IMG/VR virus record: IMGVR_UViG_3300049911_000068
Span: 1 to 40,408 of that record
DNA: 40,408 bases
Source of the DNA: a virus
Direction: 5' to 3' (one strand)
Shown here: piece by piece, positions 1 through 40,408 of the stretch
How positions within the stretch are numbered: position 1 is the stretch's first letter
How the letters are laid out: every line of letters starts with the position of its first letter
Notes under the pieces: model-generated
What the model saw: the letters and a program-made list of their open reading frames with translations, nothing else
Told to the model about the DNA's origin: nothing
The model's database searches: none
Made by a program: the position numbers and the translations under genes

Positions 1-114
1 GGTCGTGGTCGTGGTCGCGGTCGGGGTCGCGGTCGGGGTCGTGGTCGTGGTCGGGGTCGCGGTCGGGGTCGTGGTCGGGGTCGCGGTCGGGGTCGCGGTG
101 GCGATAAAAAATGA
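1..114 (+). CDS. C-terminal end of a Gly-Arg repeat protein (5' truncated)
   Basis: In frame 1 the first 96 bases are sixteen uninterrupted Gly-Arg dipeptides, followed by GGDKK and a TGA at 112-114. Every glycine is GGT, while arginine alternates among CGT, CGC and CGG. The tract is therefore a hexamer tandem repeat (GGTCGN) with synonymous variation at the sixth base, as expected if the protein sequence is selected. A good Shine-Dalgarno for the next gene follows 15 bases after the stop, so this looks like the true end of a gene in the left operon. GR/RGG-rich tails in other proteins bind RNA or single-stranded DNA; that role here is inference. The rest of the protein lies outside the window. 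Other frames are also open (Val/Ala/Gly or, on the minus strand, Thr/Ala/Pro) but end less naturally. Confidence 0.6.
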   Translation, partial: GRGRGRGRGRGRGRGRGRGRGRGRGRGRGRGRGGDKK

Positions 115-142
115 GTCCCCTTTCCTTTAAGGAGCGAAGAAG

Positions 143-328
143 ATGGATTTAGTTGAATGTCAAAATAAAGCAGAGGAATTGATGCGTAGAATGGTCGGGA
201 CAAATCGTGTTCAAATAATAGAAGAAGCAAAGTGTTTTTGGCCTGAAAACATCGAGATATTTAAGCGCGTATTTAATTGTTCCAAAGAAGAAGTAGGCGA
301 TAAGATTGCTGATGCAAAAGGATTTTAA
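143..328 (+). CDS. Hypothetical protein, 61 aa
   Basis: AAGGAG lies 8 bases before the ATG, a strong ribosome site. The product is a small soluble protein, mostly helical by composition (KAEELMRRM, VQIIEEAK, EEVGDKIADA), with three cysteines and no recognisable domain. It is the first complete gene of a closely packed left-arm operon and ends 5 bases before the ribbon-helix-helix gene. Function unknown. Confidence 0.65.
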   Translation: MDLVECQNKAEELMRRMVGTNRVQIIEEAKCFWPENIEIFKRVFNCSKEEVGDKIADAKGF

Positions 329-333
329 GCAAT

Positions 334-519
334 ATGAAGTCCCGTCCAAATAATTTACTGCCTTACGCTTTTCGCTCTTCCGACAACGCCGGTATGCGAA
401 TCTCGCTTAGGGTTACTCAGAAGGAATACTTGGGAATAGTTGCCGCAGCGAAGGAATTGAAATGCTCGGTATCACGTTATATTTTGGCACTTCATCGTTA
501 CGTTAAGGAGGAAAAATGA
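334..519 (+). CDS. Ribbon-helix-helix-like small DNA-binding protein
   Basis: 61 aa. Residues about 20-55 fit the ribbon-helix-helix layout: a short beta strand (MRISLRVT) followed by two helices (QKEYLGIVAAAKELK and SVSRYILALHRYV). This is the arrangement of Arc/MetJ/MobC-type DNA binders, which work as dimers. It could be an operon-level regulator. The start has only a weak AAGGA inside the end of the previous gene, so translational coupling is likely. Its stop overlaps the next start (ATGA). Assignment is by pattern only; the family is short and easily mimicked. Confidence 0.6.
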   Translation: MKSRPNNLLPYAFRSSDNAGMRISLRVTQKEYLGIVAAAKELKCSVSRYILALHRYVKEEK

Positions 520-956
520 AGGTAAGGATAAAAGGTTCTTTGAAGTGGTCAAAAGAAAACGGAGAACTGTCTATTATTGAGGCCGACGAAATTGAGATTA
601 TCGAGGAGAAGCCGAAGGAACGAGAGTTGAAAGATTGGGATTTTGGACTTTGTGAAGATGGCAAAATAGGAATTGCGATACCAGCTGACGGCGGGCGTAA
701 TTGGATTTCCGACCATCCTTTTATTCCAATATGCAACCTCGCCGACCTCATTGCCGAGATGCAGAAAGTGAATAATAGGGAAACAAAGACCATTAGAAGT
801 ATGGTTGCGCCAGATGATTCTTATAGTTTATCCGCAAATATCAATCCGGCCAAAGATGGAATACTTATACACGCAATAGGCGACCATTTTAATGTATCTT
901 TTGCTGATTTCTTCAAATTCTGTTGTCAGGGTTTGGCGTTGCGCAGAGAAACTTAA
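516..956 (+). CDS. Hypothetical protein, 146 aa
   Basis: The start follows AAGGAGG with a 5-base gap and overlaps the previous stop. The N-terminus (MKVRIKGSLKWS, then ELSIIEADEIEII) looks like beta strands. The middle is acidic, and the C-terminal half carries SYSLSANINPAKDGILIHAIGDHFNVSF. There is no signal peptide, membrane segment or recognisable catalytic motif. I do not recognise the family. Position in a run of small phage genes suggests an early accessory role, but nothing in the protein fixes it. Confidence 0.65.
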   Translation: MKVRIKGSLKWSKENGELSIIEADEIEIIEEKPKERELKDWDFGLCEDGKIGIAIPADGGRNWISDHPFIPICNLADLIAEMQKVNNRETKTIRSMVAPDDSYSLSANINPAKDGILIHAIGDHFNVSFADFFKFCCQGLALRRET

Positions 957-984
957 TCAACCACTTTAACGAAAGGAAAATTTT

Positions 985-1182
985 ATGGCAAAGAGAAAAG
1001 ACAGGTTCGTAATAGGATTTCCGCCGTTACCAGGAAGTGCAATATGGGGCAAAGATGAAAACGGAAAAGAACGTTGGCTTTATTTATTAACAATGGACGA
1101 GGCAATAAAAGCGGAAGCGGAAAAACTTAATGGAATTATCTGTCGATTCGTCCCCGTCAAACCAAAAAAGAAAGGAAAATAA
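985..1182 (+). CDS. Small basic hypothetical protein, 65 aa
   Basis: A GAAAGGAAAA ribosome site precedes the ATG. The protein has a beta-rich core (FVIGFPPLPGSAIWGKDENG) and ends in a lysine-rich tail (KPKKKGK), so nucleic-acid contact is possible but unproven. It is followed 13 bases later by another Lys-rich gene with its own ribosome site. Function unknown. Confidence 0.6.
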   Translation: MAKRKDRFVIGFPPLPGSAIWGKDENGKERWLYLLTMDEAIKAEAEKLNGIICRFVPVKPKKKGK

Positions 1183-1195
1183 AAAGGAGAACTTT

Positions 1196-1501
1196 ATGGC
1201 AAAAAAGAAACCAGAATCTACAATGGGCGAGCAACTTAACTTAATTGAGGTAACGCCAGAGAACGCCAAAAAGATTGTCGGCGCGGCAAGGCGCTACAAG
1301 ACGGCGCAGGCCGAAAGAATCACAGCATTGGTAATAGAAAAAACAGAAAAGCAAAAACTTCTTCAAATGGTCAAAGATGCAAAACTGCAACGGCTCGAAG
1401 ATGGCACAATTCGCTTCAAAGTTGACGGCTTGACAATCGAAGTTCAGCCGCGAGACGACCTTGTTAAAGTCAAAGAGAACGGCGAAGAAAATGCGGAATA
1501 A
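1196..1501 (+). CDS. Hypothetical protein, 101 aa
   Basis: I place the start at 1196, because AAGGAGA lies 6 bases upstream; a longer in-frame reading from 1130 would overlap the previous gene and lacks a site. The middle is a charged helix (ARRYKTAQAERITALVIEKTEKQKLLQMVK), possibly coiled, followed by a beta-rich end (TIRFKVDGLTIEVQPRDD). No family recognised. It is the last gene before the hairpin at 1528-1549. Confidence 0.6.
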   Translation: MAKKKPESTMGEQLNLIEVTPENAKKIVGAARRYKTAQAERITALVIEKTEKQKLLQMVKDAKLQRLEDGTIRFKVDGLTIEVQPRDDLVKVKENGEENAE

Positions 1502-1527
1502 ATCGTATGGCTGGTTGTTATCGAAAA

Positions 1528-1549
1528 CCCTCGGCTTCGTGGTCGAGGG
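1528..1549 (+). promoter_or_regulatory. Hairpin shared with 33278-33299
   Basis: A 22-base element with a 6-bp GC stem (CCCTCG/CGAGGG) and 10-base loop GCTTCGTGGT sits between a stop (1501) and the next ATG (1559). The exact same 22 bases occur on the minus strand at 33278-33299, again upstream of, and in the sense orientation to, a run of small genes. Flanking bases are also related (TTGTTATCG against TTGTTTATCG on the 5' side). It could be an attenuator, an antitermination or processing site, or a protein-binding element. The tail GGAATTTT after the stem makes a weak terminator possible here. Confidence 0.6.
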
Positions 1550-1558
1550 CGGAATTTT

Positions 1559-1639
1559 ATGAACATATATTCGTATATAATTTTGCTGGACGAAAATACC
1601 TACGTGTGGTATTTGTATTTTGAAGGAGACGCACGTTAA
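1559..1639 (+). CDS. Micro-ORF, 26 aa
   Basis: ATG at 1559 begins 9 bases after the hairpin and reads 26 codons rich in aromatic residues (NIYSYIILLDENTYVWYLYF) to TAA, directly abutting the ATG of the next gene. The only upstream purine stretch is the GAGGGCGG at the end of the hairpin, so the hairpin may control access to this start. It may be a small leader peptide or a minor membrane-associated peptide. Confidence 0.35.
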   Translation: MNIYSYIILLDENTYVWYLYFEGDAR

Positions 1640-1819
1640 ATGAGCGATTATCCATACGTTTATGCTTGGGGAAATAATTCGATGCGTAAGGGTTGGAAAG
1701 ATAAAAGATGTCGAATACTTATTTCTGGCTCAATGGGAAGTTGCCTAATTGAATTTGAAGACGGTGAACAAGTCAATACGAGTCGCAGGGCTTTAAGGAA
1801 AGCGCAGGGCGGAAAATGA
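1640..1819 (+). CDS. Small conserved phage protein, 59 aa
   Basis: GAAGGAG lies 11 bases upstream of the ATG. The sequence has WGNN near the N-terminus, then RCRILISGSMGSCLIEFEDG and TSRRALRK. I recognise this pattern (RxCxVLxxGxMxSCLVEFEDG...SRxALRR) from many small phage proteins of about 60 aa. The strand pattern suggests a compact SH3-like beta barrel, but no function is established. The stop overlaps the next start (ATGA), so it is co-translated with the membrane peptide downstream. Confidence 0.7.
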   Translation: MSDYPYVYAWGNNSMRKGWKDKRCRILISGSMGSCLIEFEDGEQVNTSRRALRKAQGGK

Positions 1820-1896
1820 GATTCTGGAACGCATTTTGGATTGGATTGTGCCTGCTGATTCTGGCGGTGGTTGTTATTATGATTCTAAGGGGATGA
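1816..1896 (+). CDS. Single-pass membrane micro-protein, 26 aa
   Basis: Starts inside the stop of the previous gene (ATGA) and encodes MRFWNAFW followed by a continuous hydrophobic segment (IGLCLLILAVVVIMIL) and RG. This is a single transmembrane helix. Its own stop overlaps the next ATG, so three genes are chained by 4-base overlaps. Function unknown. Confidence 0.5.
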   Translation: MRFWNAFWIGLCLLILAVVVIMILRG

Positions 1897-2216
1897 TTGT
1901 GGTAAATGTTCTGCCACTAAATGATTGGATTGACCATAAAGAAGATACAACCTGTCTATGTGAGCCGCGAATAGAGATTATAAATGGCGAAATGTTGGTT
2001 GTGCATAATGCTCTCGACCAAAGGGAAAAATACGAAAGGAAGGAAATGAAGGACAAAAATTTACCTATGATTTTGTGGTCATTTTCAATTCGACAGCGTC
2101 GCAGAATAACACAAGGAAAATTCGGATTTTATAAATCAGGCGTAGAAAATCTACAAATATGGTATGGTTTACAAATACCTTGTTTTGATTTTCGCTTTGT
2201 TAAATATCTCGAATAG
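1893..2216 (+). CDS. Phage protein with LPLNDWIDH motif, 107 aa
   Basis: I choose 1893, which overlaps the preceding stop, rather than the longer reading from 1836, which would run through the membrane peptide. Residues 1-45 (VLPLNDWIDHKEDTTCLCEP...GEMLVVHNALDQREKYE) match the pattern of a widespread small phage protein of about 50 aa (xPLNDxxxH...CxCxPxV...VVHNSxDxRE). The remaining 60 residues are basic and not part of that family, so this is an extended or fused version. Function of the family is unknown. Confidence 0.65.
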   Translation: MIVVNVLPLNDWIDHKEDTTCLCEPRIEIINGEMLVVHNALDQREKYERKEMKDKNLPMILWSFSIRQRRRITQGKFGFYKSGVENLQIWYGLQIPCFDFRFVKYLE

Positions 2217-2233
2217 AAAAGAGGTGATGTGCA

Positions 2234-2893
2234 ATGAAGGGTTTCACTACTGGCGACCCTGTTTTAACGAGAGCGGGTGGATGGGTGGGCGCGGTATTTT
2301 GCGTGCTCTTGTTATGTGGTTGCGAACAGCGATACACTAAAACCGAATGTCGCCTGCTTTATCCTGCCGATGTCAACCAGGCAAAGGCACAACTTGCTCT
2401 TGAAGCGGGCCAACAGAAAATCAAGGATAACGCGGAAATGGGCAAAATCGAGCGCCTGTGCGTTATGGGTATAATTGGCGCAATAATCGCCGTCGTTGTT
2501 CTCGTTTATCTGAAACTCCAGACATTCATTTTTGTCCCCGTGTCCGTAATCTTCGGCACACTTTCGGGAATATCCTTCATAGAACTAAATTCGCATTACC
2601 CCAAATTTCTGCCTCTTGCGGGCGGCGTCTTTGTTTTGGTTTTTGCGGGACTGGCGGCGTTCTATTTATTTGCGCACAGAAAGAGTTTGTTTGCTTTAAC
2701 TGAGGTCGTGGGGAACGTGGAAGAAATCAAAAAGATGGGCGGTTCGGTTTATAATGAGAACGTCGTAAGTGCGGCTCTTGCAAAACAATTGCCCGTTACA
2801 CAAGCCCTCGTCGCGGGGATTCGCAAAAAGATAAACGGAGCGCCAAAGATTGAACTGATAACCGAAAAAGAAATCACAGGACGTCCGAAATGA
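2234..2893 (+). CDS. Membrane protein with lipobox-like signal, 219 aa
   Basis: A strong GAGGTGAT ribosome site precedes the ATG. Residues 15-32 form a hydrophobic signal ending in LLLCGC, close to a lipoprotein box with Cys about 30 as the lipidation site. After a charged linker come three predicted membrane helices (about residues 76-92, 98-115 and 125-147) and a C-terminal soluble region. A lipidated or membrane phage protein near one end of the genome could have a lysis or superinfection-exclusion role, but no spanin or holin signature is clear. A terminator follows at once, marking the end of the left operon. Confidence 0.6.
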   Translation: MKGFTTGDPVLTRAGGWVGAVFCVLLLCGCEQRYTKTECRLLYPADVNQAKAQLALEAGQQKIKDNAEMGKIERLCVMGIIGAIIAVVVLVYLKLQTFIFVPVSVIFGTLSGISFIELNSHYPKFLPLAGGVFVLVFAGLAAFYLFAHRKSLFALTEVVGNVEEIKKMGGSVYNENVVSAALAKQLPVTQALVAGIRKKINGAPKIELITEKEITGRPK

Positions 2894-2925
2894 TGCTCGT
2901 TTTTCATCACTTTACCCTCCTCCGA

Positions 2926-2958
2926 AATCCCTCGTCTGCAAAGGCGGGGGATTCTTTT
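2926..2958 (+). terminator. Rho-independent terminator after the left operon
   Basis: AATCCCTCG pairs with CGGGGGATT (9 bp with one G-T) around a 10-base loop, and TTCTTTT follows. It lies 33 bases after the stop of the membrane-protein gene. Confidence 0.75.
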
Positions 2959-2965
2959 AATATCA

Positions 2966-3217
2966 ATGCCAAGAATTGAAGAAATCAGTTGTGGTTGTGG
3001 ATGGGACAATCCTATGACAATCGAGCAAAAACGCGCGTTCTTCGATGAACTAAAAGATAAACTACACGAAATCCAGCAGATTTTCCTTATCCTGCGAGAC
3101 GCGGGAAATACGGCAAAGCAGAATAGGGCAATTACAAAGGCAAGCGATGAACTGACATCTTATGAAAATGTGGTTGTAGCAAATCTGAGAAAAACGTTGA
3201 AGTGCGAGGTAAAATAA
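2966..3217 (+). CDS. Hypothetical protein, 83 aa
   Basis: The reading begins 8 bases after the terminator with no ribosome site; an internal ATG at 3014 (MTIEQKR) also lacks one, so the start is uncertain. The N-terminal CGCGW could be part of a metal site. The rest is helical (FFDELKDKLHEIQQIFLILRDAGNTAKQ) and may be a coiled coil. Readthrough of the terminator or an unrecognised promoter must supply the transcript. Function unknown. Confidence 0.45.
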   Translation: MPRIEEISCGCGWDNPMTIEQKRAFFDELKDKLHEIQQIFLILRDAGNTAKQNRAITKASDELTSYENVVVANLRKTLKCEVK

Positions 3218-3218
3218 T

Positions 3219-3341
3219 ATGGGATGGTTTATAAATCAAACAAGATTATTTTTATTTCATTACGCATCATTTTGGCCGATTGAATGTCAGGAAGATTTTA
3301 GAAAGTATTTCGCAGAGTATTTTTGGTGGTATTTTAATTAA
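3219..3341 (+). CDS. Aromatic-rich micro-protein, 40 aa
   Basis: GAGGT lies 10 bases before the ATG, and the gene begins 1 base after the previous stop. Ten of 40 residues are Phe and five are Trp (for example FAEYFWWYF). This suggests membrane or interface association. No family recognised. Confidence 0.4.
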   Translation: MGWFINQTRLFLFHYASFWPIECQEDFRKYFAEYFWWYFN

Positions 3342-3362
3342 AGGGTGCGAAAAGGCGGGAAA

Positions 3363-3545
3363 TTAAGAAGTTTTAGGCGCAAATTCACCACAATAGTCAA
3401 GTGCAAATGTTAATGGAGAATATCCTTTGCCGCCTTTGGTATCGAAATTTGGTGTTGGAGGAAATCTTTTGCAATAACCAAATTCGCGTTCATCATCAAT
3501 AAGTTTATATGGTATCCACCACTTACAATCTTTGCACTGATTCAT
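3363..3545 (-). CDS. Small Cys-rich protein (CxxC...DYCGEF family), 60 aa
   Basis: AAGGA lies upstream on the minus strand. Cysteines are arranged as C4-x2-C7 near the N-terminus, GYCKRFPPTP in the middle and DYCGEF near the end. This is the pattern of a common small phage protein, probably a single zinc site. A second member is at 34116-34328 (CENCRF...CFNPP...DWCGKF), so the window holds two divergent paralogues, one in each arm. It is the last gene of the 3363-4283 minus operon. The exact role is unknown. Confidence 0.65.
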   Translation of the reverse strand: MNQCKDCKWWIPYKLIDDEREFGYCKRFPPTPNFDTKGGKGYSPLTFALDYCGEFAPKTS

Positions 3546-3563
3546 AAATCATTCCTTCGCCGA

Positions 3564-3758
3564 TTATAACAAACTATTTGAAAATTCGGTGAGTTTTTTA
3601 CTGACTTCTTTTATCATTTGCTTTTGAATTTTTTTGCTATTAAGAACTCTATTGCATTCGACGAGCCATTTGCGCACTTGTGGGTTAAAATATAAATGCT
3701 GAAGATGTTTTGGAATCTTCAATTTTATGGGTATTTTTTTGATTTTTGGTATTTTCAT
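3564..3758 (-). CDS. Lys-rich hypothetical protein, 64 aa
   Basis: Begins with a run of K/I/P residues (MKIPKIKKIPIKLKIPKH) then a helical segment (VRKWLVECNRVLNSKKIQKQMIKEVSKKL). The strong basic charge suggests nucleic-acid contact. There is no good Shine-Dalgarno. It lies between two better-supported minus-strand genes. Confidence 0.45.
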   Translation of the reverse strand: MKIPKIKKIPIKLKIPKHLQHLYFNPQVRKWLVECNRVLNSKKIQKQMIKEVSKKLTEFSNSLL

Positions 3759-3790
3759 AATTTTCTCGCGCCGAAAATGAAAAAAGATGG

Positions 3791-4066
3791 CTAATCGGTT
3801 TTATAACTTGTCCAACTCGGAGGCAATAGCTTTCCAACGGTAACTTGGCCTATTGCCCATTCTACGTTCTTAATCATCTCGTCCATACATTTACGAAGTT
3901 GCTCATCATCGACAAGAGATTCATTGTCAATAAGTTCAAATTTGGCAAATTCGTGAGGATTGAATTGATTGTTAATTTCTTTTTTGAGACAAAGAACAAA
4001 AACACCTGTTGTTTTGTAGGGTGTTAGGGTGAATTTGTAATCTCTGTAATCAATTTGCATTTCCAT
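3791..4066 (-). CDS. Hypothetical protein, 91 aa
   Basis: AAAGGAGGG lies 5 bases from the ATG, one of the strongest ribosome sites in the window. The N-terminal half is beta-rich (MQIDYRDYKFTLTPY, GVFVLCLKKEI) and the C-terminal half helical (QLRKCMDEMIKNVEWAI). No recognised domain. Its leader (GAAACTTACAARCAA) is shared with the upstream gene at 4113-4283. Confidence 0.6.
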   Translation of the reverse strand: MEMQIDYRDYKFTLTPYKTTGVFVLCLKKEINNQFNPHEFAKFELIDNESLVDDEQLRKCMDEMIKNVEWAIGQVTVGKLLPPSWTSYKTD

Positions 4067-4112
4067 AAAAACCCTCCTTTTGTTTGTAAGTTTCTAAAAA
4101 ATGAAAAGATGA

Positions 4113-4283
4113 CTAATCTTCCAGATTCAACATTGTCAATTTTTGCTCTTGTTTTATCAAGGTTGGCATTTTTGCGGCAATAATTGAAGTTAGTTTTTTA
4201 ACTGCTTCTTCTTTTGAGATAATACCTTTTTGATAATCTAATCTGATTTTCTGAGCAGTTTCATCTTTTATCCATTCGAGCAT
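4113..4283 (-). CDS. Helical micro-protein with SHOCT-like pattern, 56 aa
   Basis: AAGGAGAGATAA precedes the minus-strand ATG. Residues 13-33 (IRLDYQKGIISKEEAVKKL) follow the short helix, Gly turn, helix pattern seen in SHOCT-type C-terminal domains (length of helix, xGxIoxEEF). It is the first gene downstream of the promoter at 4337-4366. Role unknown. Confidence 0.5.
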   Translation of the reverse strand: MLEWIKDETAQKIRLDYQKGIISKEEAVKKLTSIIAAKMPTLIKQEQKLTMLNLED

Positions 4284-4336
4284 TTATCTCTCCTTGCTTG
4301 TAAGTTTCTTAAAATAGATGCACCCCATTGAACAGC

Positions 4337-4366
4337 ATTGTAAGAATCTTTGTATTGTTGTGTCAA
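4337..4366 (-). promoter_or_regulatory. Promoter for the 4283-3363 minus operon
   Basis: On the minus strand TTGACA (4366-4361) and TACAAT (4342-4337) are separated by 18 bases. The expected start of transcription is about 45 bases upstream of the first gene. It is arranged back to back with the terminase promoter. Confidence 0.6.
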
Positions 4367-4504
4367 GAAAATAATTCTATTTGGACATACGGTTTACAGG
4401 ACAGAAAGTCAAGTCAAGCCCTCTGGCGCTATTAAAAATAACGAATTATTGTGTTTTGTCTTACTGACCAGATGTCCATATAAATTAAGATTCTCATTTT
4501 GTTC

Positions 4505-4534
4505 TTGCAATCTGTAATGTCTGTGTCGTATAAG
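4505..4534 (+). promoter_or_regulatory. Promoter of the virion operon (leaderless start)
   Basis: TTGCAA (4505-4510), 18-base spacer, TATAAG (4529-4534). The terminase ATG follows after 8 bases with no Shine-Dalgarno, so transcription should begin at or next to the start codon. Confidence 0.6.
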
Positions 4535-4542
4535 ACGATTGT

Positions 4543-6219
4543 ATGAGCATATCTGACACGCAAATCGTTGCCGAAAATGTGACTGCAGAGGAATTGGAAC
4601 AGGTCAGTTGTGCGATATGGATGCTCACGTCGGCGATGTTGCTTGGCAACGGTCAAAAGTTTTCCTTCGACAATCACGAATACCAAATGGACTGGTATCA
4701 ATGCAATGCAAGGCGCAGATGTTTTATGAAGGCGACCGGAGGCGGGGTTTCTGAATGTGAGATATGGCGGTCGCTTCACGGTATGAAATATGGTATTTAT
4801 CCGCAAGGGGTAGCGTATTGGTTTCCAGACAATGATGCTATGGAAGATTACTCAAAGACCCGTTTCGGGCCTCTTTTCAAGTTAAATCCCATAACTTTAG
4901 GTAAATATGTCAAATCCAGCGCCAGAGGTGGGGCGGAAACGGCATCGGTTAAGAGAATAGGAAATGCCAATTTGTATCTTCGAGGCGCGAGATTGCAGCC
5001 AACCGGAGAAGGCGATACACGATTATCCTCAAAAACAAGCAGTATTCAAGTTGATAAGAATGATTTTGACGAAGTTGACCAGTTCGACCAGGACGTAATA
5101 GCCAAAATTTTAGGCAGGGCGGGTCATAGTGCGGTTCAAGAAGAGGTTTACATCGGCAATCCTTCCGATGAGGATTATGGCATTGATTTAATTTGGCAGG
5201 AGTCGGACCAGAGGCATTGGTTCAGGAAATGCTGTGGTAAATGGTCTTGTCCAGAAGAGGATTTCCCTGATATTTACATAAAATACGAGAATGGCAGGGG
5301 TTATATCGCCTGTAAGACGTGCGGCAAGAAGTTGGCGATTTGGATGGGTGAGGAAAATACTCAATGGGTCTCCAAAAGGCCGGAAAATACAAAAATGGTC
5401 GGCTGGCGATGGAGTCACTTAACAAGTTCATTCCACGACCCCGCCGATATTCTTGAAAGGTTCAATAATCCGCCGCAGGGAAATCTGGCTGATGTTTACC
5501 GGCTCGATTTGGGATTACCGTATTCTTCCGCTGAAGATAAGTTGCGCAGAGAGGATGTTTTGGCCTGTTGTGGACACGATGGTATGGCTGAACATCATTC
5601 CGGCCCGTGCGCTATGGGCGTCGATAACGATATGAAGAAGCACGTCGTTATTCTTATTCGCACCGGCAAAGACCGTTATCAAATCCTTAAAACAGCAATT
5701 TGCAACAGTTTTGAGGAAGTTCGCGACTTAAAAAAAAGATACAATGTCAAATCAACCGTTGCCGACAGGAAGCCCAATATCGACGCAGCCGTTCAGTTTC
5801 AGAAATCAGAATACGCGACAGGCAATAAGGTATGGTTATGCGAATACTCCGATACAATACTTGCCGAAACTCAATGGAATGACAATACCAGAATTGTTCG
5901 AGTTCACAGAACAGGTTGTTTTGACGGCACTCACCGTTTGTTCGCAAAAGGACAAATTGTCTTGCCGAGACAGAACGCCGCAATAGAGGAATTTGCCCGC
6001 CAGTGCTGCAATGTAGCTCGTTACAAAGAGAAGGACAAACGAACAGGACAGGAGGTTTATCGGTATAGGACGACAGGCGGCGATAAGGCAGACCACTTTA
6101 GAAACGCTTTGAATTACGCTTATTTGGCTGCATCGGGAAGCAGGATAGCGACTGTGAAATCAAAATATGCTTCGAGCAATGAATTGAAATTCTGTAAATG
6201 CGAAGACATTAAAATATAA
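4543..6219 (+). CDS. terL: Terminase large subunit (GpA-like)
   Basis: 558 aa. This is the packaging motor: an N-terminal ATPase and a C-terminal nuclease that cuts concatemers. A deviant Walker A (KATGGGVSE, about residues 63-71) resembles the lambda gpA type, with the lysine at the front rather than in GKS. The Walker B region is about FDEVDQFD. A four-Cys cluster (RKCCGKWSC ... ACKTCGKK) fits the zinc finger of the GpA family. The nuclease RNase H fold shows MGVDNDMKK, VADRKPN and DKADHFRNALNYAY, supplying three acidic residues. The start is the ATG 8 bases after the -10 box, and no upstream Shine-Dalgarno exists. It heads the virion operon; the small subunit is about 31 kb away at 37130, or about 7 kb if the genome is circular. 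Confidence 0.9.
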   Translation: MSISDTQIVAENVTAEELEQVSCAIWMLTSAMLLGNGQKFSFDNHEYQMDWYQCNARRRCFMKATGGGVSECEIWRSLHGMKYGIYPQGVAYWFPDNDAMEDYSKTRFGPLFKLNPITLGKYVKSSARGGAETASVKRIGNANLYLRGARLQPTGEGDTRLSSKTSSIQVDKNDFDEVDQFDQDVIAKILGRAGHSAVQEEVYIGNPSDEDYGIDLIWQESDQRHWFRKCCGKWSCPEEDFPDIYIKYENGRGYIACKTCGKKLAIWMGEENTQWVSKRPENTKMVGWRWSHLTSSFHDPADILERFNNPPQGNLADVYRLDLGLPYSSAEDKLRREDVLACCGHDGMAEHHSGPCAMGVDNDMKKHVVILIRTGKDRYQILKTAICNSFEEVRDLKKRYNVKSTVADRKPNIDAAVQFQKSEYATGNKVWLCEYSDTILAETQWNDNTRIVRVHRTGCFDGTHRLFAKGQIVLPRQNAAIEEFARQCCNVARYKEKDKRTGQEVYRYRTTGGDKADHFRNALNYAYLAASGSRIATVKSKYASSNELKFCKCEDIKI

Positions 6220-6228
6220 AGGTGAATT

Positions 6229-6420
6229 ATGGGCGGGGTATTCGGTAAGCAAAAAATTCCTAAAGCGCCTATCGCAGAACCATTGCCGACAGAACAACAA
6301 ACCGAACAGGCGGGCGAAGCGGAAATGCGAAAACAAAGGCGCAGAAGCGGATTTGAGAAAACATTTTTAACCGGTTCTCTTACTCCTAATACGGGCCTGA
6401 GAACAACACTCGGTGGATAA
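6229..6420 (+). CDS. Small conserved head-module protein, 63 aa
   Basis: A GGTGAA ribosome site precedes the ATG. The layout is typical of a small protein found between terminase and portal in many podoviruses: MGGVFG start, Pro/Glu/Gln-rich linker, then a basic helix (MRKQRRRSGFEKTFLTG) ending TTLGG. Probably disordered except for the helix. It may be a minor head or packaging factor, but no function is established. Confidence 0.65.
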   Translation: MGGVFGKQKIPKAPIAEPLPTEQQTEQAGEAEMRKQRRRSGFEKTFLTGSLTPNTGLRTTLGG

Positions 6421-6421
6421 T

Positions 6422-8059
6422 ATGCCTGACGAGAAAGCAAATCGCGTAAAACAGTTGTGGCTAAGAAAATTATCCAAGCAGGCAAATACGCGCACACTAT
6501 GGCAGGAAACATCTGATAACATATATCCATACGCAAAAATAACGTCAACGTATGAAGCGGGTGAAAAAAGAACAACCTACATTTACGATATGACTCCGAT
6601 GCTCGATATGCTTGATACGGTGTCGGGATTGAAGCACATTTTGATACCTACGGGCCAGCCGTTTTTTGCCGTCAAATCATCTCACGTCAACCAATCGCGT
6701 CCAGGCGTTCAGCAATATCTTGCTTATGTTGCCGAGGTCGCACACGAGAAAATCCTTAATTCTAATTTCGTAACAGAATATGACGACGTTCTAAGGTCTA
6801 TGATTGTATTCGGCCCAGGCGATATATATTCGGAATGGACGAAGAAAACAGGTCTTAATTACCGTTCATCGGAAATCGGAAGTTACGTTCTTTTTGAAGA
6901 CGAGTTCAAAAACATCATCGGCAGCATACACAAAATCAATCTGACCGCCGAAGAAGGATACAAAAAGTTCGGCAACAAAGCGGGTGATAAAGTTATAGAA
7001 TTAGCAAAAGACGATAAAAAGAAATACGATGTTTGCGAGTTCCTTCACCAGATATTGCCGAGAGAAAACAGGAATCCAAACCTGTCAGATACTTACAATT
7101 TGAATATGAAATACGAATCCCTATATGTCAATCTCAAGGAAGGCAATTTGTGCGATGAGGGCGGTTATCCAGAAAATCCCTATCACACCGCCCGATGGAT
7201 GAGGCCGGAAAAAGAGATAGACGGTAGGGGGATAGCGACCGAACTTCTTCCTCAGATTAAAGTCCTGTATCAACAGACGAAGGATTTTGTCGAGTGCGGC
7301 AACAGGCACAACAGACCACCGTATGAAGTCGGGCCTGACGTTGAAGGAGAAGTAAACCTTTCGCCAGGCGGCAGAACTGATGTTATGACAATGGGACAAA
7401 TCGCGCCGCTTGCGGGCGGCAATCTTAATGGTAATTTCCCAATAACCGAAAAATCGCTCGATAGGATGACGGAGATAATCCACAGGGCGTTTTTCAAAAC
7501 AGCATTTGCCCCCCTTGAAACACTGACCGGCGACCGAAGAACTGAACTTGAAATACGGGAGAGAATCCGGCAAACACTTCCCAAACTTGGCCCGCCTGTT
7601 GGCAGGATTTGGGTCGAATTACTTAATAAACTGCTTGAAAGGTCAATCCTGCTTTTGCTCAGGAATGGAGAAATTGAAAAGCCGCCCACCGAACTTGTTG
7701 GAACAAATTTCGGAATCGAATATATCGGCCCGTTTGCCCTTGCCCTGCGTAATTCACAGGCCAAAGGATTTCAAGAGTGGGTATCATTTGTCGCGCAAAT
7801 GGAGCAAATCTGGCCTGGCTCGAAAGATAATGTGGACGCCGACGATGCCATTATTCGTATGGGAACAACCTTCGGCGTCAATGTCGAGGATATTGCAACA
7901 ACCGAACAGAGAGACACGAAACGTCAGCAAAGGGCGCAGGAATTGGCTGAGCAGAAACAGGCGATAGTGGCACAGGTGGCTTCGGAAGCATATTCAAAAA
8001 CTACTAAAGAACCGGAAAAAGGCAGTCCAGCCGGTCAGTTAATGGGCGCAGGAGTTTAA
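6422..8059 (+). CDS. Portal (head-tail connector) protein
   Basis: 545 aa, the usual length of T7-type collar/portal proteins, which form the dodecameric ring through which DNA is packed and ejected. Recognisable stretches are the N-terminal helical wing (LWRETSDNIYPY-like LWQETSDNIYPYAK), GRGIATELLPQIKVLYQQ, and the long C-terminal helix ending in a Gln/Ala/Glu-rich tail. I set the start at the ATG 6422, directly after the previous stop; a GTG at 6413 would extend it by three residues. It matches the bacteriophage head-to-tail connecting protein family by pattern. Confidence 0.88.
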   Translation: MPDEKANRVKQLWLRKLSKQANTRTLWQETSDNIYPYAKITSTYEAGEKRTTYIYDMTPMLDMLDTVSGLKHILIPTGQPFFAVKSSHVNQSRPGVQQYLAYVAEVAHEKILNSNFVTEYDDVLRSMIVFGPGDIYSEWTKKTGLNYRSSEIGSYVLFEDEFKNIIGSIHKINLTAEEGYKKFGNKAGDKVIELAKDDKKKYDVCEFLHQILPRENRNPNLSDTYNLNMKYESLYVNLKEGNLCDEGGYPENPYHTARWMRPEKEIDGRGIATELLPQIKVLYQQTKDFVECGNRHNRPPYEVGPDVEGEVNLSPGGRTDVMTMGQIAPLAGGNLNGNFPITEKSLDRMTEIIHRAFFKTAFAPLETLTGDRRTELEIRERIRQTLPKLGPPVGRIWVELLNKLLERSILLLLRNGEIEKPPTELVGTNFGIEYIGPFALALRNSQAKGFQEWVSFVAQMEQIWPGSKDNVDADDAIIRMGTTFGVNVEDIATTEQRDTKRQQRAQELAEQKQAIVAQVASEAYSKTTKEPEKGSPAGQLMGAGV

Positions 8060-8061
8060 TT

Positions 8062-8184
8062 ATGCCACTTAGCGAAAAAGGTAAAAAAATACTGCGGGCA
8101 ATGTCTCGCCAGTATGGAAAGAAAAAAGGCAAACAGGTATTCTACGCAAGTATAAATAAAGGAACGATTAAAGGTGCAGATTGA
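8062..8184 (+). CDS. Small basic conserved phage protein, 40 aa
   Basis: The sequence MPLSEKGKKILRAMSRQYGK then KGKQVFYASINKGTIKG closely fits a very common 40-residue phage protein (PLSxKGKKIMxxMKxQYGxKKGExVFYAxxNKGxIKG), usually found next to structural genes. It begins 2 bases after the portal stop. Strongly basic; function unknown. The stop overlaps a possible TTG start of the following frame. Confidence 0.75.
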   Translation: MPLSEKGKKILRAMSRQYGKKKGKQVFYASINKGTIKGAD

Positions 8185-8234
8185 GCCAGTCCGTTCCGGT
8201 ATCGTTTGTATCGAAATATAAAGGAGAAAATAAA

Positions 8235-8492
8235 TTGGCAAAAAACTTAGAAGAATACGATGCACAACAACAACGTATTAAAAAACAACAGCAAGAAAGT
8301 TGGGCTGAAATGAGAAGGCAAAATTTAGGAATTGCCGCCGAAAAAATTAAATACGAAAAGCAAAGCAAAATAGCACGGGAAAGAACAAAACAAAAAGGGA
8401 AAGAATGGTTAGAATCAAAAATAGGAGGTTATTTGAGAAAACGGATGAGAGGTAAAAAAAATAATACGAACGTAAACGGTCTTATTTCTTAA
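8235..8492 (+). CDS. Charged coiled-coil protein, TTG start, 85 aa
   Basis: I choose the TTG at 8235 because AAAGGAGAAAA lies 5-10 bases upstream; the longer reading from TTG 8181 has only AAGGTG. The protein is almost entirely charged helix (YDAQQQRIKKQQQESWAEMRR), consistent with a coiled coil or internal head protein. It has no recognised family. Confidence 0.55.
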   Translation: MAKNLEEYDAQQQRIKKQQQESWAEMRRQNLGIAAEKIKYEKQSKIARERTKQKGKEWLESKIGGYLRKRMRGKKNNTNVNGLIS

Positions 8493-8507
8493 AAGGAGAA
8501 TCAAATA

Positions 8508-8741
8508 ATGCCAATCGCACTAACCGAAGAAGAACTAAGAAAAAGAAAAAAGTATGGTCTTGCAGGACAAACCGTAGGTCAGGAAAAACCACAATATCCG
8601 ACGATAATTTCTGGTTCTAAGCAAGACCCGAATGACCCAAATGTTCTAAGAGGCGACAAGGAAGGCGCATATAAAGGGCCGGAACGAAAAAAGAGACAGG
8701 GTTTTCTCAGAAGTTTATGGAGAATGATGAATCGTGGCTAA
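8508..8741 (+). CDS. Hypothetical structural-module protein, 77 aa
   Basis: AAAAGGAG lies 11 bases from the ATG. N-terminal helix (LTEEELRKRKKYGLAGQ), a Pro/Asp/Asn-rich middle and a basic C-terminus (RKKRQGFLRSLWRMMNRG). Its end overlaps the GTG start of the Bbp19-like gene by 8 bases, so they are translated together. Function unknown. Confidence 0.6.
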   Translation: MPIALTEEELRKRKKYGLAGQTVGQEKPQYPTIISGSKQDPNDPNVLRGDKEGAYKGPERKKRQGFLRSLWRMMNRG

Positions 8742-8988
8742 CGAAACGAATCAGAAAATTATCGACTATCAGAGCGTATTTACCTCCGAGGCGGGGGCAA
8801 GAATACTTGCCGACCTTGATGTTCAATGTCTTTACAGGCGAGATATGTTCGATGTAAATTCTGAAAGATTGACAAGTTTTAATCTTGGCAAGAACGCCGT
8901 GATACGTTATATTCACAGTTGGATGGAAAAGAAAATTGTTGAAGAACCGGAACAGAAAACAGTTAAAGTTGATGAAGTAATGGAGTGA
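8734..8988 (+). CDS. Bbp19-like small structural protein, 84 aa
   Basis: GTG start overlapping the previous gene. The core YQSVFTSEAGARILADLDVQ ... FNLGKNAVIRYIHSWME follows the pattern of the Bbp19 structural family (F-x-T/S-x-x-G-x-x-V/I-L-x-D-L ... G-x-R/N-x-V), found beside portal/scaffold genes in podoviruses such as those of Bordetella. Probably a minor head component. Function inferred from family and position. Confidence 0.65.
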   Translation: MANETNQKIIDYQSVFTSEAGARILADLDVQCLYRRDMFDVNSERLTSFNLGKNAVIRYIHSWMEKKIVEEPEQKTVKVDEVME

Positions 8989-8992
8989 AATT

Positions 8993-9313
8993 ATGAGCGA
9001 AGAAAAAACAACAATGTATAAAGAAGTAGAACAGGACGAGGACGTTGTGAGAGGATATGTAAAGGTCGTTGAAATTATTGCGTATGATGTTGTTGGGAAA
9101 AAGAAAAACGAGGACGGTAAAGAGGTGATTGTAGAAAAAGGCCGTCAACCGTATTTTTGTCAGGACAAGGAAGATGCAGCGGTTTTTGCGGAAAACAACC
9201 CTGGCGTGAGGACTGAAACTTTTACTATTCAGTTATTAAAATCTACGGCCATTAAGTATCTGAACGGCCCTGAAAATGTAAAACAATTCACCAAAAAAGG
9301 AGTGAAACCGTGA
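8993..9313 (+). CDS. Hypothetical protein, 106 aa
   Basis: Begins 5 bases after the Bbp19-like gene with a GAGTGAAATT leader. Acidic N-terminus, a lysine-rich middle (KKKNEDGKEVIVEKG) and a C-terminal LLKSTAIKYLNGPENVKQF. The stop overlaps the GTG start of the scaffold gene by 4 bases, suggesting stoichiometric coupling with head assembly. No family recognised. Confidence 0.6.
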   Translation: MSEEKTTMYKEVEQDEDVVRGYVKVVEIIAYDVVGKKKNEDGKEVIVEKGRQPYFCQDKEDAAVFAENNPGVRTETFTIQLLKSTAIKYLNGPENVKQFTKKGVKP

Positions 9314-10275
9314 GCGAAGAAATAACAGGGACGACAGGAACAGTGGCAATGCCGCCAACTCCAGCAACGGCGACTGCGCCGGTAACATCGGAGGTTTCAC
9401 AAGCGGCGGCTGCGCCAGTTGTGGTAACTTCTCCGGCAACGGCAACAGAATTTGATATAAGTAAATACATCGACAAGAACGGCGAGTTTCTACCTGGATG
9501 GAAAGAGGGTTTGATAGACCAAAGCCAGTGGAAGGAAGGTTTTTACGACCAAGTCAAGGGCGTTAAAGGTCTATTGAAAATCGCCCTCGATACCAAGAAA
9601 ATGATGGGCAAGAAAACCATCGTTCCGTTATCTGACAAATCTACGCCGGAGGAAATCAGCGAATATCGGCGGGCGCACGGCATTACTGGCAAATACAATT
9701 ACACGCCTCCCAAAGATATTGAACTTCTCGATATGTCGCCGGAAGCAATGGCTCCTGCCTTTGTCGAACTCGACAAGGTGCATCTTACACAGAAACAGTT
9801 TGATGTTGTTAATGGTATTTACGCCAAAAATATACAGATGTTGCAACAGGCGGTGACGGCCAACGACAAGACCGAGTTCGATGAGGCAGAACGGATTATT
9901 CGAGCAGAATCTGGCGACAATTACGATAGCGACCTGCATCTTGTCAACCGTGTTATCGACGAAAATACGGCAAACTGGTCTGAGGAAAAGAGGGTTAAAC
10001 TTCTTGAAGCTCTGAACGAATCTCCGTTGAAGCCGTATATTTATAGTTTCATCAAGGAAGTCGGCAGCAAATTTGTTGAACATAAACTGATTGCCGACGC
10101 AGAAGCTACTATGGGGCCTGCAGACCTTGAGGCACTAATTCACGAAGAAATGGCGACTTCCGCATATAAAAATAGAAGCGACCCTGCTCATAAACAATCA
10201 GTCGTTAAAGTTCAAAGAATGTTCCAGGAACGCGAAGAGCGTAAGAAAAAATTGCAAGCAACGGGGATTATCTAA
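9310..10275 (+). CDS. Scaffolding protein
   Basis: 321 aa with GTG start after AAAGGAG. The Ala/Thr/Pro-rich N-terminal 50 residues are probably disordered. A conserved stretch follows (NGEFLPGWKE, then KKTIVPLSDKSTPEEISEYRRAHG, then YNYTPPKDIEL), which is the scaffold pattern in T7-like and related podoviruses. The C-terminus is a charged helix (VQRMFQEREERKKKLQ), the usual capsid-binding end. It acts inside the procapsid and is removed or ejected before DNA entry. Its place just before the capsid gene supports the call. Confidence 0.8.
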   Translation: MSEEITGTTGTVAMPPTPATATAPVTSEVSQAAAAPVVVTSPATATEFDISKYIDKNGEFLPGWKEGLIDQSQWKEGFYDQVKGVKGLLKIALDTKKMMGKKTIVPLSDKSTPEEISEYRRAHGITGKYNYTPPKDIELLDMSPEAMAPAFVELDKVHLTQKQFDVVNGIYAKNIQMLQQAVTANDKTEFDEAERIIRAESGDNYDSDLHLVNRVIDENTANWSEEKRVKLLEALNESPLKPYIYSFIKEVGSKFVEHKLIADAEATMGPADLEALIHEEMATSAYKNRSDPAHKQSVVKVQRMFQEREERKKKLQATGII

Positions 10276-10456
10276 CACAAGACCCCCGCTATTTGGTATA
10301 TATAGTTTAGTTTCACAGGACTACCTTCTGCACAGAAGGCCCAAAAGACGGTGATAGTTCACCCGTCCAACCGGCGTTAAGGCAGGAATGGCCCGCAAGG
10401 ATTACCTTTCCGAAAGCGTTTTACAATTTAATTAACTATTTTGGAAAGGGACTCCT
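10276..10456 (+). ncRNA. Structured 181-base intergenic region before the capsid gene
   Basis: The gap is long for this tightly packed operon. It contains a perfect 6-bp hairpin with loop GCAC (10324-10339), a second hairpin with 8 bp and one bulged C (10347-10367, GACGG/CCGTC plus TGA/TCA, loop TAGT), and a small CTTT-CCG-AAAG hairpin (10406-10416). I see no good promoter and no T-run terminator. It may be a processing or translational control element that sets capsid expression, or a small RNA. A GGAAAGGG ribosome site for the capsid gene follows. Confidence 0.5.
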
Positions 10457-11377
10457 ATGAGTCAACTAATTCCTGTTTCTATGGTTGAGCAGTTTAAGGC
10501 CAACCTTCTGATTCTATCCCAGCAGAAGCCCGCAAAGCTGCGCGGTGTCTGTCGGATGGAATCTGTTACAGGCGAGGCGATGTATGTCGAGCGTCTCGGC
10601 CCTAAAGACGCCGTTCCACACGGCGCAAGACACGGCGCTACGCCGATTTCAGATGCAGACCATTCGAGGCGCAAACTCACAATGGCGGATTACGATGTTC
10701 CGGCAGACCTTATCGACAAGCCGGACAGGTTGAAACTGCTGCTTGAGCTTGAAGGGCCGTATTCACAGAATCAGCATTTCTCACTGAACCGCGCTATCGA
10801 CGATGTGGTTATCACTGCTTTAGGCGGCCCTGCTTATGGCGGCCATACCGGCGCGACGACTATCAACAACTACGATGTTGCCGAATGTCGAGTAATAAAC
10901 AGCGATGGAACTATTGTTGCTGCCGGAACGAATAATTCGGGTGCAACAGAGACGCCCTTGACGATTGCGAAACTGCTTACCTGCAAGGAAATCCTTGATA
11001 ATGCCGAAATTGAGGAGGAAAGACAGAGGTATTTCCTGACGAATCCCCATAATATCAATCAGCTTTTGAACACCACAGAAGTCAAGAGTGCTGACTACAA
11101 CACAGTCAGGGCGCTTGCTCAGGGTCATATTGATACGTTTATGGGATTCAAGTTCATCAAATCAACACGGCTTGCTACCGGTCAGGATGCCGATGCAATC
11201 AGGTCTTACGCTTTTGCGCAGGATGCGATTGTTCTTGCCGTCGCAGAAGAGCCGAATGTTGACATCAGTATCAGAAACGATTTGTGCAACGCTACTCAAG
11301 TTTATTCGACACTTAGTATCGGCGCAACCAGAGTCGAAGGCCCAGCAGTCGTCTGTATCGAACTTGACGCTGCTTAA
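10457..11377 (+). CDS. Major capsid protein
   Basis: 306 aa. Recognisable stretches are QFKANLLILSQQKPAKLRG, VTGEAMYVERLGP, MADYDVPADLIDKPDRLKLL, DDVVITALGG and the C-terminal TRVEGPAVVCIELD. This pattern matches the phage capsid-like family of short-tailed phages (HK97 fold by family knowledge). The ribosome site is GGAAAGGGACTCC. It follows the scaffold gene and the structured spacer, as expected for the most abundant virion protein. Confidence 0.88.
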   Translation: MSQLIPVSMVEQFKANLLILSQQKPAKLRGVCRMESVTGEAMYVERLGPKDAVPHGARHGATPISDADHSRRKLTMADYDVPADLIDKPDRLKLLLELEGPYSQNQHFSLNRAIDDVVITALGGPAYGGHTGATTINNYDVAECRVINSDGTIVAAGTNNSGATETPLTIAKLLTCKEILDNAEIEEERQRYFLTNPHNINQLLNTTEVKSADYNTVRALAQGHIDTFMGFKFIKSTRLATGQDADAIRSYAFAQDAIVLAVAEEPNVDISIRNDLCNATQVYSTLSIGATRVEGPAVVCIELDAA

Positions 11378-11395
11378 TTGAAAGGAGAATAAACT

Positions 11396-12190
11396 ATGAG
11401 TAAGAATTTCACATTTCCGTTTACTCCGATATGCGACAATGGTGCTGCTCCTATGGATTTAAGCACGCTCGGCAGTTCAATGAGTATTTACGCACAAGAT
11501 ACCGTTCAAAGGTTCATTCCAGGCACACGGTATATCACTTGGGATGGCCGTGTATTCAAATACGCAAAGAGCGGGGCCGCTTTGTTTACAGGTGAAGCCG
11601 CCTTTTTCGGCGATGAGGAAAAAGTCACTTATGTAGCAGTCGCGGCAGCTCAAAATGCTGGCGATACGCAAGTCACAGTTGCAAGTCAGTCGTTTGCAAA
11701 AGATGTTCTTGCGGGTGGTTATGCGATTATTTTCGGTGTTGATAACTCTGATGTTCAAAATAGGGGTATCGTCGGAAATAATTACTGTTCAAGTTCGACG
11801 CTGATAATTGACCTTGACGGGCCGCTATATACCGCCCTCACGGTTGCTGTAAACGCAATCGAGGTTTGCGGAAATCCCTACATCGATATTCTTTATTCGG
11901 GAAGTCCCAATAGAAGTGTTGCGGGATTGCCTGTTGTCGAAGTAACTGCCGCCAGTAAATTCTTCTGGTTGCAGACGTGGGGAATCTGCTGGATTGCACC
12001 TGGCGTAGCCATTACAGGCAACACGCAAAGACAATTCGTTTTTGCTGGTTCAGATGGCTCCGGCTCAATAAAGCCGCATACCGTAGCTTTAGCAACAACT
12101 TTGCAAAATCAACACGCTGGATTCCTTGTCAATGCCGGAACCGGCACCGATAGTGGCGCTCCGTTCATTATGCTGCAAATCAGTATTTAA
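11396..12190 (+). CDS. Capsid-accessory (decoration/head fibre) candidate, 264 aa
   Basis: GAAAGGAGAA lies upstream. Almost wholly beta-strand composition with Gly/Ser/Thr turns (GTRYITWDGRVFKYAK, AQNAGDTQVTVASQSF, FIMLQISI at the end). The GTRYITWDGRVFKYAKSG motif is typical of proteins encoded right after the capsid gene in environmental podoviruses. A surface decoration or capsid-stabilising role is inferred from position and composition. A strong terminator follows, separating capsid expression from downstream genes. Confidence 0.6.
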   Translation: MSKNFTFPFTPICDNGAAPMDLSTLGSSMSIYAQDTVQRFIPGTRYITWDGRVFKYAKSGAALFTGEAAFFGDEEKVTYVAVAAAQNAGDTQVTVASQSFAKDVLAGGYAIIFGVDNSDVQNRGIVGNNYCSSSTLIIDLDGPLYTALTVAVNAIEVCGNPYIDILYSGSPNRSVAGLPVVEVTAASKFFWLQTWGICWIAPGVAITGNTQRQFVFAGSDGSGSIKPHTVALATTLQNQHAGFLVNAGTGTDSGAPFIMLQISI

Positions 12191-12195
12191 TAATC

Positions 12196-12224
12196 GGGGG
12201 AGAGAAATCTCCCCCCTTATTTTC
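12196..12224 (+). terminator. Terminator after the capsid module
   Basis: GGGGGAGA/TCTCCCCC, an 8-bp stem with a GAAA tetraloop, followed by CTTATTTT. Found 6 bases after the stop. It probably reduces but does not abolish transcription of the tail genes, since no promoter is evident downstream. Confidence 0.8.
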
Positions 12225-12235
12225 TGGAGAAAAAA

Positions 12236-12331
12236 ATGACGGACGAAGAAGTAAAATCTGAAAAAGCGCCGACCCGAAAAGAGACGGTCGAAGCGCAGAA
12301 AAAAGAAAAGAAAGATGAAAAAAAAGAGTGA
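12236..12331 (+). CDS. Lys/Glu-rich micro-protein, 31 aa
   Basis: CTGGAGA precedes the ATG. Thirty-one residues, over half Lys or Glu. Small disordered charged peptide directly after the terminator. Overlaps the next gene by 17 bases. Confidence 0.4.
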   Translation: MTDEEVKSEKAPTRKETVEAQKKEKKDEKKE

Positions 12332-12530
12332 CGAAGGCGACATCGTTCCTTTTAACACAAGTGAAAAAGTTCTTAAGGACGAAGTGAACTCTCGAACCGC
12401 TAAAGCGGGACATACTACTCGATACGGCGAGCAACGGTATGCAACAAAGGTTATGACGACTGTGCCTTTCGGCAAAACGAAATTGAAGGTATGGCCGCGT
12501 GACAAACACGGCAATTTGATTGGAGAATAA
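12315..12530 (+). CDS. Hypothetical protein, 71 aa
   Basis: Begins inside the previous gene in another frame; purine-rich AGAAAAGAAAG serves as a weak ribosome site. Basic protein with a Gly-Lys/Arg-rich end (FGKTKLKVWPRDKHGNLIGE). Not recognised. Confidence 0.5.
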   Translation: MKKKSDEGDIVPFNTSEKVLKDEVNSRTAKAGHTTRYGEQRYATKVMTTVPFGKTKLKVWPRDKHGNLIGE

Positions 12531-12533
12531 ATT

Positions 12534-12821
12534 ATGGCAGCGACAACGAATCAGGCATTTTGGGGATTTCTGTGGTGGATAAAACATAATCCGTCAAAGC
12601 ATATTCAGGATTTGACCGAGAAGGATTTGGATGCTATGTCTTTGGCATTTACGACGGTCAATGCGACCTTATGCACGTTTTCAACGACCGACCCTGGCTC
12701 TTACGGCACATTGCAATATCCCAAAATCGGCGGTTTATCCGATGCGGCAGGCGTAACCGCTGCGCAGACGACGGCGGCGTGTGAACAATCCCATTATCCA
12801 GACCAACATTACGGCGCATAG
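12534..12821 (+). CDS. Hypothetical virion-module protein, 95 aa
   Basis: GGAGAATAAATT precedes the ATG. Starts with an aromatic helix (NQAFWGFLWWIKHNPSKHI) then a Thr-rich region and ends in HYPDQHYGA. It lies between capsid and tail genes, so a head-completion or connector role is possible. No family recognised. Confidence 0.55.
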   Translation: MAATTNQAFWGFLWWIKHNPSKHIQDLTEKDLDAMSLAFTTVNATLCTFSTTDPGSYGTLQYPKIGGLSDAAGVTAAQTTAACEQSHYPDQHYGA

Positions 12822-12831
12822 GAGGTGATTT

Positions 12832-13212
12832 ATGGCTGCAATGACAGATAACGTGATTGTGATGGTAACGCCTCCGATTGAAGGTGACTGGATTTGGTCG
12901 TCACAATATAACGCAGACGTAACGGATTGCGAGACGCTATTGGCGGCATCGACAGGAAAATGCCATTACATCAGGAAAATAATCATATCCTGTGGAACGA
13001 ATAGCGCAACTATCAGTTTGGGTTCGGGAAACGCCGGTGCGGGCCTTACCTTGACATATATCGGCCCGATAGTGTTCAGCGCAAGCACCTCTCACCCGTT
13101 TGTCTTGGACTTCGGCGAAAAGGCAATGAAGGTTGCTGTCTCGACCATATTTGCGATTGACGGCGTTACCGCCGCGCCGGTCTGGATTATGTTCGAGTAT
13201 AAAACAGTTTAA
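12832..13212 (+). CDS. Beta-sandwich virion protein, 126 aa
   Basis: A near-perfect AGGAGGTGAT ribosome site suggests high expression. The pattern LLAASTGKCHYIRKIIISCG ... ISLGSG ... FVLDFGEKAMKVAV resembles a phage beta-sandwich seen in decoration and tail-accessory proteins (TaxaGKrIrVlsy...GgLNLVTS). Likely a surface or tail structural component. The gene at 14200-14592 has the same general pattern (LYTVPAGKTAVITNICIH). Confidence 0.6.
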   Translation: MAAMTDNVIVMVTPPIEGDWIWSSQYNADVTDCETLLAASTGKCHYIRKIIISCGTNSATISLGSGNAGAGLTLTYIGPIVFSASTSHPFVLDFGEKAMKVAVSTIFAIDGVTAAPVWIMFEYKTV

Positions 13213-13232
13213 TATTCATCATTCACTCCGGC

Positions 13233-13262
13233 AGGCGCGGGATTACTCCTCCGCCCGCGCCT
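13233..13262 (+). terminator. GC-rich hairpin before the tail tubular A gene
   Basis: AGGCGCGGG pairs with CCCGCGCCT (9 bp, loop of 12 bases). No T-run follows, so it may be a weak terminator, an mRNA-stability hairpin or a processing site rather than a true terminator. Confidence 0.5.
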
Positions 13263-13281
13263 TGCTATATGAGGTTTGATT

Positions 13282-14181
13282 ATGTCGTTTACAGTAAACG
13301 AGTTAGCCCTTGTTAATCAGGCATTGGGCAGAATAGGCGCAGGAAACATATCTTCCGCAGAAAACGGTTCTACAACTTGCAATAATTATGTTCAAGCTAA
13401 TCTGCATTATTCGCATACCAGAGACGCACTTCTTCGCTCTTTTGATTGGGATTTCGCTGTAACTCAATCCAAACTTTCCTTAATAAGCACCTTGACATTA
13501 AACGTCCAACCATTGCCTTCGTCTTGGATTGTCGGCGATACTATAACAGGACTCACATCGGGAGTTACCGCTGAGATATTAACAGTAACATCAGAAACTG
13601 AATATGAAATCATCTACCTGTCGGGAACATTCACTTCCGGCGAGAGAATCACAAACGCGATGATTTACAATGTTTATTGGGAAGGAATACCTGTAACTTG
13701 GGAAGGCGAACAGGTTGTCTGGTATGACAATTCGGATTCAGATGAGGTCTTCTGCGGAACGGGTTATCCGGTCGTAACGTCAATCGAACCTGATTTCCAT
13801 TACGATTACCAATATCAACTACCCGATGATTTTGACCGGCTGACAAAATATCATCAGGCGCACTATTACTGGTATAACCGGTGGACAATTCAGGGCAAAA
13901 GATTCTTGAGCAGGGAAGGTTCGGCGGAAATAGAATACGTCAAAAAAGTAACCGACCCCGCCGATTTTGATGCGTTATTTTATGAGGTTGTCAAACTTCA
14001 ATTGGCTTTGAATTTATTACCTGTTCTTGCAGGAACACAAACTACATCTTTTGCTGAACGATTAGACAGAGATTTTACAAGGGCTTATGCAAGAGCAAGA
14101 GTGGTTTGCAGAGCGGAAACAAACAATACGGGAAGAAGCGACTGGAACTTGGCTCGCTTCAAGGAAAACAGAGTAGGTTAA
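13282..14181 (+). CDS. Tail tubular protein A-like (gp11-like adaptor)
   Basis: 299 aa. This family forms the ring joining portal to tail nozzle in T7-like phages. The N-terminal VNQALGRIGAGNISS ... TRDALLRSFDWDFA and the later YQLPDDFDRL ... KFLSREG-like RFLSREGSAEIEYV are the family landmarks. Between them is an insertion: a beta module with VGDTITGLTSGVTAEIL ... SGTFTSGERI (about residues 79-125), then three tandem heptapeptides (VYWEGIP, VTWEGEQ, VVWYDNS, about 131-151). The heptapeptide recurs in two downstream genes. I use ATG 13282; the upstream in-frame TTG at 13276 adds only two residues. Confidence 0.8.
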   Translation: MSFTVNELALVNQALGRIGAGNISSAENGSTTCNNYVQANLHYSHTRDALLRSFDWDFAVTQSKLSLISTLTLNVQPLPSSWIVGDTITGLTSGVTAEILTVTSETEYEIIYLSGTFTSGERITNAMIYNVYWEGIPVTWEGEQVVWYDNSDSDEVFCGTGYPVVTSIEPDFHYDYQYQLPDDFDRLTKYHQAHYYWYNRWTIQGKRFLSREGSAEIEYVKKVTDPADFDALFYEVVKLQLALNLLPVLAGTQTTSFAERLDRDFTRAYARARVVCRAETNNTGRSDWNLARFKENRVG

Positions 14182-14199
14182 TTTTGAAAGGAGTAAATC

Positions 14200-14592
14200 G
14201 TGGCTGACTTGAAAGAAAAAAGTATTAGTTTATTGAGTTCGAGCGTGTTACAAAGTTTGAACTCAGCGGCTACCGCAACACTTTATACTGTGCCTGCGGG
14301 CAAAACGGCGGTTATTACTAATATCTGCATCCATACACCGTCGGCATCATTATCGAGTGTTACATCGGTCGCATTTGGGAATAACTCCGCGACCTACAAC
14401 AACTGGGATACAGGAAGAACAGTCGCCCTTGTTACTGGGACGACACTGTGTATAAATTTGTATCCGACATTACCAGACGACAGCGCCACGCAAGTTACGA
14501 CCATTTGTGCTGAAAATACAACATTCAAGTATCTGGTTACGACTGGTTCGGCGGTTACAGCGACAATCGACGTATTTGGATACATTTACTAA
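14200..14592 (+). CDS. Beta-rich tail-module protein, 130 aa
   Basis: GTG start after AAAGGAG. Sequence pattern ATATLYTVPAGKTAVITNICIH is common in phage beta-sandwich proteins that coat capsid or tail. Thr/Ser/Ala-rich with few charged residues. It is likely exposed on the virion. Gene order (between tail tubular A and the next tail-module gene) supports a tail accessory role. Confidence 0.6.
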   Translation: MADLKEKSISLLSSSVLQSLNSAATATLYTVPAGKTAVITNICIHTPSASLSSVTSVAFGNNSATYNNWDTGRTVALVTGTTLCINLYPTLPDDSATQVTTICAENTTFKYLVTTGSAVTATIDVFGYIY

Positions 14593-14594
14593 AA

Positions 14595-15137
14595 ATGTCC
14601 TACGAAATAAAGATGGGTTATATCTCTGGATATAATCTCGTCTTTGCCGCATATCAACCGAATGGAAGTGGTCGTGGGATAGAGCAGCAACCCTTACCTG
14701 AATTGGCTGAAGGGTATTATGGTGCAACGCCGACCATCGACCTTGTGGCAGGAGACGAGGTAATCGCTTACGTTCTGGAAACAGTGACGTGGGAAGACGA
14801 GACAGTTTACGTTCTTGACTACGATAGTGTTTTTTGGGAAGGCGACAAAGTTCATTATGAAGGTGCGTGGGTAACTGATTATGATACAACCATAAACGAT
14901 ATAGTAACAAGTGTCGGCGCAGTTATCGGTGCGAATGAATATCTTTATGAAGCGGATTATTTTGATTTGCTACGGAACATTATCGACGGCATTACCATAG
15001 CCGAGAACAAGGTCATAAACGTTTATACTGTATCGGATACTGGTGGAGGGGCAGTAGCACAGGCGCAACGAGCGAGAGTATTAGAAAGCGCTGATATTGG
15101 TTATTTCAAGCGAAAGAGATTTGAAAAATATGGTTAA
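14595..15137 (+). CDS. Tail-module protein with heptapeptide repeats, 180 aa
   Basis: Starts 2 bases after the previous stop. Residues about 63-96 hold five units of the repeated heptapeptide pattern (VTWEDET, VYVLDYDS, VFWEGDK, VHYEGAW, VTDYDTT; the second unit is 8 long). The C-terminal half is helical and ends in a basic segment (GYFKRKRFEKYG). The family is unknown. The shared repeats suggest it packs against, or evolves with, tail tubular A and B. Its stop overlaps the start of the 63-aa gene at 15130. Confidence 0.6.
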   Translation: MSYEIKMGYISGYNLVFAAYQPNGSGRGIEQQPLPELAEGYYGATPTIDLVAGDEVIAYVLETVTWEDETVYVLDYDSVFWEGDKVHYEGAWVTDYDTTINDIVTSVGAVIGANEYLYEADYFDLLRNIIDGITIAENKVINVYTVSDTGGGAVAQAQRARVLESADIGYFKRKRFEKYG

Positions 15138-15321
15138 TGTTCCGATTATATCGTTCAACAGCGGTGAGGTATCTCCTTTGGTGGACGCGAGAAGTGACAC
15201 GGAAAAATACCCGTCTATGTGCCGTCATCTTGAGAATTTTATTCCAGAGATTTACGGTTGTGCAGAGCGCCGTCCTGGTCTTAAATTTGTTTACGAATCT
15301 GTTGTGCCGGTTGTGGAATAA
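15130..15321 (+). CDS. Detached N-terminal module of a tail tubular B-like protein, copy 1
   Basis: 63 aa, starting inside the end of the preceding gene. The sequence ISFNSGEVSPLVDARSDTEKY ... CRHLENFIPEIYG ... RRPGLKFVYES is the conserved N-terminus of tail tubular B-type proteins (FNxGExSPLxxxRxDxxxYxxxCxxLxNFxPxxxGxxxRRPGxxFV). The frame stops exactly where the conserved module ends. The following gene repeats the same module at about 55-60% amino-acid identity by eye. It may be an assembled free subunit, a leftover of recombination, or a short spacer subunit. Confidence 0.7.
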   Translation: MVNVPIISFNSGEVSPLVDARSDTEKYPSMCRHLENFIPEIYGCAERRPGLKFVYESVVPVVE

Positions 15322-15324
15322 GAT

Positions 15325-16065
15325 ATGACAAATATATCTTTAATATCTTTTAACGCTGGTGAATTAAGTCCAAAAACAGATGCCCGCAATGATACGGAAA
15401 AGTATCAATCTGGCTGCCGCCATCTCGAAAATATGATACCTCGAATTTATGGTGCAGTTGTGCGCCGACCTGGACTCAAATTTATATTTAGCACTGAACC
15501 ACCAAAACAAGGACTTTATGAGTATTGTGATAATCCGACAACACACGAATCAAGATTTAATTGCGCATTAGTATCTATGGGTTGCCAGACAATTAGTCCG
15601 CAAACTACTCATTATATAACTGGATTCAAAACTTATTGGTATAAAGAGGTTGGTTCGCCAGAGGGGAATTTACATTGTCGCGTAGAAACAACGGTCTGGA
15701 ATCCTTTATCTGGTGGATATTATGAGCCAAGTGGAACTATTCTTGAGACGTCTGGCACAAGTTATGATATAAGCAAATTTCCTTCTGGTAGTCCTTACAA
15801 ACTATGTATTTTTGTTTTCGATGGAACAACCCGTTTAATCACTGGAACTACATACGCACTTGTTTTTTATAACTCCGATTTTGTGGGCAATCCTTCTTAT
15901 AACTATGTAAAAAGCAGGGGTCTAAAAAGTGTTGGTTCTGGTGATGGATACACAAGAGGTTCGTCTGGTGCTTTTGGTGGAACATCTTGGGGTTATTTAG
16001 CTCAGGATGAAGATTGCTGGTTTGAGGAAACTGGAGCATTAACGGCTGCACATTTAACCGGATAA
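15325..16065 (+). CDS. Tail tubular B-like N-terminal module (copy 2) fused to a jelly-roll domain
   Basis: 246 aa, 3 bases after copy 1. Residues 1-62 repeat the tail tubular B N-terminus (ISFNAGELSPKTDARNDTEKY ... RRPGLKFIF). Residues about 70-240 form a beta domain with ITGFKTYWYKEVGSPEGNLH, TRLITGTTYALVFY and GGTSWGYLAQDEDCWFEETG. I know this pattern (kvGSPxGxlxxxI ... LxxGTxYalv ... GxSW) from jelly-roll modules in environmental phage tail and virion proteins that are probably ligand-binding. The bases here look more AT-rich than the neighbours, consistent with an acquired cassette. The rest of the tube protein begins 5 bases later at 16070. Confidence 0.7.
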   Translation: MTNISLISFNAGELSPKTDARNDTEKYQSGCRHLENMIPRIYGAVVRRPGLKFIFSTEPPKQGLYEYCDNPTTHESRFNCALVSMGCQTISPQTTHYITGFKTYWYKEVGSPEGNLHCRVETTVWNPLSGGYYEPSGTILETSGTSYDISKFPSGSPYKLCIFVFDGTTRLITGTTYALVFYNSDFVGNPSYNYVKSRGLKSVGSGDGYTRGSSGAFGGTSWGYLAQDEDCWFEETGALTAAHLTG

Positions 16066-16069
16066 TTTT

Positions 16070-18844
16070 ATGGCCAAAATACGACTGATTCCGTTCATTT
16101 ATTCATCCGAGGTCTCCTATGATGTCGAATTAAGCAATGAGTATATGCGGTTTTTTTATGACGGCGCAGTTCTTCTGGACGACAATGATGACGAGGTATG
16201 GATACAAACTTCGTATCTAACGGAACATTTATTCCAGCTGCAATATCATCAAGTCGGCGATGTGATGTGGATTACGCATCCGTTTTATGCGCCGAGAAAA
16301 CTGACCAGAACGAGTGCGACATCGTTTGCACTTACGATTATACCTTTCAAAACTGGGCCGTTTATGATAAGAAACGACCTGATAGACCCTGACAATCCGA
16401 GTAATATAACAATGACTTCAAGCACAACAGGTCTATCGGTGGGCACGGCGGAATATAGTTTGACTGGACACGGAGACGGCGTTAGTAAATATGGCATCAA
16501 TCATATTCGGGATAACTGGTGGGATGGAACTGCGGCGCACGGTGTAAATGGCTCGCAAGCTGATTATTGCGGTGGTGGCCGGATGTCGGACGGCAGAACT
16601 GTTTATATCACTTACACTGTAACTTATGCTGACGCCATAGCAACACTTACCGAAATAATCATTGATTATATCTGTATGTCTCACGACCAAACAACTGACC
16701 TTACCCTGAATACCTATACAAAAAGAGGTTTGCGGGTTTGTGATAGCGCCGGAACGTGGACAGTAGTTATCGACCCAGAAGTTGTTGATGCCGATTTTTC
16801 AGCGACTTCTTATCACGATAAGCCAGGAAGTTTGATTGGTTATGATTCTACGGCAACAATAACCGGCACTTGGACGGACGTGACAAAAATAGAAATTTAT
16901 CTTTACGCAGTCGCAGGCGAACACTCGACGGCGTGCGCCATTTTTAATGTGAACGCTGGAGAAAACGCTTACATACCAGGCACATTAACTGCTTCAAGCG
17001 ATTACTTTGAAGATGGTATGGCTGGGACGCTTTTTTCTCTGATTCACCAGCGGTCGGTTACTATCCTTACACTTAATGCCGTTGGATACAGTGCCGCAAT
17101 ATATGCCAAAGGAACTTTCAGATTCAAAACTCACGGAACGTGGACAGGGACTGTCGAACTACAAAGGAACGATAATGATGCGGGCTGGGATACATACAGA
17201 ACTTTCATATACAAAAACGATGGAAATGTTCAGGAATCGTTCGTTGAGGACGGCATAAGTGTTCAGTATCGTATATATGTTCACGATGGTATGACTGGAG
17301 ATTTTGGCTCAGACCTCACTTTGAACGATATATTCCGAGAGGGCATTGTAAAAATAACTTCTATTGGTGATATTGTTACTTATGAAGGCGAGGTTGTTAC
17401 ATATGAAGATGAAGTCGTGATTTTAGAAAGTGCCACTATCGCAAATATATCCGTCATAACGCCTTTGGAATTGGCCGAACCGACAAAAAGATGGTCAGAA
17501 GGCGCGTGGAGTGATTTAAGAGGTTTCCCGACTTCGGTTGCATTTTTTGAGGACAGATGTATTTACGGCGGTATGCAGACAATACTGCCGAGCGGGGCGA
17601 AATTGCTTACATTATGGTTAAGTCATTCGGGCGATTACGAGAACTTTAGCGCAGGTTTACTTGCCGCCGATTCATATTCAGTTACAGTTGCGACTAGCGA
17701 GGACATTGCCTGGGTTGAAGCGACTGAAAATCTATTGGTGGCCACTTTTGCCGAGGTTTGGAAAATTACATCAAACAGAATGGAACAGTTTTTAACTCCT
17801 ACAAATACTGTTCCCAAGTATCAATTCGGGTTCGGTGGTAATGAGATTCAGCCGGTAGATGCTGGAGTAGCGTTACTCTATACAAACGGTCAGCAAGTTA
17901 AGGAACTTACTTTTGATAGCGGCGCGGATAAATTTAACGCACCCGATTTATCTGCTCTGGCAGAACATTTAACATCGAGCGCAAGAATAGTCAATATGGC
18001 CTTGCAGTCCGCTCCCGACTGTATTCTATGGTGCGTTCTCGATACTGGAGATGTTATTATTCTGGTTTATGACCGCGAGCAAAACTGCGTTGGTTGGGCA
18101 AAAGTGCCGATAGACGGCGATGTTTACAGCGTATGTATTACACCAGGTGAATACGAGGACAATGTTACATTGGCTGTTTTCAGGACGATAACCGGCGAAA
18201 CGATAACTTGGGAAGATATAACGGTAACTTACGAGGATGAAATCGTAACCGATGTCATTTATGCAATTTACATTGAGAGATTCGCTCCGAGGGTATTTGG
18301 GACTTTAATCGAAGACGCCTTCTTCGTCGATTGCGGAAAAACCTTTTTGGCAACAACTGCGACAACTACGGTTACGGGGGCAACCCATTTGGTCGGCGAA
18401 ACAGTTGCAATTTTGGCCGATGGCGTGGTTCAGGATTCAAAGGTTGTGGATGCTAACGGTGAATTTGAACTCGATACAGCAGCAAATAAAGTTCAATATG
18501 GTATTGCTTATAAATCGAAACTTATGCCGATGAAACCGGTTGTTAATACCCAAATGGGCAGTTCCGCCGCGAGCATTGTATCCTGCAAAGAAATGGGAAT
18601 ATCTTTCCTGAATACAATGGACGCCCAATATGGTGTGGCGGACGATAAGCTATTCGATATAAACTACGATGACCCGCGCTGGCAGAATAATGCAGATTCG
18701 ATAGCGGGTTTGTTCACAGGGACAGTTTCGGTATCTGTCGATGGCGGATTCTCAATAGATAATAACCTAATTATTTCGACAGACGCGCCGCTGCCGTGTA
18801 TTGTTAGGGCACTGATTCCGAAAGTTGAGGTAACTGGACGATAA
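16070..18844 (+). CDS. Tail tubular protein B-like body (nozzle)
   Basis: 924 aa. The first residues MAKIRLIPFIYSSEVSYDVE ... YMRFFYDG ... QYHQVGDVMWITHPFYAPRKL are normally internal in tail tubular B-type proteins, immediately after the RRPG module now carried by the two small genes upstream. So the family's N-terminus has been split off. The protein has an inserted beta/jelly-roll region (about residues 115-310), TLWLSHSGDYENFSAG and KEMGISFLNTMDAQYG typical of the family, and heptapeptide pairs at about 435-450 (VTYEGEV, VTYEDEV) and 711-727 (ITWEDIT, VTYEDEI). The ribosome site is weak, so it may rely on coupling. It forms the tail nozzle by family. Confidence 0.75.
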   Translation: MAKIRLIPFIYSSEVSYDVELSNEYMRFFYDGAVLLDDNDDEVWIQTSYLTEHLFQLQYHQVGDVMWITHPFYAPRKLTRTSATSFALTIIPFKTGPFMIRNDLIDPDNPSNITMTSSTTGLSVGTAEYSLTGHGDGVSKYGINHIRDNWWDGTAAHGVNGSQADYCGGGRMSDGRTVYITYTVTYADAIATLTEIIIDYICMSHDQTTDLTLNTYTKRGLRVCDSAGTWTVVIDPEVVDADFSATSYHDKPGSLIGYDSTATITGTWTDVTKIEIYLYAVAGEHSTACAIFNVNAGENAYIPGTLTASSDYFEDGMAGTLFSLIHQRSVTILTLNAVGYSAAIYAKGTFRFKTHGTWTGTVELQRNDNDAGWDTYRTFIYKNDGNVQESFVEDGISVQYRIYVHDGMTGDFGSDLTLNDIFREGIVKITSIGDIVTYEGEVVTYEDEVVILESATIANISVITPLELAEPTKRWSEGAWSDLRGFPTSVAFFEDRCIYGGMQTILPSGAKLLTLWLSHSGDYENFSAGLLAADSYSVTVATSEDIAWVEATENLLVATFAEVWKITSNRMEQFLTPTNTVPKYQFGFGGNEIQPVDAGVALLYTNGQQVKELTFDSGADKFNAPDLSALAEHLTSSARIVNMALQSAPDCILWCVLDTGDVIILVYDREQNCVGWAKVPIDGDVYSVCITPGEYEDNVTLAVFRTITGETITWEDITVTYEDEIVTDVIYAIYIERFAPRVFGTLIEDAFFVDCGKTFLATTATTTVTGATHLVGETVAILADGVVQDSKVVDANGEFELDTAANKVQYGIAYKSKLMPMKPVVNTQMGSSAASIVSCKEMGISFLNTMDAQYGVADDKLFDINYDDPRWQNNADSIAGLFTGTVSVSVDGGFSIDNNLIISTDAPLPCIVRALIPKVEVTGR

Positions 18845-19254
18845 TGAATTTGCGCGATATGACAGATGCCGATATTGAATTTATGAAATCGCACTCGATT
18901 TCGCGCGGTATCTTTAACAAACAGCCGCAGGAAATCGCCGTATCGGTCTGTATCGAAGAAAATGGTATTCCACTTGCCGTCGGCGGGATACAGATGATAA
19001 ACTGCACGACGGCGTGGGCGTGGTGTGACCTTAGCGACGAATCGGGCAAGCATATTGTCATTGTATATCGTATCATAAGAACTTGGTTAGAAGAAATGGT
19101 TGAGAAGATGGGAATAAAGCGTTTGCAGTGCTATGTAGAACGGGATTTTGTTGAAGGTCACAATATGGTTCGACATTTGGGATTTGACTTTGAATCGACC
19201 GCAGAGAATTTCGTCGGCGATAAACCTGCGGACATTTACCGGAGGTTCACATAA
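18844..19254 (+). CDS. GNAT-fold acetyltransferase-like protein (gp13-like position)
   Basis: 136 aa; the ATG shares one base with the previous stop. Beta strand and helix order and the stretch RTWLEEMVEKMGIKRLQCYVERDFVEGHNMVRHLGFDF resemble the C-terminal half of GNAT acetyltransferases (xxNxxAxRxxExxGF). In T7-like phages a GNAT-like protein (gp13) sits at this place and is needed for virion assembly. The acetyl-CoA pyrophosphate-binding loop (R/QxxGxG/A) is not clear, so catalytic activity is doubtful. Confidence 0.7.
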   Translation: MNLRDMTDADIEFMKSHSISRGIFNKQPQEIAVSVCIEENGIPLAVGGIQMINCTTAWAWCDLSDESGKHIVIVYRIIRTWLEEMVEKMGIKRLQCYVERDFVEGHNMVRHLGFDFESTAENFVGDKPADIYRRFT

Positions 19255-19865
19255 TGGGAACGGTTTTCAAAGACCCCTCAAAAGCGGGTGCGATAATGGG
19301 TGGTGCTGGAGGTGGAATTGCCGCCACAACAGCATTGATGGGATTATCAGGTGGATTACTTGCACCTGCTTTAATGATAGGTGGCGCAGGATTAACAGCA
19401 TTCGGTCAAATTCAAGAAGGCAAAACCGCCGCAGCAATCGGCAAATACAACCAACAAGTTGACGAAATGCAGGCGAAAGAAATTGAAGCCAAGACCTCTT
19501 TTGACCAGACAAGACAGGCCGAAGCAGGCGCAAGAGTAATGTCATCTATGGAGGCAGGACAGGCGGCGGCGGACGGTGGAATGAATTTGCTTGCCCTTGC
19601 AAAACAACGGTCGGAATTAGAATTGCAAAATCTGATGATAGGCAGAGAAGGCACAATAGGTGCGGCAACGGCACGCGCAGAAGGTGCAATGGCGAAGTGG
19701 CAGGGTCGGCAAGCTAAACGTCAATCATATCTTAGAACAGGTGGAACGTTATTACAGGGATTCGGGTCGATTGCGTCAGCAATGCCTAAAACTCCATCTC
19801 CAACATCTTTAGAGACAACAGCCACAAGAGCATCAAGTTGGCTCAACGAACCAGTGCATTTTTAG
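19254..19865 (+). CDS. Internal virion protein (gp14-like)
   Basis: 203 aa after a GGAGG site. The N-terminus is a Gly/Ala-rich membrane-type segment (GGAGGGIAATTALMGLSGGLLAPALMIGGAG), followed by GKYNQQVDEMQAKEIEAKT ... GARVMSSMEAGQAAADG ... ARAEGAMAKWQGRQAKRQS, a helical pattern found in internal virion protein B of T7-like phages. Such proteins leave the head first and help build a channel through the cell envelope. Order GNAT, gp14-like, gp15-like, gp16-like matches the T7 layout. Confidence 0.8.
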   Translation: MGTVFKDPSKAGAIMGGAGGGIAATTALMGLSGGLLAPALMIGGAGLTAFGQIQEGKTAAAIGKYNQQVDEMQAKEIEAKTSFDQTRQAEAGARVMSSMEAGQAAADGGMNLLALAKQRSELELQNLMIGREGTIGAATARAEGAMAKWQGRQAKRQSYLRTGGTLLQGFGSIASAMPKTPSPTSLETTATRASSWLNEPVHF

Positions 19866-19872
19866 GTGATAA

Positions 19873-21300
19873 ATGGCAGGCACTTTTCCAGGACAACAAA
19901 TCGAATATGCAGACGTATCGCCGAGCGGCAGAATACCTGCAGTCGGCGCGCAAATGCCAGCGACGGGGGGATTAGAGGCAATAGGGGGGGCGTTGCAACA
20001 GTTAGGTGAGAAAGTCGATGCTCAAGAGTCCGCTTTAGAATTATCGCAAGGTCAGCGTCAAATCGAGGAAAAGGGTTTTGCTCTTGTCAATTCTGCGACG
20101 ACAGACCCTGATGCCAACGAAAAGGCGTGGGCGCAATACGAAAAGGACACACAAGGCATTATCGGCTCGATGAAACACGGCAATGCCCAACGCGCCTTGC
20201 AGATACACGCAAATGAGCATTTACCGCAATGGCAACAGACATTCAAGACGCGAGAACTTGCCGTAAGAAGCGCAAATGCCGCCGACCAGATGGAGTTTGA
20301 AGCGACTGCGCTTCTCGGTCGAGGCGATGTCGGCGGAGCGGCAACGATATATCAAAACGCGAGAGATACAAAAGCCATAACTCAGAAAAAATATGATTTC
20401 CTAATGGCCAACATCTTTACCAATTCCGCCCTTGAAATGGCGAGGATTGATATTGGAACAGGTAATTACGAGCAGGCGCAAAAACAACTTGAAGGATTAA
20501 AGGGGCTTAATGACGCACAACTTGACCAACGCGACCGCCTGCTTGCCGACCTGCATAAAGTAAAAGACCCGCAGGTTGAACAGGATAGAGTTTCCATTGC
20601 CGAACAGATTGAGGCAGGAACGGCTACATTCGCCTCGATTCAGGCGACCACTCTTGACCAGAAAGAAAAGGATTCATCTTGGACGCACGCTCAGGAAGTA
20701 ACGAGAATGAGAGCGAAGGGCGAAACTATTGCAACTGACCAGGATTCTCGTATTGCCGCAAACGAAGTGGTGTTGGCCTATAAAGACGGTTTGATTCAGC
20801 GCAAAGACGCTTTGGCGGGCATTTCAAAATATCAAACTAAAATAAACCCGACGGAGTTCAAACAGATTACCGACGACATTTATCATTACGCCGACAACAA
20901 AGACCCGATTAAACAACGGAAAATCAGCGAATACAACAAGACGTTCTCGTATCTGGCGAGCAAAAACAAACTGGTCGATGGCGATAGAAAGACAAATATG
21001 CTTGCCGCTATCGAATATCAGGCGGCATTTGGTAACTGGACGAGAGATAATCCCGATGCCAGCGATGCGGAAATAACTGATAAATTCAATGAACTCACAA
21101 AAAAAATCAATCTTTGGTGGGATACACCATCGAGGGATTTGGCGGTAGTTCGTGAAAGAACTGCGGCATTAACGCCGGTAGCAATCCCAACAACCTTACA
21201 ACCCGCTCGTCCGGTTAATATCCCTCCCGATGCTGTATGGGATGATACCCGTAAGATGTGGACGTATATTCGCAATGGTCGATTGAAGGGGATTAAATAA
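19873..21300 (+). CDS. Internal virion / ejection protein (gp15-like)
   Basis: 475 aa, with AGGTGAT upstream. Long helical protein (GALQQLGEKVDAQESALELSQGQRQIEEKG, many QxxxxA repeats) as expected for internal virion protein C. The C-terminus is Pro-rich and ends WTYIRNGRLKGIK. By position and helical character it is probably part of the DNA ejection channel. Sequence similarity to T7 gp15 is not visible by eye. The stop overlaps the next start (TAATG). Confidence 0.65.
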   Translation: MAGTFPGQQIEYADVSPSGRIPAVGAQMPATGGLEAIGGALQQLGEKVDAQESALELSQGQRQIEEKGFALVNSATTDPDANEKAWAQYEKDTQGIIGSMKHGNAQRALQIHANEHLPQWQQTFKTRELAVRSANAADQMEFEATALLGRGDVGGAATIYQNARDTKAITQKKYDFLMANIFTNSALEMARIDIGTGNYEQAQKQLEGLKGLNDAQLDQRDRLLADLHKVKDPQVEQDRVSIAEQIEAGTATFASIQATTLDQKEKDSSWTHAQEVTRMRAKGETIATDQDSRIAANEVVLAYKDGLIQRKDALAGISKYQTKINPTEFKQITDDIYHYADNKDPIKQRKISEYNKTFSYLASKNKLVDGDRKTNMLAAIEYQAAFGNWTRDNPDASDAEITDKFNELTKKINLWWDTPSRDLAVVRERTAALTPVAIPTTLQPARPVNIPPDAVWDDTRKMWTYIRNGRLKGIK

Positions 21301-24300
21301 TGCCCGAAGAAATCGACTTAGGGATTGCGCCGGAAGGCGAAGTTGACTTGGGCGTTGCTACCGTCGAACCCGATATTGCCGCTGTCCCTATTGAACTCCA
21401 GAAAGAATCGCAGGCAAGGCAACTTACCGCCTACGTCCTTGCCAATGAAAGCGGTCTTGATGTTAATGACGTAATTGATAATTACGCCAATATCACTGAA
21501 CAACTTTACGGCGTCAAGAATATGCACCCTGGTTCTGTTCTTGGCCGAATGGAAATGGAGGGCAAGGTCATTACTCCTGAAAAAATGGACGAAGATATAT
21601 CGGTAATAGCGGAATCAATCGGTGCAGGCAAGCCACCTGATAAAGAAGTTTTAAGACGAGCGCAATCAGCTTCACACAACAGCAATATCAAATTTGCCAG
21701 GGAAAATTTCTATAACGAAAACTCCGAGGTGTTGAAGTTAGCAGAAGGTAAACCCGCAATGCCGCCTGTCGGTGAAGTTTTGGCAATGCCCGTTTACGAA
21801 AGAGAGAAATTGCTGGATGGTAATTATTTTGCGGCTTTAGTCGCTGCTGTGCCAACAAAACAAGATGCGAAGAATTTGCTCAGGGAGCGCACGGCGGTAT
21901 TCGGCGAAGCAATCCGCAACTACGATAGCGGCGCAAAAGATGAAATAGCAAAAAAATATGCGCAGGCCGAAACGGGTTTCGTATCGGAGTTTGGCAAAGC
22001 GGCGAAAAAAACAACTGCAAGTATCGGCGCAGGTGCATTGGGTATGATACCCAAAGAAGTTCAACCGGAGTTGGCTGAATTAAAAGACGTATTTTTGGAT
22101 TATATGAAAAGTCCCGAACTTACGCCTTCGGATACATCCTCGGCGATGAATTTCATAGGCAGGTCAACTGGCTCGGTTGTTCCGTATGTAATGGCAACGG
22201 TTGTTACTGGCGGATTAACCGCCGAGGCACTTGCCGGAACAATCAGTGCAAAGATTGCCCAATCAATCGGCGCAGGCACAATTGCTTTTGCGACGATGGG
22301 AGAAGAAGCCAAACAGAATGCTCTCGATAAAGGCGCATCCGAACAGGAAGCAGAACTGGAACGCCTGATTGTCGGTGGCGGAAGCGCGGTTTTAATGGCC
22401 GTTCAGGTAGACAAATTATTCCGGTTTGCCAATCCGACGGCGCAAAAGATGTTGATTGATAATATCACACAATCCACAAAAAACGCAATGATTCAATCCG
22501 GTGGCAGGTTGACTAAAGAAGTTGTCGCTCTCGGCATAAACGGCGGCGTTACTATGGCTGCACAGGAAGGTTTAATAATCGCTACTCCAGCGTATTTAAG
22601 GGACGAATATCCAAAGACGCCTGGTGGTAATCCCGATTGGTTCGCTATTGCAACGCAAATGACAGAAGCAGGGGCGGGTGGCGCATTTGCAAATATCATT
22701 GTCGGCGGCGGATTCAGGTCTTATGAATCCGTGAGAACATCGGGATACAAAAATAAACTGGCTCGATTGATTTCGATAACTGAAAATCTTGATTACGCCA
22801 CATCAAAGAAGGTCGCATCAAATATCCTGCACCGACAACTTGACGGGCAAGGCGATTTTGATGGACTTTACAAAGAAGAGGTCGGCAAATACAGGTTGCC
22901 TGCTCAGGTAACAGTAGAACCAACGGTATTGCCTGATATTCCTGTTACAGCAAAACCGACGCCGATACCGCCTCGAAACAGAATGGATGCTATTCGGGAC
23001 AGGATTAACCAACTTGTCGAAGCGTCCAAGACACCAGAAGGAGTTAAGAATCTCGAAAGGTTCGCCGATGAAATGACGGCACTTGATACAGAATACGAAT
23101 TTCTCAAAAACCTTGATAATAGAAGCGTTGACCAACTTGTTCGGGATGCCCGCAGGCGCGGCATAGAAATTCCAAAGCATAAATCGAAGCAGAAACTTAT
23201 CAGGGCTTTGCGTTGGGAAGATACCGATTTGGCAAGAACCAATGCTCGTCTTGACCAGACAAATACCGATTTAAGAATCGAAGCCAAAGAGGATGGGACT
23301 TATGATTTGATGATTCCGGCAGGCGAGGCGGGAGTTTTTAACGTCAGGAATTTCAAAGATGTTGTGGCGGCAGAAGAATACGCAAATACAATAGTGAACC
23401 CCGAATTGCAACCAGCGTTCACATCGGAATTAACGCCAGAAATGAGAGGTAGAAAATTCTGGCAGGAAAAAGGCATTGCTAAAGAAGTGGCCAAAAAACC
23501 TCAATGGGCAACAGTCGAGGAAGCATTGGCTGCCGAAGGATTATTGAAGCCACTTAAGCCAGGTTCAAAAGAATCTCAAAGGGCGGCAGAAATCAGGGGT
23601 CAATACAATACTTCAACTCCTCATCCCGAAAAACTGCCGGAAGATTTCGTCAAGGCGAATATGGGTAAGGTCAAACCCTCGATTGTCGGCAAAATCGGCA
23701 AACTCGTAACCAGTATCGGAAAGGGCATAGATTTTCTTGCAGGCGATATGCTTACCCGCGCACAGAATATATCACCGGAAGTCGGCGTCAGAATCAGCGA
23801 ATATATTCACGGCGTCCGCAAAAGGACAACCGACTGGATTCAAGGCGTAGAGCCGTTTCTTAGAAAAGTAGAGGCGATAACCGACGAATCCGACCGGCGC
23901 AGAATGGAACTCGCCGCTCGTAATCTTTCCGAAGGCGATATTGACGACCTCGTTAAGAAATACAATCTCGAAGCGGAATATCAGACATTCAGGAATACAA
24001 TGGACGATGCTTACAATAATCAAAAAGCGGTGGGCGTCGATATGGATTACCGGAGGACATATTTTCCATTGTCTATTAAAGACCTCGACGGCTTGTTGGA
24101 GTTTTTGGGAACAACCGAAAAACATTCACTGATTGAAGAATCTATCAATAAGAAAAAAGCGAAACAAGGTGGTAGGCCACTCAGTGAGGAGCAGAAAATA
24201 TCTTTGGTCAACTCATTGCTGCGCGGTTACACGACGGACAATATATCTCTGGCCCGCCCTGGACACGCAAAAGAGAGGACACTTGGGATTATAGATTCAC

Positions 24301-25673
24301 AGATTGAGCAGTTCCTGCACGATTGGGATACGAGCGTTATACATTATCTTGAAAAATCGGCCAATGTCGTCGAACAGAGACGGTTTTTCGGCAAACAATC
24401 CGATGAAGTTGTTGCAGCAAGGAAAACGGTTGAAGCGTTAAAAACTCGAATCTTCAAACTCAAAAACGAATCGTTAATAGACGAGGACAGGATACGGACT
24501 GCCTCGAAGAAACTGAATGAATTGCAGGATGCTTACGAATCACTGAATGAAGCTCCTGTCGATGAGTCAATCGCCGCAGAGGTTACACGACTTGCCGAAG
24601 GCGGCAAATTAACTTCCTCACAACAGAAAGATTTGCAAGGCATATTGACTGGTATTTTCAATAGAAAACCGACCGGCAAGGTTATGAGAACGGCGATACG
24701 TTGGACATATTATGACCTGCTTAATAATGTAACCCAATACCTGACGCAATTGGGTGATTTATCTTTCTCTTTATACCGCGCTCCACTGCAATTTCCGAAG
24801 GCGTTTGGCAAAGCCCTCGTCGGCAAAAGCGATATAACTCTGCACGATATTTACGTTCATCCGTTGGGACAAGAATGGACGGACAGTGGCCTTGAAACAT
24901 TCGGCGAAAAGATTATGTTCGCTATTCGCAAGGGCGATACTGTCGGCAAAGAAACATTCATCAATTCCGTGTTTGAGAACTACCGCGCCAAACTGCAAAA
25001 AGACCCAATGAGAGAACGAAAGCGACTTACAAAAGTATTCGGCAAGGAAACGGCGACAGTTATAGCCGACCTGCAAGCGGGCAAGGTTTCCGAGAACGTC
25101 AAATATCTATTAGCAACAGAGTTATCAGGTATACAACCAATATCCATAGCCGATATGCCGGAAGGATACGCAAAGTCCGGCAATATGAGATTTCTATATG
25201 TTTTGAAAAGCTTTTCACTCAAGCGTTTGGATTTTATGCGGACAGAGTCGTGTTTTTTTTTTTCCCACCCCAATCACAAACCCAAGGATTTTATGACAGG
25301 AATGGGGCGGCTAATCTGGATGACGACGCTATTCACCGCAACAGGAGCATCGACTGATTTGGTGAAGGATTTCATCTACGGTAAGCCGATTGATGTTTCT
25401 GACGAACTTTTGAATAACTTTTTGCAGATATTTCTGCTTTCCCGATATGCTGTTCGTAAAGTTAAAGAAGGCGCAAAGGGCGTTCTGACGCAAAACATTT
25501 TCCCGACCAAGAGCATTGATAATGCCTCAAAAGATTTAGTTGTTCATCTAAGCGATAATGAGGACGGCAAAGGATGGGAATTAGTTAAGAGCATACCGCT
25601 TGTTGGTGATATACTATATTGGCGGTTTGGCGAAGGCAGACGCAAGTTAGAAGAAAGGACACCAAGTGAGTAG
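21300..25673 (+). CDS. Very large internal virion / ejection protein (gp16-like)
   Basis: 1457 aa, the size expected for gp16-type proteins (about 1,300-1,500 aa). It has a helical N-terminus, several Gly/Ala hydrophobic stretches (about residues 240-350, for example GALGMIPKE and ATVVTGGLTAEALAGTISAKIAQSIGAG) that could be membrane-interacting, a long helical middle, and a C-terminus ending ELVKSIPLVGDILYWRFGEGRRK. The last motif (IPLxGxxxYWxFGxG) recurs in ejection proteins of environmental podoviruses. No lysozyme or transglycosylase motif seen. An 11-base T tract (25253-25263) interrupts the coding region in frame. Confidence 0.75.
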   Translation: MPEEIDLGIAPEGEVDLGVATVEPDIAAVPIELQKESQARQLTAYVLANESGLDVNDVIDNYANITEQLYGVKNMHPGSVLGRMEMEGKVITPEKMDEDISVIAESIGAGKPPDKEVLRRAQSASHNSNIKFARENFYNENSEVLKLAEGKPAMPPVGEVLAMPVYEREKLLDGNYFAALVAAVPTKQDAKNLLRERTAVFGEAIRNYDSGAKDEIAKKYAQAETGFVSEFGKAAKKTTASIGAGALGMIPKEVQPELAELKDVFLDYMKSPELTPSDTSSAMNFIGRSTGSVVPYVMATVVTGGLTAEALAGTISAKIAQSIGAGTIAFATMGEEAKQNALDKGASEQEAELERLIVGGGSAVLMAVQVDKLFRFANPTAQKMLIDNITQSTKNAMIQSGGRLTKEVVALGINGGVTMAAQEGLIIATPAYLRDEYPKTPGGNPDWFAIATQMTEAGAGGAFANIIVGGGFRSYESVRTSGYKNKLARLISITENLDYATSKKVASNILHRQLDGQGDFDGLYKEEVGKYRLPAQVTVEPTVLPDIPVTAKPTPIPPRNRMDAIRDRINQLVEASKTPEGVKNLERFADEMTALDTEYEFLKNLDNRSVDQLVRDARRRGIEIPKHKSKQKLIRALRWEDTDLARTNARLDQTNTDLRIEAKEDGTYDLMIPAGEAGVFNVRNFKDVVAAEEYANTIVNPELQPAFTSELTPEMRGRKFWQEKGIAKEVAKKPQWATVEEALAAEGLLKPLKPGSKESQRAAEIRGQYNTSTPHPEKLPEDFVKANMGKVKPSIVGKIGKLVTSIGKGIDFLAGDMLTRAQNISPEVGVRISEYIHGVRKRTTDWIQGVEPFLRKVEAITDESDRRRMELAARNLSEGDIDDLVKKYNLEAEYQTFRNTMDDAYNNQKAVGVDMDYRRTYFPLSIKDLDGLLEFLGTTEKHSLIEESINKKKAKQGGRPLSEEQKISLVNSLLRGYTTDNISLARPGHAKERTLGIIDSQIEQFLHDWDTSVIHYLEKSANVVEQRRFFGKQSDEVVAARKTVEALKTRIFKLKNESLIDEDRIRTASKKLNELQDAYESLNEAPVDESIAAEVTRLAEGGKLTSSQQKDLQGILTGIFNRKPTGKVMRTAIRWTYYDLLNNVTQYLTQLGDLSFSLYRAPLQFPKAFGKALVGKSDITLHDIYVHPLGQEWTDSGLETFGEKIMFAIRKGDTVGKETFINSVFENYRAKLQKDPMRERKRLTKVFGKETATVIADLQAGKVSENVKYLLATELSGIQPISIADMPEGYAKSGNMRFLYVLKSFSLKRLDFMRTESCFFFSHPNHKPKDFMTGMGRLIWMTTLFTATGASTDLVKDFIYGKPIDVSDELLNNFLQIFLLSRYAVRKVKEGAKGVLTQNIFPTKSIDNASKDLVVHLSDNEDGKGWELVKSIPLVGDILYWRFGEGRRKLEERTPSE

Positions 25674-26913
25674 AGTTGAAGGCAAAAAGGTTCTGGTTTA
25701 TGACCTGGGACTTTTTCCTGAGCTGGCATCCCGTCTTGTCCGAGACAGCGCAGAGGTTTTCTATTACGTTCCCTGGGCAGAAGCTTTTCCTAAAAGCAAT
25801 AAAGCACTTATCGGCGAAAACTTCGATGGATTGCAGCGTGTGTTAAACTTTTGGGATTACATCGATGATGTGGATTTCCTGTATTTCCCTGATACTCATT
25901 GCGGCGATTTGGTTGAATATCTTAAACGTAACGGCTATCTTGTTGCCGGTGTCGGTCAGGCGGAAAAACTCGAATTAGACCGTTGGTATGGCAGACAGAT
26001 TCAGGCGGACGCTGGATTGCCGACGCAGAAAACCCGCAAGATTCACGGCTTCAAGGCACTCGATGCGCTACTTCAAAAAGAGGAAAATCTTTTCGTAAAG
26101 CTCAATATCTTTCGCGGGGATATAGAGAGTTTCAAGCACGTCGATTACGATAACAGTAAACCACTACTTGACCATTTACAATACGAATTAGGCCCGAAAG
26201 CCGAGCATTTGGACTTCATCATCGAGGAGCAAATTGACGGAGTTGAACCTGGCTTAGACGGCATTGTATTTGACGGCGATAATCTTTCACCGTGTATGGT
26301 CGGTTATGAAATCAAGGGTTCTGGATATATCGGTTCTGTTATGCCATACGATAAAGTGCCAAAGCAGCTTAAAAATATAAATGATGCGCTTGCGCCCGTA
26401 TTCGAGGAAATGCAGACGCGGTTCTTTTTTTCGACAGAGGCGATGATACCCAATGAAACTGAAGGTTATCTTATTGATTATACTCTTAGGCACGCCGCTC
26501 CTACGGTGTCCGCTATTCAGACGGAACTGATTGAAAACTTCGGCGATGTGATTTACGGCCTTGCGACGGGTGAGAAGATTCAGCCGATTATGAATTATAA
26601 ATACGCGGCGGCAGTGCCGCTTGAAAGCGAGTGGGCTGATAAGCACTGGCTCAAGGTTACGGTCGAACCAGAAGTCCGCCGATGGTTCAAATTCCGTATG
26701 GCCTGTTCATTCGATGGTAATTATTATTCAACGCCTGGATTCCAATCGCTTGGCTCTGTCGTAGCATTGGGCGATACTATTGAAGAAACGATTGATTTAC
26801 TTAAAGAACGCGCCGAAATGGTCAAGGCCCATCAGATCGAAGTCAACCTTGCAGACCTCGAATGTATTACAGAACAAATTGATGAAGGCCGAGAACTCGG
26901 CGTGGAGTTTTAA
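25666..26913 (+). CDS. ATP-grasp (PurD-like) protein in the virion operon
   Basis: 415 aa, GTG start overlapping the previous gene by 8 bases. An N-terminal Rossmann-like part (KKVLVYDLGLFPELASRL) is followed by GVGQAEKLELDRWYGRQIQADAGLPTQ, ENLFVKLNIFRG, DFIIEEQIDGVEPGLDGIVFDGD, and EGYLIDYTLRHAAPT ... GDVIYGLATGE. This order matches ATP-grasp ligases of the phosphoribosylglycinamide synthetase type (lysine, acidic pair, then E-x-N/D-x-x-x-R-x-x-x-P). The Gly-rich loop is reduced. Substrate unknown; it is unlikely to be true purine synthesis given its place between ejection and fibre genes. It may modify a virion or cell-surface component. Confidence 0.75.
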   Translation: MSRVEGKKVLVYDLGLFPELASRLVRDSAEVFYYVPWAEAFPKSNKALIGENFDGLQRVLNFWDYIDDVDFLYFPDTHCGDLVEYLKRNGYLVAGVGQAEKLELDRWYGRQIQADAGLPTQKTRKIHGFKALDALLQKEENLFVKLNIFRGDIESFKHVDYDNSKPLLDHLQYELGPKAEHLDFIIEEQIDGVEPGLDGIVFDGDNLSPCMVGYEIKGSGYIGSVMPYDKVPKQLKNINDALAPVFEEMQTRFFFSTEAMIPNETEGYLIDYTLRHAAPTVSAIQTELIENFGDVIYGLATGEKIQPIMNYKYAAAVPLESEWADKHWLKVTVEPEVRRWFKFRMACSFDGNYYSTPGFQSLGSVVALGDTIEETIDLLKERAEMVKAHQIEVNLADLECITEQIDEGRELGVEF

Positions 26914-26915
26914 TT

Positions 26916-28646
26916 ATGACACAATTAAACGCAGTTCCCCCGCAATCGTTGTTGAAAACCGATTCCGTTATTTTTGCGGGAATGACTCTTACTGGCCTTA
27001 CCTCTTCTCGTCTTGTCGCTACTGATGGTGCAGATGCTTTAACCTCTGTTGCTAATCTACAAAGTTGGATTGCCGGAACAAGCAATCAAATAGTTACTGC
27101 CGATGATGGCGATGGAACTATAACTTTATCCACCCCGCAGAATATTCATACGGGGGCAACTAATTTTACGGTTGCGGGATTAACTATTTCAGGATTAGCG
27201 GGGTCTGCTAATTATGTCGCTGGATATACTACCGGTGGTTTGTTGACATCAACAAATCTTAGTTTTACAGCGAACACGTTGACTTTTACAGGAGATATTA
27301 CCTATACAGGGTCGTTTGAATTAGTAACGACAGGTTATGATACAACTTTTTTGAAATTAAGAACTGTATCTGATTCTACTAAAACATACATATCTTTCAG
27401 AGATTCCGGCATAGTAACAATGCAATGTCAGGATACTTCCGGTGGTATGGCTTTTGATTTAATGACCAAAGATGGCGACGCAACTGACGCCTGTTATATG
27501 AATATCTTTGCCGCCCAGAATATGCCCGATTGCACAAATATAGCGATATTACAGTTTGGATATACTCCCACTGGTAACAAGTATATTTTGTGGTCAGCGG
27601 CTGCTGGTTCAGGAACTGGCGTTGCTGTATATCCCATACATATTTATACAGGAACAAATGCTGGACAACTTGTATGCAATACCGATGGGACTATTTCTAT
27701 CGGTTCTCTTTCCGGCCTTCTCAAAGGCACAGCGGGTGTAGTTTCTGCGATAACGGACAATTCCTCTTTGTGGAACGGGATAACTGCCGCTGGAACTGGT
27801 TTTATAAAACAGACGCCTTCGGGAACATTTGCCGACGACACTTTTGGAACTCAATACTATATTCCTGTATCGACTGGCACGGGTTTTTCATATAACGCTG
27901 CTTTGATTTCTGATGCTTCCTATAATCTTATCGGCACGGGTTACGCAAGATTTAATGGCGGGTTGGGGATAAATGGAAATCCAACAGCCGGTAATTTTAT
28001 TCATAATTATAATCCTTCTACTGCTGGCACTGTCGGTTATTTTCTTATTTCGACATCTGTTTGGAATGGGCCGGGGACAATAAATACATTAGCAACAGGG
28101 ATAAATTTTTCTTCTTTCTGGATTCCAGCTGCTGGTGCAACGGGAAATAGAACTGTATCTTTATTGCAAGGTGGTTACGGAAATATCATTTTTGACGTTA
28201 GGGGTTTAATTGATTCAAGAAACTATATTGTAACAGTAGCTAACGCATATAACACCGTTTTACAGTTATATAAGGATTCTGGAACTTTAGGCACAGTCCA
28301 GATGACTGCATTTAACCATTATAGAGCGGGTGCGATTTCTAATACTGGTTCAGTTGGAATACCAACAGTTAATGCTTTTTATGATTCAGGACAAACGGCG
28401 GGAACTACGAATAACTGGGGTTTAGCAATAAACACTGCAAACAATTACATCGGCGGCAGTTTGAGTATCGGCAAAGTAACTGCTCCGACTATCCCTCTTG
28501 ACGTAGTGGGTGCAATACTCAATACTACAACTATTGAAGCTGGAACGGGATTTAGATGTGGTGGAACTGCGCCTTGTGCGGATAATACATATGCTCTTCC
28601 AACTTCGATAACGACAAAGGGCGGCATAATAACAGCAATATCGTAG
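26916..28646 (+). CDS. Tail fibre / tip protein, 576 aa
   Basis: GGAGTTTTAATT precedes the ATG. Beta-rich, with Gly/Thr/Ala/Ser repeats (TLTGLTSSRLVATDGADALTSVANL, VSAITDNSSLWNGITAAGTGFIKQTPSG), typical of trimeric fibre and tail tip proteins. The C-terminus (LDVVGAILNTTTIEAGTGF then YALPTSITTKGGIITAIS) matches the short trimer tip found in many phage fibres. Probably binds host surface. There is no S74 chaperone domain. Position at the end of the virion block also fits. Confidence 0.75.
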   Translation: MTQLNAVPPQSLLKTDSVIFAGMTLTGLTSSRLVATDGADALTSVANLQSWIAGTSNQIVTADDGDGTITLSTPQNIHTGATNFTVAGLTISGLAGSANYVAGYTTGGLLTSTNLSFTANTLTFTGDITYTGSFELVTTGYDTTFLKLRTVSDSTKTYISFRDSGIVTMQCQDTSGGMAFDLMTKDGDATDACYMNIFAAQNMPDCTNIAILQFGYTPTGNKYILWSAAAGSGTGVAVYPIHIYTGTNAGQLVCNTDGTISIGSLSGLLKGTAGVVSAITDNSSLWNGITAAGTGFIKQTPSGTFADDTFGTQYYIPVSTGTGFSYNAALISDASYNLIGTGYARFNGGLGINGNPTAGNFIHNYNPSTAGTVGYFLISTSVWNGPGTINTLATGINFSSFWIPAAGATGNRTVSLLQGGYGNIIFDVRGLIDSRNYIVTVANAYNTVLQLYKDSGTLGTVQMTAFNHYRAGAISNTGSVGIPTVNAFYDSGQTAGTTNNWGLAINTANNYIGGSLSIGKVTAPTIPLDVVGAILNTTTIEAGTGFRCGGTAPCADNTYALPTSITTKGGIITAIS

Positions 28647-28656
28647 GGAGCTTAAA

Positions 28657-28827
28657 ATGGCTGAGCAAACAAAAAACGTCGGCGAAATAACGAGCGAGGA
28701 ATTGGGATTGATGCTGGCTCAAAAAATAGCCGAAGCTAACATTATCCAAAAAGAATTAGAGGCGCGACTGCAAAGACACGCAGCAGCAGAAAAGGAGTTG
28801 AACAATAATGATACGGGAAAAACTTAA
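28657..28827 (+). CDS. Helical micro-protein, 56 aa
   Basis: GGGAGC lies 7 bases upstream of the ATG. A single charged helix (ITSEELGLMLAQKIAEANII then QKELEARLQRHAAAEKEL), likely coiled coil. Overlaps the holin-like gene by 20 bases. It may assist lysis or fibre assembly. Confidence 0.55.
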   Translation: MAEQTKNVGEITSEELGLMLAQKIAEANIIQKELEARLQRHAAAEKELNNNDTGKT

Positions 28828-29029
28828 CGGATTCATAACGCTCAAGGACGTTGTTTACTGGATTGCAATAGTCGCCGCTCTTATTGGGCCGTATCTTATC
28901 CACGAAAGGCGCATTGCTGATATGCAGACAGATATTGCGCTTATCAAATTTCAATTAGGAGAAGTCAAGGTTATGGTGCAAAAACACCTTGACGAATCTC
29001 GCGGCGTCAGTTGGTCAGAAGAAAACTAA
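28808..29029 (+). CDS. Holin-like / XhlA-type small membrane protein, 73 aa
   Basis: AAAGGAG precedes the ATG. One predicted membrane helix (DVVYWIAIVAALIGPYLI, about residues 14-31) then a charged coiled coil (IADMQTDIALIKFQLGEVKVMV). One TM plus helix is common among phage holin/haemolysin XhlA-type proteins. It is the last gene of the virion operon, a usual site for lysis genes, but I find no endolysin beside it. Tail-to-tail with the minus operon (stop codons overlap by 4 bases). Confidence 0.55.
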   Translation: MIREKLNGFITLKDVVYWIAIVAALIGPYLIHERRIADMQTDIALIKFQLGEVKVMVQKHLDESRGVSWSEEN

Positions 29030-29256
29030 TCTTCCTCAACATATTTATGCCTACTAATAAAAGCGTTGACCCTTTTGTTTTTCACAACCAAATTGCTTTC
29101 GATTTCTCCCGTGCAAATATCACATAAAGGTTCGTATGCAGTGCTGATAACTCTACTGCCAGAATCCCTTTTATGAATCACAATAATAGTCCATCTGTTG
29201 GAAATTTGACCTTCGACAACACCTGTGCGACCGCATTTATGACAAGCGAGAATCAC
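29026..29256 (-). CDS. Zinc-ribbon-like protein, 76 aa
   Basis: GTG start overlapping the RusA stop by 4 bases. CHKC (residues 5-8) and CDIC (45-48) form two CxxC knuckles about 40 residues apart, a zinc-ribbon arrangement. Last gene of the minus arm. Role unknown. Confidence 0.6.
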   Translation of the reverse strand: MILACHKCGRTGVVEGQISNRWTIIVIHKRDSGSRVISTAYEPLCDICTGEIESNLVVKNKRVNAFISRHKYVEED

Positions 29257-29621
29257 TTCTTGATTTCCTCAACGACTTTAATCATAAGCACTGTCCGAGG
29301 ATTGTCTGAATTATCAATGACGTGAACGTGATGGTCTTTAATTTGTTTATCGTTCTTCCAGTAAAAACCTTCCAATGCGTCTGTAATACACTTATAACAA
29401 TTGTCACCATCTTTGACATTTTTTCCAGAATAAAACGAAACATCTATCTCAAATCGATTATCTGTCGGGAATCCATCAGGTCGCCATTGCGCAAGACATT
29501 GAACGGTAAGAGATTCTTTTGCGCCAACCGATGGGTCATATTTGTTGCCATACTTGCCATCTCGATGACGCTCTTGTGAACGTGGCTCGCCTGGTATTGT
29601 GATAATCGCGTCAAAACACAC
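29253..29621 (-). CDS. rusA: RusA-like Holliday junction resolvase
   Basis: 122 aa, GTG start after AAGGAAAAG. The pattern KDGDNCYKCITDALEGFYWKNDKQI is the RusA core (D-x-DN-xxK-xxxDaLxGxxxxDDxqI), in which aspartates bind metal for cleavage of four-way DNA junctions. RusA family proteins are about 120 aa, so the length is complete. It acts in recombination-dependent replication or in debranching before packaging. Located with the SSB-like gene in the minus early arm. Confidence 0.85.
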   Translation of the reverse strand: MCFDAIITIPGEPRSQERHRDGKYGNKYDPSVGAKESLTVQCLAQWRPDGFPTDNRFEIDVSFYSGKNVKDGDNCYKCITDALEGFYWKNDKQIKDHHVHVIDNSDNPRTVLMIKVVEEIKK

Positions 29622-29798
29622 TTACTTTTCCTTCTTGACCCTTATTCTGATTTCTTGTGTTTTAAGCGGACAATAATCAGGAGTTATATTGCAACCTTTG
29701 TCTTTCGGGTCGTCAACAGGACAGAATTTGGAAAGATACCGACAAAATCCGCCTTTTTGCAATGGACAATCAACGTAACTATTTACGCGGATAATCAT
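29622..29798 (-). CDS. Cys-rich micro-protein, 58 aa
   Basis: Cysteines at 11, 19, 26, 37 and 43 (VDCPLQKGGFCRYLSKFCP ... GCNITPDYCP) suggest a small zinc knuckle. Start overlaps the previous stop (ATGA); the stop directly abuts the RusA GTG. No family recognised. Confidence 0.55.
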   Translation of the reverse strand: MIIRVNSYVDCPLQKGGFCRYLSKFCPVDDPKDKGCNITPDYCPLKTQEIRIRVKKEK

Positions 29799-29947
29799 TT
29801 CGGTCTTTTAGAGAAATACTCCGTTGCTTCTTTAATTCTTTTTGTGCATTTTTCTTTTGCAATATCAATCCGATGTTTTATGTCGCCTTCATCAAGCCGG
29901 TATTTGACCTCAAAAGGGGATGTCGCTTTTTGGCGTTCCCATCGCAT
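29795..29947 (-). CDS. Basic micro-protein, 50 aa
   Basis: Begins within the last 38 bases of the SSB-like gene in another frame and ends on ATGA with the next gene. Lys/Arg-rich (IAKEKCTKRIKEATEYFSKRPK). Filling the 29799-29909 space between two firm genes with overlapping starts and stops supports it as real. Confidence 0.45.
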   Translation of the reverse strand: MRWERQKATSPFEVKYRLDEGDIKHRIDIAKEKCTKRIKEATEYFSKRPK

Positions 29948-30548
29948 CTTGCGTTGCTTTTAATTCATCACTGTTTTGCGCGTGCGTAACGGCTTTATAT
30001 TCGACGGATGATTTTATCTGCTCTTTTATCCAATCAGGTAATCCTTCGGGGATATTAGTATAGCCGTCAATGTCCATATCGAAGCTGATCACCGGATTCT
30101 CTGGTTTACAGACAGTCAGTCCCTTCATTAGTTTGGCAACAGACGCGACTTTGGCAACAATCTTTTTGGTTGACCCTTGTGATTGTTCATTACTGATTGA
30201 CAGCATACAATTTGTGCCGAGAACGCTTCGTAAATCGAAAGCTTCCAACTCTTCTACTGTAAACGGAACGCCCCGCCAACCGACCAAGTGCTGATACAGT
30301 TTCGCTTTTTCGTGCAGGGAAGCCGTATAAATCTTTGATATTGCCCTCGGCAAATTGACCATTTGCCCATCTCTTTCGAGGTCTATTCTTTCCGAAGGAA
30401 TTTCCCACGCCAAAAGCACCTGTTTGTTGTCTTTATCAAACAAAGTATTATGATGCGTTCCTATATCAATCACTTGATAACATATTGCTTGATATGTTCC
30501 TGCTTCAATGGGCGGGAATCCTGCCGATGCGTTTACTGTTAAACTCAT
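29910..30548 (-). CDS. Phage single-strand DNA-binding-like protein with DIPF tip
   Basis: 212 aa; AAAGGGG precedes the ATG. The pattern IEAGTYQAICYQVIDIGTHH ... QVLLAWEIPSERI then LHEKAKLYQHLVGWRG ... LRSVLGTNCMLSI is that of a phage protein annotated as SSB-like or DUF669-like, with an OB-type beta core. The last residues PKSDIPF reproduce the C-terminal tip of bacterial SSB (DDDIPF), through which SSB recruits partners. It probably coats phage ssDNA and recruits host or phage recombination factors. Adjacent to the RusA gene. Confidence 0.75.
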   Translation of the reverse strand: MSLTVNASAGFPPIEAGTYQAICYQVIDIGTHHNTLFDKDNKQVLLAWEIPSERIDLERDGQMVNLPRAISKIYTASLHEKAKLYQHLVGWRGVPFTVEELEAFDLRSVLGTNCMLSISNEQSQGSTKKIVAKVASVAKLMKGLTVCKPENPVISFDMDIDGYTNIPEGLPDWIKEQIKSSVEYKAVTHAQNSDELKATQDAMGTPKSDIPF

Positions 30549-30733
30549 TGATTACCCCTTTCATCATTATCTGTTTCATTGGATATTTTTGCTTCTGCCA
30601 TACGGCGGGCAATGGATATTTTTTTACGGGTTTTGCGTAAATGGCTTTGTGCCCATTCATAAAACTGTTTTTGCTCATCAACAGGTAATTTATTTATGTC
30701 TGATAACTGAATGTCTGCTAATTCAAAGTCCAT
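30545..30733 (-). CDS. Helical hypothetical protein, 62 aa
   Basis: I start at 30733 (MDFELAD), which overlaps the end of the zinc-ribbon gene; the longer reading is a shadow. Mostly charged helix (VDEQKQFYEWAQSHLRKTRKKISIARRM). The stop overlaps the SSB-like start (ATGA). Function unknown. Confidence 0.55.
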   Translation of the reverse strand: MDFELADIQLSDINKLPVDEQKQFYEWAQSHLRKTRKKISIARRMAEAKISNETDNDERGNQ

Positions 30734-30896
30734 TGACTTGTTCTTTCTTTTTCGGTATTGGAATACAATCAGGACACACAAGGCGGTCGGGCTTGTTGTT
30801 TTCCAGTAAAATTGCCCAACCGAGTGGACGATTCCAGGTTTCTCTGATTTCCGGTTTGGCCTCCTTGCCACAATAATCACATTTTGCTGTTATCAT
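30723..30896 (-). CDS. Zinc-ribbon protein, 57 aa
   Basis: TGGAGAC lies 8 bases upstream of the ATG at 30896. CDYC (6-9) and CPDC (49-52) are spaced as a zinc ribbon, with ETWNRPLGWAILL between. Similar zinc-ribbon proteins occur in phage early regions. The role is unknown. Confidence 0.6.
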   Translation of the reverse strand: MITAKCDYCGKEAKPEIRETWNRPLGWAILLENNKPDRLVCPDCIPIPKKKEQVNGL

Positions 30897-31065
30897 TTTT
30901 TGTCTCCAGACATTTTGGTAATCTAATAAAAAACTGTGCGGGGTCTGCTGTTTCAATCGGTGGGAATCTAATATCTTGCCGACCATCGCTTTCAACTAAA
31001 GAACGTCTCAGGTCGTCACGTTCTTGTTCATTTTGCTTCCACGATTGGCGGTCGGTAATCGGCAT
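30877..31065 (-). CDS. Hypothetical protein, 62 aa
   Basis: A strong GAAGGAG sits 7 bases before the ATG at 31065. Charged, probably partly disordered (DRQSWKQNEQERDDLRRSL); near the C-terminus KCLETKND. It begins inside the last bases of the secreted-protein gene and may be co-translated with it. Confidence 0.55.
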   Translation of the reverse strand: MPITDRQSWKQNEQERDDLRRSLVESDGRQDIRFPPIETADPAQFFIRLPKCLETKNDNSKM

Positions 31066-31066
31066 A

Positions 31067-31690
31067 TCAATCTCCTTCGAGCCATAAATCACAAAACAGG
31101 GACATATCTTCAATACTTATGTTATTGTCTATTGTAAAAGCGGCAAACGAAAAGAAGTTATGAATAATAGGAAATGGGCCTGCACACCCGTATTCAATGT
31201 TCTGATACACTTGAGCAAAACCGCTAGTGGTCGCGGTCCAACTGCTACCGCATATAAGATGTGTTTGGTTGTTTACCGAATACCCTGTAGGGTTTACGAA
31301 TCCATCAAAGTAATATGCCCCTCCCGCTAAGCCGCAAATAAATAATCTATAAGGATAACCTTCTCTTTCCTCTGATGAATATAATACTGCCTGCAGTCCT
31401 GAATCTGTTACTGTGCCGTGTTCAACGGTTATTTCAGAAGAACTGTAATTATCGTATTTTGGCGATTCCCAACTATAACGATAATCTTCGCTTATACTAA
31501 GAATGAACAAACAATTTATTGTTCTATCTGTCTTTATATAACAATCGCTTTGAGCAAAAGAGACGCCGTCAAAATCATCTACGTCATATACAACAACGTA
31601 AATAGTTTCCGGTAAGCAGTCAGGAGTGGCGAAAGCTGTGCTGACAAATAAAAATAGGATGATGGTTAGATTTATCATTTTAACGGCCAT
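31067..31690 (-). CDS. Secreted protein with signal peptide and dockerin-like C-terminus
   Basis: 207 aa from the ATG at 31690, which is 6 bases after TATAAT on the minus strand. MAVKMINLTIILFLFVSTAFA is a clear signal peptide with a likely cut after AFA. The mature part is Ser/Tyr/Thr-rich with several cysteines (residues DCLPE, SDCYIK, INCLF, FICGLAGG, ICGSS, YGCAG) suited to disulphides. It ends ISIEDMSLFCDLWLEGD, resembling half of the dockerin-like tail (DfxxLaxxWLe) seen in many Planctomycetota secreted proteins. A secreted gene inside a replication arm is unusual and may alter the infected cell's surface. Confidence 0.65.
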   Translation of the reverse strand: MAVKMINLTIILFLFVSTAFATPDCLPETIYVVVYDVDDFDGVSFAQSDCYIKTDRTINCLFILSISEDYRYSWESPKYDNYSSSEITVEHGTVTDSGLQAVLYSSEEREGYPYRLFICGLAGGAYYFDGFVNPTGYSVNNQTHLICGSSWTATTSGFAQVYQNIEYGCAGPFPIIHNFFSFAAFTIDNNISIEDMSLFCDLWLEGD

Positions 31691-31696
31691 AAGTTT

Positions 31697-31723
31697 ATTA
31701 TACACGCAAAAACACTTTTTCAA
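31697..31723 (-). promoter_or_regulatory. Promoter for the secreted-protein gene (leaderless start)
   Basis: Minus strand TTGAAA (31723-31718), 15-base spacer, TATAAT (31702-31697), then 6 bases to the ATG. No Shine-Dalgarno. Short spacer lowers the confidence. Confidence 0.5.
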
Positions 31724-31842
31724 GAAAATTCTGTGCTTATTCATAGTGCGAAATCAAATAAAATACGCACAAGTTCGGTTTGTAGCGACTGTATCGTATA
31801 TGATAATTCCTTTCTACTTTTTTGCCGCCTCAATCGCGGTCT

Positions 31843-32007
31843 TTATGTTTTCCAATCCGCTACTGGGCAACAAATCAACCACGGTTCAAATCCGGCCTTT
31901 GACCAATAATCTTCTCGTTCTCTTGCATTCATTTCCAAAGCATATACTTCTACAAAAGGAATATGAATCGATTCAACATCTATCACGATAACCCACATAT
32001 ATTTCAT
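31843..32007 (-). CDS. Hypothetical protein, 54 aa
   Basis: GGTGAG precedes the ATG, which overlaps the stop of the preceding gene (ATGA). Residues MKYMWVIVIDVESIHIPFVEVY then LEMNAREREDYWSKAGFEPWLICC suggest a small alpha/beta protein. Following it, 31691-31842 shows only the promoter of the secreted-protein gene. Confidence 0.55.
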   Translation of the reverse strand: MKYMWVIVIDVESIHIPFVEVYALEMNAREREDYWSKAGFEPWLICCPVADWKT

Positions 32008-32189
32008 TTCTCACCTTCGCATTTCTTGATTTCGGTATGTAACGTGTTTATAAAGTCATAACGAACGTCGGATTTTTGCCTCAAAGCCCATCGAAGGGCA
32101 TCTAATCTGCCTATCCTTCTCGCTTCGCGGCACATTTTGCAACCACACCCCAATTTCTTATCTCGTTTTTCAAACGCCGACTTGCTCAT
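32004..32189 (-). CDS. Small Cys-knuckle protein, 61 aa
   Basis: I place the start at 32189 because GGAGAAAA lies 6 bases upstream; in-frame ATGs at 32225 and 32243 lack good sites. CGCKMC near residue 15 forms a compact Cys cluster followed by a basic helix (REARRIGRLDALRWALRQK). Possibly a metal-binding or DNA-associated factor. Confidence 0.55.
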   Translation of the reverse strand: MSKSAFEKRDKKLGCGCKMCREARRIGRLDALRWALRQKSDVRYDFINTLHTEIKKCEGEK

Positions 32190-32229
32190 CAACTTTTCTC
32201 CGCGACTGCCTTGCGATTGCTCCATAAAA

Positions 32230-32385
32230 TCATTTCTTTTCAATAGCTTCTGCTATCGCCCCTAAAACTAATATAAGCGAAGCTAAACCTGCGATTACAA
32301 ATAACTTCCAAGATAGAAATAATCCTATTATTGCGACGGAAACTAATATCAAAGCTATCGTAAAACTTGTTTGTGGCCCACTCAT
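32230..32385 (-). CDS. Two-helix membrane protein, 51 aa
   Basis: Start overlaps the preceding stop (ATGA). Two predicted membrane helices (SFTIALILVSVAIIGLFL and LFVIAGLASLILVLGAI) separated by SWK. Role unknown; phage early arms often carry such host-membrane proteins. Confidence 0.6.
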   Translation of the reverse strand: MSGPQTSFTIALILVSVAIIGLFLSWKLFVIAGLASLILVLGAIAEAIEKK

Positions 32386-32549
32386 TTCTTTTCTACCGCC
32401 TTTCGCATATTCCACTTTAGTATTTCCTTATTTAGCTCTCTATACGCTTTTGTGCGGACTTTGAGCAATGCCCGTCGCTCGTCTATATCGCCTTTGAGGG
32501 ACGCCAAAGCTATTTTCGCCTCGTTATATTGCTGAGTAGTTTCAATCAT
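32382..32549 (-). CDS. Coiled-coil micro-protein, 55 aa
   Basis: AAGGAGAAG precedes the ATG. Charged helix throughout (NEAKIALASLKGDIDERRALL). Chained to the membrane protein by a 4-base overlap. Confidence 0.6.
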   Translation of the reverse strand: MIETTQQYNEAKIALASLKGDIDERRALLKVRTKAYRELNKEILKWNMRKAVEKK

Positions 32550-32569
32550 TATCGTATCTTCTCCTTAAA

Positions 32570-32728
32570 TCAATCCATCGGGTTCTTATACCAATCATAA
32601 ACGCCGTCGAATCCTGAAACAATGGCGACGATTATTAAGCCGCCGATGCAACCAACCAAAAACGGGAATACCCACAATGGCAATGTTATTAACATAATCG
32701 TATCGTTACGTGTCCATTTTCTACTCAT
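32570..32728 (-). CDS. Small membrane protein, 52 aa
   Basis: One or two hydrophobic segments (MLITLPLWVFPFLVGCIGGL then IIVAIVSGF), short acidic C-terminus (DGVYDWYKNPMD). Start overlaps the stop of the gene at 32725-32844. GGAG lies upstream within that gene. Confidence 0.55.
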   Translation of the reverse strand: MSRKWTRNDTIMLITLPLWVFPFLVGCIGGLIIVAIVSGFDGVYDWYKNPMD

Positions 32729-32844
32729 CTAATTTTCTCCACAAACGCTATGACATTCGGCGCGTGTTGCCAGACATATTCAGCAACCTTCATAGCGGGT
32801 TGCCATAACAAAACGCCGAACACAAATCCCGTCCAAAATTTCAT
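32725..32844 (-). CDS. Micro-protein, 39 aa
   Basis: Starts on the 4-base overlap with the gene at 32841-33002; GGGGACGAG serves as ribosome site. N-terminal hydrophobic segment (FWTGFVFGVLLW). Possibly membrane-anchored. Confidence 0.5.
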   Translation of the reverse strand: MKFWTGFVFGVLLWQPAMKVAEYVWQHAPNVIAFVEKIR

Positions 32845-33002
32845 TCTCGTCCCCACCTGTTTATAATCCGCTCGTTATGTTTTCTGCGCCTGTGCCTGCG
32901 AATTGTGTCGAAGGTATAAAATACCGTGCCGACGAACATTGCGGCGAAAATCAGCAGGTTAAAAGGGTCGATGTGGGTTTTGATTATCAAAAGATTCAAC
33001 AT
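32841..33002 (-). CDS. Single-pass membrane protein, 53 aa
   Basis: A strong GGAGGAG site precedes the ATG at 33002; the longer reading is a shadow. One membrane helix (FNLLIFAAMFVGTVFYTF), then a basic tail (RRHRRRKHNERIINR). Confidence 0.6.
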   Translation of the reverse strand: MLNLLIIKTHIDPFNLLIFAAMFVGTVFYTFDTIRRHRRRKHNERIINRWGRE

Positions 33003-33163
33003 TCTGCTCCTCCAGACATTCTTTTTAATTTTCTTTCTGCTTCTTTTTTTGATTTGAACGGCAGCGCGTAGTGTATTTGTCCGGCCTCGTCTTTTATAAA
33101 CCACTTCCAAACATATTTAGTAACAAGAACCGCAATTCTCCGATGAACAACTTTTGGGGTCAT
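32996..33163 (-). CDS. Basic small protein, 55 aa
   Basis: AAGGAGAAAA lies 6 bases before the ATG. Residues LVTKYVWKWFIKDEAGQIHYALPFKSKKEAERKLKR look like a small alpha/beta nucleic-acid-binding fold. It is the first gene after the hairpin-bearing leader and heads a chain of tiny overlapping genes. Confidence 0.6.
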   Translation of the reverse strand: MTPKVVHRRIAVLVTKYVWKWFIKDEAGQIHYALPFKSKKEAERKLKRMSGGAEC

Positions 33164-33277
33164 TTGCGTTTTCTCCTTAACCTACTCTTATTGAGTTCGA
33201 CCAATTTATTGTAAAAGACGACAGGGCGATTGTAATAATCATAACTTGAGAGATAACAGCGAAATCGTTTTATGTCA

Positions 33278-33299
33278 CCCTCGACCACGAAGCCGAGGG
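33278..33299 (-). promoter_or_regulatory. Hairpin identical to 1528-1549, in leader
   Basis: Exact 22-base match, on the opposite strand, to the left-arm hairpin. It lies in the leader of the minus operon, about 115 bases upstream of the first ATG and about 30 bases after the predicted transcription start. Sense orientation is the same relative to downstream genes at both sites. Confidence 0.6.
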
Positions 33300-33336
33300 C
33301 TAAACGATAAACAATCAGCTAACGGGTATTGCTTTG

Positions 33337-33365
33337 ATGATAACGAAATAAAACGCACAAATCAA
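33337..33365 (-). promoter_or_regulatory. Promoter of the 33163-29026 minus arm
   Basis: Minus strand TTGATT (33365-33360), 17-base spacer, TATCAT (33342-33337). It would produce a leader containing the shared hairpin. Confidence 0.5.
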
Positions 33366-33546
33366 GTATATTTTGCACTTTATTGCAGGTATTTAGCAAA
33401 ATTGAAGGGTGGATTTAACGAGTGTAACGGTTGTATTGAACATTGGCGGTTATTTACACAAAAACAAGGGTCGGTTATCCTTCCGAACCCAATATCACCT
33501 TTTAGTTATAGTTTTTCGATTCTAAGAGCCAAAAACATACTCTATG

Positions 33547-33798
33547 CTATGGTTTCGCGGTCTTAAAAGGGTGATTGACAGGCAACTTGCGCCGAGTTAT
33601 ACCAGAATAAGGCCGAAGGTGAAAAAGCGGACATCCTTTATCTGTGCAATTCGTTACTTCGTCGCGGTCATAGCCGACGCATTCCGCACATTGCATCTTT
33701 ATTGCAGCGCGTGGGCCTGCCTTGCCTGTCAAGCAGCGGTCATATAGTTTTCTGAAACTTTCCGGCACTACAAATTGTCTCGGTTCTAATCTTTCCAT
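33547..33798 (-). CDS. Cys-rich small protein, 83 aa
   Basis: GAAAGGAGAAACC precedes the ATG at 33798. Residues QFVVPESFRKLYDRCLTGKAGPRAAIKMQCAECVGY then EVTNCTDKGCPLFHLRPY match a known small phage protein with CxxC and CxxxxC pairs (IKAKCLECMGYxxxEVxxCxxxxCPLxxxRP), probably zinc-binding. It has its own promoter with a clear leader and ribosome site. Function not established. Confidence 0.75.
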   Translation of the reverse strand: MERLEPRQFVVPESFRKLYDRCLTGKAGPRAAIKMQCAECVGYDRDEVTNCTDKGCPLFHLRPYSGITRRKLPVNHPFKTAKP

Positions 33799-33817
33799 TG
33801 GTTTCTCCTTTCGCACA

Positions 33818-33845
33818 ATTCTACCAAAATTCCCTTGCAAGTCAA
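33818..33845 (-). promoter_or_regulatory. Promoter for the 33547-33798 gene
   Basis: Minus strand TTGACT (33845-33840), 16-base spacer, TAGAAT (33823-33818). The -35 lies in a 14-base sequence (TTCGTTTGACTTGC) that also surrounds the -35 of the promoter at 40353. A plus-strand TTGCAA-N15-TATAAT (33835-33861) overlaps it. Confidence 0.65.
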
Positions 33846-33886
33846 ACGAAATCTGTATAATAGCCGCAAATTGAGAGGATTCACGG

Positions 33887-34036
33887 ATGATAAAATATGA
33901 GCTTTTGGTCGTTGCCTGCTACGCAGCACAGCTTATCGGCTGCCTTATGATAACGAAGGGCCTGGGTGAGCTATTCCAGGCCCTGAAAATAATACTGACT
34001 TTCACCAGCAATACGGTGTTATCGCCGCCAGAGTAA
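33887..34036 (+). CDS. Possible small membrane ORF, 49 aa
   Basis: GAGAGGA lies 7 bases before the ATG, and a possible promoter (TTGCAA-N15-TATAAT, 33835-33861) sits upstream. The product would have a hydrophobic N-terminus (YELLVVACYAAQLIGCLM). Against it: an 8-bp GC hairpin, better explained as a terminator for the opposite strand, lies inside, and it overlaps the minus gene at 34002-34106 by 35 bases. Confidence 0.3.
   Translation: MIKYELLVVACYAAQLIGCLMITKGLGELFQALKIILTFTSNTVLSPPE
33958..33983 (-). terminator. Inverted repeat after the 34002-34106 gene
   Basis: GGGCCTGG/CCAGGCCC, 8-bp perfect stem, 10-base loop, 18 bases after the minus-strand stop. Following bases on the minus strand are TTCGTTATC, only partly T-rich. 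Confidence 0.5.
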
Positions 34037-34106
34037 GACCTTCGAGAACGATAAACAGTATCGCTATCGTTAGAACAAACGCCACAAATATCAAGAATGT
34101 TCGCAT
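34002..34106 (-). CDS. Membrane micro-protein, 34 aa
   Basis: AGGAGATAACA precedes the ATG. Almost entirely one hydrophobic helix (FLIFVAFVLTIAILFIVL). Likely a small membrane peptide; role unknown. Confidence 0.5.
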   Translation of the reverse strand: MRTFLIFVAFVLTIAILFIVLEGLTLAAITPYCW

Positions 34107-34115
34107 TGTTATCTC

Positions 34116-34328
34116 CTAAACTCTTATACGCTTGTCGAATTTGCCGCACCAGTCATCTTTTGCCACAATGGGCCAGCCGGTATCAACGCCAGAATCAATG
34201 CCGTCAGTAACGCCGTTAGTAAATACCGATGGCACAACTGTCGGCGGATTAAAGCAACAACGAACGTGTTGACCGTCGTGATGCGGTCTGCTAAACCTGC
34301 AATTTTCACAAGATTCTGTTTCTCTCAT
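34116..34328 (-). CDS. Small Cys-rich protein (CxxC...DWCGKF family), 70 aa
   Basis: Weak AAGG upstream. CENCRF near residues 7-12, RCCFNPPTVVPSVF in the middle, WPIVAKDDWCGKF near the end. Same family as 3363-3545, with a longer spacer between Pro-Pro and WCG. Probably one zinc site. Families of this kind are common in phage early regions; function unknown. Confidence 0.7.
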   Translation of the reverse strand: MRETESCENCRFSRPHHDGQHVRCCFNPPTVVPSVFTNGVTDGIDSGVDTGWPIVAKDDWCGKFDKRIRV

Positions 34329-34342
34329 AGTTTGCCTTCGTT

Positions 34343-34639
34343 CTAAAGCGTTTTTCCTGATTCTATCGGGAAATCCGGCGCAAGTAAATGTTCATCGCAA
34401 ACAGGCGTCAAGGGCAAATGACTCTTGCCGCTCTCTTTTACTGTAATCATTCCCATTGAAGGCGCCTTGAACTGGCATAGCATCGTCCACATCTTTTTCT
34501 TTTCCCTGCCACACTCTGCACACGGAAGAGGTTTGTTATAAATCAGGAAACGAATGGCTTGTCTTTGCTCCTCTTTGAACGTCTTGTTCGGTTTCGCCTC
34601 ATAAATTGAGACATAAAGAATTTCGGCCTTTTTCTTCAT
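34343..34639 (-). CDS. Hypothetical Cys-containing protein, 98 aa
   Basis: GCGGGGGAAATGTTGAA precedes the ATG. CAEC (about residues 39-42) followed at a distance by CDEH could bind a metal. The frame is open upstream of the chosen ATG without another good start. Function unknown. Confidence 0.55.
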   Translation of the reverse strand: MKKKAEILYVSIYEAKPNKTFKEEQRQAIRFLIYNKPLPCAECGREKKKMWTMLCQFKAPSMGMITVKESGKSHLPLTPVCDEHLLAPDFPIESGKTL

Positions 34640-34689
34640 TTCAACATTTCCCCCGCTTCTATCGCGGACAGCATAGCCCGCCTGATTAC

Positions 34690-35130
34690 TTAAACACTGA
34701 AAGTAATTGTGCTTTTCAGCTCAATCGCTTTTTCGAGAAAACCAACAAACAAATCCACCCAATCGTAGTATTCTTTTTTGTGTTTAACTTTGTCGCCGCG
34801 AATTGAACAATGTTTGACCATATCGTAGTCGTGAAGATAAAGCACGGGCAACGCCTTAAACTCTGCGATAATTGGTTTCAATTCAGCAAGCCATTTTTTT
34901 GTGCCTTCAACGGTCATTTTGCCCGTCTCGGCATCAAATAAATCTTTTCTTTTTACTGTTTGCCACCAACTTAAATCGCTGTGGCCGGAGCTTGCGTTGA
35001 TAACAGCAAATAATCCGCCGCCGTTGTAACAGTCGCGGAAATAACCCGCTTCAACAGCGTCCTTGCTTACCTCGAATCCTCGAATCTGATTTTCGCGTGG
35101 CAAATTGTCAATGTATAAATCTGCACCCAT
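34690..35130 (-). CDS. Conserved phage/bacterial protein of unknown function, 146 aa
   Basis: AGGAGGG precedes the ATG. It opens with MGADLYI and contains AGYFRDCYNGGGLFAV ... LSWWQTV. I recognise this MGADLYI...YFRDSYN...LSWW pattern in many phage and bacterial proteins whose function is unknown. No signal peptide. Middle and C-terminus are helical (GTKKWLAELKPIIAEFK, WVDLFVGFLEKAIEL). Confidence 0.7.
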   Translation of the reverse strand: MGADLYIDNLPRENQIRGFEVSKDAVEAGYFRDCYNGGGLFAVINASSGHSDLSWWQTVKRKDLFDAETGKMTVEGTKKWLAELKPIIAEFKALPVLYLHDYDMVKHCSIRGDKVKHKKEYYDWVDLFVGFLEKAIELKSTITFSV

Positions 35131-35142
35131 TGTAAAACCCTC

Positions 35143-35292
35143 CTAAAATAGTAAAGTTATGTCAGGCCTGATTCTTTCGTAAAGCATTGTCATTCCCCAA
35201 AAATACAACCAAAATTTTCCATAGCCACAAGGGCAAGCTTTGCCAATAAGTTCAATTATTCTTTTCCAGTGCCTGCACTTTTCGCAAAGCAT
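35143..35292 (-). CDS. Small zinc-knuckle protein, 49 aa
   Basis: AGGGGGG lies 6 bases upstream of the ATG. LCEKCRHW and ACPCGYG give a CxxC plus CxC pair. Short C-terminal hydrophobic part (FWLYFWGMTML). Confidence 0.55.
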   Translation of the reverse strand: MLCEKCRHWKRIIELIGKACPCGYGKFWLYFWGMTMLYERIRPDITLLF

Positions 35293-35303
35293 AAGAAGCC
35301 CCC

Positions 35304-35744
35304 CTATATTGCTTGGATTATTGTATATCCGATTGCCGACAAGCGGTTAAGACCGTCGAGCATATACAAATCTGAGTATTTGCCCTTGCTTTGTTGCCAG
35401 TTTGCAAACCGTGCACCGATTTTTTCGGCCTTTTTTGTGGCTTGCTCTTGTGTAATTTTGCCGGTCTTATAATTAGCTAATATCGCCTTTGTTTCGTCGC
35501 ACTGTCCACAATGGTTATAAAGTTTCTGGTCGTCAATAGTTAATCCCTCCAACGCAGCCGTGAATTTGTCGTAACCGTAACCGCCCGCATATCCCTGTTG
35601 AATATCTTTGCCGTAATCCCAAACATCGACCATAACGCGACTTTGGCTATAGTGTGCTTGCACGGTTGCGACCTCTTTGCCGTCTTTAAGAATTACCCAG
35701 GCGGATATGCTTTTGCCTGCCGCTGTTTCTCTAATCTGTTTCAT
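35304..35744 (-). CDS. Hypothetical early protein, 146 aa
   Basis: I start at 35744, where AGGAGG sits 8 bases upstream. Beta-rich N-terminus (ISAWVILKDGKEVATVQAHYSQSRVMVDVWDYGK), then GYAGGYGYDKFTAALEGL ... YNHCGQCDE. I know this as a phage-associated protein (DGKxVAxVxAHYSxSRVxVDVW...GYGYDKFTAAL) with no established function. It is the first gene after a structured leader and a clear promoter, so likely early and regulated at the RNA level. Confidence 0.65.
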   Translation of the reverse strand: MKQIRETAAGKSISAWVILKDGKEVATVQAHYSQSRVMVDVWDYGKDIQQGYAGGYGYDKFTAALEGLTIDDQKLYNHCGQCDETKAILANYKTGKITQEQATKKAEKIGARFANWQQSKGKYSDLYMLDGLNRLSAIGYTIIQAI

Positions 35745-35807
35745 CGTATTTCCTCCTGTTTGACGTTCCCTCAATGTTTTATTAAGCATCCTTAAGATAA
35801 TTGCGAC

Positions 35808-35902
35808 GGCAGGACAAGGGGTTTAATTGTTTGGTCGTCAAGCAATTACCACGTGGACCTCACTGCTTTGTTCGGCCATATCGTTAGTCCCTGTGTCCTG
35901 CC
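35808..35902 (-). ncRNA. Structured 5' leader of the 35304-35744 gene
   Basis: On the minus strand GGCAGGACA (35902-35894) pairs with TGTCCTGCC (35816-35808), extended by AGGG/CCCT after one bulge: about 13 bp closing a domain of some 70 bases. Inside, AAGCAGT pairs with ATTGCTT around a CCACGTGG palindrome. The helix begins within about 6 bases of the predicted transcription start. A cis-regulatory RNA or protein-binding leader is likely; class not recognised. Confidence 0.55.
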
Positions 35903-35914
35903 ATCTCACTTTAT

Positions 35915-35942
35915 AATATAACATATTTTCAGGAAAAAGCAA
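35915..35942 (-). promoter_or_regulatory. Promoter for the structured leader (minus)
   Basis: TTGCTT (35942-35937), 16-base spacer, TATATT (35920-35915) on the minus strand. Divergent with the promoter at 35953-35980. Confidence 0.5.
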
Positions 35943-35952
35943 CAGAATAATG

Positions 35953-35980
35953 TTGACAACAATAAAATATGTTATATAGT
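35953..35980 (+). promoter_or_regulatory. Promoter for the replication genes
   Basis: TTGACA (35953-35958), 16-base spacer, TATAGT (35975-35980). It lies 52 bases before the ATG of the replication-initiator-like gene. Confidence 0.7.
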
Positions 35981-36032
35981 GTTGCAAGATTAAACGGATT
36001 TAACGATTGTATCAGGTTTAAGGAGATTCGCT

Positions 36033-36743
36033 ATGTCTGGCTATATACCGCTCTTCAGCTCCCTTATCAGCTCATCGGTTTGGAATGAGGATTCAGATAC
36101 CTGCAAGGTCTGGATAACGCTTATGGCAATGTCGGACAAGGACGGCATTATTGAAGGCAGTGCCGTCGGCATTGCGCCAATAGCTCGTGTTTCGGTTGAA
36201 GCGTGCAAAAAGGCAATAGAGATTTTAGAATCGCCCGACGAAAACAGCCGGTCGAAAGAATACGAAGGTCGGCGGCTTTTGCCGATTGAAGGCGGCTGGA
36301 AACTGGTAAATCACGAAAAATACAAGAATCTCGCCCGAAGCCGAGCCGCTTATTATCAAGCGTGGCGGGAACAGAGAAAACAACAAATCCCGCCCGTTCC
36401 GCTCAAAAACGCAATTTGTCCGTCTTTACAACAAGTCAAGGATGAATGTTTCAAACAAGGTATGCCCGATACCGAAGCGGAATTATTACACGCTAACTAT
36501 GCCAAAAAAGGATGGGTCGATGGAAATAACATACCAATAATAGATTTGGTCGCTTGTGTAACACAATGGCGATTAAGAAAACCAGAATTTGACGCCAAAA
36601 AACCAACAAATGAAAAATTAACGCCGCCAACTTCGCGTCTGCCCACCTATAAACACGAAGCCGTTAAGTTAGGCGATATAGCAACTCTCGCTCAGCGTCA
36701 ACAAATTGCGGAAGAAGCTGGATTGAAAAGGCAAAACTTATGA
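36033..36743 (+). CDS. Replication initiator / replisome organiser-like protein
   Basis: 236 aa after AAGGAGA. The N-terminal region (FSSLISSSVWNEDSDTCKVWITLMAMSDKDGIIEGS ... APIARVSVEACKKAIEIL) is a winged-helix pattern found in phage replication proteins, followed by PDENSRSKEYEGRRLLPIEGGW. The C-terminal part (FKQGMPDTEAELLHANYAKKGWVDGNNIPIIDLVACVTQWRL) matches a helicase-loader-type module (FxxxNxxxGWxxxxxxIxDWxAxxxxW). It probably binds the origin and recruits a host helicase. The next gene overlaps by 4 bases. Confidence 0.75.
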   Translation: MSGYIPLFSSLISSSVWNEDSDTCKVWITLMAMSDKDGIIEGSAVGIAPIARVSVEACKKAIEILESPDENSRSKEYEGRRLLPIEGGWKLVNHEKYKNLARSRAAYYQAWREQRKQQIPPVPLKNAICPSLQQVKDECFKQGMPDTEAELLHANYAKKGWVDGNNIPIIDLVACVTQWRLRKPEFDAKKPTNEKLTPPTSRLPTYKHEAVKLGDIATLAQRQQIAEEAGLKRQNL

Positions 36744-36991
36744 AACTAAAGAAAAATAAAAGGGAACGGGCTTTTCAAGAAGAAGCCATATTAGACGGCT
36801 ACGAAGTCCTATCAAAAGGTTGGCCTGATTTTTTATTATATAAACAATTAACTAATAAAGCTGTTTTTGTTGAGGTGAAACGCAAACAAAAACACGTAAC
36901 ACTAAAAATGGGGCTTAGTAAACATCAACAAAGAGTCCACGAAATATTAAAAAATCTCGGATTAAACGTAAAAACAATTTATATTGAATAA
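36740..36991 (+). CDS. VRR-NUC-like nuclease
   Basis: 83 aa. GWPDFLLYKQLTNKAVFVEVKRKQ carries the PD-(D/E)xK signature of the VRR-NUC family (G-x-P-D ... x-x-E-x-K), with KHQQRVHEILKNLGL after it. VRR-NUC proteins cut branched DNA or assist replication restart, and in phages are usually near the replication genes. The length is typical of stand-alone phage versions. Overlaps the initiator stop (ATGA). Confidence 0.75.
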   Translation: MKLKKNKRERAFQEEAILDGYEVLSKGWPDFLLYKQLTNKAVFVEVKRKQKHVTLKMGLSKHQQRVHEILKNLGLNVKTIYIE

Positions 36992-37129
36992 TCTAATAAG
37001 ATAAAGACAACTACAACTACAGCTACAGACAGTGAAACACACGCAAACATACGATTGTTGCGCAACCATTAAAGTTGTTGCAAACTGTTTCAGAGAACAT
37101 ATTGAGAAAAATAACGTAAAATCCTGATT
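36992..37129 (+). other. Intergenic region before terS with palindrome
   Basis: 138 bases. A palindrome GTTGCGCAAC (37057-37066) and a related GTTGTTGCAAAC (37074-37085) lie upstream of terS. A CTACAACTACAGCTACAG simple stretch precedes them. TAAAAT (37117-37122) is 7 bases from the terS ATG, with no good -35. Could include an operator or the packaging site, by position. Confidence 0.4.
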
Positions 37130-37750
37130 ATGAGAAAACTTAACACACGACAACTAAAATTCTGTGAAGAATATGTAAAAGGGGGTTGCATAAACGCCAC
37201 AAGTGCTTATATAGCAGCAGGTTATAAAACAACCAACCTTGCTTGCCGCGTAGAAGCGTGCACAAACTTAACAAGGCCTAACATTCTTGCTTATATTGAA
37301 AAACTTAAACAAGAATATAAAATTAACGCCGAAATAACCGCAGATTGGTGCATAAATCAACATATTATAGAAATTAACGCAGCAAGAGAAAGAGGAGATG
37401 GTGCTACTGCAACCGCTAATATAGCCTGGATTGGTAAAACTAAAGGCATTTACAGTGATGGTATTGTCGATAATACCGATAAAATTCGCGAAATTGATGA
37501 ATCGAGAAAAACTATGCTGCGTGAGGTTGCTTCTAAAATAATCAATTCAAAGCCGTTATTGCTCGACAAAGGCGATACAGGCGTCGCACCTGATACACAG
37601 GGCATAGCCGTAAGGGCCTTTGTTGCCGCGCCAGTGCAAAAAGTAGGGGTAGAGGGTGATATTGCATTGCCTGCTTTGAGTTCGTCGATTGTAGAGCCGA
37701 TAAACGATTCCGGGAGTGCGCAAGAAAAGTCCCCTGCGCCTTCGGTCTGA
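37130..37750 (+). CDS. terS: Terminase small subunit
   Basis: 206 aa. The N-terminus LNTRQLKFCEEYVKGGCINATSAYIAAGY is the helix-turn-helix of the Terminase_2 family, followed by RPNILAYIEKLKQEY and a helical oligomerisation segment. The C-terminal 60 residues are Pro/Ala/Ser-rich and probably bind the large subunit. It recognises phage DNA and starts packaging. No Shine-Dalgarno is present, and TAAAAT lies 7 bases upstream, so it may be leaderless. Confidence 0.85.
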   Translation: MRKLNTRQLKFCEEYVKGGCINATSAYIAAGYKTTNLACRVEACTNLTRPNILAYIEKLKQEYKINAEITADWCINQHIIEINAARERGDGATATANIAWIGKTKGIYSDGIVDNTDKIREIDESRKTMLREVASKIINSKPLLLDKGDTGVAPDTQGIAVRAFVAAPVQKVGVEGDIALPALSSSIVEPINDSGSAQEKSPAPSV

Positions 37751-37761
37751 CGCAAGGGACT
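37728..37761. terminator. Bidirectional terminator at the end of terS
   Basis: AGTCCCCTGCG pairs with CGCAAGGGACT (10 of 11 bp). It includes the terS stop. Minus-strand transcripts would end with TTTTCTTG, a good T-run; plus-strand transcripts end in TATATTAT. It serves the convergent gene at 37765-37842. Confidence 0.65.
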
Positions 37762-37764
37762 ATA

Positions 37765-37842
37765 TTATAAACAACGCCATTGATATACTTCTGGTTTACG
37801 TTCAAACCATTTACTGTAAATCCATCTGATTAGCGTAATCAT
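37765..37842 (-). CDS. Micro-ORF at the end of a structured RNA, 25 aa
   Basis: GAAAGGGG lies 6 bases before the minus-strand ATG. Encodes a basic aromatic peptide (LIRWIYSKWFERKPEVY). It follows a leader of about 240 bases and ends at the bidirectional terminator. Confidence 0.4.
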   Translation of the reverse strand: MITLIRWIYSKWFERKPEVYQWRCL

Positions 37843-38084
37843 TTTTATCCCCTTTCGTATAATTGCGTGGGCTTCACAGTTTATTCCAGCCCACAACTGG
37901 CTCAAGCACTTTAACGGCTGCTTGCCTCACCGTAAGTTTATAATTGCGGGCGTGCCGGTTGTGTAGGAAGTTTGGTGAACCTTACCGACACGCCGTTACA
38001 CAGAAGAAGGAATTGAGAAGAGCTTGGCGGTTTCGTTCCTCGGTTAAATTAGTGGCTTTGCGCCTTACCGGTATCCGCCGCCGT
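37843..38084 (-). ncRNA. Candidate structured RNA / long leader
   Basis: No gene fits this 242-base stretch. On the minus strand an 11-bp helix with one U-G pair (37994-37984 with 37959-37949) encloses a smaller AAG-UU/AA-CUU hairpin, and GTGGGCT/AGCCCAC (37894-37867) forms another. The U-G pair would be a C-A mismatch on the plus strand, favouring minus transcription. An extended -10 lies at its 5' end and a terminator beyond its 3' end. Confidence 0.5.
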
Positions 38085-38093
38085 ATTATAACA
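38085..38093 (-). promoter_or_regulatory. Extended -10 promoter for the structured RNA
   Basis: Minus strand TGTTATAAT (TGn plus perfect -10). No convincing -35. Confidence 0.45.
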
Positions 38094-38104
38094 GGCGTCC
38101 GTGC

Positions 38105-38284
38105 CTAATCGCTATCCCTTGTAACCTTGCACTGATTGAATACTTCAAAGGCTTCTGCCGGCGATGTAAAGCTTTGTGGTTTGCCTAATGCACCAGAACA
38201 ATGCTCAATCTCGTGCGTTGTATAATCATCACAGGTTGTCTCGTGCCTGATTATACATAGTTCGATGGTGTATTCTATTCTCAT
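38105..38284 (-). CDS. Hypothetical protein, 59 aa
   Basis: AGGAGG lies 8 bases before the ATG at 38284 (a TTG two codons upstream is less likely). MRIEYTIELCIIRHETTCDDYTTHEIEHCSG: four cysteines and several histidines could bind zinc. Function unknown. Confidence 0.55.
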   Translation of the reverse strand: MRIEYTIELCIIRHETTCDDYTTHEIEHCSGALGKPQSFTSPAEAFEVFNQCKVTRDSD

Positions 38285-38328
38285 TTTCAATCCTCCTATT
38301 CACTTGTCAATTCATTTAGGTCTATTTG

Positions 38329-38445
38329 CTACTTTGTGTTTTTCTTCCAACTTCGGATAACCTCGGTGATTCTCTGTTCTGCCTCTTCCCTGGTCAGTTT
38401 GCCCTCTTCATACCACTTTTTGATTTGCTCTATTCTCTTGTCCAT
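38329..38445 (-). CDS. SHOCT-like micro-protein, 38 aa
   Basis: AAGGAGG lies 7 bases from the ATG. IEQIKKWYEEGKLTREEAEQRITEVI is the short helix, EGKLT turn, helix pattern of SHOCT domains (IxxLkxLxxxGxITxeEFExkk). Similar pattern at 4113-4283. Probably an oligomerisation or interaction helix pair. Confidence 0.6.
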   Translation of the reverse strand: MDKRIEQIKKWYEEGKLTREEAEQRITEVIRSWKKNTK

Positions 38446-38726
38446 TTGAGTCCTCCTTAATTCTACCTAAAGCATACAACACAAAAAGAATAATCTAAAT
38501 AAATATGAGAAAATAATACGGTTTTATGTTTACTTAACAGAATAGAATCATAAGTATATGTAGTATCAGCACTTATAACTTCACGTCTGATAATGGTTGT
38601 TATGTTTCATTCAGGCACAGCACATAACCAATACAATCATCAAAGTCGATACACGCGGCACAGACCCCCCATCACCCCCAAAGCTGCCCGCCGGTCAGAA
38701 TTTCATTATGCACTTAGCATTTTCTA
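38446..38726. other. Gene-free stretch
   Basis: 281 bases with no convincing gene on either strand. A possible weak minus promoter lies near 38446-38510. GTTATGT/ACATAAC (7 bp) can form a hairpin at about 38600-38630. Two short C runs occur near 38660. Nothing else is supported. Confidence 0.4.
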
Positions 38727-38755
38727 TTGATTTTCAGATTCAAGTATGATATAGT
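38727..38755 (+). promoter_or_regulatory. Promoter with leaderless downstream gene
   Basis: TTGATT (38727-38732), 17-base spacer, TATAGT (38750-38755), then 7 bases to ATG 38763. No Shine-Dalgarno. Confidence 0.6.
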
Positions 38756-38762
38756 CCATAAT

Positions 38763-39074
38763 ATGAGAGAAATCTTTACTATCTACGTAATAGCGGCTAT
38801 TTCCTTACAGATTTTTTTCTCATTATTTATTTTGCCTTTTGTATGGAGAGCAAAATGCCGTTATACTATTTACGAAGCAAGATTATCAGACGGACAGGAT
38901 ATATCTATTTTGATGTTATGCACTATTTTCTTGTTGCTATCTCCTTTAATTATGCCGATTGTGATTATCGGCACTTTCTGTGAATTAAGTAATTTGCTTA
39001 AAATCCGCAGGGATTGGATGACTGATAAATCTTACGAGCGTATAACTAAAAAATACGATGCAATAAACTGGTAG
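38763..39074 (+). CDS. Two-helix membrane protein, 103 aa
   Basis: I start at ATG 38763, 7 bases after the -10, rather than the TTG at 38727, which lies inside the -35 box. Two membrane helices (IFTIYVIAAISLQIFFSLFILPFVW and ILMLCTIFLLLSPLIMPIVIIGTF) separated by a loop (RAKCRYTIYEARLSDG), then a charged C-terminus (NLLKIRRDWMTDKSYERITKKY). A phage inner-membrane protein of unknown function; single-gene unit under its own promoter, so perhaps a lysogeny, exclusion or host-takeover factor. Confidence 0.6.
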   Translation: MREIFTIYVIAAISLQIFFSLFILPFVWRAKCRYTIYEARLSDGQDISILMLCTIFLLLSPLIMPIVIIGTFCELSNLLKIRRDWMTDKSYERITKKYDAINW

Positions 39075-39112
39075 CCATTTCTATTATTTTTCAGATTTGT
39101 CCTACAATTTGC

Positions 39113-39141
39113 TTGACAGAAGAAAATGTTTGATGTATATT
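39113..39141 (+). promoter_or_regulatory. Promoter for the 39317 gene
   Basis: TTGACA (39113-39118), 17-base spacer, TATATT (39136-39141). Transcription should begin near 39148, at the first base of a long helix. Confidence 0.7.
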
Positions 39142-39147
39142 TGAATT

Positions 39148-39222
39148 TGCTGGCGGCGGCCTATTCGGGTTAGTAGGAATAACCTTTGACAGCCGGTCGA
39201 TAACCAATCTTGCCCGCCAGCA
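39148..39222 (+). ncRNA. Structured 5' leader of the 39317 gene
   Basis: TGCTGGCGG (39148-39156) and CCGCCAGCA (39214-39222) form a perfect 9-bp helix closing about 57 bases. Inside, GGTTA/TAACC with loop GTAGGAA forms a hairpin, and CGGC/GCCG can pair around it. A 95-base linker with direct repeats (TTGCACAG, TTTTGCACAG) leads to the ribosome site. It may be a regulatory leader; class not recognised. Confidence 0.55.
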
Positions 39223-39316
39223 TTTCAGTAATGCAATGGTATGGCAACGCATCACAAAGTATTGCACAGTTTTGCACAGCAAATTTTACTAACTTTTTAG
39301 GACGAAAGGAGAACAA

Positions 39317-39919
39317 ATGCAAATTAAGATTATCTTCACAGAACCCTTGTTGGGGACATTGGCGGGAAACAAGGAAGTTGCGTCGGAGTTTATCTTGGCA
39401 AACAATCCAAAGGGTATGGAAGCAGACGAGGTTGCTGCGTTGCCGCCTGCGGAGGCATTAGAAAAGAGCAGCACGGTTTTCCCGAAAGAAAACGGAGTGC
39501 CTTTTATATGGGATTATCAGTTCAAGGGTTTCTTGAAGGAGGCGTGCGAGGCAATGTTAGGCACGGAGGTATTAACACAAGAGGAGTTGAAGAAATTCCG
39601 GCTTACGCGCTATCTCTATAAAAAAACTATTGACCAGCTTGTGTTTGTCTCGCCTCGGAAAATTATGCTCAAGTTGCCCGAAGGCGGCAAGATAGATATT
39701 TGTGAACGCCCTTTACGCGGGCAAACAATGCAAGGGGAACGGATAGCACTCGCCCGTTCAGAGCAAGTCCCCGCCGGAACAGAGATTGAGTTGACGATTA
39801 CCTCGATGAATGAAAAATTATTTCCGTTCATCGAGAAATGGCTGACGTATGGCGAGTTAAAAGGCACAGGTCAGTGGCGGAACTCAGGCAAAGGCCGATT
39901 TATTTGGTGCAAAGTTTAG
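39317..39919 (+). CDS. Conserved phage protein of the recombination/early module, 200 aa
   Basis: AAAGGAG lies 9 bases before the ATG. Order of motifs: IIFTEPLLGTLAGNKEVASEFI, then FPKENGVPFIWDYQFKGFLKEAC, then RKIMLKLPEGGKIDICERPLRGQTMQGERIALARSEQVPAGT, and finally YGELKGTGQWRNSGKGRF. I recognise this pattern in a phage protein of about 200 aa, often encoded in early modules near recombination genes. The 'RPLRAxTxQGxRVALxxSExxPxGTxxxF' and 'GxGQWRNSGxGxF' motifs recall RAMP-like folds of Cas proteins in appearance, but no function is established. A pentamer repeat tract follows directly. Confidence 0.7.
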   Translation: MQIKIIFTEPLLGTLAGNKEVASEFILANNPKGMEADEVAALPPAEALEKSSTVFPKENGVPFIWDYQFKGFLKEACEAMLGTEVLTQEELKKFRLTRYLYKKTIDQLVFVSPRKIMLKLPEGGKIDICERPLRGQTMQGERIALARSEQVPAGTEIELTITSMNEKLFPFIEKWLTYGELKGTGQWRNSGKGRFIWCKV

Positions 39920-40019
39920 CTTTGGCGGGGTCGTGTGACGTGAAGCACAGCGGCTCGCAGGCAGAGTTTTGCAAAGCAAAGTTTAGGTACAGCATTGAAT
40001 ATCATCGCAAGGTGTAAGT

Positions 40020-40260
40020 ATGGTATGGCCCGTTAGCGCACTGTATGGTTCTGGTAAGGTTGGGCGAGGATTTGCACGGCAAAGGTTCGGTTATATAAAG
40101 TATAGGCGGTGCAGGGTAGTGTGTGGTAACGTATGGCAAAGGCAAGGCGAAGTATTGTTTTCTTATGTGGAGTCCGGTTCGGCAAGGGTTTTGTATAGTA
40201 AGATGAGGTTTTGTAATGGCGAAGTAAGGTTTGGTGTGGTAATGGAGAGGCAAAGAAGGC
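40020..40260 (+). repeat. Degenerate pentamer (GGYNN) repeat tract
   Basis: GG dinucleotides recur at spacings of 5, or multiples of 5 with occasional +1 slips (for example at 40053, 40058, 40063, 40068, 40078; and 40228, 40233, 40238, 40244, 40249). Units look like GGTAT, GGCAA, GGTTY. A plus frame from ATG 40020 runs 90 codons with R/G/V/W-rich residues (GSGKVGRGFARQRFGYI). Whether it is translated is unclear. The stretch 39920-40019 and 40261-40352 hold nothing else I can support. Confidence 0.6.
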
Positions 40261-40352
40261 ACAGTGCCGTATTGATTCGACACCATTGCTGATACATTCG
40301 TTACAATCCATACAGGCCACAGGATATTTTTAATAATTGTAGGACAATTCGT

Positions 40353-40380
40353 TTGACTTGCGGATTTTCTTTTGTATAAT
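40353..40380 (+). promoter_or_regulatory. Strong promoter at the window edge (leaderless)
   Basis: TTGACT (40353-40358), 16-base spacer, perfect TATAAT (40375-40380). ATG follows after 8 bases with no Shine-Dalgarno. Its -35 lies in the 14-base sequence (TTCGTTTGACTTGC, 40348-40361) shared with the promoter at 33818-33845. Confidence 0.75.
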
Positions 40381-40388
40381 GCGAAGAT

Positions 40389-40408
40389 ATGAAAATTAAC
40401 TTTAATGT
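40389..40408 (+). CDS. Start of a gene cut by the window end
   Basis: Only MKINFN is visible, encoded from ATG 40389, 8 bases after TATAAT. The gene may be the one whose Gly-Arg tail opens the window, if the ends adjoin across a missing repeat segment; a direct join of last to first base does not keep the Gly-Arg frame. Confidence 0.5.

Follow-up and report, generated by a model that had tools for sequence, protein, structure and literature searches.

In the IMG/VR record IMGVR_UViG_3300049911_000068, analysed over its whole length of 40,408 nucleotides (the window), three consecutive ORFs (P1, P2 and P3) follow the adaptor-like gene, where described relatives have a single gene for the tail nozzle. 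Is this nozzle encoded in separate pieces, and why is its N-terminal module (NM) present twice, once as a free gene and once in front of another domain? The coordinates of all features discussed are given in Table 1.

Table 1. Positions of the nozzle pieces and of other features in the window.
Feature	Position	Strand	Remarks
Adaptor-like gene (tail tubular A / gp11-type)	13282-14181	+	PHROG 394, E=1e-31; upstream of P1
P1, stand-alone nozzle N-terminal module (NM), 63 aa	15130-15321	+	PHROG 376 positions 5-57, matched by residues 3-55 (E=4e-14)
P2, second NM plus 184-aa beta domain, 246 aa	15325-16065	+	PHROG 376 positions 6-60, matched by residues 4-58 (E=7e-16); probable adhesin cassette
NM part of P2	15325-15504	+	NM profile mapping; codon z=-3.0
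Beta domain of P2	15505-16062	+	Predicted all-beta; moderate confidence over residues 93-190
P3, nozzle body without NM, 924 aa, start MAKIRLIPF	16070-18844	+	PHROG 376 to 711/712; best stretch 180-711 (E=1e-120)
In-frame extra stretch within P3, past the RNDL motif	16391-16990	+	Boundaries approximate, read from sequences
136-aa gene directly 3' of the nozzle	18844-19254		PHROG 4177
1457-aa protein	21300-25673
Fibre-like gene	26916-28643		Codon z=-6.9
Secreted-looking protein	31067-31744	-

Identity of the three ORFs

All three ORFs match PHROG 376, a tail protein family with a profile of 712 positions, and a second family, phrog_20269, in which P1 and P2 match at 9-56 and P3 at 64-187. According to these positions, P1, P2 and P3 are colinear with one protein, of which the N-terminal module is present twice. 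This agrees with the original prediction, which had recognized the module of tail tubular B-type proteins in P1 and at the front of P2, and a normally internal sequence at the start of P3. A Pfam search of P1 to P3 gave nothing useful. The whole 40.4-kb record contains exactly two NM copies, which are 63% identical to each other. Compared with intact proteins, as had been proposed, each copy keeps 18 of the 18 positions conserved in one-chain relatives. The module itself is present in intact genes, e.g., in the isolated Pelagibacter phage HTVC203P, in which NM and body match inside one annotated gene.

Among solved structures, the NM profile also matches the tail nozzle of Carin-1 (8ck1) and LME-1 orf18 (9efk), and P3 matches 8ck1 in a search of the PDB sequences (E=8.5e-49). 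The model of the one-chain relative L028 (mean pLDDT 87) has a TM score of 0.82 to 8ck1 and about 0.58 to T7 gp12; the nozzle fold was seen for this intact relative and P3 of the window is tied to 8ck1 by sequence. Due to the sequence match of P3, the NM profile matches and the fold match of L028, P1 plus P3 is, judged by homology, a podovirus nozzle of the T7 gp12/Carin-1 type. The podovirus-like virion block includes terminase, a portal-type ‘head-tail adaptor’ (PHROG 332), major capsid protein, the PHROG 394 gene and then P1 to P3. All parts of the profile are there, and the locus departs from the described one-chain members by its three ORFs, each of which has its own start. P1 and P2 share a frame, with TAA-GAT between them, and P3 uses another one. 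An SD-like GGA is located 7 nt 5’ of the ATG of P2 and likewise 7 nt 5’ of the ATG of P3. The extra stretch within P3 is longer than its counterpart in short relatives and its codon composition is normal. The 136-aa gene behind P3 has, besides its PHROG 4177 match, a weak match to PHROG 308 (internal virion protein) and appears acetyltransferase-like by eye.

Split nozzles among relatives

Relatives were collected in two scans of viral contigs using NM alignments and profile mapping of the NM, of the domain that follows it (D2) and of two propeller segments, which yielded 91 usable loci. In 24 of these, NM and D2 are encoded separately, with the split at the same NM|body border as in the window, and a second break site is found inside the propeller, between ...FFEDRCIYGG and ...GDYENF, in 17 of the 91. 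On a tree of the body segments, the NM|body splits need at least 9 changes and the propeller splits at least 6. Splits cluster in a clade of eight rows (support 100) and a group of 35 rows (support 93) which includes the window, with L112 as an outlier. With regard to the body, the window is closest to L010, L003 and L011, each of which has the split between NM and D2. One contig, L089, has a three-chain nozzle consisting of the NM, a D2 chain and a chain with a GLUG-like domain plus propeller.

An SD-like motif at normal spacing was present at 31 of 41 break borders, compared to 28% of random ATGs, and 28 of the 41 lie no more than 30 nt from the upstream stop codon; the breaks look like real gene borders. 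For the free NMs, dN/dS was 0.05-0.32 and the mean number of conserved positions kept was 17.06 of 18, equal to that of the one-chain NMs, which indicates that stand-alone NMs are under purifying selection. In the clade of eight contigs, about 1 kb holding further genes separates the free NM from the body. Since the free NM is still conserved there, stand-alone NMs are stable genes.

P1 and P2 being in frame with just TAA-GAT between them could suggest that the pieces are joined into one long chain by stop codon readthrough or frameshifting. Frames and start signals make this very improbable: P3 does not share the frame of P2, and the pieces of the relatives are in varying frames, often with overlaps of 4 or 8 nt and with SD-like motifs of their own. 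Furthermore, a fusion of P1, P2 and P3 would have two NMs in a row, and whole genes are located between NM and body in one clade. Sequencing or assembly errors, or decay of the gene, come to mind for a locus from a metagenomic contig and are hardly credible here. Breaks at these points are also found in about 30 other contigs, in which the surrounding DNA differs; this recurrence contradicts a sequencing error, and dN/dS of the free modules is well below 1.

The original prediction had named a nozzle assembled from separate chains as an alternative to a cassette layout. As far as coding is concerned, this alternative has held, as dozens of related contigs encode their nozzle in two or three chains. 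At the level of the sequences, splitting and modularity of the nozzle are established.

In L020, L022, L034, L040, L041, L044 and L046, small conserved genes, two or three in number (MASGIYNRFKANLMNK..., MATKPTPGGSDGT...), lie between the free NM and a body with an extra N-terminal domain of roughly 300-340 aa.

Domains behind the NM copies

Two NMs were found in seven contigs (the window, L003, L055, L058, L059, L081 and L152), which are split at the NM|body border in every case where the body is visible. In the window and in L059 the free NM comes first and the fused NM second, and in L003 a fused NM with a 415-aa tail containing GLUG motifs precedes the free NM. Both NMs carry tails in L081 (GLUG-like, about 340 aa), in L055 and L058 (with aromatic-Glu repeats) and in L152 (378 and 82 aa). 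The cargo behind the extra NM is thus beta-sandwich-like in the window, of GLUG type in L003, L059 and L081, and made of aromatic-Glu repeats in L055 and L058; GLUG was above the Pfam cut-off in L003 and L055 only, and the others were grouped by sequence similarity. Similar cargo domains form families across insertion sites: GLUG-type cargo is also found at the propeller break or before D2 in L014, L043, L053, L066 and L089, and beta-sandwich-like plus Fn3-like cargo at these places in L005, L027, L068 and L070. Of the proposed cassette layout, the different domains behind a constant module were found as expected in other phages, namely among the two-NM contigs. Fission also occurs at the propeller site, which makes the layout broader than a single cassette.

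Arginine R20 is kept in all single-NM and one-chain NMs examined and lost in 4 of the 11 fused NMs of two-NM contigs (L055, L058 and two in L081), copies which are not independent. Hence, the way in which the slot is used may differ among fused copies, and some may be specialised for a different position, e.g., matching a twelve-fold adaptor.

Two smaller repeated elements were observed. Seven-residue Y/W-E-G/D-x-x-V repeats (e.g., YEGEVVTYEDEVV, WEGIPVTWEGEQV) occur in three virion genes (13282-14178, 14595-15134 and 16070-18841) with 2-4 per gene versus 0.1-0.3 in shuffles. Similar repeats make up the NM tail of L032, and this is possibly a mobile mini beta repeat. A module GDTITG..SGVTAEILTVTSETEYEI..LSGTFT.GE is present in the adaptor-like gene (13282-14178) and again in the L006 nozzle (5590-6936), where it separates NM from D2; two different tail genes thus have a similar insert.

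The P2 tail was predicted, with moderate confidence, as all-beta with a core pLDDT of mostly 65-81, and the NM part of the P2 model had a pLDDT below 50. A fold search of the model against the PDB gave no significant match, and in the PHROG search of P2 the nozzle module was the sole match. Profile comparison, by which alone the tail was placed in a beta family, linked it to the beta domains at the break sites of relatives with E=2.2e-5 at 15% identity (shuffles 0.13-0.57). A direct scan of viral contigs for relatives of the P2 tail found none. We call the modelled tail beta-sandwich-like instead of using the earlier description as a jelly-roll, which is not proven. It is a probable adhesin domain.

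Origin of P2

The synonymous third-position G+C, corrected for amino acids, was determined for the tested virion genes. P1 (z=-0.3) and P3 (z=-1.5) are normal and P2 is strongly low (z=-6.6). Of the other virion genes tested, the fibre-like gene alone deviates to a comparable extent; Pfam and PHROG searches with it gave no match. The closest NM to P1 is the free NM of L005 with 80% identity, and the NM of P2 has no particular neighbour (68% at best). Likewise, the first NM groups with L005 and the second does not in the NM tree, which is weak and based on short sequences. Because the composition of P2 is foreign, including that of its own NM, and because the neighbours of the two NMs differ, we prefer import of the entire gene, NM tag included, over a local tandem duplication. 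The earlier description of the module as duplicated is therefore doubtful. No closer relative lacking P2, which would show the import directly, was found.

Between paired NMs, synonymous divergence has reached saturation in the window, L003 and L059 and is 2.3-2.5 in L081 and L055, and yet the protein sequences remain similar; in the window, the saturation may partly reflect the import. These data bear on the possibility that the nozzle consists of P1 and P3 only and that P2 is a recent import, unincorporated or heading for loss. The foreign codon composition and the scan without a relative of the P2 tail would fit, but the frame of P2 is open, its NM has kept every conserved position, NM-fused genes recur with unrelated cargoes, and paired NMs remain alike as proteins at high synonymous divergence. 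We regard this explanation as rather improbable.

Proposed assembly

The C-terminal platform barrel of T7 gp12 sits on the adaptor ring and receives three strands from the 45 N-terminal residues of the protein, and each of the six platforms touches two adaptor subunits (PMC6702177). From its position and the overall fold match, the NM of the window would be equivalent to this N-terminal stretch. The reading we favour, with some confidence, is a nozzle made as separate chains, with P1 as N-terminal module and P3 as the rest. P1 would complete the platform barrel of P3 in trans, the NM-platform contact being taken from T7. The second NM, that of P2, is fully conserved, and P2 should therefore fit the same kind of slot as P1. 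Some slots of the hexameric nozzle would be occupied by P1 and some by P2, which presumably arrived as a whole NM-tagged gene. Where present, P2 would add a small number of adhesin-like domains to the tail, beside the fibre position. Docking in trans, shared slots, stoichiometry and adhesion or receptor binding are what we infer for these proteins.

P2 could also be part of a separate-chain nozzle and bind elsewhere than P1, e.g., with six P1 and six P2 modules matching the twelve-fold adaptor. The two adaptor subunits contacted by each T7 platform (PMC6702177) would provide for this, and the loss of the invariant R20 from fused NMs in L055, L058 and L081 suggests a different environment. Both modules of the window, however, keep all conserved positions, one NM suffices for most split relatives, and L081 is without any R20-bearing NM; such an arrangement is considered unlikely. 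More tentatively than in the favoured reading, the platform might be an open docking ring on which any protein tagged with an NM of about 60 residues is loadable in trans, resulting in mixed-occupancy nozzles. New surface domains might then be gained, as part of the same tentative reading, via one imported NM-tagged gene with the essential nozzle gene untouched.

Host and neighbouring genes

The contig with the three-chain nozzle, L089, was binned as a Phycisphaerae bacterium. The NM was found in 5 of 397 Phycisphaerae genomes; of the four besides L089, three have a one-chain nozzle and one is too fragmentary to judge, and no split was seen among these four. The C-terminus of the secreted-looking protein resembles a dockerin-like ending common in Planctomycetota; a Pfam search of this protein gave no support. 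Together with L089, this ending weakly hints at a host among the Planctomycetota. Judged by where its gene lies, the 1457-aa protein is probably an internal virion (ejection) protein; Pfam and PHROG searches assigned it to no family.

Relation to known systems and significance

The nozzles of T7 (gp12; 7boy, 6r21) and Carin-1 (8ck1) resemble the nozzle of the window in NM and body sequence, in fold (via L028) and in following the adaptor gene; LME-1 orf18 (9efk) and the Pelagibacter phage tail tubular B are sequence-matched nozzles, also encoded after the adaptor gene. All of these are one chain, whereas the window has separate genes for NM and body and an extra NM fused to another domain. Tail fibres and spikes, such as the depolymerases of Klebsiella phages, have a conserved N-terminal anchor and an exchangeable distal domain. 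P2 shares this plan of a constant N-terminal attachment module and a variable distal part, with GLUG-type, beta-sandwich-like or aromatic-Glu repeat tails behind the NM copies. In contrast to fibres and spikes, P2 has a piece of the nozzle as its anchor, and the genome of this virus encodes that piece a second time, as a structural part. Strand complementation is known from split proteins and donor-strand systems and, by analogy, a short strand-rich segment would likewise complete a barrel in trans here. The open literature searched contains no report of split nozzles or of cassettes tagged with a nozzle module, which is no proof of novelty.

The nozzle is the gate which holds and releases the phage DNA and, as far as the searched literature shows, it has one chain per subunit. 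If the proposed assembly is true, an essential gate split at two fixed places tolerates being built from several chains, and the natural split point could be used for studying the assembly of the platform barrel. The docking piece would also serve as a tag for exchangeable domains and thus offer a second route, besides the fibres, to altered surface contacts. Related viruses with different domains at the same place suggest a plug-in way of changing what the tail touches.
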